In this document: positions 1-46,920 of the stretch, piece by piece | How the letters are laid out: each line of letters begins with the position of its first letter | How positions within the stretch are numbered: the stretch's first letter is position 1 | Source: Gemmatimonadota bacterium | GTDB lineage: Bacteria > 4572-55 > J002 | NCBI GenBank assembly: GCA_003697105.1 | Contig: RFFQ01000090.1 | Span: 1 to 46,920 of the forward strand | Direction of reading: 5' to 3' | Length of the DNA stretch: 46,920 nucleotides | The notes under the pieces: model-generated | What the model was told of the DNA's origin: nothing | The model's database searches: none | What the model saw: only the letters and a program-made list of their open reading frames with translations | Translations under genes and position numbers: made by a program

Positions 1-93
1 AGTAAATCCAATCTCTTCCTGAGCATTACTATTTGACCATGCGGTTAATGCACAACATATAATTACCAGTAATAAAGTATCTTTTTTTATCAT
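1..93 (-). CDS. Exported protein, N-terminal fragment cut by window edge
   Basis: The first 31 codons of a minus-strand gene start at ATG 91-93 and run off the left edge. The product begins MIKKDTLLLVIICCALTAW, a lysine-rich n-region followed by a hydrophobic core, and continues SNSNAQEE, a plausible signal peptidase I site after SNA. A purine-rich stretch (GAGAAAGAG) lies four bases before the ATG. The mature protein is outside the window, so no function can be given. Only the signal peptide is supported. Confidence 0.6.
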   Translation of the reverse strand, partial: MIKKDTLLLVIICCALTAWSNSNAQEEIGFT

Positions 94-242
94 ACAACTC
101 TTTCTCATAAAAGTGAACGATTGGATAACAGATTATTAGACTACAACTTAACCCCGTATTATGCTAGTTTTTGACGCACATAGGCATCACCTCGCTTTGA
201 ATGCAACCATGAACTGGCGCTGAAAAAATATAACGGCATGAG

Positions 243-1262
243 TTACTCCGGTTGTATCGGGTTGGATTTACGGCGGTCTCCGATCAGCAGTTCTGCCATG
301 AGAATCAGTAATGCCACTCCCAGTACGTATTGAAATCGTTCTTCATAATCGATAAAAAAGCGGCTTTCGTATTCACTTTTTTCGATCTGGGAGATGTCTT
401 CAAAGATAGCGTCCAGTTCACTACCGCCAATGGTTGCCCGGTAATATTTACCACCGGTGATTGTGGCGATTTCCCGTAAGGTGGCTTCATCCAGCCGGGA
501 GAGTACCACATTTCCTTGCCGATCTTTTTTGAAGCCCACCCGCCGTCCATTGACAAAATTGGGAATCGGTTCGCCGCTAATACTCCCAATACCGATAGTA
601 TAGATGCGGATTCCTTCCTTTTTAGCGGCTTTCGCGGCTTCAATGGGTTTGCTATTGTCATCTTCACCGTCCGTGAGAAGAATCAGCACGCGATTTTTAC
701 TGCTACGCGCCACAAAGCTTTTGGTGGCTAGTCGAATCGCTTCACCAATGGCGGTGCCGGGTTGGGGAATCGCATCGGGTGTAATTTGGGTATCCAGAAA
801 CATCCGTGCCGCGCTGTAATCAGAGGTCAGCGGACATTGGACAAAACCCGTACCGGCAAACGCCACTAATCCCACCCGGTCTCCTGATAGCCGGTTAATG
901 AGGTCGGAAACAGCCAGTTTGGCGGCAATCAAGCGATTGGGTTTGAAATCTTCTGCTAACATGCTGGTTGAGGTATCAATGGCGATCAAAATATCAATGC
1001 CTTCTTGTTTCGCCAGTTCTAAGCTTGTTCCGATTTGCGGACGGGCAACGGCGATAATCAGCAAAAACAGAGCGAAAATCAGCAAAAAGGCTTTCCATTT
1101 TTGCTTACCAACATCGACGGTGCGGGTCAGTTTGCGTAACAGTTCAATGTTCCCGAAGCGGGAGAGAATTTTATGTTTGTTCCGAAATTCAACCCAGTAA
1201 AAGAGGGTGATTACCGGAATTAGAAACAACAAATAGAGATACGTGGGTGCACCAAATTGCAT
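243..1262 (-). CDS. BatA-like VWA-domain membrane protein
   Basis: Membrane-anchored von Willebrand factor A protein of the BatA/BatB (Bacteroides aerotolerance) type, 339 residues. Seen: membrane segments near residues 7-23 and 57-73, a VWA domain over about 88-280 with an intact MIDAS motif (D96-T-S-T-S100) and the later LLTDGEDD strand, and a C-terminal membrane segment near 312-331, the usual Bat layout. Bat proteins are often encoded with a MoxR ATPase and BatB-E; none of these is visible here, and the gene sits instead as the last gene of a dtd-maf-LVIVD operon. The start has an AGGA about ten bases upstream and follows the upstream stop by 15 bases. The role is unknown, perhaps envelope protein assembly or stress tolerance (family knowledge). 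Confidence 0.85.
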   Translation of the reverse strand: MQFGAPTYLYLLFLIPVITLFYWVEFRNKHKILSRFGNIELLRKLTRTVDVGKQKWKAFLLIFALFLLIIAVARPQIGTSLELAKQEGIDILIAIDTSTSMLAEDFKPNRLIAAKLAVSDLINRLSGDRVGLVAFAGTGFVQCPLTSDYSAARMFLDTQITPDAIPQPGTAIGEAIRLATKSFVARSSKNRVLILLTDGEDDNSKPIEAAKAAKKEGIRIYTIGIGSISGEPIPNFVNGRRVGFKKDRQGNVVLSRLDEATLREIATITGGKYYRATIGGSELDAIFEDISQIEKSEYESRFFIDYEERFQYVLGVALLILMAELLIGDRRKSNPIQPE

Positions 1263-1277
1263 AGAAGAATGTCCTTT

Positions 1278-2606
1278 TTACCGGAGTAAAACCATTGAAA
1301 TTGACGTTGATAGATACCGAATTTTGAGTTCACAGAGGTAAACCCCACTGGCTACAGGCTGGTGATGCTGATCCGTGCCATCCCACACTAACGTATAGCT
1401 ACCAGCAGGTTGCAAGGCGTATTCCCACTGCCGGATGCGTTGACCCTGCACATTATAAATGCAGATCGTCACGGGCACATCCCCCCGCAGGTCATAGGAA
1501 ATGGTGGTCTGAGCATTAAATGGGTTGGGATAGTTGGGATGTAGAGTGAAATTATGGGGAGTAGCAAGATCGTAATTGGGTTTGGGTACGAGATTTTCTG
1601 GCATTAGAACATATACATAATCGTCACCTCGGTTTCGCTCCACGATAATCACATAAGGGTCGTGAACATAAACGCAAGACGTAAATCCCGGAAATGGTAT
1701 ATTTTTTTCAGGGTCGGATGGATCGGTGCGATAACTTAAATTCGGGGGATCATAACTACCCGCTAGATGAGGTTGCTTCGGATCCGAGATATTGACAATT
1801 TGTAAACCATTGTAACCATCTGCCACGTAAGCTAGAGTATCGCTGACATATACATGATTGGCTGTTCCCGGAGTATCATAATGACCGCGCTCTTGCGGGC
1901 TTTCTGGATTCGTAATGTTAAAGATTCGTAAACCCAGAGTATCATTCGCTACGTAAGCATAGTCACCCTGAATTTCCACATCCCGAACACGTGCTTCTAA
2001 ATCCAGTAAAGCTGCCTGATACGGGTTATGCACATCAGCTACATTCCAAATATCCACGCCTCGATAATAATTTGCAAAGTAGATATAATTGGTTGAGGTA
2101 AAACTGAATTGCTCCGCAGAATTCTGATAATCCTCGAAAATGAGACGTGGTTGTTGCATATCATGGATGTCAAAAATATCGAAACCACCGGGGCTGCCTC
2201 CCACCGAATATAAGTAACCATCTTTCACAAATAATTCTCTTCCGCCACCTTCATTTCCTGACGCAATTTGTTCTGGATGATTAAAATCCCGAAGATCGAT
2301 AATCGAAAAACCTATATGCCAATTTGTAATATAAACATAAGGGTACTGAATGCTGATGCCATCAACACCAGCGCCTTCACGCATGTTAATATGTCCAATC
2401 TCTGTTAAAAAGTGGTCGGAATTGCCTAGGTTGAATATTCTAACGCCTCGGTAGCCCGCGACAAATAGATAGTCAGCATAGACGCACACATCCTCAATCC
2501 AACGAAGCCCCAATCGCCCTACCTTTTTCAATGTTACATCGGCATGAAGTTGAGAAGATGCAACAACCAATATCAAAAAGAAAATCATCATTCGGTTTTT
2601 CATCAT
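1278..2606 (-). CDS. Exported LVIVD-repeat beta-propeller protein with C-terminal sorting domain
   Basis: Secreted protein of 442 residues. A signal peptide (MMKNRMMIFFLILVVASSQLHA) is followed by about seven repeats with cores such as YVYITNWHIGFSIIDL and YAYVANDTLGLRIFNI, the LVIVD pattern that builds a beta-propeller. The last 90 or so residues carry the motif HPNYPNPFNAQTTISYDL and end SGVYLCELK...SMVLLR. This FlgD-like immunoglobulin fold is used in the FCB group as a type IX-style sorting or anchoring tail. The gene starts 7 bases after the maf stop, so it is very likely co-transcribed with dtd and maf, although no functional link is obvious. Ligand and activity are unknown. Confidence 0.8.
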   Translation of the reverse strand: MMKNRMMIFFLILVVASSQLHADVTLKKVGRLGLRWIEDVCVYADYLFVAGYRGVRIFNLGNSDHFLTEIGHINMREGAGVDGISIQYPYVYITNWHIGFSIIDLRDFNHPEQIASGNEGGGRELFVKDGYLYSVGGSPGGFDIFDIHDMQQPRLIFEDYQNSAEQFSFTSTNYIYFANYYRGVDIWNVADVHNPYQAALLDLEARVRDVEIQGDYAYVANDTLGLRIFNITNPESPQERGHYDTPGTANHVYVSDTLAYVADGYNGLQIVNISDPKQPHLAGSYDPPNLSYRTDPSDPEKNIPFPGFTSCVYVHDPYVIIVERNRGDDYVYVLMPENLVPKPNYDLATPHNFTLHPNYPNPFNAQTTISYDLRGDVPVTICIYNVQGQRIRQWEYALQPAGSYTLVWDGTDQHHQPVASGVYLCELKIRYLSTSISMVLLR

Positions 2607-2613
2607 TTGTCAC

Positions 2614-3198
2614 CTATCGGGCTAAAAATTCATGCATCAAATGCATCAGGCGCACCAAGGGTAGACCGACCACGTTGAAATAATCGCCTTCAATCCGCTC
2701 TACCAAAAGTGCCCCGTATTCTTGGATGCCGTACGCCCCGGCTTTATCCATGGGTTCTCCCGTATCAACGTATGCCTCAATTTCCGCTGGGGTCAATTCC
2801 CTAAATTTGACGGCGGTTTTTTCGTAACCGGTGGTTTGTCTTCCTGTTTTCGCATCCACGAGTGCCACGCCGGTATAAACGTGGTGATAGTTACCGCTCA
2901 ACCGGCGTAATAGTTCCATGGCATGGTTGCGGTCTTCCGGCTTATTCAGGATGTCACCCTCATGATAGACGATGGTATCCGCGCCGATGACCACGCCCTC
3001 AGCGTGCCGCTTGGCTACATGGAGCGCCTTGCGCCGGGCAAGTTCCATCACGTTTTGATCGGGTTGTTCGGGTACATTGTGGGTCTCGTCCACCTCACTG
3101 GGGTCAACGGTAAACTCCCACTTGATCTGTTTGAGCAAAAACTGCCGGCGCGGCGATGCGGACGCCAGAATAATTTGAGGATGGGGTTGGTGGATCAT
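2614..3198 (-). CDS. maf: Maf nucleoside triphosphate pyrophosphatase
   Basis: Maf/HAM1-superfamily house-cleaning pyrophosphatase, 194 residues, full length. It carries the family signature near the N-terminus ([10 protein letters not shown], residues 9-18) and the conserved GADTIV and [12 protein letters not shown] stretches. Maf proteins hydrolyse non-canonical or modified NTPs (dTTP, UTP, CTP derivatives) to the monophosphate and are linked to septum arrest. The start overlaps the dtd stop by four bases (ATGA), indicating translational coupling. Which Maf substrate subfamily this belongs to cannot be decided here. Confidence 0.93.
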
Positions 3199-3638
3199 GA
3201 TTCCCGCTCCAACATAAATGTGACGGGACCATCATTGATGAGTTCCACCGCCATTTTTGCTTGAAACTGTCCAGTTTGGACGTGTAAATCACTCTGTCGT
3301 AGTTTTTCCACAAAGTATTCAAACAATGAATTTGCCTGTTCTGGGGGGGCGGCTTTGGTGAAACTGGGACGCCTGCCTTTTTTGCAATCGCCGTAAAGGG
3401 TGAATTGGGAGACAGCTAAAATGCCACCGCCAATCTCTTTTACGGAAAGGTTCATCTTGCCAGCGTCATCCTCAAAAATACGAAGATTGAGGCACTTTTC
3501 GGCAAGAAAATCGGCTTCTGGGGTGTTATCTCCATGTCCGACGCCCACCAATAGGAGCAACCCTTGCCCGATCTCACCAACAATGGTATCTTCGACTCGC
3601 ACCCGAGCTTCCCGGACGCGCTGTAATAAAATTCGCAT
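3195..3638 (-). CDS. dtd: D-aminoacyl-tRNA deacylase
   Basis: Cleaves D-amino acids (and glycine mischarged on tRNA-Ala) from tRNA. The 147 residues match the family length. Seen: the N-terminus [16 protein letters not shown], the catalytic-region motif [17 protein letters not shown] and the C-terminal NDGPVTFML (Gly-Pro motif). The start is set at 3638. A longer frame reaches 3683, but its extra 15 residues do not belong to the family and they overlap a strong promoter (3666-3694). First gene of the dtd-maf-LVIVD-batA operon. Confidence 0.94.
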
Positions 3639-3665
3639 CGCATTTCTCCCATTTAAGTTGCCCCG

Positions 3666-3694
3666 ATCATAGTGGAAAAGCAAGGCAGTGTCAA
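3666..3694 (-). promoter_or_regulatory. Sigma70-type promoter of the dtd operon
   Basis: On the minus strand, TTGACA, a 17-base spacer and TATGAT (5 of 6 matches to the -10 consensus). The -10 lies about 27 bases before the chosen dtd start. Confidence 0.7.
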
Positions 3695-3729
3695 GGTTTT
3701 TGATGATCGAACTTGGGCGGTTTCTTCTG

Positions 3730-3758
3730 TTGACAAATTCTATCCGGCAGATTAAACT
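3730..3758 (+). promoter_or_regulatory. Sigma70-type promoter of the 5'-nucleotidase gene
   Basis: TTGACA, 17 bases, TAAACT, ending 34 bases before the ATG at 3793. It is divergent from the dtd promoter, with the two -35 boxes 35 bases apart. Confidence 0.6.
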
Positions 3759-3792
3759 TTAGCTGTACCCCCCATCCAGAAAGGATTTGGTA

Positions 3793-4701
3793 ATGGCTGT
3801 TGATCTGAGTAATTCCCTTGTAATCGGCATTTCCTCACGCGCGCTTTTTGCACTGGAAAATGAAAATAAGATTTTTGAAGAGCAGGGTCTGGAAGCCTAC
3901 CGCCAGTACCAACGGGAACATGAAGACCAGATTTTGGAACCGGGCACGGCATTTCCGCTGATCAAAGCCTTATTGGAACTGAACAAGCTAGACCCCAACC
4001 GGCGAGTGGTGGATGTCATTGTCACGTCCCGTAACAGCCCAGATTTAGGATTGCGTATCTTTAATTCCATCGAACATTATCAGCTCGATATTATTCGCGC
4101 CGCCTTTACCGGTGGAGCATCACTGGCGCCATATTTAGCGGCATTTAATCTCGATCTGTATCTTTCCAAATCGGAAAAAGATGTGCAGGCGGCAATCAAT
4201 GCCGGATATGCGGCGGCATTATTGTATGATCCGCCTACCGGATACGATGCGTATCCGGATCAAATTCGGATTGCCTTTGATGCCGATGCGGTCTTGTTTT
4301 CAGAAGAATCAGAACGGGTGTATCAGGAACAAGGGTTAGAGGCATTTGTCGCTCATGAACGCGAAAGAGCCAAGCAACCCCTGCCGGCGGGTCCGTTTGC
4401 GAAATTGCTAAAAGTCCTTTCCCTGTTACAATTTGATTTAGATGCCGATCATCCCCCTGTGCGCATTGCGATTGTCACCGCACGGGGAAGTCCGGCTCAT
4501 GAACGGGTTATTCGTACCTTGCGGGAGTGGGATGTGCGAGTGGATGAAGCCTTTTTTTTAGGCGGTCTGGCAAAAGATAGCATCTTAAAAGCGTTCCGGG
4601 CGCATATCTTTTTTGATGATCAAGATGCCCACCTCTCCCGCACTGCCAAAGTAGTGCCCTCTGCGCGAGTTCCGTATAAACAACAGCTACCTTCCGCATA
4701 A
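3793..4701 (+). CDS. Cytosolic 5'-nucleotidase (NT5C1-like)
   Basis: Member of the 5'-nucleotidase family related to eukaryotic cN-I, 302 residues, which dephosphorylates nucleoside monophosphates. Seen: an N-terminal block with RALFALENENKIFEEQG, the central RNSPDLGLRIFNSIEHY and AAFTGGAS segments, then RIAFDADAVLFSEESERVYQ, VTARGSPAHERVIRTLR and the C-terminal HIFFDDQDAH. These are the HAD-like aspartate and loop motifs expected of the family. The start is ATG 3793, with AGAAAGGA 8 bases upstream; an in-frame TTG at 3787 has no room for a ribosome site. Single-gene unit between two oppositely transcribed operons. Confidence 0.85.
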   Translation: MAVDLSNSLVIGISSRALFALENENKIFEEQGLEAYRQYQREHEDQILEPGTAFPLIKALLELNKLDPNRRVVDVIVTSRNSPDLGLRIFNSIEHYQLDIIRAAFTGGASLAPYLAAFNLDLYLSKSEKDVQAAINAGYAAALLYDPPTGYDAYPDQIRIAFDADAVLFSEESERVYQEQGLEAFVAHERERAKQPLPAGPFAKLLKVLSLLQFDLDADHPPVRIAIVTARGSPAHERVIRTLREWDVRVDEAFFLGGLAKDSILKAFRAHIFFDDQDAHLSRTAKVVPSARVPYKQQLPSA

Positions 4702-4771
4702 CGAACGAACCCTATCCGCGGGCATCTTCAACCTGCCGCCTTACCGCTGGTATGGCGGCTTTTTCCGGATC

Positions 4772-4811
4772 AAAAAAAGCGTGCGACCCGGTATTACGAG
4801 CCGCACGCTTT
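4772..4811 (-). terminator. Intrinsic terminator of the pnt operon
   Basis: On the minus strand, a 10-bp stem (AAAGCGTGCG / CGCACGCTTT) followed by a run of T, 22 bases after the pntB stop. The convergent 5'-nucleotidase gene ends 70 bases away. Confidence 0.85.
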
Positions 4812-4832
4812 ACGGTTTATGGCAACATCGAA

Positions 4833-6290
4833 TTAATCTTTAAATTCTGCCACCAATGCCGAGATACTTTCCTTAGCATCCCCAAACAACATGCGGGTGT
4901 TGGGTTTGAAAAACAGTGGATTCTGGACACCCGCAAAACCGGTGCGCATGGAGCGTTTCAGTACGATGGTTGTCCGTGCCTTGTCCACATCGATAATCGG
5001 CATTCCCCACAGCGGGCTGGTTTCGTCTTCACGCGCTGCCGGATTCACCACATCGTTCGCCCCGATCACCATACAGACGTCGATATTTTCTATTTTCGGA
5101 TTGATGTCATCCATTTCCACCAATTGTTCGTAAGGCACGTTTGCTTCTGCGAGGAGCACGTTCATGTGGCCGGGCATACGACCGGCAACCGGATGGATCG
5201 CATAATAGACTTCTGCTCCATTTTTTTCTAACAGATCGCCTAACTCCCGTACGACGTGCTGGGCTTGTGCCACTGCCAAGCCATAACCGGGCACAAAGGC
5301 GACGGAACTGGCGGCTTCCAACAACAGATAGGTATCTTCCGGGCTAATCGGTTTGACTTCACCCTCTACTTGCTTACCAGCACCTGCCGTTGTGGCACCA
5401 AAACCACTGAATAACACATTTGCCAGAGAGCGATTCATCGCTTTACACATGATGTTGGTCAGAATCAACCCGCTGGCGCCGACCAACGCTCCGGCAACGA
5501 TCAACACATTATTTAAAATCACGAAACCGGCGGCGCACGCCGCTAAACCGGAATAACTGTTCAGCAAAGAGATCACCACGGGCATATCCCCACCGCCGAT
5601 AGAAATCACGGCTAAAATTCCTAAAATCAGGGAGATAATCACAATGGCGATAAAGATGCCGTAGGCGCCGGCAACGGGGTTCATGGCAAACATGACGCCA
5701 CCGACCACCGCCGCAATCAATAGAATCGCATTGACGATATTTTGGCCGGGGAAAACGATGGCTTGCGACGGCATGGTTTCGCTAAGCTTGCCCCACGCGA
5801 TCACACTCCCGGAAAACGTCACCCCACCGATCAACACGGCAATAGCAATCACGCTGGCTTCAAATCCGCCAAGGGGTGCAGCCTGAAAAACTTCCGTATT
5901 GTAAAGGGATCGCTGAAATTCCGCCCAAGCTAATAACAAACTGGCTAAACCACCGGAACCGTTAAACAGACCGACCATTTCCGGCATGGCGGTCATCTTC
6001 ACCGTTTTGGCGGCAATCAGCCCGATCAAGCCACCGATAATCGCCCCTAACGCAATCCATTTATAACCACTAAAAATCAACTCCCCGGTGTGCGCGTTGA
6101 TCAGAATATCTTTATCAAATAAGGTTACGACCACTGCCAGAGCCATCCCCAACGCGGAAATCATATTCCCTTTGCGGGCAGTTGTGGCGGAACTTAACAT
6201 TTTTAGACCAAATACAAATAATAACGCCGCAACAATATAAACTAGGTTGATCGGTAGCTCCAAATTTTGGATAAATTGCACAGAATTCAT
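4833..6290 (-). CDS. pntB: NAD(P) transhydrogenase subunit beta
   Basis: Beta subunit of the proton-translocating transhydrogenase, which drives NADH + NADP+ to NAD+ + NADPH with the proton gradient. At 485 residues it is full length. The N-terminal 300 residues hold about eight or nine membrane helices (domain II). The C-terminal domain III carries the NADP(H)-binding GYGLAVAQAQHVVRELGDLL, the HPVAGRMPGHMNVLLAEA stretch and VMVIGA-like CMVIGANDVVNPAA. Third gene of the operon, 13 bases after the preceding stop and directly before a strong terminator. Confidence 0.96.
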   Translation of the reverse strand: MNSVQFIQNLELPINLVYIVAALLFVFGLKMLSSATTARKGNMISALGMALAVVVTLFDKDILINAHTGELIFSGYKWIALGAIIGGLIGLIAAKTVKMTAMPEMVGLFNGSGGLASLLLAWAEFQRSLYNTEVFQAAPLGGFEASVIAIAVLIGGVTFSGSVIAWGKLSETMPSQAIVFPGQNIVNAILLIAAVVGGVMFAMNPVAGAYGIFIAIVIISLILGILAVISIGGGDMPVVISLLNSYSGLAACAAGFVILNNVLIVAGALVGASGLILTNIMCKAMNRSLANVLFSGFGATTAGAGKQVEGEVKPISPEDTYLLLEAASSVAFVPGYGLAVAQAQHVVRELGDLLEKNGAEVYYAIHPVAGRMPGHMNVLLAEANVPYEQLVEMDDINPKIENIDVCMVIGANDVVNPAAREDETSPLWGMPIIDVDKARTTIVLKRSMRTGFAGVQNPLFFKPNTRMLFGDAKESISALVAEFKD

Positions 6291-6303
6291 CAGTTACCCT
6301 CCT

Positions 6304-6759
6304 CTACGATTCAAGCTGTGGTGGCGTGGATGGTTTTTGTTTCGCTTTGAACATTTCCAGCATCCGGTCTGTGACGAGGTAACCCCCCACCACGTTGATC
6401 ATGGCAAATGCCACGGCAGCGATACCCAGCACCGTAATCATCGGGTCATCACTCACGTGCCCGGCAACAATAACAGCCCCGACAAGGGTAATCCCAGAAA
6501 TTGCGTTTGACCCCGACATAAGGGGGGTGTGCAGTTGTGACGGCACTTTGGAGATCAGCTCAAAGCCAAGAAATATAGATAGCGTGAGTACAAATGCCAG
6601 ATAGATGGGGGTTAGGTTACTACCGGCGGCGTCGCTGGGGTGAACGGCGGCAGAGGTTTCCACAGGTGGAGCTGGGGCTGTGGCGAAGGCTTGAATCGCA
6701 ATGCCCCCGATGAGAGGCACGATAAAAATAAACAGAATAAATGGGATCAGTTTTCTCAT
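6304..6759 (-). CDS. pntAB: NAD(P) transhydrogenase subunit alpha, membrane part
   Basis: Small membrane subunit equivalent to the C-terminal part of E. coli PntA, encoded separately as in many bacteria (split alpha subunit). 151 residues. An N-terminal hydrophobic segment and an Ala/Pro-rich linker precede three helices, with the conserved STVPSQLHTPLMSGSNAISG counterpart read here as KVPSQLHTPLMSGSNAISG and the following GAVIVAG. Its start codon shares a base with the pntAA stop (coordinate 6759), indicating coupling. Confidence 0.93.
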   Translation of the reverse strand: MRKLIPFILFIFIVPLIGGIAIQAFATAPAPPVETSAAVHPSDAAGSNLTPIYLAFVLTLSIFLGFELISKVPSQLHTPLMSGSNAISGITLVGAVIVAGHVSDDPMITVLGIAAVAFAMINVVGGYLVTDRMLEMFKAKQKPSTPPQLES

Positions 6760-7910
6760 CAGGATTGACCTCCTTTTGCGTAATGATTTTTTAGCATTTC
6801 ATTTTTGATTTCGCCTTCGTGAGTAATCACACATCCGTCGATGATTTCATCACCAAACTTCAGCTCGAACGCTTTTTGTTCATCGTTCCAAAAGTGTTCG
6901 ATCATGTTGACGAGGTTACTGGAATACATCTGGCTGGCATGGACGGGCACTCGACCCGGTAAATTTGGCAAGCCGATAATCCGCACGCCGTTAGGGGTGA
7001 TAATTTCTTCACCGAGCTTGGTTCCAGCAACGTTACCCCCGGTCTCTGCTGCCATATCGACGATCACACTGCCTGGTTTCATGCCATCGATCATCTCCTG
7101 GGTGATGATGAGCGGCGCTTTGCGCCCAAACACTTGGGCGGTCGTGATCACCACATCCGCACTGGCGCATATTTTTGCCATACCTTCACGTTGCTTCTGA
7201 AGTTGTTCTGGAGTGAGTGCTTTAGCGTAACCGTCCTTCGTCTGACCGGTTTCACCAAGATCGATTTCCACAAATTTTGCCCCCAAGGATTGCACTTCGG
7301 TTTTGACCACCGGACGGGTATCAAAGGCTTCTACTCGGGCACCCAGACGTTTAGCGGTGGCAATGGCTTGCAAACCGGCAACACCGGCACCGACAATAAA
7401 CACTTTGGATGGCGCAATCGTGCCGGCGGGAGTCATCATCATCGGGAAAATCTTTGCCAATCGTTCGGCGGCTAAAAGTACAGCCACATATCCGCCCAAG
7501 CTCGCTTGCGAACTGAGCGCATCCATCTTTTGGGCAATGGTTGTGCGGGGGATCATCTCCATACTAATACAACTGATGTGATGTTTTGCCATCGTTTCAA
7601 CCAAGTCTTGCTCAAAAAACGGATCCATGTAACTGATATGAATACAGCCCTTTTTCATCAAGCTGATTTCGTCTTTCGGGGGCTTCCGTAACCGGAGCAC
7701 CATATCCGCTTCGGCTAACATCTTTTTGCGATCCTCAACAATTTTGACCCCAACTTGGGTATATTGGTCATCCGAGAAATGAATCCCAGCACCCAGCCCG
7801 CGTTCAATGTAAACTTCTGCCCCCTTTTTGACCAACTTACCGGCATTTTGCGGGATCATCGGGATGCGTGATTCCTCCGGATGGGTTTCCTTCGGGATAA
7901 AAATCTTCAC
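6759..7910 (-). CDS. pntAA: NAD(P) transhydrogenase subunit alpha, NAD-binding part
   Basis: Soluble NAD(H)-binding domain I of transhydrogenase, 383 residues, in the alanine dehydrogenase/PNT family. It begins MKIFIPKETHPEESR, has the Rossmann motif GAGVAGLQAIATAKRLGA with the acidic strand end EAFDTRP, and contains LPGRVPVHASQMYSSNL. The start codon is GTG (7908-7910), with GGAGG eight bases upstream. First gene of pntAA-pntAB-pntB. The complex would supply NADPH for the thiol reductases and peroxidases nearby (inference). Confidence 0.95.
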   Translation of the reverse strand: MKIFIPKETHPEESRIPMIPQNAGKLVKKGAEVYIERGLGAGIHFSDDQYTQVGVKIVEDRKKMLAEADMVLRLRKPPKDEISLMKKGCIHISYMDPFFEQDLVETMAKHHISCISMEMIPRTTIAQKMDALSSQASLGGYVAVLLAAERLAKIFPMMMTPAGTIAPSKVFIVGAGVAGLQAIATAKRLGARVEAFDTRPVVKTEVQSLGAKFVEIDLGETGQTKDGYAKALTPEQLQKQREGMAKICASADVVITTAQVFGRKAPLIITQEMIDGMKPGSVIVDMAAETGGNVAGTKLGEEIITPNGVRIIGLPNLPGRVPVHASQMYSSNLVNMIEHFWNDEQKAFELKFGDEIIDGCVITHEGEIKNEMLKNHYAKGGQS

Positions 7911-8018
7911 AGCCGCTACCTCCTTGCTAAAAGTGAATAAAAATAATGGCTTAAATTTAGGTTGGACTTGTGAAAAGAAAAACCGGCTTAAAACGCCTCA
8001 AACGATGAGATAAATTAA

Positions 8019-8053
8019 AAAAGGCAGACCTCCCTAAACAGGTGTCCACCTCC
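8019..8053 (-). terminator. Possible terminator after the microprotein gene
   Basis: On the minus strand an imperfect GGTGGACACCT...AGGTCTGCC stem with a mismatch and bulges is followed by TTTTTTAATTT. It lies just after the microprotein stop. The stem is poor, so this call is weak. Confidence 0.4.
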
Positions 8054-8058
8054 GTATA

Positions 8059-8133
8059 TTATTTTTCATTTAAAATAGAAAAAATGATAGCAATGATGAC
8101 CCCAATGATGATAATCCCCAAGATGCCAATCAT
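8059..8133 (-). CDS. 24-residue single-pass membrane microprotein
   Basis: Very short gene whose ATG (8131-8133) overlaps the TGA of the AhpD-like gene in an ATGA arrangement, the typical sign of translational coupling. The product starts MIGILGIIIIGVIIAIIF and ends SILNEK: an almost pure Ile/Val/Gly/Leu membrane helix with a short polar C-terminus. The frame closes with TAA. No family is recognised. It may be a membrane anchor or regulatory peptide for the upstream gene product (inference). The hydrophobic, in-register sequence and the exact overlap argue against chance, but so short a frame could still be spurious. Confidence 0.65.
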   Translation of the reverse strand: MIGILGIIIIGVIIAIIFSILNEK

Positions 8134-8483
8134 TTGTTATCCTCGGCTATCATTTCATCCCAAGCTTGCCACGCGCGTCGCACGTGCGGAATGGTGATCG
8201 AACCCCCCACCACTACGCCAACGGTGAGTGCTTCTTCCAATTCTTCACTGCTGATACCACATTCATAGCATTGAATCAGATGGTATAAAATGCAATCATC
8301 ACAGCGGAGAACCAGCGATGCTACCAACCCGAGCAATTCTTTAGTTTTTTTGGGTAGAACGCCATCTTCATAAGTGTGATGATCGATGTTGTAAAAGCGT
8401 TTGATGTTTTTGCCGGCATATTTCATCACGATGTCATTGAGATGTGCCCGGCTCGCGGTAAATTCGTCCACTCGTTTGGACAT
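8130..8483 (-). CDS. AhpD-like / carboxymuconolactone decarboxylase family protein
   Basis: Small all-helical protein of the AhpD/CMD family, 117 residues. It has the redox-active C61-D-D-C64-x-x-x-H68 motif of alkylhydroperoxidase D-type proteins, which marks it as a thiol peroxidase or disulfide reductase rather than a true lactone decarboxylase. Homologues reduce organic peroxides or partner with peroxiredoxins. It has its own possible promoter upstream and is separated from the rhodanese/tpx operon by a strong terminator. It is coupled to the microprotein gene downstream. Confidence 0.88.
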   Translation of the reverse strand: MSKRVDEFTASRAHLNDIVMKYAGKNIKRFYNIDHHTYEDGVLPKKTKELLGLVASLVLRCDDCILYHLIQCYECGISSEELEEALTVGVVVGGSITIPHVRRAWQAWDEMIAEDNK

Positions 8484-8529
8484 GATACATTCCCGATTGA
8501 ATCAGATAAATCGACGTTAAACTCCTTTG

Positions 8530-8558
8530 TATTTAATGAATTAGCGATTTTTCGTCAA
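8530..8558 (-). promoter_or_regulatory. Possible promoter of the AhpD-like gene
   Basis: On the minus strand, TTGACG, a 17-base spacer and TAAATA, about 45 bases before the ATG. The -10 box is weak. Confidence 0.4.
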
Positions 8559-8576
8559 GACCTATTTTCACCTTTT

Positions 8577-8608
8577 AAAAATAAAAACGGGGCACACGAA
8601 TGCGCCCC
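8577..8608 (-). terminator. Intrinsic terminator of the tpx-tpx-rhodanese operon
   Basis: On the minus strand, GGGGCGCA, a TTCG tetraloop and TGTGCCCC (one G-U pair), then GTTTTTATTTTT. It lies 30 bases after the rhodanese stop. Confidence 0.9.
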
Positions 8609-8638
8609 ATTAATTTCATCCGTTGGATGTTGTCGATC

Positions 8639-9490
8639 TTACAATTGAGCCAATTCACCACCGACAGTTGTCCAACCGGCAATGCCTTCTTTATAAATAA
8701 CAACGTTGGTGTATCCCATTTTGTTGAGATGTGCCGCCAACTTTTCGCTGGCGGGACAAGCGGCACTGCCACAGTAGGTTACTACCAGTTGGTCTTTGTC
8801 TGGTAGTACCTTTTGGATTTCTGCCATTGTGGATTTGTCGGTGAGTTCCTTAGCCCCCGGAATATGACCGGCTTTTTTGCAATCCTCTGCGGTATCACAA
8901 CCGCGGGCATCCAAAATTGCCATCGTCGTGTTGGCATTGTGCATTGCCATAAATGCCGTGGTGTTGATAACCGGTAATTCGTTGGAGTGGTCTTCATCGA
9001 ACCAACCGGCAATCCCTTCTTCGTACACTACCACGTTTTTATAGCCCAGTTTGTTTAGATGTGCCATTAACTTCTTGCTTGCCGGGCACTTAACGCTAGA
9101 GCAATAGGCAACGACCAACTCATCCTTGGAGGAAATAACGTTTGCCACCTCTTCGGCAGAGGCGCCCGCTGTTAGGGTTTGGGCATTGCCAATCCGGCGA
9201 CCATCATCATATTTTGCTGAGCGGGCATCGATGAGGGTCATGTCCACATTTGTTGCCATCATCAGTTTCAATGCGGCGGTATTGATCTGTGGAATACCAA
9301 TCTTGACATTTTCAACCTTTGCAGACGAACTGCTACATGCAGACTTTGTCGCACTACACGCACTTGCCGTTTTTTTGGCGCCACTGCACGCCGATGCTTT
9401 GGTACCACAACTGGGTCCGGCTAAAACCAACGCGGGAACCGCGGTTAAAGTGAAAATCGCCAGACCGGCAATTAAGTTTTTAAAACGCAC
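8639..9490 (-). CDS. Exported tandem rhodanese-domain protein
   Basis: Two rhodanese modules on one exported chain of 283 residues. The start is GTG at 9490, with GGAGGT six bases upstream; it gives VRFKNLIAGLAIFTLTAVPALVLA, a clean signal peptide. A Cys/Ser/Ala-rich linker follows (about 25-60). Rhodanese 1 has LIDARSAKYDDGRRIGNA and the active loop YCSSVKCPAS; rhodanese 2 has ILDARGCDTAEDCKKAGH and YCGSAACPAS. Both loops keep the catalytic cysteine (YC) and a second cysteine four residues on. Both modules end GIAGW, so they are an internal duplication. They may transfer or sense sulfane sulfur in the periplasm (inference). Last gene of the operon with two thiol peroxidases. Confidence 0.88.
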   Translation of the reverse strand: MRFKNLIAGLAIFTLTAVPALVLAGPSCGTKASACSGAKKTASACSATKSACSSSSAKVENVKIGIPQINTAALKLMMATNVDMTLIDARSAKYDDGRRIGNAQTLTAGASAEEVANVISSKDELVVAYCSSVKCPASKKLMAHLNKLGYKNVVVYEEGIAGWFDEDHSNELPVINTTAFMAMHNANTTMAILDARGCDTAEDCKKAGHIPGAKELTDKSTMAEIQKVLPDKDQLVVTYCGSAACPASEKLAAHLNKMGYTNVVIYKEGIAGWTTVGGELAQL

Positions 9491-9539
9491 GGAAATACCT
9501 CCATTGAGAGTGGGTGAGAAAAACAAAAAGTTCTTTGAG

Positions 9540-10109
9540 CTACAACAACGCTTTGATGGCTTCCAGAACTTCATCATAATTGGGTTCTTGGGAAACTTCT
9601 TTCACCAGTTGAATATATCGAATGGTGCCATCTGGATCGATAACGAACACGGTCCGGGCTAACAAGCGCATCTCTTTAATCAATACCCCGTATGCTTCGC
9701 CAAATGCGGCATCCCGATGATCGGAGAGAGTCGTTAGCCGATCCACTCCTTCCGCACCGCACCAGCGTTTTTGGGCAAACGGCAAATCCATACTGATGGT
9801 TAAAATCTCAACCTCATCAAATTCGGTTGCCATTTCATTAAACCGGTGCGTTTCGCGGCTACAAACCGGTGTATCCAGCGAAGGTACCGCGGAAATAACA
9901 ACGATTTTACCTTTAAAATCCGACAAATGAACCGGTTGCAAGTGGATATCGATTGCCGTAAAATCCGGGGCTTTATCGCCGACATTTACCGGTGTTCCCG
10001 TCAAGGTCACTGGATTTCCTTTCATCGTGACCAAGCCGGGGCGATCTTCTGCCTGACTCATACCACTGACCATCAGTAAAGTGATCAGAACGGGTATAAA
10101 CCGCTTCAT
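9540..10109 (-). CDS. tpx: Thiol peroxidase Tpx, exported form
   Basis: Atypical 2-Cys peroxiredoxin of the Tpx family that reduces H2O2 and organic peroxides. From the ATG at 10109 (GGAGG seven bases upstream) the product has 189 residues with a signal peptide, MKRFIPVLITLLMVSGMSQA. The peroxidatic C83 lies in PSLDTPVCSRETHRF and the resolving C117 in FAQKRWCGAEGVD. An earlier in-frame ATG at 10130 overlaps the preceding stop but lacks a ribosome site and would spoil the signal peptide. It closely resembles the upstream cytoplasmic copy, so a local duplication followed by gain of a signal peptide is likely. Confidence 0.92.
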   Translation of the reverse strand: MKRFIPVLITLLMVSGMSQAEDRPGLVTMKGNPVTLTGTPVNVGDKAPDFTAIDIHLQPVHLSDFKGKIVVISAVPSLDTPVCSRETHRFNEMATEFDEVEILTISMDLPFAQKRWCGAEGVDRLTTLSDHRDAAFGEAYGVLIKEMRLLARTVFVIDPDGTIRYIQLVKEVSQEPNYDEVLEAIKALL

Positions 10110-10129
10110 CCTGGAACCTCCATTTCCCA

Positions 10130-10645
10130 TTAGAGTACGCTTTTAACAGCGGCAATAACGTCATCGTAATTGGGTTCTTCAGCAACTTCTTTGACCAGTT
10201 GGATGTACCGAACAATACCCTCTTTGTCCACAACGAAAACACAACGGGCAAGCAGGCGTAATTCTTTGATTAGCACCCCAAAGGCTTCCCCAAAAGCGGC
10301 ATCTTTATAGTCGGACAAGGTTTGGACGTTCTCGATACCGGCGGCGCCACACCAGCGCTTTTGCGCGAAAGGTAAATCCATGCTGATGGTGAGCACCACC
10401 ACGTCATCGCCGAGAGATGTGGCATATTCATTAAATTTACGGGTTTCGGCATCGCAGACCGGGGTATCCAGTGACGGCACCGCGGAGATAATTATTGTTT
10501 TGCCTTTAAAACTCGATAAGTCAACGGGTTGTAGCCCATTATCCAGGACGGTCACCGCCGGAATCGTATCCCCTACTTTGATTTCATTACCGGTTAGCGT
10601 CAGCGGGTTGCCTTTCATAGTTACTGCTGCAGGACGATTACTCAT
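10130..10645 (-). CDS. tpx: Thiol peroxidase Tpx, cytoplasmic form
   Basis: Tpx-family peroxiredoxin without a signal peptide, 171 residues, the normal family length. The peroxidatic C64 is in PSLDTPVCDAETRKF and the resolving C99 in FAQKRWCGAAGIE. It needs thioredoxin for recycling; a thioredoxin gene lies at 37.0-37.4 kb. First gene of tpx-tpx-rhodanese, with a promoter at 10717-10745. Confidence 0.95.
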   Translation of the reverse strand: MSNRPAAVTMKGNPLTLTGNEIKVGDTIPAVTVLDNGLQPVDLSSFKGKTIIISAVPSLDTPVCDAETRKFNEYATSLGDDVVVLTISMDLPFAQKRWCGAAGIENVQTLSDYKDAAFGEAFGVLIKELRLLARCVFVVDKEGIVRYIQLVKEVAEEPNYDDVIAAVKSVL

Positions 10646-10716
10646 TGGATTAGCCCTCCAATTGGAAATAGTATTTAAAAAAACGTTAATAGATGAATTA
10701 GTTAGTGCGTGGTTTA

Positions 10717-10745
10717 TAAATAGGCAAACGGTACACCTAAGTCAA
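10717..10745 (-). promoter_or_regulatory. Promoter of the tpx operon
   Basis: On the minus strand, TTGACT, a 17-base spacer and TATTTA, about 70 bases before the first tpx start. The leader is AT-rich, and no operator could be recognised. Confidence 0.5.
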
Positions 10746-10889
10746 GATTTAAACCATCACGAAACCATAACATTTGCGATAATATCGGCCATTACTCACT
10801 TGGTAAAAAAATTGCGACAGTCTGGGCGAGGAGAAACCTACAAAAATGGATATTAATTTCTTTGCCGTTTATTGATGAGGGTTTGGTAT

Positions 10890-11900
10890 ATGAACAGACG
10901 GATTTTTCTTTTGGTGATTATCGTGTTGGGTGGTGGTATGATGGGTATTTTTGCCTACATTGCGGGGGGAATTGCGCAGACAGTATCCTATAGTGCTCAC
11001 GCTGGACCATATCCGGTAGAAGTACTGTTGCAAGAGTGGTATGATGCCAAACGGGATCGCATGATACCCGTAAAGATTTATTATCCGGATGGTGATCAAT
11101 CCTTTCCGGTTATTATTTTTTCGCATGGTTTAGGAGGATCACGCCGGGGCTACCAGTACTTAGGCGAACATTGGGCAAGTCATGGCTTTGTGAGTGTCCA
11201 TATCCAGCATCCGGGGAGCGATGAAGCTTTACTGGAAAATCCAGTAATGGCACGCACGAAGGCACGTAAGGCGGCAAAAGACCCTCAAAATTTAATCAAT
11301 CGACCTAAAGATGTCCATTTTGCAATTGATGAACTCCTGCAACGAAACCGCAATGAAGAGTCCTATTTGTACGGGCATATCGACCCAGACCGGATCGGCG
11401 TTGCGGGGCACTCATTCGGGGCATATACCGCGCTGGTGACTGCCGGACGCACCTTTACGGACAAACAAGGGCATACCATTGACCTAAGTGACCCCCGCGT
11501 TAAAGCGTGCTTGGCGATGAGTCCACCTGCCCGAACATTGAAAGAAGACCGCCCCACCTATGCCACGTTTAACCGTCCCTGCTTCCACATGACGGGTACT
11601 CGTGATGATAGCCCTATCGGGAAGACAACAGCGGCACAACGCCGCATCCCATTCGATGCGATTTCTGCCCCCGACCAGTATTTAGTCACGTTTACGGATG
11701 GTGACCATCAGATTTTTTCCGGACGGGTAACGATTCGGAATCCGGCAGATCGGAAAGACCCGATTTTTCAATCGTATATCAAAATGGCATCCACGGCGTT
11801 TTGGGATGCCTATCTGAATCAAAATGAGCATGCCAAGCAGTGGTTACAAGGCTCATTTCAAAAAATTTTGGGCGCTGATGGCGTTTTTGAGCAAAAATAG
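10890..11900 (+). CDS. Exported alpha/beta hydrolase (PAF-acetylhydrolase / dienelactone hydrolase-like)
   Basis: Serine hydrolase of 336 residues that begins with a signal peptide or membrane anchor (MNRRIFLLVIIVLGGGMMGI). Seen: the oxyanion-side motif PVIIFSHGLGGSRRGYQYL, the nucleophile elbow GVAGHSFGAYTAL (GHSFG), and a likely acid and histidine in the C-terminal third (TGTRDDSPIG; FTDGDHQIFSG). The pattern resembles platelet-activating-factor acetylhydrolase-like and chlorophyllase-like esterases; the substrate is unknown. ATG 10890 is chosen because GAGG sits nine bases upstream. Two earlier in-frame starts (TTG 10872, ATG 10875) add charged or aromatic residues before the signal. Confidence 0.8.
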   Translation: MNRRIFLLVIIVLGGGMMGIFAYIAGGIAQTVSYSAHAGPYPVEVLLQEWYDAKRDRMIPVKIYYPDGDQSFPVIIFSHGLGGSRRGYQYLGEHWASHGFVSVHIQHPGSDEALLENPVMARTKARKAAKDPQNLINRPKDVHFAIDELLQRNRNEESYLYGHIDPDRIGVAGHSFGAYTALVTAGRTFTDKQGHTIDLSDPRVKACLAMSPPARTLKEDRPTYATFNRPCFHMTGTRDDSPIGKTTAAQRRIPFDAISAPDQYLVTFTDGDHQIFSGRVTIRNPADRKDPIFQSYIKMASTAFWDAYLNQNEHAKQWLQGSFQKILGADGVFEQK

Positions 11901-11911
11901 GTGTTTTTTAC

Positions 11912-11940
11912 TTGTCAAAATGCTTCGTTTCTTCTATTAT
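11912..11940 (+). promoter_or_regulatory. Promoter of the YHS lipoprotein gene
   Basis: TTGTCA, 17 bases, TATTAT, ending 70 bases before the ATG. Confidence 0.55.
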
Positions 11941-12010
11941 TACATGGTGTGGTGGTATTAGCTAATAACATTAGTTTTTTCAGCATCTTAAATAAATTAA
12001 GGAGGGAACG

Positions 12011-12670
12011 ATGCGTTATTATATTTTAACTGCTAGTTTTATATTGGGGCTGGTTATCAGCTTGGTCGCTTGTTCACCCCAGCAGAACACGAACCAAGCG
12101 GAACACTCTGAGGCGACTCAGACCGCCGCGGAAACAGCGAATGAAACCACCGCCGCCGTGGAAGAGACCCCAGAAGAAGCGATGGCACATAGTTATGCCA
12201 TTAATGTGGATGAGGAAGGACGAGCATTGCATGGCTATGACCCCGTTGCATACTTTACCAATGGTGAACCCCAAGCCGGTGACCTGCAATTCACTGCCAC
12301 TTGGAATGGCGCAACGTGGTATTTTGTTAATGCCGAAAATCGAGATGCCTTCCTTGAAAACCCAGAAAAATATGCGCCGGCGAATGGAGGTTATTGCACC
12401 TTTGGGGTAGTCCTCGGAAAAAAATTTGATGGAGACCCCAATGTGTGGTCAATTTACAATGAAGACCTATTTGTATTTTTGAACGAAGAGGTAAAAGAGA
12501 AGTTTTTGCAGGACGTTGAAGGCAATATGGCGAAGGTTCAAGACAATTGGACATCTATTATGGATAAATCCCCGGAGGAATTAGCCGAAGAACCCGCCGA
12601 AGAAGGGGATGCCGCAAATGCGGTCGACCAAAATGAAGCCGAAGAAGAGACACCTGCAGAGACAGAATAA
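12011..12670 (+). CDS. YHS-domain lipoprotein
   Basis: Lipoprotein of 219 residues with lipobox SLVAC (Cys 21), preceded by AAGGAGGG. After an Ala/Glu/Thr-rich linker there is one YHS domain, with LHGYDPVAYFTNGEPQAG, a Trp/Phe-rich core (ATWNGATWYFVNAENRDAF) and the end PEKYAPANGGYC. YHS domains of this type are often associated with metal handling. The C-terminal 50 residues are acidic and low-complexity (repeats of AEEPAEEG type). The true role is unknown. Confidence 0.8.
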   Translation: MRYYILTASFILGLVISLVACSPQQNTNQAEHSEATQTAAETANETTAAVEETPEEAMAHSYAINVDEEGRALHGYDPVAYFTNGEPQAGDLQFTATWNGATWYFVNAENRDAFLENPEKYAPANGGYCTFGVVLGKKFDGDPNVWSIYNEDLFVFLNEEVKEKFLQDVEGNMAKVQDNWTSIMDKSPEELAEEPAEEGDAANAVDQNEAEEETPAETE

Positions 12671-12702
12671 ATGGATATAACATCATAAATGGATATAACA
12701 TC
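12667..12702 (+). repeat. Perfect 18-bp tandem duplication over a stop codon
   Basis: The unit ATAAATGGATATAACATC occurs twice with no gap and no mismatch. The TAA stop of the YHS gene is inside the first copy, so the duplication does not alter the protein. It looks like a recent slippage event. Confidence 0.9.
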
Positions 12703-12712
12703 CTGACCCCCC

Positions 12713-12753
12713 AATAGTGCTGTACCAGCATACCTGATACAGCGCTATTTTTT
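12713..12753 (+). terminator. Intrinsic terminator after the YHS gene
   Basis: A 12-bp stem (AATAGTGCTGTA / TACAGCGCTATT, one G-U pair) followed by six T. It ends only 10 bases before the histidine kinase start. Confidence 0.85.
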
Positions 12754-12763
12754 ATAGCCTCCA

Positions 12764-15409
12764 ATGTATGGTTTTATGAAACGTCCACACCTGAAATTAA
12801 CCTACCAGTTTTCGCTATTAGCCGGAATTACACTGTTCATTATGCTGGGGCTTGCCGTGCTCAATGTCCAAGATCGGATCAAAATAAACGCAATTCTACA
12901 CGAGCAAGACCAACTCTTCCGCATTAAAAAACAGTTAGCTGATATTGAACGGGAAACCCTCCGGGCACGGATTGATGAAACCCAATTGGTCAATACGGCG
13001 AACCCGCGCTATTTCCAAAGTTTTCAGAATCGATTAAATTATGTTCAAAAAACTTCAACCCAGTTGGCGGATACCATCCATGATGATGACCTTCATTCTG
13101 ATATTGAGCGGACGTTAAAAGTTCTTGCCACATATCAAAAATCGGTATCCATTACGTATGATGTACAGCGCCGGATCGGATTGATCGATACGGTTGGGAT
13201 TATTCCCAAACTCCAACATCTTGACCGGGAAATTACGCAGAAACTGGATCAAGCGAATCTCCCAGAGTTACGCACGGCATATACCCGGATACAACTGTCT
13301 GAAAAGGATTTTATCAATACCCTAAACATGAAATTGGCAGATGAGGTTTTAGAGCAGTTAACCGTATTGAAACAGCGCGTCCGCACAAGCTCTCTACCCG
13401 TGGCGCTTCGCCAATCCCTATGGGATGAACTCCACCAATACGAAACCACCGTACAGAAAATGGTGCATGGCGTAGTGGAACTCGAATTGGCAACCGCCGA
13501 GAATAGTTTGCAATTTGATCGGATTTCCCCCATAATTGCCAAAAGCCAGATGAAGATTGATCGCTTAATCAATCAAACAGCAGACCGGCTCATTCAACAA
13601 CGGCACCGCTCTGTTTATCAAACGATAACGATTTTTGCCGTGACATTCGCGGTGCTGTCTCTGTTTCTTATTTTTCAAATTCGGAGTGCCCAGCAATTGG
13701 TTAAACGACTGAAACATTTAGCCAGAGGAATGCAGGAAGTGGGCGCCGGAAATTATGAGCAGATTCAGGAACTTCCCCAAGGAAATGATGAAATTGGACT
13801 TTTAACCCAAACGTTTCGTCAAATGTCGGAACAAATTCAGGCACAGATCGACACGATCGAGCAGGAACGGCAGAATGCTGAAATCGCGAACCGTGCCAAA
13901 TCTGCCTTTTTGGCAAATATGAGCCATGAAATTCGGACGCCCATGAACGGTGTGATTGGCATGACCAGCCTTCTGCTAGAGACGGAATTAACAGCAGAGC
14001 AATATGATTATGTAAATACAATTCGGATCAGTGGGGAAAGCCTTTTGACGATCATCAATGATATTTTAGATTTTTCCAAAATTGAATCCGGGCATATGGC
14101 GTTGGAAGAGTACCCGTTTGAATTGCGAAATTGCGTGGAAGAAGCATTAGAACTGCTTTCGTTTAAAGCGGCAGAAAAGCAGATCGATTTGCTCTATCTA
14201 ATTGAAAACAACGTTCCCCCATTTATCAAAGCGGATATTACCCGTCTTCGCCAAATCCTCGTTAATCTGTTGGGAAATGCAGTCAAATTTACGGAAAAAG
14301 GCGAGGTACTGGTCACGGTGACATTGGTGGAATACCGGCAAAACCTTGCCGAAATCCAGTTTTCGGTGAAAGACACCGGGATTGGTATTCCAGAAGAAGG
14401 AAAAGCAAAATTATTCCGCGATTTTTCACAGGTGGATGCATCGACCACACGAAAATATGGCGGTACCGGACTGGGGCTTGCCATTAGCAAGCGGCTTGTC
14501 GAACTCATGGGAGGTCGAATTTGGGTCGAAAGTGAGGTGGGTGTGGGTTCAACCTTTTCGTTTACCATCCAAGTCCCCGTCGCCAAAGGACAACCCCGCA
14601 AGTACCTGAATCAATATGTACCAGAACTGAAAAATTTCCGCCTTTTGATTGTGGATGATAATGAAACGAATCGCCGGATTCTACGAGATCAATGCCTCCA
14701 TTGGGGTCTGATCCCCGAGCTGGCGGCTTCTGGCGCCGAAGCGCTCCACCGGTTGAAAACCGACCCACCGTATGACCTCGCGATTTTAGATATGCAGATG
14801 CCCGAAATGGACGGAATCCAGCTCGCTCAGGCGATTAAAGCCATGAAACTGGAAAAATCACTGCCGTTGATTATGCTCAGTTCGGTCGGTAAACCCGACC
14901 ACGCAGCAGATTTATTTGAACATTGCTTATCGAAACCGGTTCGCCAATCAACCTTGTTTGATATTCTGATAACCGTTTGTAGCAAACATCAAGTTCCCCA
15001 ACGGCAAGTATATGCGAAACAGCAAACGGACATTTCACCTGCAAACACACAGATTAAAATTTTGGTGGCAGAAGACAACACGGTCAACCAAAAAATTGCT
15101 CTGAAAACGCTGGCGAAACTTGGGTATTCTGCCGATATTGCTGCCAATGGATTAGAGGTGATCGATGCCTTAAAAAGACAGCCGTATCACCTTGTTTTTA
15201 TGGATGTTCAGATGCCGGAAATGGATGGATTAGCCGCCACCCGCCATATTATTGCCGAATGGGCTGAAAATCGGCCCAAAATTATCGCCATGACCGCCAA
15301 TGCCATGAAAGAAGATCAAGAAGAATGCTTGAAAGCCGGTATGGATGACTATATCAGTAAGCCCTTTTCCATCCAAGCCTTAAAAGATATTATTCAAAAA
15401 TGGAGTTGA
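12764..15409 (+). CDS. Hybrid sensor histidine kinase with two receiver domains
   Basis: Membrane hybrid kinase of 881 residues. In order: membrane segment 14-35, periplasmic helical sensor 36-285, membrane segment about 287-306, HAMP about 307-372, HisKA with SHEIRTPMN (phospho-acceptor H388), HATPase with an N box ([15 protein letters not shown]) and G boxes ([22 protein letters not shown]), receiver 1 with D676 ([11 protein letters not shown]), and receiver 2 with D814 ([11 protein letters not shown]). Both receivers keep the acidic pocket and lysine (SKP). No output domain or cognate regulator is adjacent. Starts at 12764 and 12776 are both possible. Neither has a ribosome site and a terminator lies just upstream, so the message may be leaderless or read through. 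Confidence 0.92.
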
Positions 15410-15451
15410 TCAAATATGGATTATGTGCTAAACTCCGGCTACTCCATTTTT
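15396..15451 (+). terminator. Possible terminator after the histidine kinase gene
   Basis: AAAAATGGAGT and ACTCCATTTTT form an 11-bp stem that encloses a 34-base loop and spans the kinase stop codon, ending in T. The long loop makes it uncertain. Confidence 0.45.
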
Positions 15452-15506
15452 AGTTTAAGCATAAACGTTGAGCCAAATTCTTAACTTTTTTGGAAGGGAG
15501 GCTTTT

Positions 15507-16415
15507 ATGTACATGCGAGTGTGCCTTATCAGTTTCATGGTCTTAGTCGTGACGCATTTAGCGGGAGCAAATCCGGTTGCGGACCTCGAAAAAGGGGCAA
15601 CCGAAGGTAATTTGGCGTTAGTCAAACAAGCGTTCTCGGATAGTACTGTTACAGTGCCAGTTGACACCACGTTCAAATATGGACGTACCGCGCTAATGAT
15701 TGCGGCAAATCGGGGACATGCGGATGTGGTTGCCTATCTACTGGATCAGGGTGCCAACATAGAACATACAGACCGGAATGGTGATACCGCCTTGTTGCTG
15801 GCAACGTACCACCCGAAAGTGGTTCAACTACTGATTGAACGAGGAGCCAATATCAATCATCAAAATAATGCGGGGATCACCACCCTGATGAATGCCGCTT
15901 CGTTTGGCAAAGTCCCTACGGTCAAACTCCTGCTCAAAGCGGGTGCGGATACCGAATTAAAAGGAAAAGCGGGTGAAACTGCCTTGATGTTTGCGGAATT
16001 GCAGCAACGGGGCGAAATTATACGTATGCTGAAAGCCGAACAAAAAAAGAAAACCTCCCTGACGACCCCTTCCGTAGATATGTGGCAAGCAGTAAAAGCA
16101 AACAACATTAAACTGGTAAAGAGCGTCTTAGAGAAAGGGTACGATACCAATAAACCCAACGCTCAAGGCGAAACATTGTTGATGGTCGCCGCACAAACCG
16201 GAAATACCGGAATGATTAAACTTTTATTGGAAAACGGCGCCGATCCGTCATTAAAAAATAAAGAAGGGCATACGGCTTATGATTTGGCGCAAACCGCCGG
16301 TCATGAGGATGTTTTGCCGCTCTTAGAAATCAACCAAGATGCCCCAGCAGAGGAAGCAAGCCCTCCGGCTGAAGAGACCTCGGCTGAAGAAACACAAGCT
16401 CCCGCTGGCAAATGA
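15507..16415 (+). CDS. Exported ankyrin-repeat protein
   Basis: Protein of 302 residues with a signal peptide (YMRVCLISFMVLVVTHLAGA). It contains six or seven ankyrin repeats, for example GRTALMIAANRGHADVVAYL, AGITTLMNAASFGKVPTVKL and GETLLMVAAQTGNTGMIKLL, interrupted near the middle by a lysine-rich segment, and ends in a Glu/Ala/Pro-rich tail. The start is ATG 15507, with GGGAGG five bases before it. It is presumably a periplasmic protein-protein interaction scaffold. Its stop overlaps the start of the next gene (ATGA), so the two are probably made together. Confidence 0.88.
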   Translation: MYMRVCLISFMVLVVTHLAGANPVADLEKGATEGNLALVKQAFSDSTVTVPVDTTFKYGRTALMIAANRGHADVVAYLLDQGANIEHTDRNGDTALLLATYHPKVVQLLIERGANINHQNNAGITTLMNAASFGKVPTVKLLLKAGADTELKGKAGETALMFAELQQRGEIIRMLKAEQKKKTSLTTPSVDMWQAVKANNIKLVKSVLEKGYDTNKPNAQGETLLMVAAQTGNTGMIKLLLENGADPSLKNKEGHTAYDLAQTAGHEDVLPLLEINQDAPAEEASPPAEETSAEETQAPAGK

Positions 16416-16993
16416 TAGTTGACGTGATCTTATACGGCAGTATTATTTTGGCGGCGTTTGTTATCGGTTTGGTGGTGTTGGATAAGGTGCGCTCCAAAGG
16501 CATTGACCGCCCCGATTATGGTATCCCGTTAACGGCGAATTCCGCCGAACAGGAGCAAATGCACCGCCTCGTGTTTGAACGGGCAGAGCACAAATGTGAA
16601 TTTTGCGCCGCTCCCTCCAACCGGATTTACCGGATCAACCCACCCAAACACCCGGAGATGTACCACCTAGACGACCTATTAGCGATTTGCGAAGGATGTT
16701 ACCGCAAACTGACCGGGCGAAATGAAAAAAATATCCCGCCGCACTCGTCAATTTTATATGTGCGGCGGGTTTTCGCGCGAAACCGAACCTATTTTTTAGA
16801 TGTGAAGGAAACCCGTCACGGTATGCAATATCTGGTCATTCGTGAAACCAAAAAAGTCAAAGAGAAGTACGAAGAACAAAAAGTGATCGTCTTTGAAGAG
16901 GATTTTGACGCCTTTTTTGAAAATTTGTTCAAAATCATTCCGAAATTGAAGACCAAATTTACCAACGAGGCGCAACAATGGATCGATGGGTAA
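16412..16993 (+). CDS. Membrane-anchored HNH-like zinc finger / PUR-alpha domain fusion
   Basis: Protein of 193 residues with an unusual make-up. Residues 3-24 form one membrane segment. Residues 55-100 form a treble-clef-like zinc site (C62-x-x-C65 ... C93-x-x-C96) with HLDDLLAICEGCYRKL, which resembles HNH nucleases but lacks a clear catalytic DH pair. Residues 123-185 (RTYFLDVKETRHGMQYLVIR ... VFEEDFDAFFENLFKII) match the bacterial PUR-alpha (DUF3276) single-stranded nucleic-acid-binding fold. The domain names come from motif recognition, not a search. It overlaps the ankyrin gene by four bases. It may be a membrane-tethered nucleic-acid-binding protein (inference). Confidence 0.72.
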   Translation: MIVDVILYGSIILAAFVIGLVVLDKVRSKGIDRPDYGIPLTANSAEQEQMHRLVFERAEHKCEFCAAPSNRIYRINPPKHPEMYHLDDLLAICEGCYRKLTGRNEKNIPPHSSILYVRRVFARNRTYFLDVKETRHGMQYLVIRETKKVKEKYEEQKVIVFEEDFDAFFENLFKIIPKLKTKFTNEAQQWIDG

Positions 16994-17013
16994 ACACGAT
17001 CCCGCTGGAAACC

Positions 17014-17577
17014 TTAACCTTTCAAATCCAACACAAATTTATTACTTTCCGGGATGCGACCTCGCATCTTTGCTTGTAGTACTTCCAGATAGGTATCAAA
17101 CGCATCGTTGCCGAAGCAGACAAAAATGACCCGTTTGATTTCAGGGTGTGCTTTCAGGAATTCAAACACGATCTGCATGGCAATCCATGTTGCCCGTTCC
17201 AGCGGAAACCCGTAAGCACCCGTACTGATGGCCGGAAAGGCAATACTTTCCACACCGTGCTCCAGCGCCACTTCCAAACTGCGACGATAGGCATTTGCCA
17301 ACAGTTCATCTTCGTTATGATTACCACCTTTCCAGACGGGACCTACGGTATGAATCACGTACCGGGCTTTCAGATTATACCCTTTCGTAATTTTAGCATC
17401 ACCGGTTTTACAACCCCCGAGGGTTTTGCACTCTTCGAGCAATTGGGAACCCGCAGCACGATGAATTGCCCCATCGACACCACCACCCCCAAGCAGACTT
17501 TCATTGGCGGCATTGACGATGGCATCCACATTTTGCAACGTGATGTCCCCTTGTGTAATTGAGATTCGATCCAACAT
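17014..17577 (-). CDS. Macro-domain ADP-ribose hydrolase (YmdB/MacroD-like)
   Basis: Single macro domain, 187 residues. Seen: GDITLQNVDAIVNAANESLL with the ADP-ribose-binding GGGGVDGAIHRAAG, VIHTVGPVW and AFPAISTGAYGFP. These are the conserved loops of MacroD-type enzymes, which hydrolyse O-acetyl-ADP-ribose or remove mono-ADP-ribose from proteins. The start is ATG 17577, with GGAGG five bases upstream; an in-frame GTG at 17589 would lie over that ribosome site. It is convergent with the zinc/PUR gene and has a good promoter at 17634-17662. Confidence 0.93.
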   Translation of the reverse strand: MLDRISITQGDITLQNVDAIVNAANESLLGGGGVDGAIHRAAGSQLLEECKTLGGCKTGDAKITKGYNLKARYVIHTVGPVWKGGNHNEDELLANAYRRSLEVALEHGVESIAFPAISTGAYGFPLERATWIAMQIVFEFLKAHPEIKRVIFVCFGNDAFDTYLEVLQAKMRGRIPESNKFVLDLKG

Positions 17578-17633
17578 AATGTCCTCCACGTTAATAGATA
17601 AATGGGTGAGAAGCCTTTACATCGTAACAGCTT

Positions 17634-17662
17634 ACTGTAGCAGAATTGGAAGGCACTGTCAA
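17634..17662 (-). promoter_or_regulatory. Sigma70-type promoter of the macro-domain gene
   Basis: On the minus strand, TTGACA, 17 bases, TACAGT, about 57 bases before the ATG. The 322-base gap 17578-17899 holds this promoter and the divergent one at 17746, and no gene that I can support. Confidence 0.65.
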
Positions 17663-17745
17663 TCTCAAAAACCCCAAAATTGGGAGGCAGGTCTCGCAGC
17701 TTGAAACCGGTACGGTGCACGTTCCAACCGGATTTTTATTTACGC

Positions 17746-17774
17746 TTGACAATCCACCTGGCACATATTAGACT
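17746..17774 (+). promoter_or_regulatory. Sigma70-type promoter of the BNR-repeat protein gene
   Basis: TTGACA, 17 bases, TAGACT, leaving a leader of about 120 bases before the ATG at 17900. Confidence 0.6.
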
Positions 17775-17899
17775 GCAAAATCCCCTCCCACGTGAATTTA
17801 ATCCCCGATCCCCGTTCAGTACCTTCACCAGAAAAAGGATTTTATACCGCAAATTTGGCGTACCTATTACCTTTCACTATTGGTTTAAAGGAGTCTCCC

Positions 17900-20800
17900 A
17901 TGCCTGCAAAATTGAACATCTTTATTGTGTTTCTAATCACCGCGTTTCTCATTGAACTGTTCCCACCAAATCTGATCGCTCAACAGCGCGTGGATTGGGA
18001 AGCGTTCCCCGATTACATCAAAGAGCGGAATTCATTCCAACGGATTAAGCACTTTTACCAGCAACGGGAATTTCTGGACGGTACGCTTCCGTTGAATACC
18101 TACTGGGAAGCCCGAGACGCCGAAGTCCGGCGCTGGGGTGACGGCGGCAACCTGCGTACGCTGGATTGGGAAGCGGTCGGTCCAGCCGGAATCATCTCCA
18201 CCTGGCCCCCCCAGTGGGGGGTAAATAGTGGGCGTTGCCGGGGATTAGCCGTGCACCCATTTGACCCCAACATCGCCTATATTGGCGCCGCTGCCGGGGG
18301 TATCTGGCGCACCACCGATGGCGGTGAAAGCTGGGAAGACATCGGTTATAGCCTTGAATCCCTGACGTTTGGCGCGATTGCCATCGATCCGGTCGAACCA
18401 AATATTATCTATGCCGGTACGGGTGAAGTCGCCGCGTTTAGCAACAGCACCTTATTTGACGGGCGCGGGATGTTTAAGTCCACCGATGGCGGTGATAGTT
18501 GGGAACATATTGACGCCTTTGGCACCCAAACCCATTTTGGGGATATAGCCGTTTCACCACATGATAATTCCGTTGTCTTGGCAGTGTTGGGCAGTGGTTA
18601 CGCCCGGCTGGGTGACCTACCCAATGAGGGACTGTGGCGAAGTGAAGATGGCGGTGAAACGTGGGATCAGGTGATTGCCGAGGGCAATGGGTTCGATCTA
18701 CTCTGGCATCCGGCGTATGAAGGCGTCGTATATGCCACGGTGGGAAGTCGATTCTATTATTCAGATGATTTTGGCCAAAGCTGGACCCGCCGGACAACGG
18801 GCATGGCAAGCGGTAGCCGCATTCAAATTGACCTCCATTATACCGAAGACGTGACCACGATTTATGCGGTATTGTACAACGGTAGTACGCTCGCCTTCAA
18901 ATCAACAGATGAAGGTGAGAACTGGACTCAGATTTCCGAAGGCGTCCCCTTGGGTGGAAATTATGGTGGTGGATGGTTTGATCAAGGGTGGTACGACCTC
19001 TCCATTGGGGTTGACCCTTCAAATCCCGATCATGTTTTGATCGGCAATGTGGAGATTCACCGTACCATCGATGGCGAAAACTTCAGCCCCGTCCGTACCG
19101 GCGGTCAGAGTAGCGCGTGGGACAGCCCCATGCACGTGGATTATCACAAAATTGTCTTTTCACCCTCGAATCCCAATGTGATCTATGTGGGTTCGGATGG
19201 CGGCGTTTTTCGGAGTACGGATGGGGGCACGACGTGGCACCATCGCAACAACGGCATCAATACCGTTCAATATTACCGGATGGCATCTCATCCTACCGAT
19301 CCCTTGTTTATGATCGGGGGGGCACAAGATAACGGTAATTACCGCACCTTGGATGGTGGCGCTACGCCTTGGGGACTGGTAACTACCGGCGATGGGATGG
19401 AGTGCTTTATCGATCATACCGAGCCAAATTGGGTTTATATGGCAACGCAAAACGGCAATTTAATGCGGAGTTCCCAAGGCGGCGCATTTTCCTCGTTTCA
19501 AAATATCAGTATTGGCAATGGCGCTTGGACGGCACCTTACTTTATGCACCCGACGGTCAATACGACTATCTACTCCGCGACAAACCGCCCCTATGTCTCG
19601 TATGATCGGGGCGATACATGGCAACCCATGGGCGACCTGACCCTCGGCACAGTGACCGCCTTTGCCCAATCTCGCGCGAACCCCAATCATCTGATGGTTG
19701 GAAATGCCACCAGCGTTTTTCTGACCACCGATCATGGCGAAACGTGGTCGAATAATCTGGTTAACCGACCGGGACTCCCCGATAACAGCCAAGTTTCCCG
19801 GCTATTTTTACATCCGGTGGAAGAAAACACCCTGTTCATTGTCTATTCCAGCTTTGCCGAGGGGGAAAAGCTCTTCCGCAGTACCGATCTCGGGGTCACA
19901 TGGGAAAATGTCAGCGGGGATTTGCCCAATGTGCCGGCAAATGACGTGTTTATCCCGTACAATAATCCGTTGGTCTGGTTTGTTGCCAATGATTTAGGGG
20001 TGTACACCTCCGAAGATTCCGGACAAACATGGGTCCGGGAGACCGGTCTTCCATACGTTCCTGCCATTGATTTTGACTATTTTTCACATGAAACCACCCA
20101 CCTGATCCGCATTGGCACGCACGGCCGGGGCGCATTTCAGGCGGAATTACCGATCCCCAGCGGTATTGTCCGCGGTACGGTTGTGGACGAAAGCGGTGAA
20201 CCCATCTCCGGCGTACGGATTCAATCGGCTGGAACATTTGATTATTTCCAAACCACAACGGATGATCAAGGGTTTTACGAACTGCCGCAAGTGCTGGAAG
20301 GCACATATACCCTGACCGCCAGCAAATTTGCCTACGCCGATGCTGTCAGTGAGGAATTTACGATCACAGTGGATGAGGAAGTGATCATCGATTTTGAAAT
20401 GTCCCTGCTACCCACCGGCACACTCAACGGCTCGGTCATAGAAGCATACACCGCTACCCCCCAACCTCTCAGCGGTGTAGAAGTCGCAGTGGTAGGCACG
20501 CCGCTGATTCCGGTATTGACCGGCGATGATGGGCAGTACCAGATCACCAATATCCCCATTGGAGAGTACACCGTCCAAGCCATCAACTATGATTATCTCT
20601 CCGAACAATATCATTTTACCATGACCGCCGGCGCTGAGGTCACCCGGGACTTTGAACTGATCCCGATCTATAGTTTTGAAGAAGGTCCCGGTGAATATCA
20701 GGTTGATGGGCTGTGGGAATGGGGGCAACCCCAATCCAGCGGTGGGCCCGACTACGCCTATCATGGGGATAACCTTTTCGGTACGGATTTGGACGGGATG

Positions 20801-21508
20801 TTTACGGGACCAGACAGCATGAATCTGTTTACCAGTAGTTACACGCTGGAAGCCGACGACCCCCCTTACGAACTCAGCTTTTATCACTGGTTAGAATGCC
20901 TGCGGAACTGGTCGGGGGGTCAGGTGCAAATTTCCACCGATCAAGGGGACACATGGGAGTTGATCTATCCTGAAGAAGGGTATGATTTTGAGCGCGTGGT
21001 CGGTTTGGGACAGACCCCCGGTTACACCTCCGCCGAAGGGGAGTGGCGTTTCGCCCAGTTTGACTTGAGTGATTACGCCGGAGAAGAGGTTATGTTTCGC
21101 TTCTGGTTCGGCGCATACGCCCGCCCACAGGAGATGCGTGGCTGGTTTATCGATCATCTGGTGGTAAAAGGTCAACGAAATCTGGGAATCGTCAGCGTCC
21201 AGCCGGAAATTTACCACACTGCCACACCACAACAGTATGACTTAGCACAAAATTACCCCAACCCCTTTAATCCCAAGACGACGATCCGCTTTGCCTTACC
21301 TCAATCTGAGCGGGTACAGGTGCAGATTTATGATATTCAGGGACGGTTGATCCGCACCTTGCTGGATGAAGTGCGCGAAAGCGGCTATCACGCCATCGAG
21401 TGGGACGGCACGGATGCACAGGGTAGTGTGACACCTTCCGGGGTTTATCTGTACCGCCTCCAGACCAGCACGTGGCGCCAGACAAAATCGATGGTGCTGT
21501 TGCGTTAA
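17900..21508 (+). CDS. Secreted BNR/sortilin-like propeller protein with C-terminal sorting domain
   Basis: Large exported protein of 1202 residues. It starts with a signal peptide (MPAKLNIFIVFLITAFLIEL...) at ATG 17900, with GGAG six bases upstream. About residues 100-750 carry at least eight Asp-box/BNR motifs (WRTTDGGESWEDI, FKSTDGGDSWEHI, WRSEDGGETWDQV, FRSTDGGTTWHH, YTSEDSGQTWVRE), as in sialidase-like and sortilin-type propellers. Two carboxypeptidase-regulatory-like beta domains follow (about 753-920), then a jelly-roll-like region (920-1095), and a final FlgD-like sorting domain with AQNYPNPFNPKTTIRFALP and SGVYLYRLQT...SMVLLR. Sialidase catalytic residues are not evident, so this is more likely an adhesin or scaffold than an enzyme. 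Confidence 0.87.
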   Translation: MPAKLNIFIVFLITAFLIELFPPNLIAQQRVDWEAFPDYIKERNSFQRIKHFYQQREFLDGTLPLNTYWEARDAEVRRWGDGGNLRTLDWEAVGPAGIISTWPPQWGVNSGRCRGLAVHPFDPNIAYIGAAAGGIWRTTDGGESWEDIGYSLESLTFGAIAIDPVEPNIIYAGTGEVAAFSNSTLFDGRGMFKSTDGGDSWEHIDAFGTQTHFGDIAVSPHDNSVVLAVLGSGYARLGDLPNEGLWRSEDGGETWDQVIAEGNGFDLLWHPAYEGVVYATVGSRFYYSDDFGQSWTRRTTGMASGSRIQIDLHYTEDVTTIYAVLYNGSTLAFKSTDEGENWTQISEGVPLGGNYGGGWFDQGWYDLSIGVDPSNPDHVLIGNVEIHRTIDGENFSPVRTGGQSSAWDSPMHVDYHKIVFSPSNPNVIYVGSDGGVFRSTDGGTTWHHRNNGINTVQYYRMASHPTDPLFMIGGAQDNGNYRTLDGGATPWGLVTTGDGMECFIDHTEPNWVYMATQNGNLMRSSQGGAFSSFQNISIGNGAWTAPYFMHPTVNTTIYSATNRPYVSYDRGDTWQPMGDLTLGTVTAFAQSRANPNHLMVGNATSVFLTTDHGETWSNNLVNRPGLPDNSQVSRLFLHPVEENTLFIVYSSFAEGEKLFRSTDLGVTWENVSGDLPNVPANDVFIPYNNPLVWFVANDLGVYTSEDSGQTWVRETGLPYVPAIDFDYFSHETTHLIRIGTHGRGAFQAELPIPSGIVRGTVVDESGEPISGVRIQSAGTFDYFQTTTDDQGFYELPQVLEGTYTLTASKFAYADAVSEEFTITVDEEVIIDFEMSLLPTGTLNGSVIEAYTATPQPLSGVEVAVVGTPLIPVLTGDDGQYQITNIPIGEYTVQAINYDYLSEQYHFTMTAGAEVTRDFELIPIYSFEEGPGEYQVDGLWEWGQPQSSGGPDYAYHGDNLFGTDLDGMFTGPDSMNLFTSSYTLEADDPPYELSFYHWLECLRNWSGGQVQISTDQGDTWELIYPEEGYDFERVVGLGQTPGYTSAEGEWRFAQFDLSDYAGEEVMFRFWFGAYARPQEMRGWFIDHLVVKGQRNLGIVSVQPEIYHTATPQQYDLAQNYPNPFNPKTTIRFALPQSERVQVQIYDIQGRLIRTLLDEVRESGYHAIEWDGTDAQGSVTPSGVYLYRLQTSTWRQTKSMVLLR

Positions 21509-21530
21509 GCCCTGACCAAATAATGAATTG

Positions 21531-21564
21531 AAAAAGCCCCGTGAACTCACACGGGGCTTTTTTT
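21531..21564. terminator. Bidirectional intrinsic terminator
   Basis: AAAAA, an 8-bp GCCCCGTG / CACGGGGC stem with a 6-base loop, then a run of T. It sits between the convergent BNR and TIR genes and works in both directions by sequence. Confidence 0.9.
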
Positions 21565-21591
21565 GGTATGGATAGGGTCACACTTGGGGTG

Positions 21592-22386
21592 CTATTCGTT
21601 GATTTTGGCTTCAATGGCGGCGATCAACTCCGCAAAACCGGATTCCGTATGGGTCTCAGGAGTTAGCGCGTTCATATCCGCTAAAATATCAACCAAACGG
21701 GACATAGTTGCCCGAATTTCGGTGTATAAATCCATTGATTCCCGGATACCCTGCAAATTTGCCGCATTGACATCTTTCATCGCTTCATCCAATGCGGTGA
21801 TCTCGTGTTCCCAATATTTGATATAGTTCAGTCGCGCCACCGGTTTGTAGATTTGGGCATCTTCCAGAACAATCGGGAAAATCCGGTCATAAAAATCGCC
21901 ATTTTTGGCTATTTCGATTAGTTCAAACATGCAATTTTCGGATTTCAGATATTTATCGCTGATGATAACGATCACGGCTTTACCGCGTCCAATTTCGCGC
22001 ATGAAATCCCGAATGCGTCCTTTAAATCCCAAATTTCGTTTATCCCGAATCAAGGGAATCTCCCGTGCAACGAGGGCTTGCTCAATGCGGTCTGCCATTA
22101 CCTCACTTTCGCCACCCCACGCATAGGAGATGAAAATTTCCCTCTGATGCGACGCTTGCGGAGCTGGGGCAGACTCCACCGCCACCGTCCCAGAATCTCC
22201 GGCAAGCGTCTTTTCGTATGCCGCCATTTTCTTGGCGTTACCGGCGTCGAGTTTAATCCCAAACCGGTCAATATCCTTTTTGGCTTCTTGGATTTGATAG
22301 TTCAATTTGAATTTGATGGCAGTATCCGTTTCCACCAAATAAGCCTCCAGTAATCGCCGTAGTTTCTCATTCATCAATTTATCCAT
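21592..22386 (-). CDS. TIR-domain protein with N-terminal helical region
   Basis: Protein of 264 residues. Residues 1-62 are helical and charged, resembling small effector-associated or adaptor domains. A short Ala/Pro linker follows. The TIR domain runs over about 82-185 with REIFISYAWGGESEVMADRI, the basic/BB-loop region and SENCMFELIEIA, where E155 in the C-x-x-E motif is the expected NADase glutamate. The C-terminal 75 residues are helical. Bacterial TIR proteins of this form often act in NAD-depleting or signalling immune systems, but no obvious sensor or partner is adjacent. The start is supported by GAAGGAG six bases upstream. Confidence 0.85.
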   Translation of the reverse strand: MDKLMNEKLRRLLEAYLVETDTAIKFKLNYQIQEAKKDIDRFGIKLDAGNAKKMAAYEKTLAGDSGTVAVESAPAPQASHQREIFISYAWGGESEVMADRIEQALVAREIPLIRDKRNLGFKGRIRDFMREIGRGKAVIVIISDKYLKSENCMFELIEIAKNGDFYDRIFPIVLEDAQIYKPVARLNYIKYWEHEITALDEAMKDVNAANLQGIRESMDLYTEIRATMSRLVDILADMNALTPETHTESGFAELIAAIEAKINE

Positions 22387-22476
22387 CGGTTGCTCCTTCT
22401 CAGGGGGAATGGGGATTTATGTTTTCTTGACTTTATGCGGAATAACCAGCGATGGGCACATCGTTTAGGGGAAGGT

Positions 22477-23352
22477 TCACCGGTCTAAAATCTCACTTTC
22501 GGGGTTGTGGGTTTTCAACTGGGTTTTGGCGATCTGTGGATTTCGCACGGCATAACAATACACGCAACCTTGCGGGCAGGTATCGTAAGCGCCAATATCT
22601 TTGGCGGCAAAACAGCCGCAAGCATCCCGGTGCGGCTTAGCCGGCGCATAAAGTTCCCGTCCGGCAATGTCACTCAGACGATGCAGGTCAATGCAACGGG
22701 CATCCCGAATCTGGCCAGCTACAAATTGTCGTTGGGCACAGATGGAAAATTTCATGCCGCAGGAATCGGCGATCCGGGCAAGTTCATCCGCCAATTCTCT
22801 TTTGATGCCGTCTGGCGGGTCGTGCCAGGTAAAGCCGTGTTGGGTGGCGGCATAGTTCAAGTTTCGTTTTGATTTTCGATAAATCTGGGCGAAGGAAATC
22901 ACAACTTCATCCACCTGACCTGCCAATGTGCGGGCGAAGTGGGTAAAGGTATGCCGGTGCTTCTCAACGGTCGTCAAGGAGGAAAAGAGGATGGGGTCAT
23001 AGCGCCAGACCACCGCTCGTGTGCCATACGTCCGGCAGAGCATTTGGATCTGCTCGATGGCGTGTTTGGGGGCAATCACCGCGGGTTCTAACGGGCGAGG
23101 ATAGCCAGTTAGGGTAAATTGCAAATAAAACGGATAGCCACGCCGGGCGACTTCGTGCAGATGATCCGTAAATGGCGCCACATTCCGCGTCCAAAAGACA
23201 AAACCGGTGACATCCTCCTGCTTGAGACTCACCGTGTAAATTTGCCCGCCATACGGATTGACCATCTTACAATATCCGGCGTCCAACCGTCGCCGGAACC
23301 AATTGCCATAGAATGCCGGAATGTCCGTTTTGTAGGAAACCGATATAATCAA
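22477..23352 (-). CDS. DUF1848 family protein
   Basis: Protein of 291 residues matching DUF1848. It has the N-terminus MIISVSYKTDIPAFYGNWF, the central FVFWTRN and LQFTLTGYPRPLEP, and the C-terminal cysteine cluster (ACGCFAAKDIGAYDTC plus GCVYCYA), where the CxxxCxxC-like spacing is thought to hold an iron-sulfur cluster and the fold is TIM-barrel/radical-SAM-like. Its biochemical role is unknown. GGGGAGGGG lies before the start. The TIR gene begins 90 bases downstream on the same strand; co-transcription is possible but unproven. Confidence 0.85.
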   Translation of the reverse strand: MIISVSYKTDIPAFYGNWFRRRLDAGYCKMVNPYGGQIYTVSLKQEDVTGFVFWTRNVAPFTDHLHEVARRGYPFYLQFTLTGYPRPLEPAVIAPKHAIEQIQMLCRTYGTRAVVWRYDPILFSSLTTVEKHRHTFTHFARTLAGQVDEVVISFAQIYRKSKRNLNYAATQHGFTWHDPPDGIKRELADELARIADSCGMKFSICAQRQFVAGQIRDARCIDLHRLSDIAGRELYAPAKPHRDACGCFAAKDIGAYDTCPQGCVYCYAVRNPQIAKTQLKTHNPESEILDR

Positions 23353-23499
23353 AGTAACCCCTCCCCCGAAAATAAATTTAAGACCGCCTACAACGACCCA
23401 ATATAATCGGAAACCCGAAAAAAAACATGGATTTTTTCATGTGCGGCAACCGTGTACACCGGTGCGAATGCACTTGAGCATTACTACCGGGATTTGGGC

Positions 23500-23529
23500 T
23501 TGACAACGCTCTTAAATTCAAGTTATTAT
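23500..23529 (+). promoter_or_regulatory. Promoter of the glycine-rich repeat protein gene
   Basis: TTGACA, 18 bases, TATTAT, ending 43 bases before the ATG at 23573. Confidence 0.6.
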
Positions 23530-23572
23530 CCCTATTGCGTTAGGCAAACATCCCTTTTTGAAAGGCTTGGTT

Positions 23573-24601
23573 ATGTTCCAGTGGTTGATCGTACTCGTAA
23601 CTCTCCTTCCCACATTACCCGCGCTTGCCGTACCGGCAACAGTAACCCCTGAAAGCCGCGCCGATACCACCCACGCACGCCATATCGCCCTGAATATTCC
23701 CGTAAAAGGGTACGGTTTGAGTATCGGCAATTCCGAACGGTGTACCGGTATTCGGATCAATGCCGTGGACCATCAGGTCACAGCGGTTAATGGAGTCAAT
23801 TTGACTTTATGGAAACCGGAACAGAACCCGGACGCTGAAATTCAGGGCATTGCCTTGGCGTTGGTGGGGCAGGAAGTCGCCCGGGTAAGCGGGATTTCGG
23901 TTGGCGGATTGGGAAGCGTTGCGAACACCATGCAGGGCATTGCCGTCAGTGGATTGGGTACTGTCAGTAACGAGCAATGGGGCATTGGGCTTGCCGGATT
24001 GGGTTTTGTCTCGGATAACTTCACCGGAATCGGCATTGGAGGATTCGGTGCGGTTACCGGTAAGATGACCGGGATTCTCATCGGGGGATTCGGGGCGGTA
24101 ACAGATGATGGGCGCGGTGTGCTAGTTGCCGCTGGCGGTTCCGGGATAGACCATTTCAGCGGGATAGCCGTTAGCGGGCTGGGTATGGGTGCCAGCCGTC
24201 TTCACGGATTAATCCTTGCCGGGATCGGGTTAGGGAGTGAACATCTCCGCGGGTTGACTCTGGCGGGTATTGGTGTGGGTGCAGAGACCATTACCGGGCT
24301 TACCTTGACCGGCGCCGGCGTGGGAGCACGAGAGGTACGCGGGCTAACATTCGGTACGGTGGGGGTGGGCGCAGAGACGATTCGGGGAGTGACGCTTGCC
24401 GGTGGTAAAATCAAGGCATATGATGTCTCCGGAATGGCGATCAGTGTCTTCAATCATGTGAAACACCGGCAAACGGGCTTGACCATTGGTATTTTGAACA
24501 TTGCTCACCAGCTAAACGGCGTACAACTGGGGCTATTCAATTACGCCGGCAATAACCCCGGTTGGGCACGATTTTTACCGCTCATCAATGCACATTTATA
24601 G
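23573..24601 (+). CDS. Exported glycine-rich solenoid protein (LA_2272 surface-repeat-like)
   Basis: Protein of 342 residues with a signal peptide (MFQWLIVLVTLLPTLPALA). Residues about 90-290 consist of nine or ten repeats of about 21 residues with the pattern GIxVGGLGxxxxxxxGI, for example GISVGGLGSVANTMQGIAVS and GIGIGGFGAVTGKMTGILIG, which predicts a beta-solenoid. The end, TGLTIGILNIAHQLNGVQLG followed by FNYAGNN, matches the tail seen in LA_2272-type surface-repeat proteins of FCB bacteria and Leptospira. The function is unknown. ATG 23573 is chosen over TTG 23558 because AAGG lies nine bases upstream and the signal peptide follows. Confidence 0.75.
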   Translation: MFQWLIVLVTLLPTLPALAVPATVTPESRADTTHARHIALNIPVKGYGLSIGNSERCTGIRINAVDHQVTAVNGVNLTLWKPEQNPDAEIQGIALALVGQEVARVSGISVGGLGSVANTMQGIAVSGLGTVSNEQWGIGLAGLGFVSDNFTGIGIGGFGAVTGKMTGILIGGFGAVTDDGRGVLVAAGGSGIDHFSGIAVSGLGMGASRLHGLILAGIGLGSEHLRGLTLAGIGVGAETITGLTLTGAGVGAREVRGLTFGTVGVGAETIRGVTLAGGKIKAYDVSGMAISVFNHVKHRQTGLTIGILNIAHQLNGVQLGLFNYAGNNPGWARFLPLINAHL

Positions 24602-24618
24602 ATGAAATTGGATGCAAA

Positions 24619-24647
24619 ACCCTAAAAGTCTTGAAGAACTTTAGGGT
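24619..24647 (+). terminator. Weak hairpin after the solenoid gene
   Basis: ACCCTAAA / TTTAGGGT 8-bp stem, not followed by a T run on the plus strand. It is similar in stem sequence to the hairpin at 42417-42447. Termination is uncertain. Confidence 0.35.
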
Positions 24648-24663
24648 CTTAAAAGGAGACTTT

Positions 24664-25002
24664 ACGAAACATCGTTTTATTGGCTCTGATCGCAACCCGT
24701 TCATGACCGGCACCCGTGCGTGGTCACAAGTTGATTTTTCCCAACAACTCGCCGGTTGGATGCCGGATCAACTCCAGCGGGACAACTGGCGTGCAGAACA
24801 ATTTTTTGAGGGTACTCAGGGCGTCATTGTTTGGGGTGCCGCTACTGAAGAAACGGACGAAGATGAATACGATTTCAACGAAAATATGGCGGGTGGAGTT
24901 GGGGAGTTTAGGAGTTTGGGAGTTGGGGAGTTGGGGAGTTTGACGAGTTTGGCGAGTTTAGGAGTTGGGGAATTACATGAACCCCTAAATCCTAATCCCT
25001 AA
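24664..25002 (+). CDS. Candidate hypothetical protein with ACG at the start position
   Basis: An open frame of 113 codons in the 455-base gap between two genes. AAAAGGAG lies five bases before an ACG codon, exactly where an ATG would be expected, and the frame continues with protein-like sequence (KHRFIGSDRNPF, then QLAGWMPDQLQRDNW and an acidic EETDEDEYDFNE stretch). The last 35 residues fall in a G-rich DNA repeat and read as low-complexity Gly/Glu/Ser/Leu. Either ACG is a rare start or an ATG has been lost and this is a decaying gene. The next ATG is 24703, with no ribosome site. No family is recognised. Confidence 0.35.
   Translation, partial: TKHRFIGSDRNPFMTGTRAWSQVDFSQQLAGWMPDQLQRDNWRAEQFFEGTQGVIVWGAATEETDEDEYDFNENMAGGVGEFRSLGVGELGSLTSLASLGVGELHEPLNPNP
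24892..24975 (+). repeat. G-rich short-period repeat tract
   Basis: A degenerate array of GGAGTTT / GGGAGTTG / GACGAGTTT units with a period of 7-9 bases, strongly G over C on the plus strand. It covers the 3' end of the candidate frame at 24664. Confidence 0.7.
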
Positions 25003-25056
25003 ATCCTGATTCGGGAGTTTTGGGAGTATCGTATCACCTTACTACAAGGAGCTTAA

Positions 25057-25536
25057 ATGCAACTGGAACGCATTCAACAATTAATTCAGGAAATCTGGGA
25101 TACGGTTAACACCAGCGATGATCTGAATCAGTTTATCGAAACATACGGTGCGGAACTGGACCCGGATTTTTTGGTCGGAATCGAGATGATTATCGCCGAT
25201 ATGCTAAAAGAAGGTGAAGATGAAATGGCGGCTTACTTTGAAGAGATTTATGATCGTTTAGAAGCCATCATTTCTACCAAACACCCTACACCGGAAACCT
25301 CCACCAGCGTAAAAAAAGCGATTGAACTGGTGCGCATTGTACTGGAAGAAGTCAATGATATGGATGAACTGGATCAGTTTGTGGAACAATACTACGACGA
25401 CTTCAATGAGGCATTTTTTGCTGTGTTGGATTATCTCATCCAAGAAGAAAACGAAAGGGATAATGTCGAACAGTCCGTTTTTTATCAGGCAGTTAAGGAA
25501 GAAATTTCGTTACGTCTTGGGTTAAATATCGCGTAA
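25057..25536 (+). CDS. Acidic helical protein with internal duplication, function unknown
   Basis: Protein of 159 residues, strongly acidic and predicted all-helical. The two halves are alike: DDLNQFIETYGAELDPDFLV and DELDQFVEQYYDDFNEAFFA occupy the same position in each 75-residue repeat, each followed by a hydrophobic helix (IIADMLKEGED; LDYLIQEENER). Similar small helical domains occur at the N-terminus of multi-domain CHAT or TPR proteins (recalled, not searched). No signal peptide. AAGGAGC lies six bases before the ATG. Confidence 0.65.
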   Translation: MQLERIQQLIQEIWDTVNTSDDLNQFIETYGAELDPDFLVGIEMIIADMLKEGEDEMAAYFEEIYDRLEAIISTKHPTPETSTSVKKAIELVRIVLEEVNDMDELDQFVEQYYDDFNEAFFAVLDYLIQEENERDNVEQSVFYQAVKEEISLRLGLNIA

Positions 25537-25591
25537 AACTAACAAAGCCCTAATTAAATACTAATATTGTCGGGTAAATAGGGTAACTAAA

Positions 25592-25638
25592 TCCGGTATG
25601 AACCGGAGCGTTAATCCAATTCGGCGGATTTACATCCG
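25592..25638 (+). promoter_or_regulatory. Two inverted repeats upstream of pstS
   Basis: TCCGGT-ATGA-ACCGGA (25592-25607) and CGGAT-TTAC-ATCCG (25625-25638) lie in the 134-base leader of pstS. Both contain the core CCGG/ATCCG and have 4-base centres, so they could be operator half-site pairs or RNA hairpins. No canonical Pho box or promoter was found here. Confidence 0.35.
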
Positions 25639-25670
25639 TAAGTTTGTGTCTTTTTTTAAGGAGTTTCCCT

Positions 25671-26636
25671 ATGTACAAGTGGTTTAATCTCATTACCTTA
25701 GCGGTGTTTTCAATAAGTTTGATTTCCGCAGATGGGGTCATCAAAGTGGACCCCCCAATTGGTAAATATGAGAAGGTCAGCGGTATTTCCGGCAACTTGA
25801 GTAGCATTGGTTCCGATACGCTGAACAACTTAATGACGTTTTGGGCAGAAAGTTTCCGCAAGTTGTACCCGAACGTGAATATTCAGGTGGAAGGTAAAGG
25901 ATCGAGTACCGCCCCGCCGGCATTGATTGAAGGTACGGCGCAATTGGGACCTATGTCCCGTCACATGAAAGCGCAGGAGATCGAAGCATTTGAAGCCAAG
26001 CACGGCTATAAACCGACTGCCATTGTGGTGGCTTTGGATGCGTTAGCGGTATATGTTCACAAAGATAATCCGTTGGAAGGACTTTCTTTGCCACAAGTGG
26101 ACGCAATTTTCTCCAAAACCCGCAAAAGCGGGCATGACGATATCCAAACGTGGGGTCAAGTAGGTTTAACCGGTGAGTGGGCAAATCGCCCGATGAGTTT
26201 GTACGGGCGAAATTCCGCTTCCGGCACCTACGGCTACTTTAAAAAAGTGGCGTTATTCAAAGGGGATTTCAAAAGCACCGTCAAAGAGCAACCCGGGTCT
26301 GCCTCCGTGGTGTTGGGTGTTACCGAAGACCTCGCCGGAATTGGGTATTCCGGGATTGGTTACAAAACCTCTGGAGTCAAGGCATTGGCACTTTCTAAAA
26401 CAGATGGAGCGAAAGCCTATGAACCGTCCTATGAAAATGTTCTTAGTGGGGATTATCCGTTGGGTCGCCCGTTGTTGATCTACATTGATAAAGCGCCGAA
26501 CAAGCCGTTGGATCCTCTGGTTAAAGAATTTATCACCTTTGTGCTTTCTCAAGAGGGACAAGAAATCGTGGTGAAAGATGGGTATCTCCCGCTACCGGCG
26601 CCCATCATTCAACAACAACTGGAACTGCTTCAGTAA
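25671..26636 (+). CDS. pstS: Phosphate ABC transporter substrate-binding protein
   Basis: Periplasmic phosphate-binding protein, 321 residues from ATG 25671 (AAGGAG seven bases upstream). It has a signal peptide ([20 protein letters not shown]), the phosphate-loop motif [34 protein letters not shown], and the second phosphate-site motif [13 protein letters not shown]. It delivers phosphate to PstCA. First gene of pstS-pstC-pstA-pstB-phoU. Confidence 0.94.
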
Positions 26637-26722
26637 ATCGACGAATCTAACCGTATCATAGCGGGTACATCACAGGGGTGTACCCGCGATTTCTTTCGTG
26701 CTCAAATTGGATATTACTCGTT

Positions 26723-28954
26723 ATGCCAGATTCAAACATTCGCCGCGCACTGGTTGCCGATAGTATTGCCCGGTGGGTGATTATCGCCGGTGGGGTGTTC
26801 ATCATCATAAGCGTGATTGCGATCTTATTTTTGATCCTCCACGTGACGTGGCCGCTGTTTCAATCCACGAAGGCGCAACCGGTGCAGGAGTTCAAGGCGT
26901 CCGGCTCACAACCGGCGGTGTTGGCGTTGGGGGTCGATGAATATCTGGAAACCGCTTTTATTCTGGATAATACCGGCTCTATTCGTATCATTGATCTGGA
27001 AACAGAGCAGATGATCGACCAGCATCGCCTCTATTCAGCGCGCCAAGATTCCCACGCGACAATTACCGGTATCGATTCATACGATAATTACATTTACAAT
27101 GTGCAATGGAGCGATAGCACGTTCACGATGGAAGCGGTCAAAACGGTGGTCTCTTTTGAGGGGAGTGTCCGCCAGATTAATTATGAGTTTCAGCAATTAG
27201 CGGCATTTCCCGCCGATACATTACTCGGTATTCCCCGCCAAACGGTCGCCCGGCAATCCCCAGAAGGGGGCATCACCAAAGTGAGTTTGCTGGCAGATAA
27301 CCGGTTTCATGTGACACAAGAACTCGCCGAGACAAATCTGTTTGGAATAACCACCACAACCACCTCAACCTATTTTATTGAAGATGAACTCCCTGGTGAC
27401 ATCGCCACATTTACTCTGGATCACTCCGGGCAAACATTATACGCGGGAACAACCAACGGTTATCTGCTACGCTGGGATTTGCGCGAACCAGACGTACCGG
27501 TGTTGCTAGATGAGATTCAAGCTTTTAATGACGGGCGCACAACCACGGCGTTGGCCCTGATGTTAGGGGATATATCGCTGGTAGTCGGCGACGAGACCGG
27601 TGAAGTCTCTATTTGGTTTCCGGTGCGCTCCCCCGCCCACAATAATCAGCGCAAGTTACACCGCATCCATACCTTGACCGCCCATGACAGCCCGGTCATC
27701 CAATTGTTACCTTCTCAACGCCACAAATCGGTTCTCAGTTTGAGCCAACAGGGAGACATCCATTTTGATCACATGACCAGTGGACGCCATATTCTAACCC
27801 TTGAGAACGACCCACCGGTTCAATTGGCGACCCTCTCGCTTCGCAGCAATGGATTACTCACCTACACCGCAAAGGGGCAAGCGGTGCTTTGGAAGTTGGA
27901 AAACCCCCACCCGGAGGCAAGTCTGAAAGCCTTTTTCGGCAAAGTATGGTACGAAAGTTATGATCAGCCGGAATATATCTGGCAATCGTCTTCTGGCAGC
28001 ACGGACTTTGAGCCCAAATTTAGTCTGGTGCCGCTGATGTTTGGAACGATAAAAGGCACCTTTTATGCCATGCTATTTGCCGTACCTTTAGCCTTGTTGG
28101 GCGCTATTTATACCAGCCAATTTATGTACCCCAGTTGGCGCAAACTGGTCAAGCCTTCTGTGGAAATTATGGCAGCCATTCCCTCAGTAGTAATCGGTTT
28201 TTTGGCAGCGCTTTGGTTCGCCCCGATTGTGGAAGGTGCGGTGATTCCCATCTTTCTGTCCTTTATTATCATCCCCCTAATGGCACTGGTTGCCGTCCTA
28301 TTATGGCAGTCCATTGCCTCCCAACCATCGTTCAAACAAATTGAAAAAGGCTATGAATTCATCTTGATTGTACCATTCATCTTGGTGGGGGTTTATCTGT
28401 GTTCGTGGTTGGGTCCGCTGTTAGAAGAGATGTTTTTCGCCGGTGATTTTAAGCAATGGCTGTTTGAAGAACTCAATACCCGTTACGACCAACGGAATAA
28501 TATTATTATTGCTTTTGGTTTAGGATTTGCGGTTATCCCGATCATCTTTACCATTGCCGATGATGCGCTGAGTAATGTACCGCGTAGCCTCAGTGCCGCA
28601 TCCTTGGCATTGGGTGCCAGCCGCTGGCAAACCGTTTGGAAAGTGGTGTTACCTTCTGCCAGTCCGGGCATCTTTGCCGGGGTGATGATCGGTTTTGGGC
28701 GAGCTATTGGCGAAACAATGATCGTGCTGATGGCAACCGGTAATACCCCGATCATCGATTGGAGTATTTTTAACGGTATGCGCACCCTTTCGGCGAATAT
28801 CGCCGTTGAAATCCCGGAGGCCCCCTTTAACGGGACACTTTACCGGGTACTCTTTTTATCTGCCGTGATTCTGTTTGTCTCCACGTTTATTATCAACACG
28901 GCTGCAGAACTCGTGCGGCAGCGGTTGCGCAAAAAATACGGACGATTTCAGTAA
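26723..28954 (+). CDS. pstC: Phosphate ABC transporter permease PstC with periplasmic propeller-like insert
   Basis: Permease of 743 residues, more than twice the E. coli length. Membrane helix 1 (about 13-40) is followed by a long extracytoplasmic region (about 50-420) with WD40-like strands such as YLLRWDLREPDVP, SLVVGDETGEVSIWF and HTLTAHDSPVIQLL. The standard permease domain (436-735) has the EAA-type loop (SLAALALGAS-like AASLALGASRWQTVWKVVLP) and GRAIGETMIVLMATGN. Similar long PstC proteins are known in gammaproteobacteria. ATG 26723 is chosen; an upstream in-frame GTG at 26678 adds residues that do not fit. Confidence 0.92.
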   Translation: MPDSNIRRALVADSIARWVIIAGGVFIIISVIAILFLILHVTWPLFQSTKAQPVQEFKASGSQPAVLALGVDEYLETAFILDNTGSIRIIDLETEQMIDQHRLYSARQDSHATITGIDSYDNYIYNVQWSDSTFTMEAVKTVVSFEGSVRQINYEFQQLAAFPADTLLGIPRQTVARQSPEGGITKVSLLADNRFHVTQELAETNLFGITTTTTSTYFIEDELPGDIATFTLDHSGQTLYAGTTNGYLLRWDLREPDVPVLLDEIQAFNDGRTTTALALMLGDISLVVGDETGEVSIWFPVRSPAHNNQRKLHRIHTLTAHDSPVIQLLPSQRHKSVLSLSQQGDIHFDHMTSGRHILTLENDPPVQLATLSLRSNGLLTYTAKGQAVLWKLENPHPEASLKAFFGKVWYESYDQPEYIWQSSSGSTDFEPKFSLVPLMFGTIKGTFYAMLFAVPLALLGAIYTSQFMYPSWRKLVKPSVEIMAAIPSVVIGFLAALWFAPIVEGAVIPIFLSFIIIPLMALVAVLLWQSIASQPSFKQIEKGYEFILIVPFILVGVYLCSWLGPLLEEMFFAGDFKQWLFEELNTRYDQRNNIIIAFGLGFAVIPIIFTIADDALSNVPRSLSAASLALGASRWQTVWKVVLPSASPGIFAGVMIGFGRAIGETMIVLMATGNTPIIDWSIFNGMRTLSANIAVEIPEAPFNGTLYRVLFLSAVILFVSTFIINTAAELVRQRLRKKYGRFQ

Positions 28955-29000
28955 ACATCATAAAACCATTCGACCTTTCCCCGTTGAGTGAGTGAAATAA

Positions 29001-30590
29001 ATGAATACCTTTTGGCGACAAGGTGAACCTTTTGTTTGGTTGACAGCAACGGCAATGACCGTCACCTTGCTCATTACCTTGACCTTGATCGGGGTTGTGA
29101 TGATCAACGGGTTGGGCTATTTTTGGCCCTCTCGTCTCATTGAGTTGACCCTGACAGATGGTACGCACGTGATGGGTCGGGTCACCCAAGAAGACACGAT
29201 GCCCAATGGAAGCGGGAAACGCCTGCAACTGAAAGTGGGCAATCGAGATTTATACGGCATGGACTTCCGGTGGATCAATGGGAGTGATATTCATGACCAG
29301 ACCTACCCGGTGGATGCTGTCGCAGTGGAACGTATGGAATACGGCGATTTCTACGGCTATTTGCAAACCGTTACCATTCCGGGCTTGCTGAAACCCCCTG
29401 CCGACCCGTGGGATGCACTGAGCGACACCCGCCGGAAATTGCGCCGTAAAGAAAAAGAGCTAGAAGCTATCAATGCCAAGATGTCCAAACTGAATTACCG
29501 GCAACGCCAAATCCGGCTCAAGCGCCAAAAATTGGAGTACCAGAAAAAACCCCACGTGGAAATCAAAAAATTAACGGATATGGAAGTGCAACTGGGGCAA
29601 GCTTTTGAAGAAATGCTAGTGACCCACAATCAAAAAATCGAAGAACTCCGCCGGTACACGGCTACGTTTGCCGATGCCAACGGTCAGACAAAAGAAATCC
29701 CGATGGTAGATATTGTCCGGGTGTACCGCCCCAACCAGATGGGTGTGGGTGCCAAAATTGGTTTTTATGCGGGCAAGATTAAAGAGTTGCTCCTCAGCGA
29801 ACCGCGGGAATCCAACACGGAAGGGGGGCTGTTCCCGGCAATTTTTGGTACGGTGATGATGGTCTTTTTGATGAGCCTCTTTTCCATGCCGATGGGGGTG
29901 ATTGCTTCCATTTATTTGCGGGAGTATGCCAAAGAAGGGCTGTTTGTCCAGTTGGTGCGGATCGCCGTGAATAATCTAGCGGGGGTGCCCTCAATTGTTT
30001 ACGGTGTTTTTGGGTTGGGATTTTTCGTTTATGGCGTCGGGGGTAGCATCGATCACCTCTTTTTCCCAGAGCGATTACCCACGCCGACGTTTGGCACCGG
30101 TGGCATTTTATGGGCAAGTTTAACGATGGCGTTGTTGACCGTACCGGTTGTTATTGTGGCAACAGAGGAAGGCTTAGCCGCCGTTCCACAGGGTATCCGG
30201 GAAGGATCGCTGGCGCTGGGAGCAACTAAATTTCAAACACTGATTAAGGTGGTGCTACCGATGGCATCCCCGGGGATTCTGACCGGTTTTATTCTGGCGA
30301 TGGCACGGGCGGCGGGGGAAGTTGCCCCCTTGATGATCGTCGGAGTGGTCAAATTAGCACCGGCGTTGCCGCTGGATGCTAACTTTCCCTTTTTCCATTT
30401 TGATCGCAAATTTATGCATTTAGGCTTTCATATTTATGACATCGGATTTCAATCGCCCAACGTGGAAGCCGCCAAACCGATGGTGTATGTAACCACCTTA
30501 CTGCTGGTCTCCGTGGTGCTTTTAATGAGTATGACAGCAATTTATCTGAGAAATAGTATCCGCAAAAAATACCAAACGGGAGCATTCTAA
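29001..30590 (+). CDS. pstA: Phosphate ABC transporter permease PstA with coiled-coil insert
   Basis: Permease of 529 residues, longer than the usual 290 or so. After membrane helix 1 (about 12-38) there is an extracytoplasmic insert to about residue 265, with a charged coiled coil at about 135-215 ([20 protein letters not shown] and following). The permease domain (270-525) contains [20 protein letters not shown] and [20 protein letters not shown]. Both permeases in this operon have enlarged outer regions, which may contact PstS or each other (inference). Confidence 0.92.
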
Positions 30591-30592
30591 TT

Positions 30593-31396
30593 ATGTCGGC
30601 ACCGGCACAAGCCCTACAAAAACCCCATGTGATAGATATAAAAAATCCGATTTTAACCATCGAAAACCTGAATCTATGGTATGGAAATACCCATGCCCTT
30701 AAAAATATCTCGTTATCGATCCCGCCCCAAAAAGTGACGGCATTTATCGGACCCTCCGGTTGTGGAAAATCCACCTTGTTACGCTGTTTAAACCGCATGA
30801 ATGATCTGGTGGATGATGTCCGGATTGAAGGGAATTTACGGTTCGATTCTCTGGACATCAACTCTCCCACGGTGGATGTGATCGGCTTGCGCCGCCGCAT
30901 CGGGATGGTCTTCCAAAAATCAAACCCGTTTCCCAAGTCGATCTACGAAAATGTGGTGTACGGGTTGCGGATTGCCGGTATTAACGACCGCAACGAGCTG
31001 GATGCAACGGCGGAACGGAGTTTGCGCGGAGCCGCCTTGTGGGATGAAGTCAAAGACCGGTTGTATGAATCCGCCTTGACACTCTCCGGCGGGCAGACCC
31101 AACGGCTCTGTATTGCGCGCGCTATCGCCGTGAATCCGGAGATTATCCTGATGGATGAACCTTGTTCCGCCCTGGATCCCATCGCAACAGCTCGCGTGGA
31201 AGACCTCATTACGGAACTCAAAGAGCGATACACCGTTGTCATTGTGACCCACAACATGCAACAAGCGGCGCGCATCTCGGATTATACCGCCTTTTTGTAT
31301 TTAGGGGAATTGATTGAATACGATGAGACCGAAAAAATCTTTACGCGGCCTTCCCGCCAACAAACACAGGACTATATCACGGGACGTTTTGGTTAG
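30593..31396 (+). CDS. pstB: Phosphate ABC transporter ATP-binding protein
   Basis: ATPase of 267 residues. Walker A is GPSGCGKST (53-61), the signature is [14 protein letters not shown], Walker B is [13 protein letters not shown] and the switch histidine is in [10 protein letters not shown]. The signature has T where most PstB proteins have Q. The ATG lies two bases after the pstA stop. Confidence 0.97.
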
Positions 31397-31463
31397 TATC
31401 TTGCTGAATAACCGCAGGTCACCGTGATTTGATTTTCATTTTAATGTGTAAGGAAGTCATCCC

Positions 31464-32117
31464 ATGGCAAAACATTTTTTTACTGAAATTGATCAAATCA
31501 AAAAAGAGATCTTAGCCCTGAGCGCCCTCGTCGAGGAGAACGTCCAACTCGCCATTAAAGCCCTACATGAACGGAATGACAAGCTGGCAAAAGAAGTGAT
31601 CAAACAGGACGATATTATCGATCAAAAAGAGGTTGAAATTGAGGAAGAGTGCTTAAAAGTGATGGCGTTGCACCAACCGGTAGCGGTCGATCTGCGGTTT
31701 TTGGTCTCTGTATTGAAAATCAATAATGATTTAGAGCGCGTGGGCGATTTGGCCGTTAATATTGCCAATAAAGCGTCTTATTTTTCGCGTCACCCGGAGA
31801 TCACCATCCCCATTGATTTTGGTGAGATTGCTAACAAAACAAAGTTGATGCTCAAACTGAGCCTCGATGCATTTGTCAATTTAGATGCGGAATTGGCGCG
31901 GCAGGTCTGCGTGATGGATGAGGAAGTAGACCGGATGAAACGAGAAGCCAAGTCCTATATTCGCAAAAATATCAATAATGATTTTGACTTAGGAGACCGG
32001 CTGTATTCGGTCTGCCGGAATTTGGAGCGCATCTCAGATATGGCAACCAACATCGCTGAAGACGTGGTGTACATGGTCGAAGGGCGGATCATCCGCCACC
32101 GAGCGCAAGATGATTAG
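31464..32117 (+). CDS. phoU: Phosphate signalling protein PhoU
   Basis: Two-repeat helical bundle of 217 residues with the metal-binding motifs of PhoU (ERVGDLAVNIANKA in the first half and ERISDMATNIAEDVVYMVEG in the second). It represses the Pho response when PstSCAB is saturated. Separate ribosome site (AAGGAAG). Last gene of the operon before a strong terminator. Confidence 0.95.
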   Translation: MAKHFFTEIDQIKKEILALSALVEENVQLAIKALHERNDKLAKEVIKQDDIIDQKEVEIEEECLKVMALHQPVAVDLRFLVSVLKINNDLERVGDLAVNIANKASYFSRHPEITIPIDFGEIANKTKLMLKLSLDAFVNLDAELARQVCVMDEEVDRMKREAKSYIRKNINNDFDLGDRLYSVCRNLERISDMATNIAEDVVYMVEGRIIRHRAQDD

Positions 32118-32138
32118 ATTGAATGATCTGTTTTGATG

Positions 32139-32177
32139 AAAAATCCCGCGGAGAAGGTATCTCTAGCGGGATTTTTT
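32139..32177. terminator. Intrinsic terminator after phoU
   Basis: AAAAATCCCGC / GCGGGATTTTTT stem with a 16-base loop and a T run. A-rich on the other side, so it could also stop transcription from the K+ channel gene. The stretch 32178-32300 holds no supportable gene. Confidence 0.9.
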
Positions 32178-32300
32178 ATGGGTCGTACACGTTGCCGGCT
32201 GAGGCTTCTTCCCGCAGACTCTCAAATTCTCCAATTTCTACCGTAATAAGTGACTTTCAGGATATCTTATGGTGAGCTATCCATTAACGTTGTGTAATGG

Positions 32301-33326
32301 CTAGAAGATGATGGGGATACCGTTGACCGCGACCAGTTGTTTGAGGCGATCAATCGTATCTTCTTGACCGAGCACAATGAGAGTATCCAGCGGTTTAAGG
32401 GGGCGCATTACCGGCGGCGAAATCTGGACTCGTTCCCCATGGGGGCGGATACCGATAATCATGGCGCCGGTTTGCTCCCGGATGCGACATTCGATGATCG
32501 ATTTACCGATCATTGTCGAATCCGCCGGAATGGTGACTTGTTCGATGCGCAGGGCAATATCTTCGCCGTGCATGATCACATCCAAAAAATCGACGACATC
32601 TGGGCGGAGGAGAACGGACGCCATGCGCCGCCCTCCAATGGAGGCAGGAAGAATCACTTTATCGGCACCAGCCCGGATCAATTTGGGTTCGGAGGACTCT
32701 TCAGCCGCACGTGAGACAATCTTTAAGTCTGGATTCAGTCCCCGTGCCGTCAAGGTGACAAACACATTGTCGGCATCGTTATGCAGGGTTGTGATAAGCC
32801 CTTTTGCTCGTTCAATGCCGGCATGCACCAAGACTTTATCTTCGGTGGCATTCCCGATGATCCGCGGTATGGATTCGGGGAGATGTTCCATTTTTTCTGC
32901 ATCCTGTTCAATCACCACAAAGTCAACCCGGACGCGGAGAAGTTCTTCAACGGCTTCACCGCCGGTACGTCCGTAGCCGCAGACAATTATATGGTGGTTG
33001 AGTTTGGCAATCAATCGATCCATCTGTTGTCCTCTCAAGACCATTTTAAGTTCGCCTTCCACGATAAACGAGGCGAAGGTACCCGCAAAATAACCGGCAA
33101 CACCAAAGCCGATCGTGATCAAAAAAACGGTAAAAAGCCGTCCGGTGGGCGACAAATGATGAATTTCACCAAAACCGACGGTACTCAGAGTGATCACGGT
33201 CATATAAAGGGCTTCCAGTACAGACCAGCCCTCAATCCAAATATACCCGAGTGTGCCAAAACCAGTGACAACAATAATTGCGATAAACGCAATTGCCACT
33301 CGATCAAAAATCCGTTTGGTATGCAT
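32301..33326 (-). CDS. Two-helix potassium channel with RCK domain (MthK/Kch-like)
   Basis: Potassium channel subunit of 341 residues. Membrane helix 1 is at about 9-30, the pore with selectivity filter TVGFGE near 54-59 and helix 2 at about 69-88. A cytoplasmic RCK/TrkA-N domain starts at NHHIIVCGYGRTGGEAVEEL and a TrkA-C domain occupies the last 90 residues (STMIGKSIIECRIREQTG). Ligand gating by nucleotide or Ca2+ is typical of the family. ATG 33326 follows GGAA by six bases; the 21 extra residues of the longer frame have no ribosome site and run into the promoter. Confidence 0.92.
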   Translation of the reverse strand: MHTKRIFDRVAIAFIAIIVVTGFGTLGYIWIEGWSVLEALYMTVITLSTVGFGEIHHLSPTGRLFTVFLITIGFGVAGYFAGTFASFIVEGELKMVLRGQQMDRLIAKLNHHIIVCGYGRTGGEAVEELLRVRVDFVVIEQDAEKMEHLPESIPRIIGNATEDKVLVHAGIERAKGLITTLHNDADNVFVTLTARGLNPDLKIVSRAAEESSEPKLIRAGADKVILPASIGGRRMASVLLRPDVVDFLDVIMHGEDIALRIEQVTIPADSTMIGKSIIECRIREQTGAMIIGIRPHGERVQISPPVMRPLKPLDTLIVLGQEDTIDRLKQLVAVNGIPIIF

Positions 33327-33360
33327 GGGAATTCCATTAGAAATGCAAGATGAGGCTTGC

Positions 33361-33389
33361 AATCTACCATCGTACCCGGAAATTGTCAA
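33361..33389 (-). promoter_or_regulatory. Sigma70-type promoter of the K+ channel gene
   Basis: On the minus strand, TTGACA, 17 bases, TAGATT, 35 bases before the ATG at 33326. Confidence 0.65.
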
Positions 33390-33409
33390 AAAATATTTCT
33401 ATTTTTTCC

Positions 33410-33438
33410 TTGAAATTATGGTAAAAATCGGGTATTTT
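33410..33438 (+). promoter_or_regulatory. Possible promoter of the radical SAM gene
   Basis: TTGAAA, 17 bases, TATTTT, about 80 bases before the ATG. Divergent from the channel promoter. Confidence 0.45.
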
Positions 33439-33518
33439 CATCCAACTTGTTCTTTATCAAATGGTTGGAAATCCAATCGTAAAATCGTAATTGACGTTCT
33501 CAGGTAAGGAGAGATTTC

Positions 33519-34688
33519 ATGCACAGTACGATTCCCATGAGTTTTGTAACCAAAGCGGCTCAAACCCCAGATGTTCTCTTTGCCATCATGAAAGCGATGG
33601 CAAAAAAGAAGATGTTTTACCACTTTACGGATTATATGGCGTCCCAACATAAGCCGCTCCGGCTGGGTCAAATTAGCCTCAAGATTACCAATGTGTGCAA
33701 CTTGCGCTGTAAAATGTGCGGACAGTGGGGCGAAAGTGGTTACAACCATGATAAATCTATGGCAGAACTGAAAGATGTGGTCCCATTGGAAACGTATAAG
33801 CGCATGGTGGATGAAGTCAAAGACGATAAGCCGTTCATTTACATTTGGGGAGGCGAACCGTTTCTTTACCCGGATTTGGTGCCTTTGCTCCGGTACATGA
33901 AGGAAGCCGGTTTAATGGGTTCTGTGGTGACCAATGCGGTCAAACTGGAAAAATACGCCGCCGAACTGGTTGACATTGGTTGGGATGCCTTCATGGTTTC
34001 GCTGGATGGTCCAAAAGACATCCATAATGAAATTCGGGGACATAAAGATAGCTATGACAAAGTCATTAACGGTATTACCCGACTAAATGAAGAAAAGCGG
34101 AAACAAGGAAAGAAAAAACCGTATACCATGATTTTGACCACCGTCATGCGGGACAATCCCCATGCGTTGTTCGATGTCTTCAAAATTGCGGAAGAGATTG
34201 AAGCCAGTTGTGTGGTGGTCTATTATTGCTGGTTCACCACAGAAGAGCGGGTCAAAGACCATACCCGCCAGATGCAAACCCGCTTTAACATTACGCCGTG
34301 GTCGGTGCATGGCTATGTTGCCGATTGGCATAACGTGAATGACCGGGAGCTTCAGGAGAGTGTGAAACGCATTAAATCCCACAAATGGAAAATGCCTTAC
34401 GTCTTCTATCCCGAATTGGAGATTGAGGACATCCCCCGATACTACAATGAACCGGGGAATTTCTTCGGACATGACAAATGTATCTCGATCTACACCACCG
34501 CAGAAGTCATGCCCAATGGGGATGTGGCAACCTGTCGCGATTACCCAGATTACATCACAGGCAATATCCGTGAAAATTCCATCAAAGAGATTTTCAACAA
34601 TGACAAATACTGGAAATTCCGCAACTCCATCAAAAATGAGGGGATGTTACCAATCTGTGCCCGCTGTTGCGGATTAATGGGGTTTTAA
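33519..34688 (+). CDS. Radical SAM protein with SPASM-type C-terminus
   Basis: Radical S-adenosylmethionine enzyme of 389 residues. The 4Fe-4S motif is C60-NLR-C64-KM-C67, followed by the SAM-binding IWGGEPFLYPDLVPLL and MVSLDGPKDIHNEIRG. The C-terminal part has further cysteines (GHDKCISIYTT, GDVATCRDYPDYITGNIREN, ICARCCG) in the arrangement of a SPASM/Twitch auxiliary cluster domain. Such proteins modify peptides or act on small molecules; no precursor peptide gene is evident next to it. Strong ribosome site (AAGGAGAG). Confidence 0.9.
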   Translation: MHSTIPMSFVTKAAQTPDVLFAIMKAMAKKKMFYHFTDYMASQHKPLRLGQISLKITNVCNLRCKMCGQWGESGYNHDKSMAELKDVVPLETYKRMVDEVKDDKPFIYIWGGEPFLYPDLVPLLRYMKEAGLMGSVVTNAVKLEKYAAELVDIGWDAFMVSLDGPKDIHNEIRGHKDSYDKVINGITRLNEEKRKQGKKKPYTMILTTVMRDNPHALFDVFKIAEEIEASCVVVYYCWFTTEERVKDHTRQMQTRFNITPWSVHGYVADWHNVNDRELQESVKRIKSHKWKMPYVFYPELEIEDIPRYYNEPGNFFGHDKCISIYTTAEVMPNGDVATCRDYPDYITGNIRENSIKEIFNNDKYWKFRNSIKNEGMLPICARCCGLMGF

Positions 34689-34714
34689 GCCACGCCGACG
34701 GCTTCCGGTACAAA

Positions 34715-34752
34715 TAAAAAAACGCCTCGATCTGAATGGATCGAGGCGTTTT
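34715..34752. terminator. Bidirectional intrinsic terminator
   Basis: AAAACGCCTCGATC / GATCGAGGCGTTTT, a 14-bp perfect stem with a 6-base loop and A/T flanks. It ends both the radical SAM gene and the convergent thiol-redox operon, whose last codon (TAA 34766-34768) lies 13 bases away. This placement supports the extended selenoprotein frame as the true operon end. Confidence 0.92.
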
Positions 34753-34765
34753 GCTATGTTGTGAT

Positions 34766-34957
34766 TTATGCAGATGGTGAAGATGAGGTTTCCTCTATCT
34801 CCAGGGGATCAACTGCAACGGTGTTGTCGTGCCGTGGAACCTCCACGTTACAGGCTTCGCCCATTCAGGTGGGCACCCCCATCGCCGGAAAGACCCAGCG
34901 CATCAGGATAAACCAACCCGCAAAAATTAACAACACGGAAAAATCTTCAAATTGCAT
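34766..34957 (-). CDS. Small membrane selenoprotein (candidate, TGA read as Sec)
   Basis: The start is ATG 34957 with TAAGGAG five bases upstream, that TAA being the OsmC stop. The frame gives MQFEDFSVLL, a membrane helix (about 8-26) and WVFPAMGVPT, then TGA (34865-34867), then MGEACNVEVPRHDN and an acidic Ser/Glu tail to TAA at 34766. Read through, it has 63 residues with Sec at 31 and a cysteine at 35 (U-x-x-x-C). A 15-base perfect hairpin with a GGU loop follows the TGA at SECIS distance. If TGA is a real stop, the product is a 30-residue membrane peptide. No family name is claimed. Last gene of the thiol operon. Confidence 0.7.
34833..34847 (-). promoter_or_regulatory. Bacterial SECIS-like hairpin of the small selenoprotein
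   Basis: In the RNA, CGUGGA-GGU-UCCACG, six perfect pairs. The loop begins 24 bases after the UGA, inside the 16-37 range described for bacterial SECIS elements, and starts with G. The A-GGU-U apex resembles the GGU loop of E. coli fdhF. A weaker lower stem (34828-34852) extends it. Confidence 0.7.
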
Positions 34958-34966
34958 GGGTGCTCC

Positions 34967-35404
34967 TTAGGGTTGAACGACAATTTCAGGTTCTAGGTGG
35001 ACGGCGGTTTTCATGGAATTGGAGATCAAACAAACCTTTTCCGCTTTCGTAATGATGCGTATCGCCCGGTCGCGTTTATCTTCGTGGGGAATGACAATGC
35101 GCGGTCGCAACGTGATTTCGGTAATCATAAACCCGTTTTCGGTCTTTTCCAGCACTCCTTCGGCACTGGAGGAGTAGCTGGTAAATTCCAGTTTAGAGTT
35201 TTCGGCAATCGCCAAAAAGGTGGTCATCAAACAGATTTCCGCCGATGCCACAAATAGATGTTCTGGTGACCAGATGCCGGGATGTCCTTTCGGGAACTCC
35301 GGAGGTGTTGCGACTTCTATATCAGGCAGACCCTCACTGGAGAGGATACCTTTCCGTTGTTCATCCCACCGGAGACTCGTCGTATAAATATGTTTATCTG
35401 CCAT
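34967..35404 (-). CDS. OsmC/Ohr family peroxiredoxin-like protein
   Basis: OsmC-family protein of 145 residues with the two family cysteines, C58 (SPEHLFVASAEICLMTTF) and C125 (AEKVCLISNSMK), and the glutamate in SPEHL. OsmC/Ohr proteins reduce organic hydroperoxides or handle persulfides. Selenocysteine forms of OsmC exist in other bacteria; here both positions are cysteine codons. The ATG lies two bases after the PDO stop, and its own stop is part of the ribosome site of the next gene. Confidence 0.9.
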   Translation of the reverse strand: MADKHIYTTSLRWDEQRKGILSSEGLPDIEVATPPEFPKGHPGIWSPEHLFVASAEICLMTTFLAIAENSKLEFTSYSSSAEGVLEKTENGFMITEITLRPRIVIPHEDKRDRAIRIITKAEKVCLISNSMKTAVHLEPEIVVQP

Positions 35405-35406
35405 TA

Positions 35407-36141
35407 TTATTCCTCTGATTCCACCGAATTTAACACATTCTGAATACCGGCAATCAATTGCTGCTCGCTGGGCTTACCGAGAATTTCATTTCCCCCATTG
35501 ATCAAGGTTTGCGGGACGCCTCGCGTTTGATATTTTTGCACCAGATGGGGAAACTCACCGGCCATAACCATCTCTGCCCGAATGTTAGAGTTATGCAATG
35601 CCATTTTTTGAGCAAGCTTCACGGCTTGCGGGCAGTGCGGTCAGGTAGGAGTTACCATGACCTCCAAAACGACCGGCGCCTCAACCTGTTGCAGTGATGC
35701 TTTCGTCTGAGAAGAAAGTGCCGGTAACTCGCCACCAATCATCTGAAGTGACTCCAGAAATGCCGGAAATTCGTATCCCCCGGGCACACCGTAAATCCGC
35801 ACATTGGTATCTTTCCTTTCCCGCAGGATGACCGTTGCCGGGATTTTATCAACCCCGTATTTTTGGGCAATGGCGGCATCTTTTTGCAGGTCATAGACTT
35901 CCAGTCGGATATTGGGGACTAAATGGGCAATTTCGGTCATCAGAGTACGGGCGGTTTCGCACGATTCACACTCGAATTCTTGGGTAAATTGCACCAAGGT
36001 GATTTTGGTATTTAATTCCTGAAGCTCATTTTTCACCCGTTCTTGTTGTTGTTCATTCAACAATTTGAATTCAAAGGGCTTTGAGCAGGCAACTAACAGC
36101 ACAAACACGGGTATAAGCATGAGATACGTTATTGATTTCAT
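35407..36141 (-). CDS. Lipoprotein PDO-type disulfide oxidoreductase, selenoprotein (TGA = Sec)
   Basis: Two-thioredoxin-fold protein disulfide oxidoreductase (PDO, glutaredoxin-like) of 244 residues when TGA 35641-35643 is read as Sec. Lipobox LLVAC (Cys 19) places it on the envelope; most PDOs are cytoplasmic. Fold 1 has C58-ES-C61 in FTQEFECESCETAR and the cis-Pro loop DKIPATVI. Fold 2 has VMVTPT-U167-PH-C170-PQAV and RGVPQTLIN. Normal PDO proteins read TPTCPxC here, so Sec replaces the nucleophilic cysteine exactly. Without read-through, the protein stops before its second active site, and the remaining 78 codons form an orphan frame that continues in perfect register. A SECIS-like hairpin follows. 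The start overlaps the DUF1858 stop (ATGA). Confidence 0.88.
35612..35629 (-). promoter_or_regulatory. Bacterial SECIS-like hairpin of the PDO selenoprotein
   Basis: In the RNA, GCAAGC-CGUGAA-GCUUGC, six perfect pairs. The loop begins 18 bases after the UGA and has G as its second base, both within the bacterial SECIS pattern. A further UGCC / GGCA lower stem pairs outside it. The element lies inside the coding region, as is usual in bacteria. Confidence 0.72.
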
Positions 36142-36347
36142 GGATTTTCCTCAAGCAAACGGTTCATCTCTTCCAAAATTTCATCTAAATTTTTGATACC
36201 CTTTTGGGCGGCGGCTTCACCTAATGTACCCCAGATGGCATCCCCACAAGCCAAACATCGGATGTTATAGGTGCGCAGGGGTTGGATCAACTGCGGATAA
36301 TTTTCCACAATCTCTTCGATGTAGGTATCAGCAGTGATTTTCGCCAT
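36138..36347 (-). CDS. DUF1858 domain protein
   Basis: Small protein of 69 residues formed by one DUF1858 domain: ITADTYIEEIVENYPQLIQP, then the C31-LA-C34 motif, then a helical end. In other proteins this domain occurs alone or beside redox or hybrid-cluster modules and is suspected of metal or thiol chemistry. Ribosome site AGGAGG seven bases before the ATG. It overlaps the PDO start by four bases. Confidence 0.85.
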   Translation of the reverse strand: MAKITADTYIEEIVENYPQLIQPLRTYNIRCLACGDAIWGTLGEAAAQKGIKNLDEILEEMNRLLEENP

Positions 36348-36361
36348 GTTGCACCTCCTGA

Positions 36362-36829
36362 TTAGGATTGTGCCCGAAGTTCTTGTTCGATACGCTCATC
36401 CATCTCACTGGAGATCGATTCGACAACCGGCATGGCGGACGTTGCCGCCGTGGTTTGTCTTCGCCAGTAGAGCAGAATTAAAATCACCATGATCACCCCC
36501 AAAACCAGCATAATCACGGGCATGATCCACGCCACCATATTAAAGCCTTCCCGGGTGGGGATCGATAAAATCTGGCTGCCATATTCGGCGATATAAAAGT
36601 CCACGATTTCATCTTTGGATTTACCTTCTTCCGCCATTTGATTGACTTCGCGGCGCATGGTCATTGCAATGTCGGATTCATGATCCGCAATGGGAGACCG
36701 CCAACAACACGGCGCCAGCAATTCTTGCTGTGCTTCGGCAGCAACTTTTTTCTGTTCTGGGGTCAGTTCCGCATAACTCGTCGTTGCGAAGACTAGCAAC
36801 GTAATTAATAGCCATCTGACACACTTCAT
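36362..36829 (-). CDS. CcmH-like membrane thiol protein
   Basis: Protein of 155 residues: signal peptide ([20 protein letters not shown]), a periplasmic CcmH/NrfF-like three-helix domain with ADHESDIAMTMRREVNQMA and VDFYIAEYGSQIL, a membrane helix at about 98-122 and a polar tail. The canonical LRCxxC heme-thiol motif is replaced by LLAPC41-C42-W, a vicinal cysteine pair. CcmH reduces apocytochrome c cysteines; no other cytochrome c maturation gene is in the window, so it may have been recruited to this redox operon (inference). The start overlaps the DUF6132-like gene's stop. Confidence 0.82.
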   Translation of the reverse strand: MKCVRWLLITLLVFATTSYAELTPEQKKVAAEAQQELLAPCCWRSPIADHESDIAMTMRREVNQMAEEGKSKDEIVDFYIAEYGSQILSIPTREGFNMVAWIMPVIMLVLGVIMVILILLYWRRQTTAATSAMPVVESISSEMDERIEQELRAQS

Positions 36830-37035
36830 GTGTTCACCTCCGGGTGGGGTTGTGATGATTCACGGCGCTTTTTCGGAGAATCCCAGCCGAGTATCAAGCC
36901 AAATAAGGCTCCGTAAAGCGTGCTGAACCACGGATTTGCGGTAATAGGGCATGTGCCGCTGAGGCAACCCACGTATTGGTAATATAAAAATCCGGCTGTC
37001 GCACCGAGAACAGTAAAAATAAGTCCCTTTTTCAT
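36826..37035 (-). CDS. DUF6132-like small membrane protein
   Basis: Protein of 69 residues with two membrane segments (about 3-20 and 36-52) joined by a conserved loop, [20 protein letters not shown] (C24, C29). This cysteine-containing loop is typical of a small family found beside thioredoxins and sulfur-transport genes in FCB bacteria (recalled). Overlaps its neighbours by four bases on both sides. Confidence 0.78.
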
Positions 37036-37400
37036 GCGAATTGGTCTAACACCTCATCAAATTTATTTTTTAGAGCCGGTTTCGGTAATGCCCCGACCAC
37101 TCGATCAATTTCTTCACCATTTTTGAAAAAAATCAGGGTTGGAATGCCCCGGATGCCAAATTTTTGCGGCGTCTGCGGGTTGTCATCCGTATTGAGCTTA
37201 CAAACTTTGATCTTATGTTGGTATTCCGCGGCAAGCTCTTCCACAATGGGTCCCACCATCCGGCACGGACCGCACCACGGTGCCCAAAAATCTACCAACA
37301 CTGGTATGTCAGATTTTAATACATCGGTTTCAAAGGAGTCATCGGTTACGGTGACGGCAACATGGGTTTCATCTCTTTGTCCCTTGGAAAATAATCCCAT
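37032..37400 (-). CDS. Thioredoxin
   Basis: Classical cytoplasmic thioredoxin of 122 residues with [20 protein letters not shown] (C43, C46) and the cis-Pro loop [11 protein letters not shown]. It has a short charged N-terminal extension and no signal peptide. First gene of the operon trx-DUF6132-ccmH-like-DUF1858-PDO(Sec)-osmC-small Sec protein. It could supply electrons to the envelope members through a membrane partner, and to the Tpx proteins (inference). Confidence 0.94.
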
Positions 37401-37414
37401 ACGTTTTAGTTTAC

Positions 37415-37437
37415 AAAATCAGACCATCACTGATTTT
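37415..37437. promoter_or_regulatory. Inverted repeat upstream of the thioredoxin operon
   Basis: AAAATCAG-7 bases-CTGATTTT, a perfect 8-bp inverted repeat 15 bases before the thioredoxin start. The position suits an operator or leader hairpin. No convincing -35/-10 pair was found in this divergent gap (37401-37659). Confidence 0.4.
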
Positions 37438-37659
37438 GAGGGATGCCTTTCTTCACCCCAAATAAATTAAAATGATAACAGTCCTGAACCGAAGCCAACC
37501 TTTTACCGCTGGCTTCAAATCTGCTTGATCGAAGTCAAAATATAGTAAAATTGACCCCAAAAGACAACGGGTTATTTCAACCCGGTTATTTAGATTACCG
37601 GAATAAGGTCACTTTTGCGTCACAAATTCATCTATTTTTCACCGAATTGGGAGGTTATC

Positions 37660-40600
37660 ATGTCACATCGCATCGTCATAAATGTCCTTCTTTATATTTC
37701 TCTGATATTCTCACCCGTCCTTTTTGCCGAAACCGCACAACAGGTGCTGGATCAAGCGCCTACCGGCTCGTATCTCATCCCCGGTACGCTTATTTTACAG
37801 TTGAATGAAATTCCAGCGACCGTGGAATCCCACGAAGGAATCATCCGCACCGGCATCGCACCAATTGACGCATTGAACGCCCAGTTTGGTGTGTATCATA
37901 TGGCACCGCTTTTCCCCTTAGACCCCACCGCACCAACCATTGGGCAGGAGCGTTTAGCTGGCTTTTACCGGATTCAGTTTCCGGCGGAGGTTGCCCTCGA
38001 TCCGGTGAAAACCGCTTACGAGCATCTGGCCGAAATCGATCAGGTGCAATTTGATGTTGCTTGCCCGGTCTATGAAACGCCCAATGATGGGTTTTTCGGT
38101 TCGCAGTGGGGCATGGTTCGTATCGATGCCCCAGCCGCCTGGGATGTGACGCATGGTAGCACTGCGGTGTCACTGGGGTCATGTGATACGGGGGTGGATT
38201 GGAATCACCCGGATTTGGGAGCCGACATCTGGCAAAACTTGGCGGAAGATGCCGATAATGATGGCCAAACCTTGATCTTTGAAGATGGCGAGTGGCAATA
38301 CGACCCGGACGACCTAAACAACACGGATGATGATGGCAACGGCTACATAGATGACTTAATCGGTTGGGATTGGGTCACCGGTGTGGATGGCGCACCCGGT
38401 GAAGATGATCAAAATCCCGATAATAATCCGATGGATTTTGACGGTCACGGAACCCATGTGGGCGGTATTCTGGGCGCCAGTACCAACAATGAAATTGGTG
38501 TTGCCGGAGTCGGCTACAATTGCCGCGTCATGTCACTGCGGATTGGCTGGCAAGACCCCAACGGTGGCGGATATGTGGGCATGTCCTTTGCCGCCCAAGC
38601 GATCCGCTACGCGACAAACCGAGGTGTTACCGCCATCAATTGCAGTTGGGGGTCATCTAACTCCGGCGGCTTGGGTGCCGCGGTGGATTATGCCGTGGCG
38701 AATGGTGTGTTGCTCGTAACGGCGGCGGGTAATGAAGGCTCGAACAATCCGTCGTATCTCAGCAGTCGGTCTGATGTGATGTCAGTTGCCGCCACCAATC
38801 AAGCCGATCAAAAAGCCGGTTTTTCCAACTATGGCTCGTGGGTGGATGTTTCGGCGCCGGGGGTCAATATCCGTAGTACCATGTTTAATAACCGGTATGA
38901 ATATCTTAGTGGCACCTCAATGGCGGCGCCCCATGTGGCAGGTCTGGCAGGTCTGGTTAAATCCCTCGCTCCTGATTGGGACGGGGCAGCGATTTTTGCA
39001 CAAATTGAGTCCACAACGGATAACATTGATGCGATCAATCCCGATTATGCCGGAATGCTGGGCAGTGGGCGTATCAACGCCTTTCGGGCGGTGGAAACAC
39101 TGGGCGTCTTTCCAGCGTTGGAGTTTGAACCTGAACAATTCACCGTTGAACTCCGGCAAGGGGATGCCCCGTCCGAGCAGATATTGACCTTGTGGAATGT
39201 GGGAGAAGCACCGTTGGAGTACGCCCTTTCCGATAATCGATTTTGGATTAATCTACCGGATGAGCCGGATGGCATCATTGAACCCGGTGAAAGTGAAGAG
39301 ATCGTCATCCGCATTGGCTACCAGCAATTAGAACCCGGCGATTATACAGGGCGCATCTTACTGGAAACCAATGACCCAGCACATGCTCAGGTGGAAATTC
39401 CGGTAACCTTAACCGTCACCGAACCGTCCATTGACCCCATTGCCGTGCATGTGCCCACGGGCTTGGTTGCCGCGCCGGGTACAACGGTGAATGTACCGGT
39501 CATTACGGCGCCGGTCTCGCCAGATTTAGAAGTGCTAGGGGTCCAAATCGAACTCACCTACGATCCGTCAGTCCTGCAAGCAACTGGTTTTAGTACAGAT
39601 GGGACATTGCTGGATGGGTGGATTATGAATTTCAACCCCAATGAGGCAGGTTTGGTAGTACTGAACGGCTTCAATCTCAATTCCTTGGCAGGTGAAGGTG
39701 TATTAGCCTTTCTCCAATTTGAGGTTATCGGAGAAATGGGTGCACAAAGTGTGCTCCATTTTCAGTCGTTTATGTACAACGAAGGTGAGCCGCCAGTTAT
39801 CACCCAGGATGGTGATCTTACCGTCGGGGCATTGCTGACGGTCTCTCTCCCCCCGCACGCTAGCGGGCAACCGGGTGAGTTCGTTAGACTACCGGTACAA
39901 ATCCATGAAGATGTCTCCGGAATGGGAATTTTTGCCTTCCAGATGGAGGTCAGCTATGATCCGGCAGTACTAGAATTGGTCAATTATCAGTCGGAAGGCA
40001 CCCTGACCGAAGGCTGGTTTATGAACCTGAATGCAGGCGAAGGCAATTTTATCCTAAACGGCTTTAGTGCAGAGGAGATGAGCGGCAGCGGTACCCTGAT
40101 TGAGCTGGAATTTGAGGTGGTGGGTAACGTGAATGATGAAACCAGCCTGCATTTTGAAGCGTTCCAGTTCAATGAAGGTGATCCGGCGGCACATACCCGG
40201 GATGGGCATTTTCGCATTCCGTTGAATGTCTTTTTACCCCCGGATGCGGCGGCGGGACCGGGTCAGACCATCCCTCTACCAGTGATGCTGGGCACCGATG
40301 TCACCGGTTTGGAAATCTTTGCCTTTGAATTGCGCATCCGCTTTGATGAAACGATTTTAAACCCAATAGGCGCCATCACCGCCGGTACCTTAACCGACGG
40401 TTGGACAATCGCCCAAAATCTTGAAAACCCGGGTGAATTCTATGTCAACGGATTTAATATCAGTGAGTTAGCCGGTCAAGGAGTGATGATCCTGCTCAAC
40501 ATGGAAGTTATCGGGGAGATCGATCAGGAGACCCCCCTCGAGTTCATTGAATTTATATTTAACGAAGGTGTTCCGGCAGCAGATACACACAACGGGCATT

Positions 40601-41724
40601 TTACGGTGCGCCAAGTGACCTTTTCGATTCGCGGCTCTGCCCATTACCGCGATGCGCCAGATCAACCGGTGGGGAATATCCATTTAACCTTGAGCGGCGA
40701 AACGGAATTTTCCACCGTAACAACTCCTGAAGGGGAATTTATCTTCACCGATATTCCCGGCGCGGATTATCTGCTAACCCCCGAAAAAACCGACGAGATC
40801 AACGGTATCAGCCCATTTGATGCCGCGCGAGTCGCACAATACGTGGCAGAATTATACGAATTTACCCCCTACCAACAACTGGCGGCAGATGTGACCGGTA
40901 ACGGGGAAATTTCCACTTACGATGCGGCACAGATTGCACTCTATAGCGCGGAACTGCCACACGCTTCTGTCACCGGTACGTGGACATTTGACCCGCTAAC
41001 CTACGCTTACCAACCTCTGGATGCGGATCAAATCGATCAGAATTTTACGACCATTTTGATGGGTGAAGTTTCTGGAAATTGGGCATCTTCAAGGGATAAA
41101 AGCGGATGGTTCAAAGGTGAAACGGCAAGTATCGAACGCCCGCAGGTGAACATCAAAATGGCACAAAATCGAGTACAACTGGTTGAAAATATGGACAATG
41201 TGATTGCATTTGAATTCATCATAGCGTCGGAGATCGATCCGGAAGTGCAACTGGCAGAAACGGTTCCGGCAGATTGGGTGTTACTGGCAAACCGCTTGGA
41301 TGTATCGCGCTGGTATGTAGGCGCATATGGAACGACGCCATTAACATCCCCCGATCTGCTACGCATAGGGAACGGAACACATCTGACCATTCTTTCCGGG
41401 CAAATCAATGAACAACCGGTTCGCTGGGTTGTCGGTCAGGAAACCCTGACGCCCCAAGCCTACGTCCTGCACCCAAACTATCCCAATCCCTTCAATCCCC
41501 AAACAACGATCCGGTTTGATCTGCCTTCCGCGGATCAGATCAGTCTGAATATTTATAATTTGAGTGGAAAATTAGTACAGCAAGTTATCCAAAATCAATA
41601 TTACTCCGCCGGATCGCACACAGTCGAATGGGACGCCAGCAATTTATCCTCCGGGGTGTATCTCTATCAACTGGAAACCCTCCACCACCAATCCCAAATC
41701 CGGCGCGCCGTGGTACTGAAGTAA
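37660..41724 (+). CDS. Secreted subtilase with three cohesin-like modules, dockerin-like module and sorting domain
   Basis: Protein of 1354 residues from ATG 37660 (GGGAGG five bases upstream), with a signal peptide. An N-terminal propeptide-like region precedes an S8 peptidase (about 165-490) with triad D176 (SCDTGVDWNHPDLG), H263 (DFDGHGTHVGG) and S420 (SGTSMAAPHVAG). A Trp-containing beta domain follows (about 500-585). Three similar modules at about 590-720, 724-850 and 854-980 (each with FEVIGE/FEVVGN-type and FNEGxPA motifs) resemble cohesins. A carboxypeptidase-like beta domain (985-1045) and a dockerin-like pair of helices (GISPFDAARVAQYVAELY; DVTGNGEISTYDAAQIALY) come next. The tail (1267-1354) is the NYPNPFNPQTTIRFDLP sorting domain. 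Extracellular protease. Confidence 0.88.
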   Translation: MSHRIVINVLLYISLIFSPVLFAETAQQVLDQAPTGSYLIPGTLILQLNEIPATVESHEGIIRTGIAPIDALNAQFGVYHMAPLFPLDPTAPTIGQERLAGFYRIQFPAEVALDPVKTAYEHLAEIDQVQFDVACPVYETPNDGFFGSQWGMVRIDAPAAWDVTHGSTAVSLGSCDTGVDWNHPDLGADIWQNLAEDADNDGQTLIFEDGEWQYDPDDLNNTDDDGNGYIDDLIGWDWVTGVDGAPGEDDQNPDNNPMDFDGHGTHVGGILGASTNNEIGVAGVGYNCRVMSLRIGWQDPNGGGYVGMSFAAQAIRYATNRGVTAINCSWGSSNSGGLGAAVDYAVANGVLLVTAAGNEGSNNPSYLSSRSDVMSVAATNQADQKAGFSNYGSWVDVSAPGVNIRSTMFNNRYEYLSGTSMAAPHVAGLAGLVKSLAPDWDGAAIFAQIESTTDNIDAINPDYAGMLGSGRINAFRAVETLGVFPALEFEPEQFTVELRQGDAPSEQILTLWNVGEAPLEYALSDNRFWINLPDEPDGIIEPGESEEIVIRIGYQQLEPGDYTGRILLETNDPAHAQVEIPVTLTVTEPSIDPIAVHVPTGLVAAPGTTVNVPVITAPVSPDLEVLGVQIELTYDPSVLQATGFSTDGTLLDGWIMNFNPNEAGLVVLNGFNLNSLAGEGVLAFLQFEVIGEMGAQSVLHFQSFMYNEGEPPVITQDGDLTVGALLTVSLPPHASGQPGEFVRLPVQIHEDVSGMGIFAFQMEVSYDPAVLELVNYQSEGTLTEGWFMNLNAGEGNFILNGFSAEEMSGSGTLIELEFEVVGNVNDETSLHFEAFQFNEGDPAAHTRDGHFRIPLNVFLPPDAAAGPGQTIPLPVMLGTDVTGLEIFAFELRIRFDETILNPIGAITAGTLTDGWTIAQNLENPGEFYVNGFNISELAGQGVMILLNMEVIGEIDQETPLEFIEFIFNEGVPAADTHNGHFTVRQVTFSIRGSAHYRDAPDQPVGNIHLTLSGETEFSTVTTPEGEFIFTDIPGADYLLTPEKTDEINGISPFDAARVAQYVAELYEFTPYQQLAADVTGNGEISTYDAAQIALYSAELPHASVTGTWTFDPLTYAYQPLDADQIDQNFTTILMGEVSGNWASSRDKSGWFKGETASIERPQVNIKMAQNRVQLVENMDNVIAFEFIIASEIDPEVQLAETVPADWVLLANRLDVSRWYVGAYGTTPLTSPDLLRIGNGTHLTILSGQINEQPVRWVVGQETLTPQAYVLHPNYPNPFNPQTTIRFDLPSADQISLNIYNLSGKLVQQVIQNQYYSAGSHTVEWDASNLSSGVYLYQLETLHHQSQIRRAVVLK

Positions 41725-41730
41725 CATGAA

Positions 41731-41766
41731 AAAATCCCCCACGATGTTTTTACCTTGTGGGGGATT
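41731..41766. terminator. Hairpin after the subtilase gene
   Basis: AATCCCCCAC / GTGGGGGATT, a 10-bp stem with a 14-base loop, 9 bases after the stop. The T run is only on the minus-strand side, so termination on the plus strand relies on the strong stem. Confidence 0.6.
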
Positions 41767-41835
41767 GCATGATCTTTATAGGGTTGTGAAACGTAAGACG
41801 CCTTACTAAAATTATCCGTTTATAAAAAATTATCA

Positions 41836-41864
41836 TTGACATATTTTGATCTGTCTGGTAAGCT
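41836..41864 (+). promoter_or_regulatory. Sigma70-type promoter of the Calx-beta gene
   Basis: TTGACA, 17 bases, TAAGCT, with a leader of about 80 bases before the ATG at 41950. Confidence 0.55.
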
Positions 41865-41949
41865 GTTTATATCCTACGTTGACGCTACTCCACCCATTGA
41901 GGCTCACCGTTTTACCTTTTTCCACCCACTTTTGTTAGGAGGTTCACCC

Positions 41950-42384
41950 ATGCTACGCTCTATAACCGGTTTGGGGGTTTTACTGTTGGGACTGTTGGTG
42001 ATTTTCAGTTGTGACAGTGATGATGGCGGCGGTAGTACATCACCGGCATCAATTGAAGCAAATTTTAGTGTCGCTAGTGCCCGCGGTAGTGAATCTGTCG
42101 GGACAATTGCCGCTACCATCGAGTTCACGGAGACATTACCTGCAGAAACCACGCTTTTATTTTCGTACGCGGGGTCGGCGTTGAATACACAAGACTACCG
42201 ATTCCTTACCCCTAGCCCGATAACGGTCGTCTCTGGGCTATCTTCTTTTGATTTGCAGATTGAAATTTTGGAGGATACGGAGCAGGAAGCCGATGAAACA
42301 ATCGAACTCATGCTGGAAGGCGCGTCAGTCATCTCATTGGGGTCGCAGCGGACATTTACTTATACCATTGAGGACAACGATTGA
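41950..42384 (+). CDS. Calx-beta domain lipoprotein
   Basis: Lipoprotein of 144 residues with lipobox LVIFSC (Cys 21), an Asp/Gly/Ser linker, and one Calx-beta domain: FSVASARGSESVGTIAATIE ... AETTLLFSYAGSALNTQDYR ... EQEADETIELMLEGAS ... FTYTIEDND. The ending DND is typical of the domain, which binds calcium and mediates adhesion in larger proteins. The start is ATG 41950, with TTAGGAGG seven bases upstream. Single gene with its own promoter and terminator. Confidence 0.88.
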   Translation: MLRSITGLGVLLLGLLVIFSCDSDDGGGSTSPASIEANFSVASARGSESVGTIAATIEFTETLPAETTLLFSYAGSALNTQDYRFLTPSPITVVSGLSSFDLQIEILEDTEQEADETIELMLEGASVISLGSQRTFTYTIEDND

Positions 42385-42416
42385 TCTCCCTGTTTGCGGG
42401 CATCTATCCTCTCCCA

Positions 42417-42456
42417 GACCCTAAAGGTTTAGGTTGCCTTTAGGGTCGTTTCATTT
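42417..42456 (+). terminator. Intrinsic terminator after the Calx-beta gene
   Basis: GACCCTAAAGG / CCTTTAGGGTC, an 11-bp perfect stem with a 9-base loop, followed by GTTTCATTT. Confidence 0.75.
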
Positions 42457-42587
42457 ATCCGCTTTATCCCTCTCAGGTGCAATGCCCTTTCAAAGTGCGA
42501 CGTACCTTGGCTCATAGACTCCTTTTTGGTGCGTTTCCCCGTTTATAAATAGGATAGTTTCATTTATCCGGCATACGCTTTATCCTC
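42448..42587. repeat. Direct repeat flanking the 3' end of the 7TM gene
   Basis: GTTTCATTTATCCG occurs at 42448-42461 and again at 42557-42570, and both copies are followed by CTTTATCC. The second copy is the last codons and stop of the 7TM gene; the first is a shortened copy lacking six bases (GCATAC). About 95 bases lie between them. Confidence 0.6.
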
Positions 42588-43292
42588 TGCCGGCACAGTC
42601 TCCGAGAGGGGTTTAGATTTGCGGATATTGAACCGGTAGCCGGTGTAAATCAAGGTTAAGCCAATAAACTCTGTGACATACAGCACCTCCACGTAGCCCA
42701 TGCGGGTGAACGAGCCACCAATACCCGGTAGCAGTGCCCCGACGGCGATAAACACATTCCCAATAAAGCGATGGTAGGTCTCCGTATGCTTGCGGTAGTG
42801 AATTGCAGATGCCACTGCGCCACCCACCAGAAAAATAAAAGCGTAGGTGTTGATAAACGGGCTAAATAACCGCACCCATTGCCACGCCATGACCTTACCG
42901 CTCAACCGGTAGGACTCCACGAGGGTGGTGTTAATGGGTGTCAGCAACACAAACGTGGCGGCAACCGCAACAGCGAGCATCAATGCCCATGCCATGCGGG
43001 TCGCTGTGTGGCGGGGGAAAATCAGGTAAACCGTGCCTTGTGCTAACGGAGCCCCACCCAACAGCGCACCGGTAATATACCAACTGCGAAAGATCGCCTC
43101 ATTCCAACCAAAAAGGGTCACCCAGGATTCGGCAAACGTGCCGGCGCCGTACAGCAAGACGCCTGCACCCCACCAGAGCAGATGGGGTCCAGACCGCCGC
43201 TCATGGTAGCGTTTAAACAGAGCATAGGCAAATCCCAAGGCAAAAATCGTCGTGGCGATTGGGATATAATGCACAAAATGGGGTTGGGGCAT
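42564..43292 (-). CDS. Seven-helix integral membrane protein, function unknown
   Basis: Protein of 242 residues with seven hydrophobic segments (approximately 8-26, 38-56, 70-90, 98-118, 144-164, 174-194, 200-220) and short polar ends. Aromatic-rich helices (HLLWWGAGVLLYGAGTFAES) and a Gly/Pro-rich segment (VGALLPGIGGSFTRMGYVEV) are visible. No family could be named; the topology resembles small sensor or 7TM-type receptor domains without an attached output module. It follows a terminator that separates it from the HmuY-like gene. A weak leader contains GGAATG before the ATG. Confidence 0.75.
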   Translation of the reverse strand: MPQPHFVHYIPIATTIFALGFAYALFKRYHERRSGPHLLWWGAGVLLYGAGTFAESWVTLFGWNEAIFRSWYITGALLGGAPLAQGTVYLIFPRHTATRMAWALMLAVAVAATFVLLTPINTTLVESYRLSGKVMAWQWVRLFSPFINTYAFIFLVGGAVASAIHYRKHTETYHRFIGNVFIAVGALLPGIGGSFTRMGYVEVLYVTEFIGLTLIYTGYRFNIRKSKPLSETVPAEDKAYAG

Positions 43293-43305
43293 ATCATTCC
43301 TTTCA

Positions 43306-43351
43306 TTAAAAACCTCGCGAAAACAACCTTACCGGTCATTCTCGCGAGGTT
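43306..43351 (-). terminator. Intrinsic terminator of the TonB receptor-HmuY operon
   Basis: On the minus strand, AACCTCGCGA / TCGCGAGGTT with a 20-base loop, followed by TTTTTAATG. It lies 20 bases after the HmuY-like stop. Confidence 0.8.
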
Positions 43352-43370
43352 TACGTGTGCTAAACCTTGT

Positions 43371-44324
43371 TTACGAGGCTAAAACATACTCAATTTTCAT
43401 ATAACCGGACTCATTGGTTTCTTCGTTGTAATAAGTCAGTACCCGAAATTTGGCACGGCTTCCATCTGCCAATTTAACGGCATAGGTATAGCCCCGGCTG
43501 GTGACAATGTGGGTTTCTCCGTCGTATTCAAACCATGTATCCCCGATGACGTATTCCGTTGCGGTATCCGTTTGGAAGGCACTTTCCGGCAACGTGGTGG
43601 GGTCCACCTCTTCAAACGTCTGATCGGTGATGGTAACCACACCGACGCCATCATTGAGCATGATACCGGGTAGATTCATATAACCGGCAAAACCGCCGTC
43701 TTCCACCCACAGCAAGATGATTCCCATTTTGATGTCCCATTGGCTGGGGACATCCACAAAAGCAAAATGCCCTTCATCGTTCACCAGACCCACTTCTGCT
43801 TGGTGCGTAGCACCAAACGTTGTGCCATCATACAAGGCATAACGGATCATAAACACCCCGTTGTCATAATCGTCAATTCGCATTTTGGCATGCGTGTCAC
43901 GGGTGGTTTTGATCACATAAACAATCCCTTTGGTACTTAGGGTATGGGTCATAAAATCATAATTGTACCAATTCCCGCCGGTGATTGAGGTATCCGGGTC
44001 ATCGGTGTACATGCCGGTATCGACACTGGTAACCGCATCAAAATCCGTCCCGGCTTCGTAAATTTGAACGTTGTCATTTAGGAAAAATTCAGGACTGCGG
44101 CTGATCTCCTTAAATTTCAGATCGAAGACATCATCATCGACCTGCACATAAGACGCATCCCGAAAATTAAAGTAAACCGAACCGTCTTTGATATTATTTG
44201 ACGTAAATGTTGGATTGGTTGTATCGCCCGGACCCACAATATCACCACCATCATCATCGTCACAAGCGATGAATCCAAAGGTAAGGGTGAGAGTGAATAA
44301 CAGCAAAAGTAAACGTTTTAACAT
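43371..44324 (-). CDS. HmuY-like lipoprotein with duplicated domain
   Basis: Lipoprotein of 317 residues with lipobox GFIAC (Cys 21) and an Asp-rich linker. Two segments match the HmuY core and each other: NWYNYDFMTHTLSTKGIVYV with IKTTRDTHAKMRIDDYDN (about 117-165), and TWFEYDGETHIVTSRGYTYA with VKLADGSRAKFRVLTYYN (about 260-305). HmuY proteins are surface heme scavengers that pass heme to a TonB receptor. The TonB receptor gene lies 18 bases upstream in the same operon. The heme ligand residues cannot be fixed from sequence alone, so the ligand could be another porphyrin or metal chelate. Confidence 0.75.
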   Translation of the reverse strand: MLKRLLLLLFTLTLTFGFIACDDDDGGDIVGPGDTTNPTFTSNNIKDGSVYFNFRDASYVQVDDDVFDLKFKEISRSPEFFLNDNVQIYEAGTDFDAVTSVDTGMYTDDPDTSITGGNWYNYDFMTHTLSTKGIVYVIKTTRDTHAKMRIDDYDNGVFMIRYALYDGTTFGATHQAEVGLVNDEGHFAFVDVPSQWDIKMGIILLWVEDGGFAGYMNLPGIMLNDGVGVVTITDQTFEEVDPTTLPESAFQTDTATEYVIGDTWFEYDGETHIVTSRGYTYAVKLADGSRAKFRVLTYYNEETNESGYMKIEYVLAS

Positions 44325-44342
44325 GGTAAAACCTCCTGAAAA

Positions 44343-46592
44343 TTATTGAAAAATGAGATGAATTCCGGCGTATATATCGCGCCCTTTAATTTGACCAAAC
44401 GGAAAATGTTTTTCATCGGTAATGTTGTTGATGCCGCCATACAGCTCTACGGCAAGCGTGCCCCACGTGGATGGAATGCTCAACAGGTCTTTCTCCATTT
44501 TAGCATCCAGAATCACGTGAGCCGGTACACTGTTGTACTGAACCGCTTCATCCTCGGCGTAAATATCGACGTTTGTTTGCTCATCATAAACACGCTTTTC
44601 ATCATACCAACGTCCGCGAAAGTTGCCCCGCAACCCCCATTCAACGGACTGTAACACCGCTTTCCAATTCAGGGAATGCGGCACCCGGAACGCCAATTCA
44701 TTTCCGTTGCCATCTTCTGCCTTGGTATAAGCATATCCCAGATTGAGATCGAGCGTTTCAAACGGAAAATTCGTAAAAAACAACTTATAATTGGCATCCA
44801 GATTAATTCCACTGATGGTTGCGTTATCAATGTTATAATAGGACAATACCGCCCGTTCACCTTCGGACGATTTGGTGTAATATTCGATCAAATCTTCCAG
44901 ATCATTGTAGAAAAAGTTCGTGCGGAACCAAAGCCGGCTGTCAGCAAAATATTCAATCCCTAAATTGTAGCCATTTGATTTTTCAGGTTTTAGTCCCGGT
45001 GCCCCTTCCACTTTATAACCCACATTGGAGTTATCATAATCAATATAAAGCTCCTTAATACTGGGCTGGCGGAAACCACGCCCGTAAGATGCCCGTAAGC
45101 GTAAATTTTCCCGCAAGCGGTACATTAAACTCACTTTGGGGGCGAAAAAAGTACCGTAATCGGAGTTATCGGAGTAGCGCCCTCCCACCGCAAAGGTGTG
45201 ATTGGCATAACTCCACTCCTGCTCGGCGTAGATAACCCGGGTGCTGTAGTCCCGTTCGACCAAATCACCGGTTTCGGAAGGTTCACCGTTCTCATCCACC
45301 AGTCGATCCGACGCGACGGCTTCGATGATTTGTTCCACACCGACCGTCAGTAACGTCACCCGGTAGGGGGCAAAGGTGAGTTGTGCTTTGTAATTTTGGA
45401 ATGTCTCCTCGTTGACATTATCCTTCACTTGATACCCGCTGGGCGTAAATTCCTCAAAACCGTGCTCATTAAAGGAGTAATTGCCGCTCAACTTCAGAAC
45501 GGTCGTCGGCGTGAACCGGTGGGTGTAGGAGCCCAACAAACTGATTTTATCATTCGTGGCAATATCCCGCCAGACAACATCCGAACCACCTTCCAGCCAC
45601 ATGGACTCATCCTGATAAACATCTGCTTTCAACGAAACATTGACCCGCCGCCCGTGATCATAATCCAGTTTGAGGTTAAAATTGCGGCGATCCTGCTCCG
45701 GCAGTTCATGGAAGTTATCCTGCGTGTCATAGTCTATTTCATACTGCTTGTTGTAGCCACCGCTGGCGTAAAGTTTCAAGCTACGGTTGGAATCTCCTAA
45801 ATGGCGTATCGTCTTTGCTGCCGAAAAAATGTAATCTTGCCGCCCATAACTGCCAAACGTAATTTGCGAGGTAAACAGTGGGGCACGCTCCGCATCTTTG
45901 GTGATGATGTTGATCACACCCCCCATCGCTTCCGAGCCATAAATGGAGGAAATGGGACCCTTGACCACCTCGATCCGCTCAATTTGATGCACCGGAATTT
46001 GTCCCAGATCGACGGCGCCGTCCACCCGCCCGGTAATGCGTTCGCCATCCACAAGCACCAACACATGATTGTCATTAAGCCCGTTCAGTTGGGCACTTTG
46101 AGTCCGCCCGATACCGTAACTGATCTCCAAACCGGTCTGCTCGCGCATAATGTCCACCAGATTGGAACTCCCCACATCTTTAATCGATTGATTTGAAATG
46201 ACTTCCGTAATAACCGGTGTATCTTTCAGCAGATGCGTGATCAGTGATCCAGTGACCACCACTTCATCCATATCAAACACCAGTTCCGGCAAGTGGAGTT
46301 CATGAAAAGAAGTATTGCCCGCATGAACCGTGATATTTTCCAGATATTGCGTTTGATAACCGGTATATGATGCTTGCAGGGTGTACGTCCCCGGTGGAAT
46401 ATCGATAAGGGTAAATTCTCCCTGACGATTGGTGGTTGTTTGGTAGGTCGTCTCTTTTAACCAGACCGTCGCTCCCGGCAACGTCAGGTTCTCCGTGCCC
46501 AAGGTGATTTTACCGGTAATTTTCCCGCCATTCGCCCATGCCAAAACCGGAAAAAAGAGCGGGAAGATCAAAACTAACAGCCGATATTTCAT
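44343..46592 (-). CDS. TonB-dependent outer-membrane receptor
   Basis: Receptor of 749 residues with a signal peptide. A carboxypeptidase-regulatory-like domain (about 20-105, GKITGKITLGTENLTLPGAT) precedes the plug (about 110-225, with VLVDGERITGRVDGAVDLGQ and ERIEVVKGPISSIYGSEAMG) and a 22-strand-type barrel ending in a C-terminal Phe-Gln (IHLIFQ). It imports siderophores, heme, cobalamin or similar. The HmuY-like partner downstream suggests heme or a porphyrin (inference). A perfect TATAAT lies about 110 bases upstream. Confidence 0.92.
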   Translation of the reverse strand: MKYRLLVLIFPLFFPVLAWANGGKITGKITLGTENLTLPGATVWLKETTYQTTTNRQGEFTLIDIPPGTYTLQASYTGYQTQYLENITVHAGNTSFHELHLPELVFDMDEVVVTGSLITHLLKDTPVITEVISNQSIKDVGSSNLVDIMREQTGLEISYGIGRTQSAQLNGLNDNHVLVLVDGERITGRVDGAVDLGQIPVHQIERIEVVKGPISSIYGSEAMGGVINIITKDAERAPLFTSQITFGSYGRQDYIFSAAKTIRHLGDSNRSLKLYASGGYNKQYEIDYDTQDNFHELPEQDRRNFNLKLDYDHGRRVNVSLKADVYQDESMWLEGGSDVVWRDIATNDKISLLGSYTHRFTPTTVLKLSGNYSFNEHGFEEFTPSGYQVKDNVNEETFQNYKAQLTFAPYRVTLLTVGVEQIIEAVASDRLVDENGEPSETGDLVERDYSTRVIYAEQEWSYANHTFAVGGRYSDNSDYGTFFAPKVSLMYRLRENLRLRASYGRGFRQPSIKELYIDYDNSNVGYKVEGAPGLKPEKSNGYNLGIEYFADSRLWFRTNFFYNDLEDLIEYYTKSSEGERAVLSYYNIDNATISGINLDANYKLFFTNFPFETLDLNLGYAYTKAEDGNGNELAFRVPHSLNWKAVLQSVEWGLRGNFRGRWYDEKRVYDEQTNVDIYAEDEAVQYNSVPAHVILDAKMEKDLLSIPSTWGTLAVELYGGINNITDEKHFPFGQIKGRDIYAGIHLIFQ

Positions 46593-46699
46593 GCATAAAC
46601 CTCATCATAATGATTGGAAAAGAGTTCGCTTTGCCGCTCTCCCTCACAAAGGTTGTGCCATTTTGGCTACATCCGGCAAAACAGAGGTGAAACTCCTAT

Positions 46700-46705
46700 A
46701 TTATA
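46700..46705 (-). promoter_or_regulatory. Possible -10 box of the TonB receptor operon
   Basis: A perfect TATAAT on the minus strand, about 110 bases before the start codon. No matching -35 box (TCACTT at 17 bases), so the promoter is uncertain or needs an activator. Confidence 0.35.
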
Positions 46706-46733
46706 TTGATGGTATTAGAGTTAAGTGAATATT

Positions 46734-46748
46734 CCCCTCCGAGAGGGG
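46734..46748. other. Hairpin in the right-edge intergenic region
   Basis: CCCCTC-CGA-GAGGGG, a perfect 6-bp stem with a 3-base loop. Only a short T run (TTT) follows on the plus strand, so it is a weak terminator candidate. Confidence 0.4.
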
Positions 46749-46753
46749 TTTAA

Positions 46754-46920
46754 AAAACGACCAAAACATCCATTTATGACGCCCCCCGGTTTCAGAATGA
46801 AAAAGCCACTTTTCAGATTGAACTGAAAACTCTGGAAAACTCATGTTTTAAAATTGATAAAGGCGTTCATTTTCTCAAAGGCATGGTCGTCGATGTTATT
46901 TTGGATGCGGAATCGTTGCA
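46754..46920 (+). other. Open frame reaching the right edge, possibly a gene remnant
   Basis: From the TAA at 46751 a plus-strand frame stays open for 55 codons to the window edge. It reads like protein (FQNEKATFQIELKTLEN, then DKGVHFLKGMVVDVILDAES) but has no ATG near its beginning. It may be part of a decayed gene or start at a non-standard codon. No family is recognised. Confidence 0.25.

Follow-up and report, generated by a model that had tools for sequence, protein, structure and literature searches.

An apparently undescribed family of very small membrane selenoproteins, predicted from the last gene of a thiol-redox operon

SELENOK and SELENOS are small single-pass membrane selenoproteins of eukaryotes, in which selenocysteine (Sec) is located in the cytosolic part of the protein. 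Their Sec lies near the C-terminus in another motif, and their SECIS element is of the eukaryotic type and resides in the 3' UTR. The protein of 63 residues described here resembles them in being short and single-pass, with Sec assigned to the cytosolic side; this likeness is one of general layout and implies no homology.

For prokaryotes, Table 1 of a 2026 review lists 119 selenoprotein families or subfamilies (PMC13188914). Small bacterial selenoproteins covered by this review, such as those with a CC/Se motif (NF041239), KCU-star (NF033934) and dual CXXC (NF041197), are also short and carry Sec in a Cys-rich motif (PMC13188914), but their motifs (CxxU, CU and RxU/GxU) differ from that of the present protein. 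The hypothetical selenoprotein GOS_A likewise lacks an assigned function and a known domain; it was represented in the GOS samples by 155 Cys homologues and 2 Sec forms, a Cys/Sec ratio that is the reverse of that found here (PMC2398784). This comparison rests on the counts and not on sequence.

Neither the motif GVPTU nor a matching description is present in the 119-family table (PMC13188914). Searches of 38 members against NCBIfam (June 2026 release) and Pfam gave no match, only scattered hits with E values of 0.02-0.1, and GVPTU was not found as a selenoprotein motif in the literature searched, which did not include subscription papers and preprints. Note that the families of Haft and Tolstoy (2025) were covered only through NCBIfam and the review table. 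The suggestion in the initial annotation of this DNA that the protein may be undescribed holds as far as it was tested against Pfam, NCBIfam, the 119-family table and the literature. In our view the novelty lies in the selenoprotein family, which is apparently undescribed and unusual in form, and not in the mechanism of recoding.

The window, which is the whole stretch of 46,920 nucleotides that was analyzed, contains seven tightly packed genes on the minus strand. These encode, in order, a thioredoxin, DUF6132, a CcmH-like protein, DUF1858, a Sec-containing PDO/glutaredoxin-like protein, OsmC and the selenoprotein of 63 residues, so that the partners in the operon are thiol/redox proteins or small membrane proteins. 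The features are as follows.

37032-37400, minus strand: thioredoxin gene (CGPC), the first gene of the operon, with TGA as stop codon
36826-37035, minus strand: gene for the DUF6132 small membrane protein (PF19628)
36362-36829, minus strand: CcmH-like gene (PF03918)
36138-36347, minus strand: DUF1858 gene (PF08984)
35407-36141, minus strand: gene for the second selenoprotein of the operon, PDO/glutaredoxin-like, with UxxC and its Sec TGA at 35641-35643 (TIGR02187, 236 bits)
34967-35404, minus strand: OsmC-family gene (PF02566), separated by 9 bases from the selenoprotein gene
34963-34968, minus strand: ribosome-binding site AAGGAG, read from the sequence, which shares bases with the OsmC stop codon
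34766-34957, minus strand: selenoprotein gene of 63 codons, MQFEDFSVLLIFAGWFILMRWVFPAMGVPT-U-MGEAC..., supported by its frame and by a family in four phyla
34883-34954, minus strand: predicted transmembrane helix, residues 2-25 in the AlphaFold2 model
34865-34867, minus strand: putative Sec codon TGA, residue 31, supported by a TGA/Cys-only column and a downstream hairpin
34850-34852, minus strand: codon TGT for Cys36, the partner residue five positions past Sec, Cys in 93/103 members with both Cys codons in use
34833-34847, minus strand: putative SECIS apical hairpin CGTGGA-GGT-TCCACG, supported by hairpin statistics across relatives
34719-34752, minus strand: terminator common to the operon and a convergent radical SAM gene

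The initial annotation had given the correct coordinates of the 63-residue frame without a strand; the gene lies on the minus strand, and the plus-strand frame at this place is unrelated. Its claim of a well-initiated frame was borne out by AAGGAG at 34968-34963, followed after a spacer of 5 bases by the ATG at 34957-34955. Thirty codons precede the TGA and 32 follow it before the TAA at 34768-34766, and the full read-through product, MQFEDFSVLLIFAGWFILMRWVFPAMGVPTUMGEACNVEVPRHDNTVAVDPLEIEETSSSPSA, thus comprises 63 residues. The frame is open past the TGA and ends 13 bases before the terminator (34752-34719), as had been stated, and the adjacent second Sec gene was also confirmed (TGA at 35643-35641 in the TIGR02187 protein). 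In contrast, the claimed spacing U-x-x-x-C was incorrect, since the sequence U31-M-G-E-A-C36 corresponds to U-x4-C. The reported 6-bp stem with a GGU loop was found, 18-32 bases past the TGA, but the position given for the start of the stem, 24 bases past the TGA, is that of the loop. Standard gene-calling programs would cut a gene of this kind short or miss it, and the family seems to have been overlooked by annotation. The terminator is a strong, bidirectional element formed by a single near-perfect inverted repeat, and the convergent gene that uses it encodes a radical SAM/SPASM protein (33519-34688). When the operon was scanned against Rfam, only chance matches were obtained.

The closest comparison within the operon is the PDO/glutaredoxin-like selenoprotein, which belongs to a known family (TIGR02187) and whose hairpin has a G in the loop. 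Both are Sec-containing thiol redox proteins of the same operon, with Sec near a downstream Cys and a SECIS-type hairpin. However, TIGR02187 proteins have two thioredoxin folds and UxxC, and no family match is common to both.

Our overall best explanation, with a probability of about 0.9, is that the gene encodes an inner-membrane selenoprotein of 63 residues produced by Sec read-through, for which a redox relay is inferred. AlphaFold2 predicted one helix followed by a disordered tail. The helix covers residues 2-25, with pLDDT of about 90 over the first 20 residues, and the sequence past residue 40 is weakly conserved. Numbered relative to Sec, positions -26 to -13 are hydrophobic across the members. 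A single hydrophobic helix of membrane-spanning length is present, although membrane insertion itself is predicted only. The mean net charge is -0.8 before the helix and +1.7 just after it; from these flanking charges and the positive-inside rule, we infer that Sec is on the cytoplasmic side. A thioredoxin fold with UxxC or CxxU is absent, as the protein consists of one helix, a disordered tail and U-x4-C, and a PDB sequence search detected no relative. Because most selenoproteins have a thioredoxin fold and this very small protein does not, a role of Sec at the membrane surface becomes testable.

Relatives were not detected when GTDB contigs were scanned with the single window protein as query. 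The small phylum of the window, sampled as two genomes, yielded one relative, in Candidatus Cloacimonetes bacterium 4572_55, which shares 38% identity and carries a TGA at the corresponding position. The productive scan of GTDB contigs used a bait alignment, in which the first and fourth rows and the letters of the Sec column were invented to widen the pattern; it returned eight relatives (from Cloacimonetes, Acidobacteria, Pirellulales, KSB1 and others). All later searches used profiles of real members only and detected the family in 53 of 82 KSB1 genomes, 85 of 396 sampled Acidobacteriota genomes and 25 of 294 Planctomycetota genomes. The family is thus known from four phyla, including that of the window, and many of the carriers are uncultured soil and sediment bacteria. 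It is common in poorly cultured phyla, with about one in five sampled Acidobacteriota genomes and most KSB1 genomes carrying it. A plasmid tblastn search with both first members and searches of viral contigs gave chance matches only. The consensus is a single helix followed by ...RWVLPxLGVPT-U-MSxxC. After removal of duplicates, 103 distinct members remained for the counts of codons and conservation.

A DUF6132 gene lies close by in 13 KSB1 loci, in most of them immediately upstream of the selenoprotein gene, and 16 loci, mainly of this phylum, have a gene for an FmdB-type zinc ribbon just after the selenoprotein gene. The FmdB-type gene is followed in KSB1 by a WCHWC thioredoxin-like gene (which belongs to a thioredoxin cluster of 12 loci) or by a multihaem cytochrome gene (12 loci). 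Several KSB1 loci (L163, L165, L171, L178 and others) show the order DUF6132, selenoprotein, FmdB-type zinc ribbon, thioredoxin-like protein. DUF6132 has a conserved GCxxGxCP motif, and no description of it was found in the literature searched. The FmdB-type gene was itself considered as a selenoprotein gene, as many copies have a TGA near the C-terminus; other relatives seem to end there with another stop codon, and this TGA is probably a normal stop. The neighbours in Acidobacteriota include DUF302, OsmC, YgaP-like membrane proteins and SufS, as well as a rhodanese-fused pyridine nucleotide-disulfide oxidoreductase or RND efflux genes. The neighbourhood differs between lineages and no universal neighbour gene was present among the loci examined; what the neighbours have in common is a link to thiol, persulfide and redox chemistry.

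Because the neighbours share this chemistry, we favour a relay as the mechanism. On the comparative evidence, SelB and tRNA-Sec act on the hairpin 18-32 bases downstream, so that UGA codon 31 is decoded as Sec. The helix would be oriented N-out/C-in, placing U31 on the cytoplasmic face just past the membrane, where U31 and C36 may form a selenenylsulfide. A thioredoxin-fold partner, here the thioredoxin or the Sec-containing PDO of the operon, would reduce this bond, and the protein would then pass electrons at the membrane to oxidized thiols, persulfides or peroxides as substrates. Apart from the decoding, these steps are inferred, and the role as a membrane-anchored selenol/thiol relay is the least certain of them, to be taken as tentative and with the odds somewhat against it. 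Similarly speculative is the idea that the protein is the membrane element of an unrecognized small redox module made up of DUF6132, the 63-residue selenoprotein, the FmdB-type zinc ribbon and a thioredoxin-fold or multihaem protein. If such a module exists, a single Sec located at the membrane surface would move electrons or sulfane sulfur from one to the other of cytoplasm and membrane.

The same loci allow another role, in which the protein is an accessory subunit of another membrane protein, such as DUF6132 or a cytochrome, and Sec serves assembly and not turnover. The minimal size, the single helix with strongly conserved positions and the proximity of DUF6132 in the 13 KSB1 loci are in accord with this possibility; however, none of the potential partner genes occurs at all loci, and we consider it rather unlikely, slightly more so than the relay. 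Less likely still is a function in metal or metalloid handling or in support of efflux, with Sec as a soft-metal ligand at the membrane. Several Acidobacteriota loci adjoin genes for RND efflux systems, a heavy-metal P-type ATPase or ArsR-type regulators, and one branch keeps Sec without a second thiol. This branch comprises nine Acidobacteriota members (L209-L217), in which the Sec TGA and the hairpin are kept, Cys at +5 is absent and the tail is P-x-P-like (UAVPQP, USVPDP and similar). These members represent Sec without a resolving thiol, and the U-C relay is therefore not universal. In contrast, the window operon and most KSB1 loci have genes for thioredoxin-fold proteins, DUF6132, zinc ribbons or multihaem cytochromes and no metal efflux genes. 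Both of these alternatives to the relay remain open.

The reading of the TGA itself is better supported. The codon at this column is TGA in 97, TGT in four and TGC in two of the 103 members, while the next in-frame stop further on is TAG in 35, TGA in 35 and TAA in 27. Since these true stops are mixed, the restriction to TGA is specific to the Sec column. The initial annotation had proposed a search for homologues with Cys at position 31, and six were found; their frame is open and their tail is of the same MSGxC type. It had also named, as findings that would refute read-through, homologues ending at residue 30 with varied stop codons or a genome without Sec machinery. Neither was seen: all 103 members have TGA or Cys, with TAA in a single extra KSB1 genome (L194), and the genome of the window contains tRNA-Sec and a full-length SelB (384 bits, above the cut-off). 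The tail is still recognizable and the hairpin poor in L194 (G751:C54), and no tRNA gene was found near selA in this genome; whether this is a lost or damaged copy, a sequencing error or an odd recoding is not resolved. Nine weak, "stop-free" Acidobacteriota matches appeared to be exceptions, but their alignments had ended before the column, and all nine proved to have TGA when read directly; they are the members of the branch without Cys at +5 and come in addition to the 103.

Conservation extends across the codon. P at -7 and G at -4 are invariant, T at -1 is present in 102 of the 103 members, and W/Y at -16 and L at -13 are other strongly conserved helix positions. Downstream, some members use TGC and others TGT for the Cys at +5, and the Ser at +2 is encoded by any of its six codons, so that conservation past the TGA acts on the protein. 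On the other hand, the three codon positions have nearly equal shares of the substitutions downstream of the TGA (255 at position 3, 246 at position 1 and 206 at position 2), in contrast to the pattern upstream, which weakens the coding signal there; such a spread is expected for a short, fast-changing tail that also contains a SECIS.

The hairpin of the window is not significant alone (z -1.5) but is significant as part of the set across 97 relatives. A hairpin of at least 5 pairs in the expected range was present in 91 of the 97 TGA members, compared with 49±5 when synonymous codons were randomized, and one with G in the first two loop positions was also present in 91, compared with 32±4. 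The commonest register is shared by 43 members, all of which have G as the first loop base. At four of their five innermost pairs, some members have G-C and others C-G, with A-T or T-A in addition. These pair swaps in a fixed register are compensatory changes. No SECIS-type hairpin was found in any of the six Cys members. A reading as an ordinary membrane peptide of 30 residues that ends at the TGA and is followed by a conserved RNA hairpin, for example a regulatory element, is favoured by a helix that is complete before the TGA and by a disordered, poorly conserved tail beyond residue 40; however, the stops at the column, which are TGA in all but one case while the true stops are mixed, the Cys members with their open frame, the use of both codons for Cys at +5 and the loss of the hairpin in Cys forms make this very improbable.

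The Sec column, the hairpin set and the Sec machinery thus support the initial view that read-through is likely, and UGA codon 31 is almost certainly read as Sec, although no experiment shows selenium in the protein. That the TGA is instead decoded as another residue, by reassignment to Trp or by leaky read-through, fits the open frame but is scarcely credible, given that TGA is an ordinary stop in the selenoprotein's own operon, as judged from the ATGA overlaps at three gene pairs, that the alternative residue in relatives is Cys and never Trp, and that the genomes encode tRNA-Sec and SelB alongside a SelB-type hairpin.

The distribution of selA follows that of the codon. Genomes with TGA members encode selA in 79 of 84 cases in Acidobacteriota (background 252/396, p = 2e-12), 48 of 51 in KSB1 (background 63/82) and 18 of 21 in Planctomycetota (background 193/294, p = 0.056, weak alone). 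Note that these p-values are optimistic, as related genomes are not independent. The genomes with TGA members that lack selA are drafts and may be incomplete. In contrast, selA is present in only two of six genomes with Cys members (p = 7e-4 against TGA members), the other four lacking it. The repeated switches from Sec to Cys, in which the hairpin and in most cases also selA have disappeared, are a natural experiment on the loss of recoding.

Judged by eye, the gene divergent from the redox operon (37615-41724, plus strand) seems to encode a large, secreted protein that is subtilisin-like, contains cohesin/dockerin-like segments and has a sorting-type domain at its C-terminus.

Follow-up and report, generated by a model that had tools for sequence, protein, structure and literature searches.

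On the minus strand of the window (by which we mean the whole stretch of DNA analysed here, 46,920 nucleotides) lies a gene that appears broken. Reading of the sequence places a single in-frame TGA at codon 167 (35643-35641, minus strand; context VTPT-TGA-PHCP). The question is whether this TGA marks a damaged gene or encodes selenocysteine (Sec), and what kind of protein the complete frame would give. We regard it as very probable, from sequence comparison, that the UGA is read as selenocysteine in a lipid-anchored PDO, by means of SelB and the downstream hairpin.

The PDO gene and its predicted lipoprotein signal

The features of the gene are as follows.

35407..36141, minus strand: gene of the putative lipoprotein Sec-PDO, 244 codons plus the stop TAA (35409-35407)
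35641..35643, minus strand: TGA, very probably read as selenocysteine (U167, motif U-P-H-C), from the sequence, the same-codon TGA in relatives and the co-occurrence of selB
35612..35629, minus strand: SECIS-like hairpin with a 6-bp stem and the 6-nt loop CGUGAA, from folding, shuffles and shared geometry
36085..36141, minus strand: predicted signal peptide and lipobox, residues 1-19, LVA-C, from the sequence and a homologue scan

In domain 2, the TGA takes the place of the first catalytic residue, and domain 1 carries CESC. The motif TPT-TGA-PHC described in an earlier note on this DNA is borne out, and the frame is continuous around the TGA, as that note had claimed without giving the strand. 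The AlphaFold2 model, for which 36 aligned sequences (the window's and those of the relatives' loci) were the input, has a mean pLDDT of 93.4 and consists of two tandem thioredoxin folds, both intact, which agrees with the claim that the two folds are complete. PDOs of Pyrococcus and Aquifex are its first structural matches, with 1a8l (Pyrococcus PDO) at the top (TM 0.80/0.86). The protein reaches 236.3 bits with the NCBIfam model TIGR02187 (PDO_seleno_TRX; curated cut-off 185) over model positions 2-208 of 209. The minus-strand gene has every formal Sec-PDO feature that was tested; the variation is its lipid anchor.

A selenocysteine PDO, as the earlier note had read the gene, is not new in itself. 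NCBIfam already has it, and so does a survey from 2006, which found it in Carboxydothermus and Symbiobacterium (PMC1794560); published selenoprotein tables name it "homolog of AhpF N-terminal domain", and later reviews give it as TIGR02187 UxxC (PMC9312934, PMC13188914). The known proteins of Carboxydothermus hydrogenoformans (ABB15282.1) and Symbiobacterium thermophilum have the same two folds, the UxxC in domain 2 and the same Sec position, but the window's protein differs from them by a lipoprotein signal and by an operon with envelope redox genes. Archaeal and Aquifex PDOs (1a8l, 1j08, 2ayt, 2ywm, 2hls) share the fold, the domain order and a CxxC in each domain (TM about 0.8); unlike the window's protein, they have Cys in place of Sec, are cytosolic and have no lipid anchor. 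The AhpF N-terminal domain (PDB matches 5h29, 6il7, 4xvg) likewise has two thioredoxin folds in tandem, with the catalytic CxxC in the C-terminal one, but in AhpF this module is fused to a flavoprotein, and the first of its two domains no longer has the CxxC. Periplasmic Dsb/CcmG-type proteins and Sec-containing DsbA/DsbG-like proteins, the latter already known (PMC13188914), stand for the same envelope thiol-disulfide chemistry, but they are other families, and the Sec-PDO passes none of their models' cut-offs.

The N-terminus reads MKSITYLMLIPVFVLLVACSKP, and the lipobox LVAC (residues 16-19) closes the hydrophobic stretch ITYLMLIPVFVLLVAC; by sequence pattern, the n-region, the hydrophobic core and the lipobox ([LVI][ASTVI][GAS]C) of a lipoprotein are all present. 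When 143 PDO homologues with Sec or Cys, the window's included, were scanned for a lipobox or an extended hydrophobic stretch at the N-terminus, no signal peptide was found in 142, and the window's protein was the sole positive. Outside that set, inspection by eye revealed a second lipoprotein Sec-PDO (L210:1444-2184, plus strand; N-terminus MDGERMRRAAAAVTAAALVCLVAACGRTK) with the lipobox LVAAC, the TGA at the same site (TQS-TGA-PYCP) and 35% identity to the window's protein. Its genome belongs to another phylum, with only one other member in the collection searched. A lipoprotein signal on a PDO is indeed unusual, as had been noted, and its second occurrence in another phylum supports the lipoprotein reading. 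A quick tree joins the two lipoprotein PDOs, but both are on long branches and the join may therefore be false. The gene after the L210 Sec-PDO resembles the ABC ATPase SufC.

The signal peptide might also be a misreading, with translation starting at an internal TTG (L27/L28) and giving an ordinary cytosolic Sec-PDO. Nearly all homologues begin about there and have no signal peptide. Nevertheless, we consider an internal start unlikely: the start codon at 36141 (ATG) overlaps the stop of the preceding gene, a common arrangement in operons, the N-terminal stretch is a textbook signal with a lipobox, and the independent L210 protein has the same layout at its low level of identity. The lipid-anchored form is new, whereas the Sec-PDO family itself was already known.

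Probable selenocysteine at codon 167

The genome holds all parts of the Sec machinery for which the earlier note had proposed a search: selA (585 bits), selB (384 bits), tRNA-Sec (selC; anticodon tca, 63 bits) and selD, which itself has one TGA. A search of bacterial and archaeal genomes, each species represented once, with the degenerate DNA pattern [VIM]TP[ST]-TGA-P-x-C-P matched at least 116 stretches, 111 of them usable as PDO genes. Among the first 80 pattern matches listed, 78 were genuine PDO frames in which this codon is TGA; by our own estimate, about 15 chance matches are expected for the whole collection. The same codon is TGA in at least 112 other loci from about ten phyla (Chloroflexota, Acidobacteriota, Bacillota, Actinomycetota, Armatimonadota, Gemmatimonadota, Thermomicrobiota, Zixibacteria and others), and such a recurrence, together with the high share of real frames, is more than chance. 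The 111 stretches, L024 and the window make up our set of 113 Sec-PDOs. L031 was rejected as a TGA-PDO, its TGA being an ordinary stop, and no PDO relatives were found in viral contigs.

In some relatives, Cys replaces the TGA at the catalytic codon. The alignment at residue 167 that had been proposed gives TGA in more than 110 loci and Cys in the other relatives, and the random stops elsewhere in the gene that would speak for decay were not seen. Of 42 genomes with a TGA-PDO, 38 had a selB above the cut-off, compared with 2 of 11 with a Cys-PDO (Fisher p 7e-6) and neither of the two genomes with chance pattern matches; the four TGA-PDO genomes without selB may reflect gaps in draft assemblies. 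The quick tree forces at least four changes between Sec and Cys and gives no support to a single origin of Sec in PDOs.

The UGA could be a conditional stop, so that low selenium yields a 166-aa N-terminal thioredoxin domain that is functional alone. Domain 1 with its CESC is complete before the TGA. However, the relatives give no hint of such a use, and any Sec gene is expected to be truncated under selenium shortage; we therefore hold this reading to be improbable. Still less probable is a nonsense mutation, a pseudogene or a sequencing error at the Cys codon. TGA is one base away from TGC or TGT and the draft assembly has 199 contigs, but damage or error is at odds with the recurrence of the TGA across phyla, including in a single-contig genome, with the complete Sec machinery and with a remaining frame that is intact and gives a good structural model; the earlier note had likewise judged a nonsense mutation unlikely. 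That a suppressor tRNA or an altered code inserts another amino acid is scarcely credible, as no point in its support was found, tRNA-Sec with selA, selB and selD suffices, and the TGA read-through frames of the window, besides the two genes reported here, appear to be shadow frames.

Selenocysteine insertion at codon 167 also calls for a SECIS element. In bacteria, its apical loop lies about 16-37 nt after the UGA and has a G in loop position 1 or 2. The PDO hairpin (GCAAGC-CGUGAA-GCUUGC) fits this rule in loop distance and G position: it has a perfect stem, starts 11 nt after the UGA and has a G at loop position 2. The 6-bp stem of the earlier note is confirmed, but the loop starts 17 nt after the UGA, not 18. 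Its minimum free energy has a z of -2.3 against dinucleotide shuffles and -1.3 against synonymous-codon shuffles. When the 57 nt from the UGA were folded and a G at loop position 1 or 2 was scored, 69% of the 113 Sec-PDOs had such a loop-G hairpin versus 21% of the synonymous-codon shuffles; in 11 Cys-PDOs, the values were 18% versus 14% of shuffles. Loop length and spacing of the window's hairpin are common to 27 other loci. In 12 of these, all cells of the stem alignment are paired (slid controls, 22-61%) and, at one pair, both bases are substituted in six sequences; four of the six stem pairs are invariant, and the covariation is therefore modest. The Sec-PDO of the single-contig genome (L024) has no hairpin that fully fits the simple SECIS rule, and for an individual gene such as this one or that of L210 the hairpin test cannot settle the matter. 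A search against Rfam gave no match.

The operon and a second TGA gene

Further features surround the PDO gene.

37032..37400, minus strand: thioredoxin TrxA, WCGPC, first gene of the operon (Pfam/NCBIfam)
36826..37035, minus strand: DUF6132 small membrane protein, CxxxxC (Pfam/NCBIfam)
36362..36829, minus strand: CcmH-like cytochrome c maturation protein (PF03918)
36138..36347, minus strand: DUF1858 (hybrid-cluster-associated redox disulfide) protein, overlapping the PDO start by 4 nt
34967..35404, minus strand: OsmC-family protein, two Cys kept; the nearest model, SACOL1771 family peroxiredoxin, scores under its cut-off
34766..34957, minus strand: gene of a putative small single-helix selenoprotein, 63 codons plus stop, TGA at codon 31 (GVPT-TGA-MGEAC)
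34865..34867, minus strand: TGA (predicted Sec) of the small protein, conserved in relatives
34833..34847, minus strand: predicted SECIS element of this gene, a 6-bp stem capped by GGU with the loop 23 nt downstream of the UGA, from covariation and a model
34719..34752, minus strand: terminator-like hairpin of 14 pairs at the operon end

Seven genes form an operon on the minus strand, in the order TrxA, DUF6132, CcmH-like, DUF1858, Sec-PDO, OsmC-family and small selenoprotein, followed by the terminator; neighbouring genes have 4-nt overlaps or gaps within about 15 nt. In the CcmH-like protein, APCCWRSP stands at the site of the usual CcmH motif, LRCxxC. A radical SAM/SPASM gene (33519-34688, plus strand) is convergent with the operon and has a two-way terminator in common with it; the best model of its product, a tungsten-enzyme maturase, is far below the cut-off. 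A conserved PDO neighbourhood was considered and rejected: across about 110 Sec-PDO loci, thioredoxin is near two, OsmC near one and thioredoxin reductase near five, and the window's operon is therefore not a general PDO operon.

The small membrane protein reads MQFEDFSVLLIFAGWFILMRWVFPAMGVPT-TGA-MGEACNVEVPRHDN... and, with its relatives (motif LPxLGVxTU), looks like an undescribed selenoprotein family. A profile built from three rows matched the family in 45 of 386 widely spread genomes, with exactly one TGA in 34 of 46 matches, and relatives occur across many bacterial families; none were found in plasmids. In 31 sequences inspected, the site is TGA in 30, Arg in one and Cys in none. We discarded UxxxxC as a constant feature of the family: 23 members have it, seven retain Sec but lack this Cys spacing, and the remaining one has Arg where the others have Sec. 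This last member (L183, around 1548, plus strand; GISTRMSDGC) comes from a genome (G289) that has selB, and the Arg is possibly a loss of Sec. selB exceeded the cut-off in all 30 genomes with the small gene, compared with 15 of 30 without it (p 6e-6).

In 11 members, picked largely for a common SECIS geometry (6-bp stem, 3-nt loop with G first, 23 nt after the UGA), the stem is paired in 98.5% of cells and each of the six pairs shows changes in both bases, with each slid control at most 47% paired. Among all 23 members first folded, 78% have a loop-G hairpin versus 24% of synonymous shuffles. A covariance model from ten other genomes found the window's site as its sole strong match (34.3 bits, E 1.4e-6).

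Pfam and NCBIfam (June 2026) gave no convincing match to the family except for thioredoxin in one member. The table of 119 families in a 2026 review has no recognisable entry for it (PMC13188914), and a motif search of the literature accessible to search gave no match. A conserved TGA, a covarying SECIS, co-occurrence with selB and the lack of a family model together are what we expect of a new selenoprotein family. Gene callers would overlook it, because the frame breaks off near codon 30.

Thioredoxin is found with several relatives. L186:976-1611 (minus strand) is a natural fusion of a small selenoprotein with a WCGPC thioredoxin, and in the flanking DNA covered here thioredoxin genes are near the small gene in L048, L162, L173, L181 and L187. 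In L024, a relative directly adjoins the Sec-PDO, and in L048, small selenoprotein, thioredoxin, OsmC and Sec-PDO stand in a row; the L048 contig is labelled Candidatus Puniceispirillum, and this organism label may be wrong. DUF6132 is near the small selenoprotein in two genomes (window, 36826-37035, minus strand; L165, 2037-2280, plus strand), and its CxxxxC has the spacing of UxxxxC in the small selenoprotein.

A possible selenocysteine redox module of the envelope

In our model, the hairpin just 3' of the codon-167 UGA would direct SelB with Sec-tRNA to decode it, and the Sec-PDO would be exported and anchored on the periplasmic face. A Ser at position +2 directs lipoproteins to the outer membrane, and the +2 Ser of this protein would place it there. 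The Sec may attack disulfides or peroxides of envelope proteins and be regenerated by Cys170 and the CESC pair of domain 1, with electrons ultimately coming from the thioredoxin system. The protein might be an envelope disulfide reductase or isomerase, or an electron donor to a peroxidase; a selenol-disulfide relay on the envelope, as the earlier note had imagined, is plausible.

The operon content suggests a single thiol-redox module for the protection or maturation of envelope proteins, e.g., c-type cytochromes. The adjacent CcmH makes cytochrome c maturation one candidate process, and OsmC makes peroxide defence another. The small selenoprotein has K/R C-terminal of its helix and an acidic N-terminus, and its Sec is therefore predicted to face the cytoplasm. 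The two selenoproteins probably face different sides of the membrane, and this topology prediction gives no support to a direct relay from one to the other. Tentatively, and with somewhat less than even confidence, we propose that the operon is a dedicated Sec envelope redox module, in which a lipid-anchored Sec-PDO on the outer face is combined with an undescribed small selenoprotein that couples cytosolic thioredoxin to the membrane.

In sum, a seemingly broken gene is very probably the lipid-anchored envelope form of a known selenoprotein, in an operon with a second TGA gene. With at least 116 stretches and 111 usable PDO genes, Sec-PDO is far commoner than the two cases of the 2006 survey. 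The small family, if true, would be a new selenoprotein family even without joint action with Sec-PDO. Our data suggest that, in at least two phyla, a cytosolic selenoprotein family has been relocated to the envelope. This raises the question of which extracytoplasmic disulfide or peroxide chemistry merits selenocysteine.
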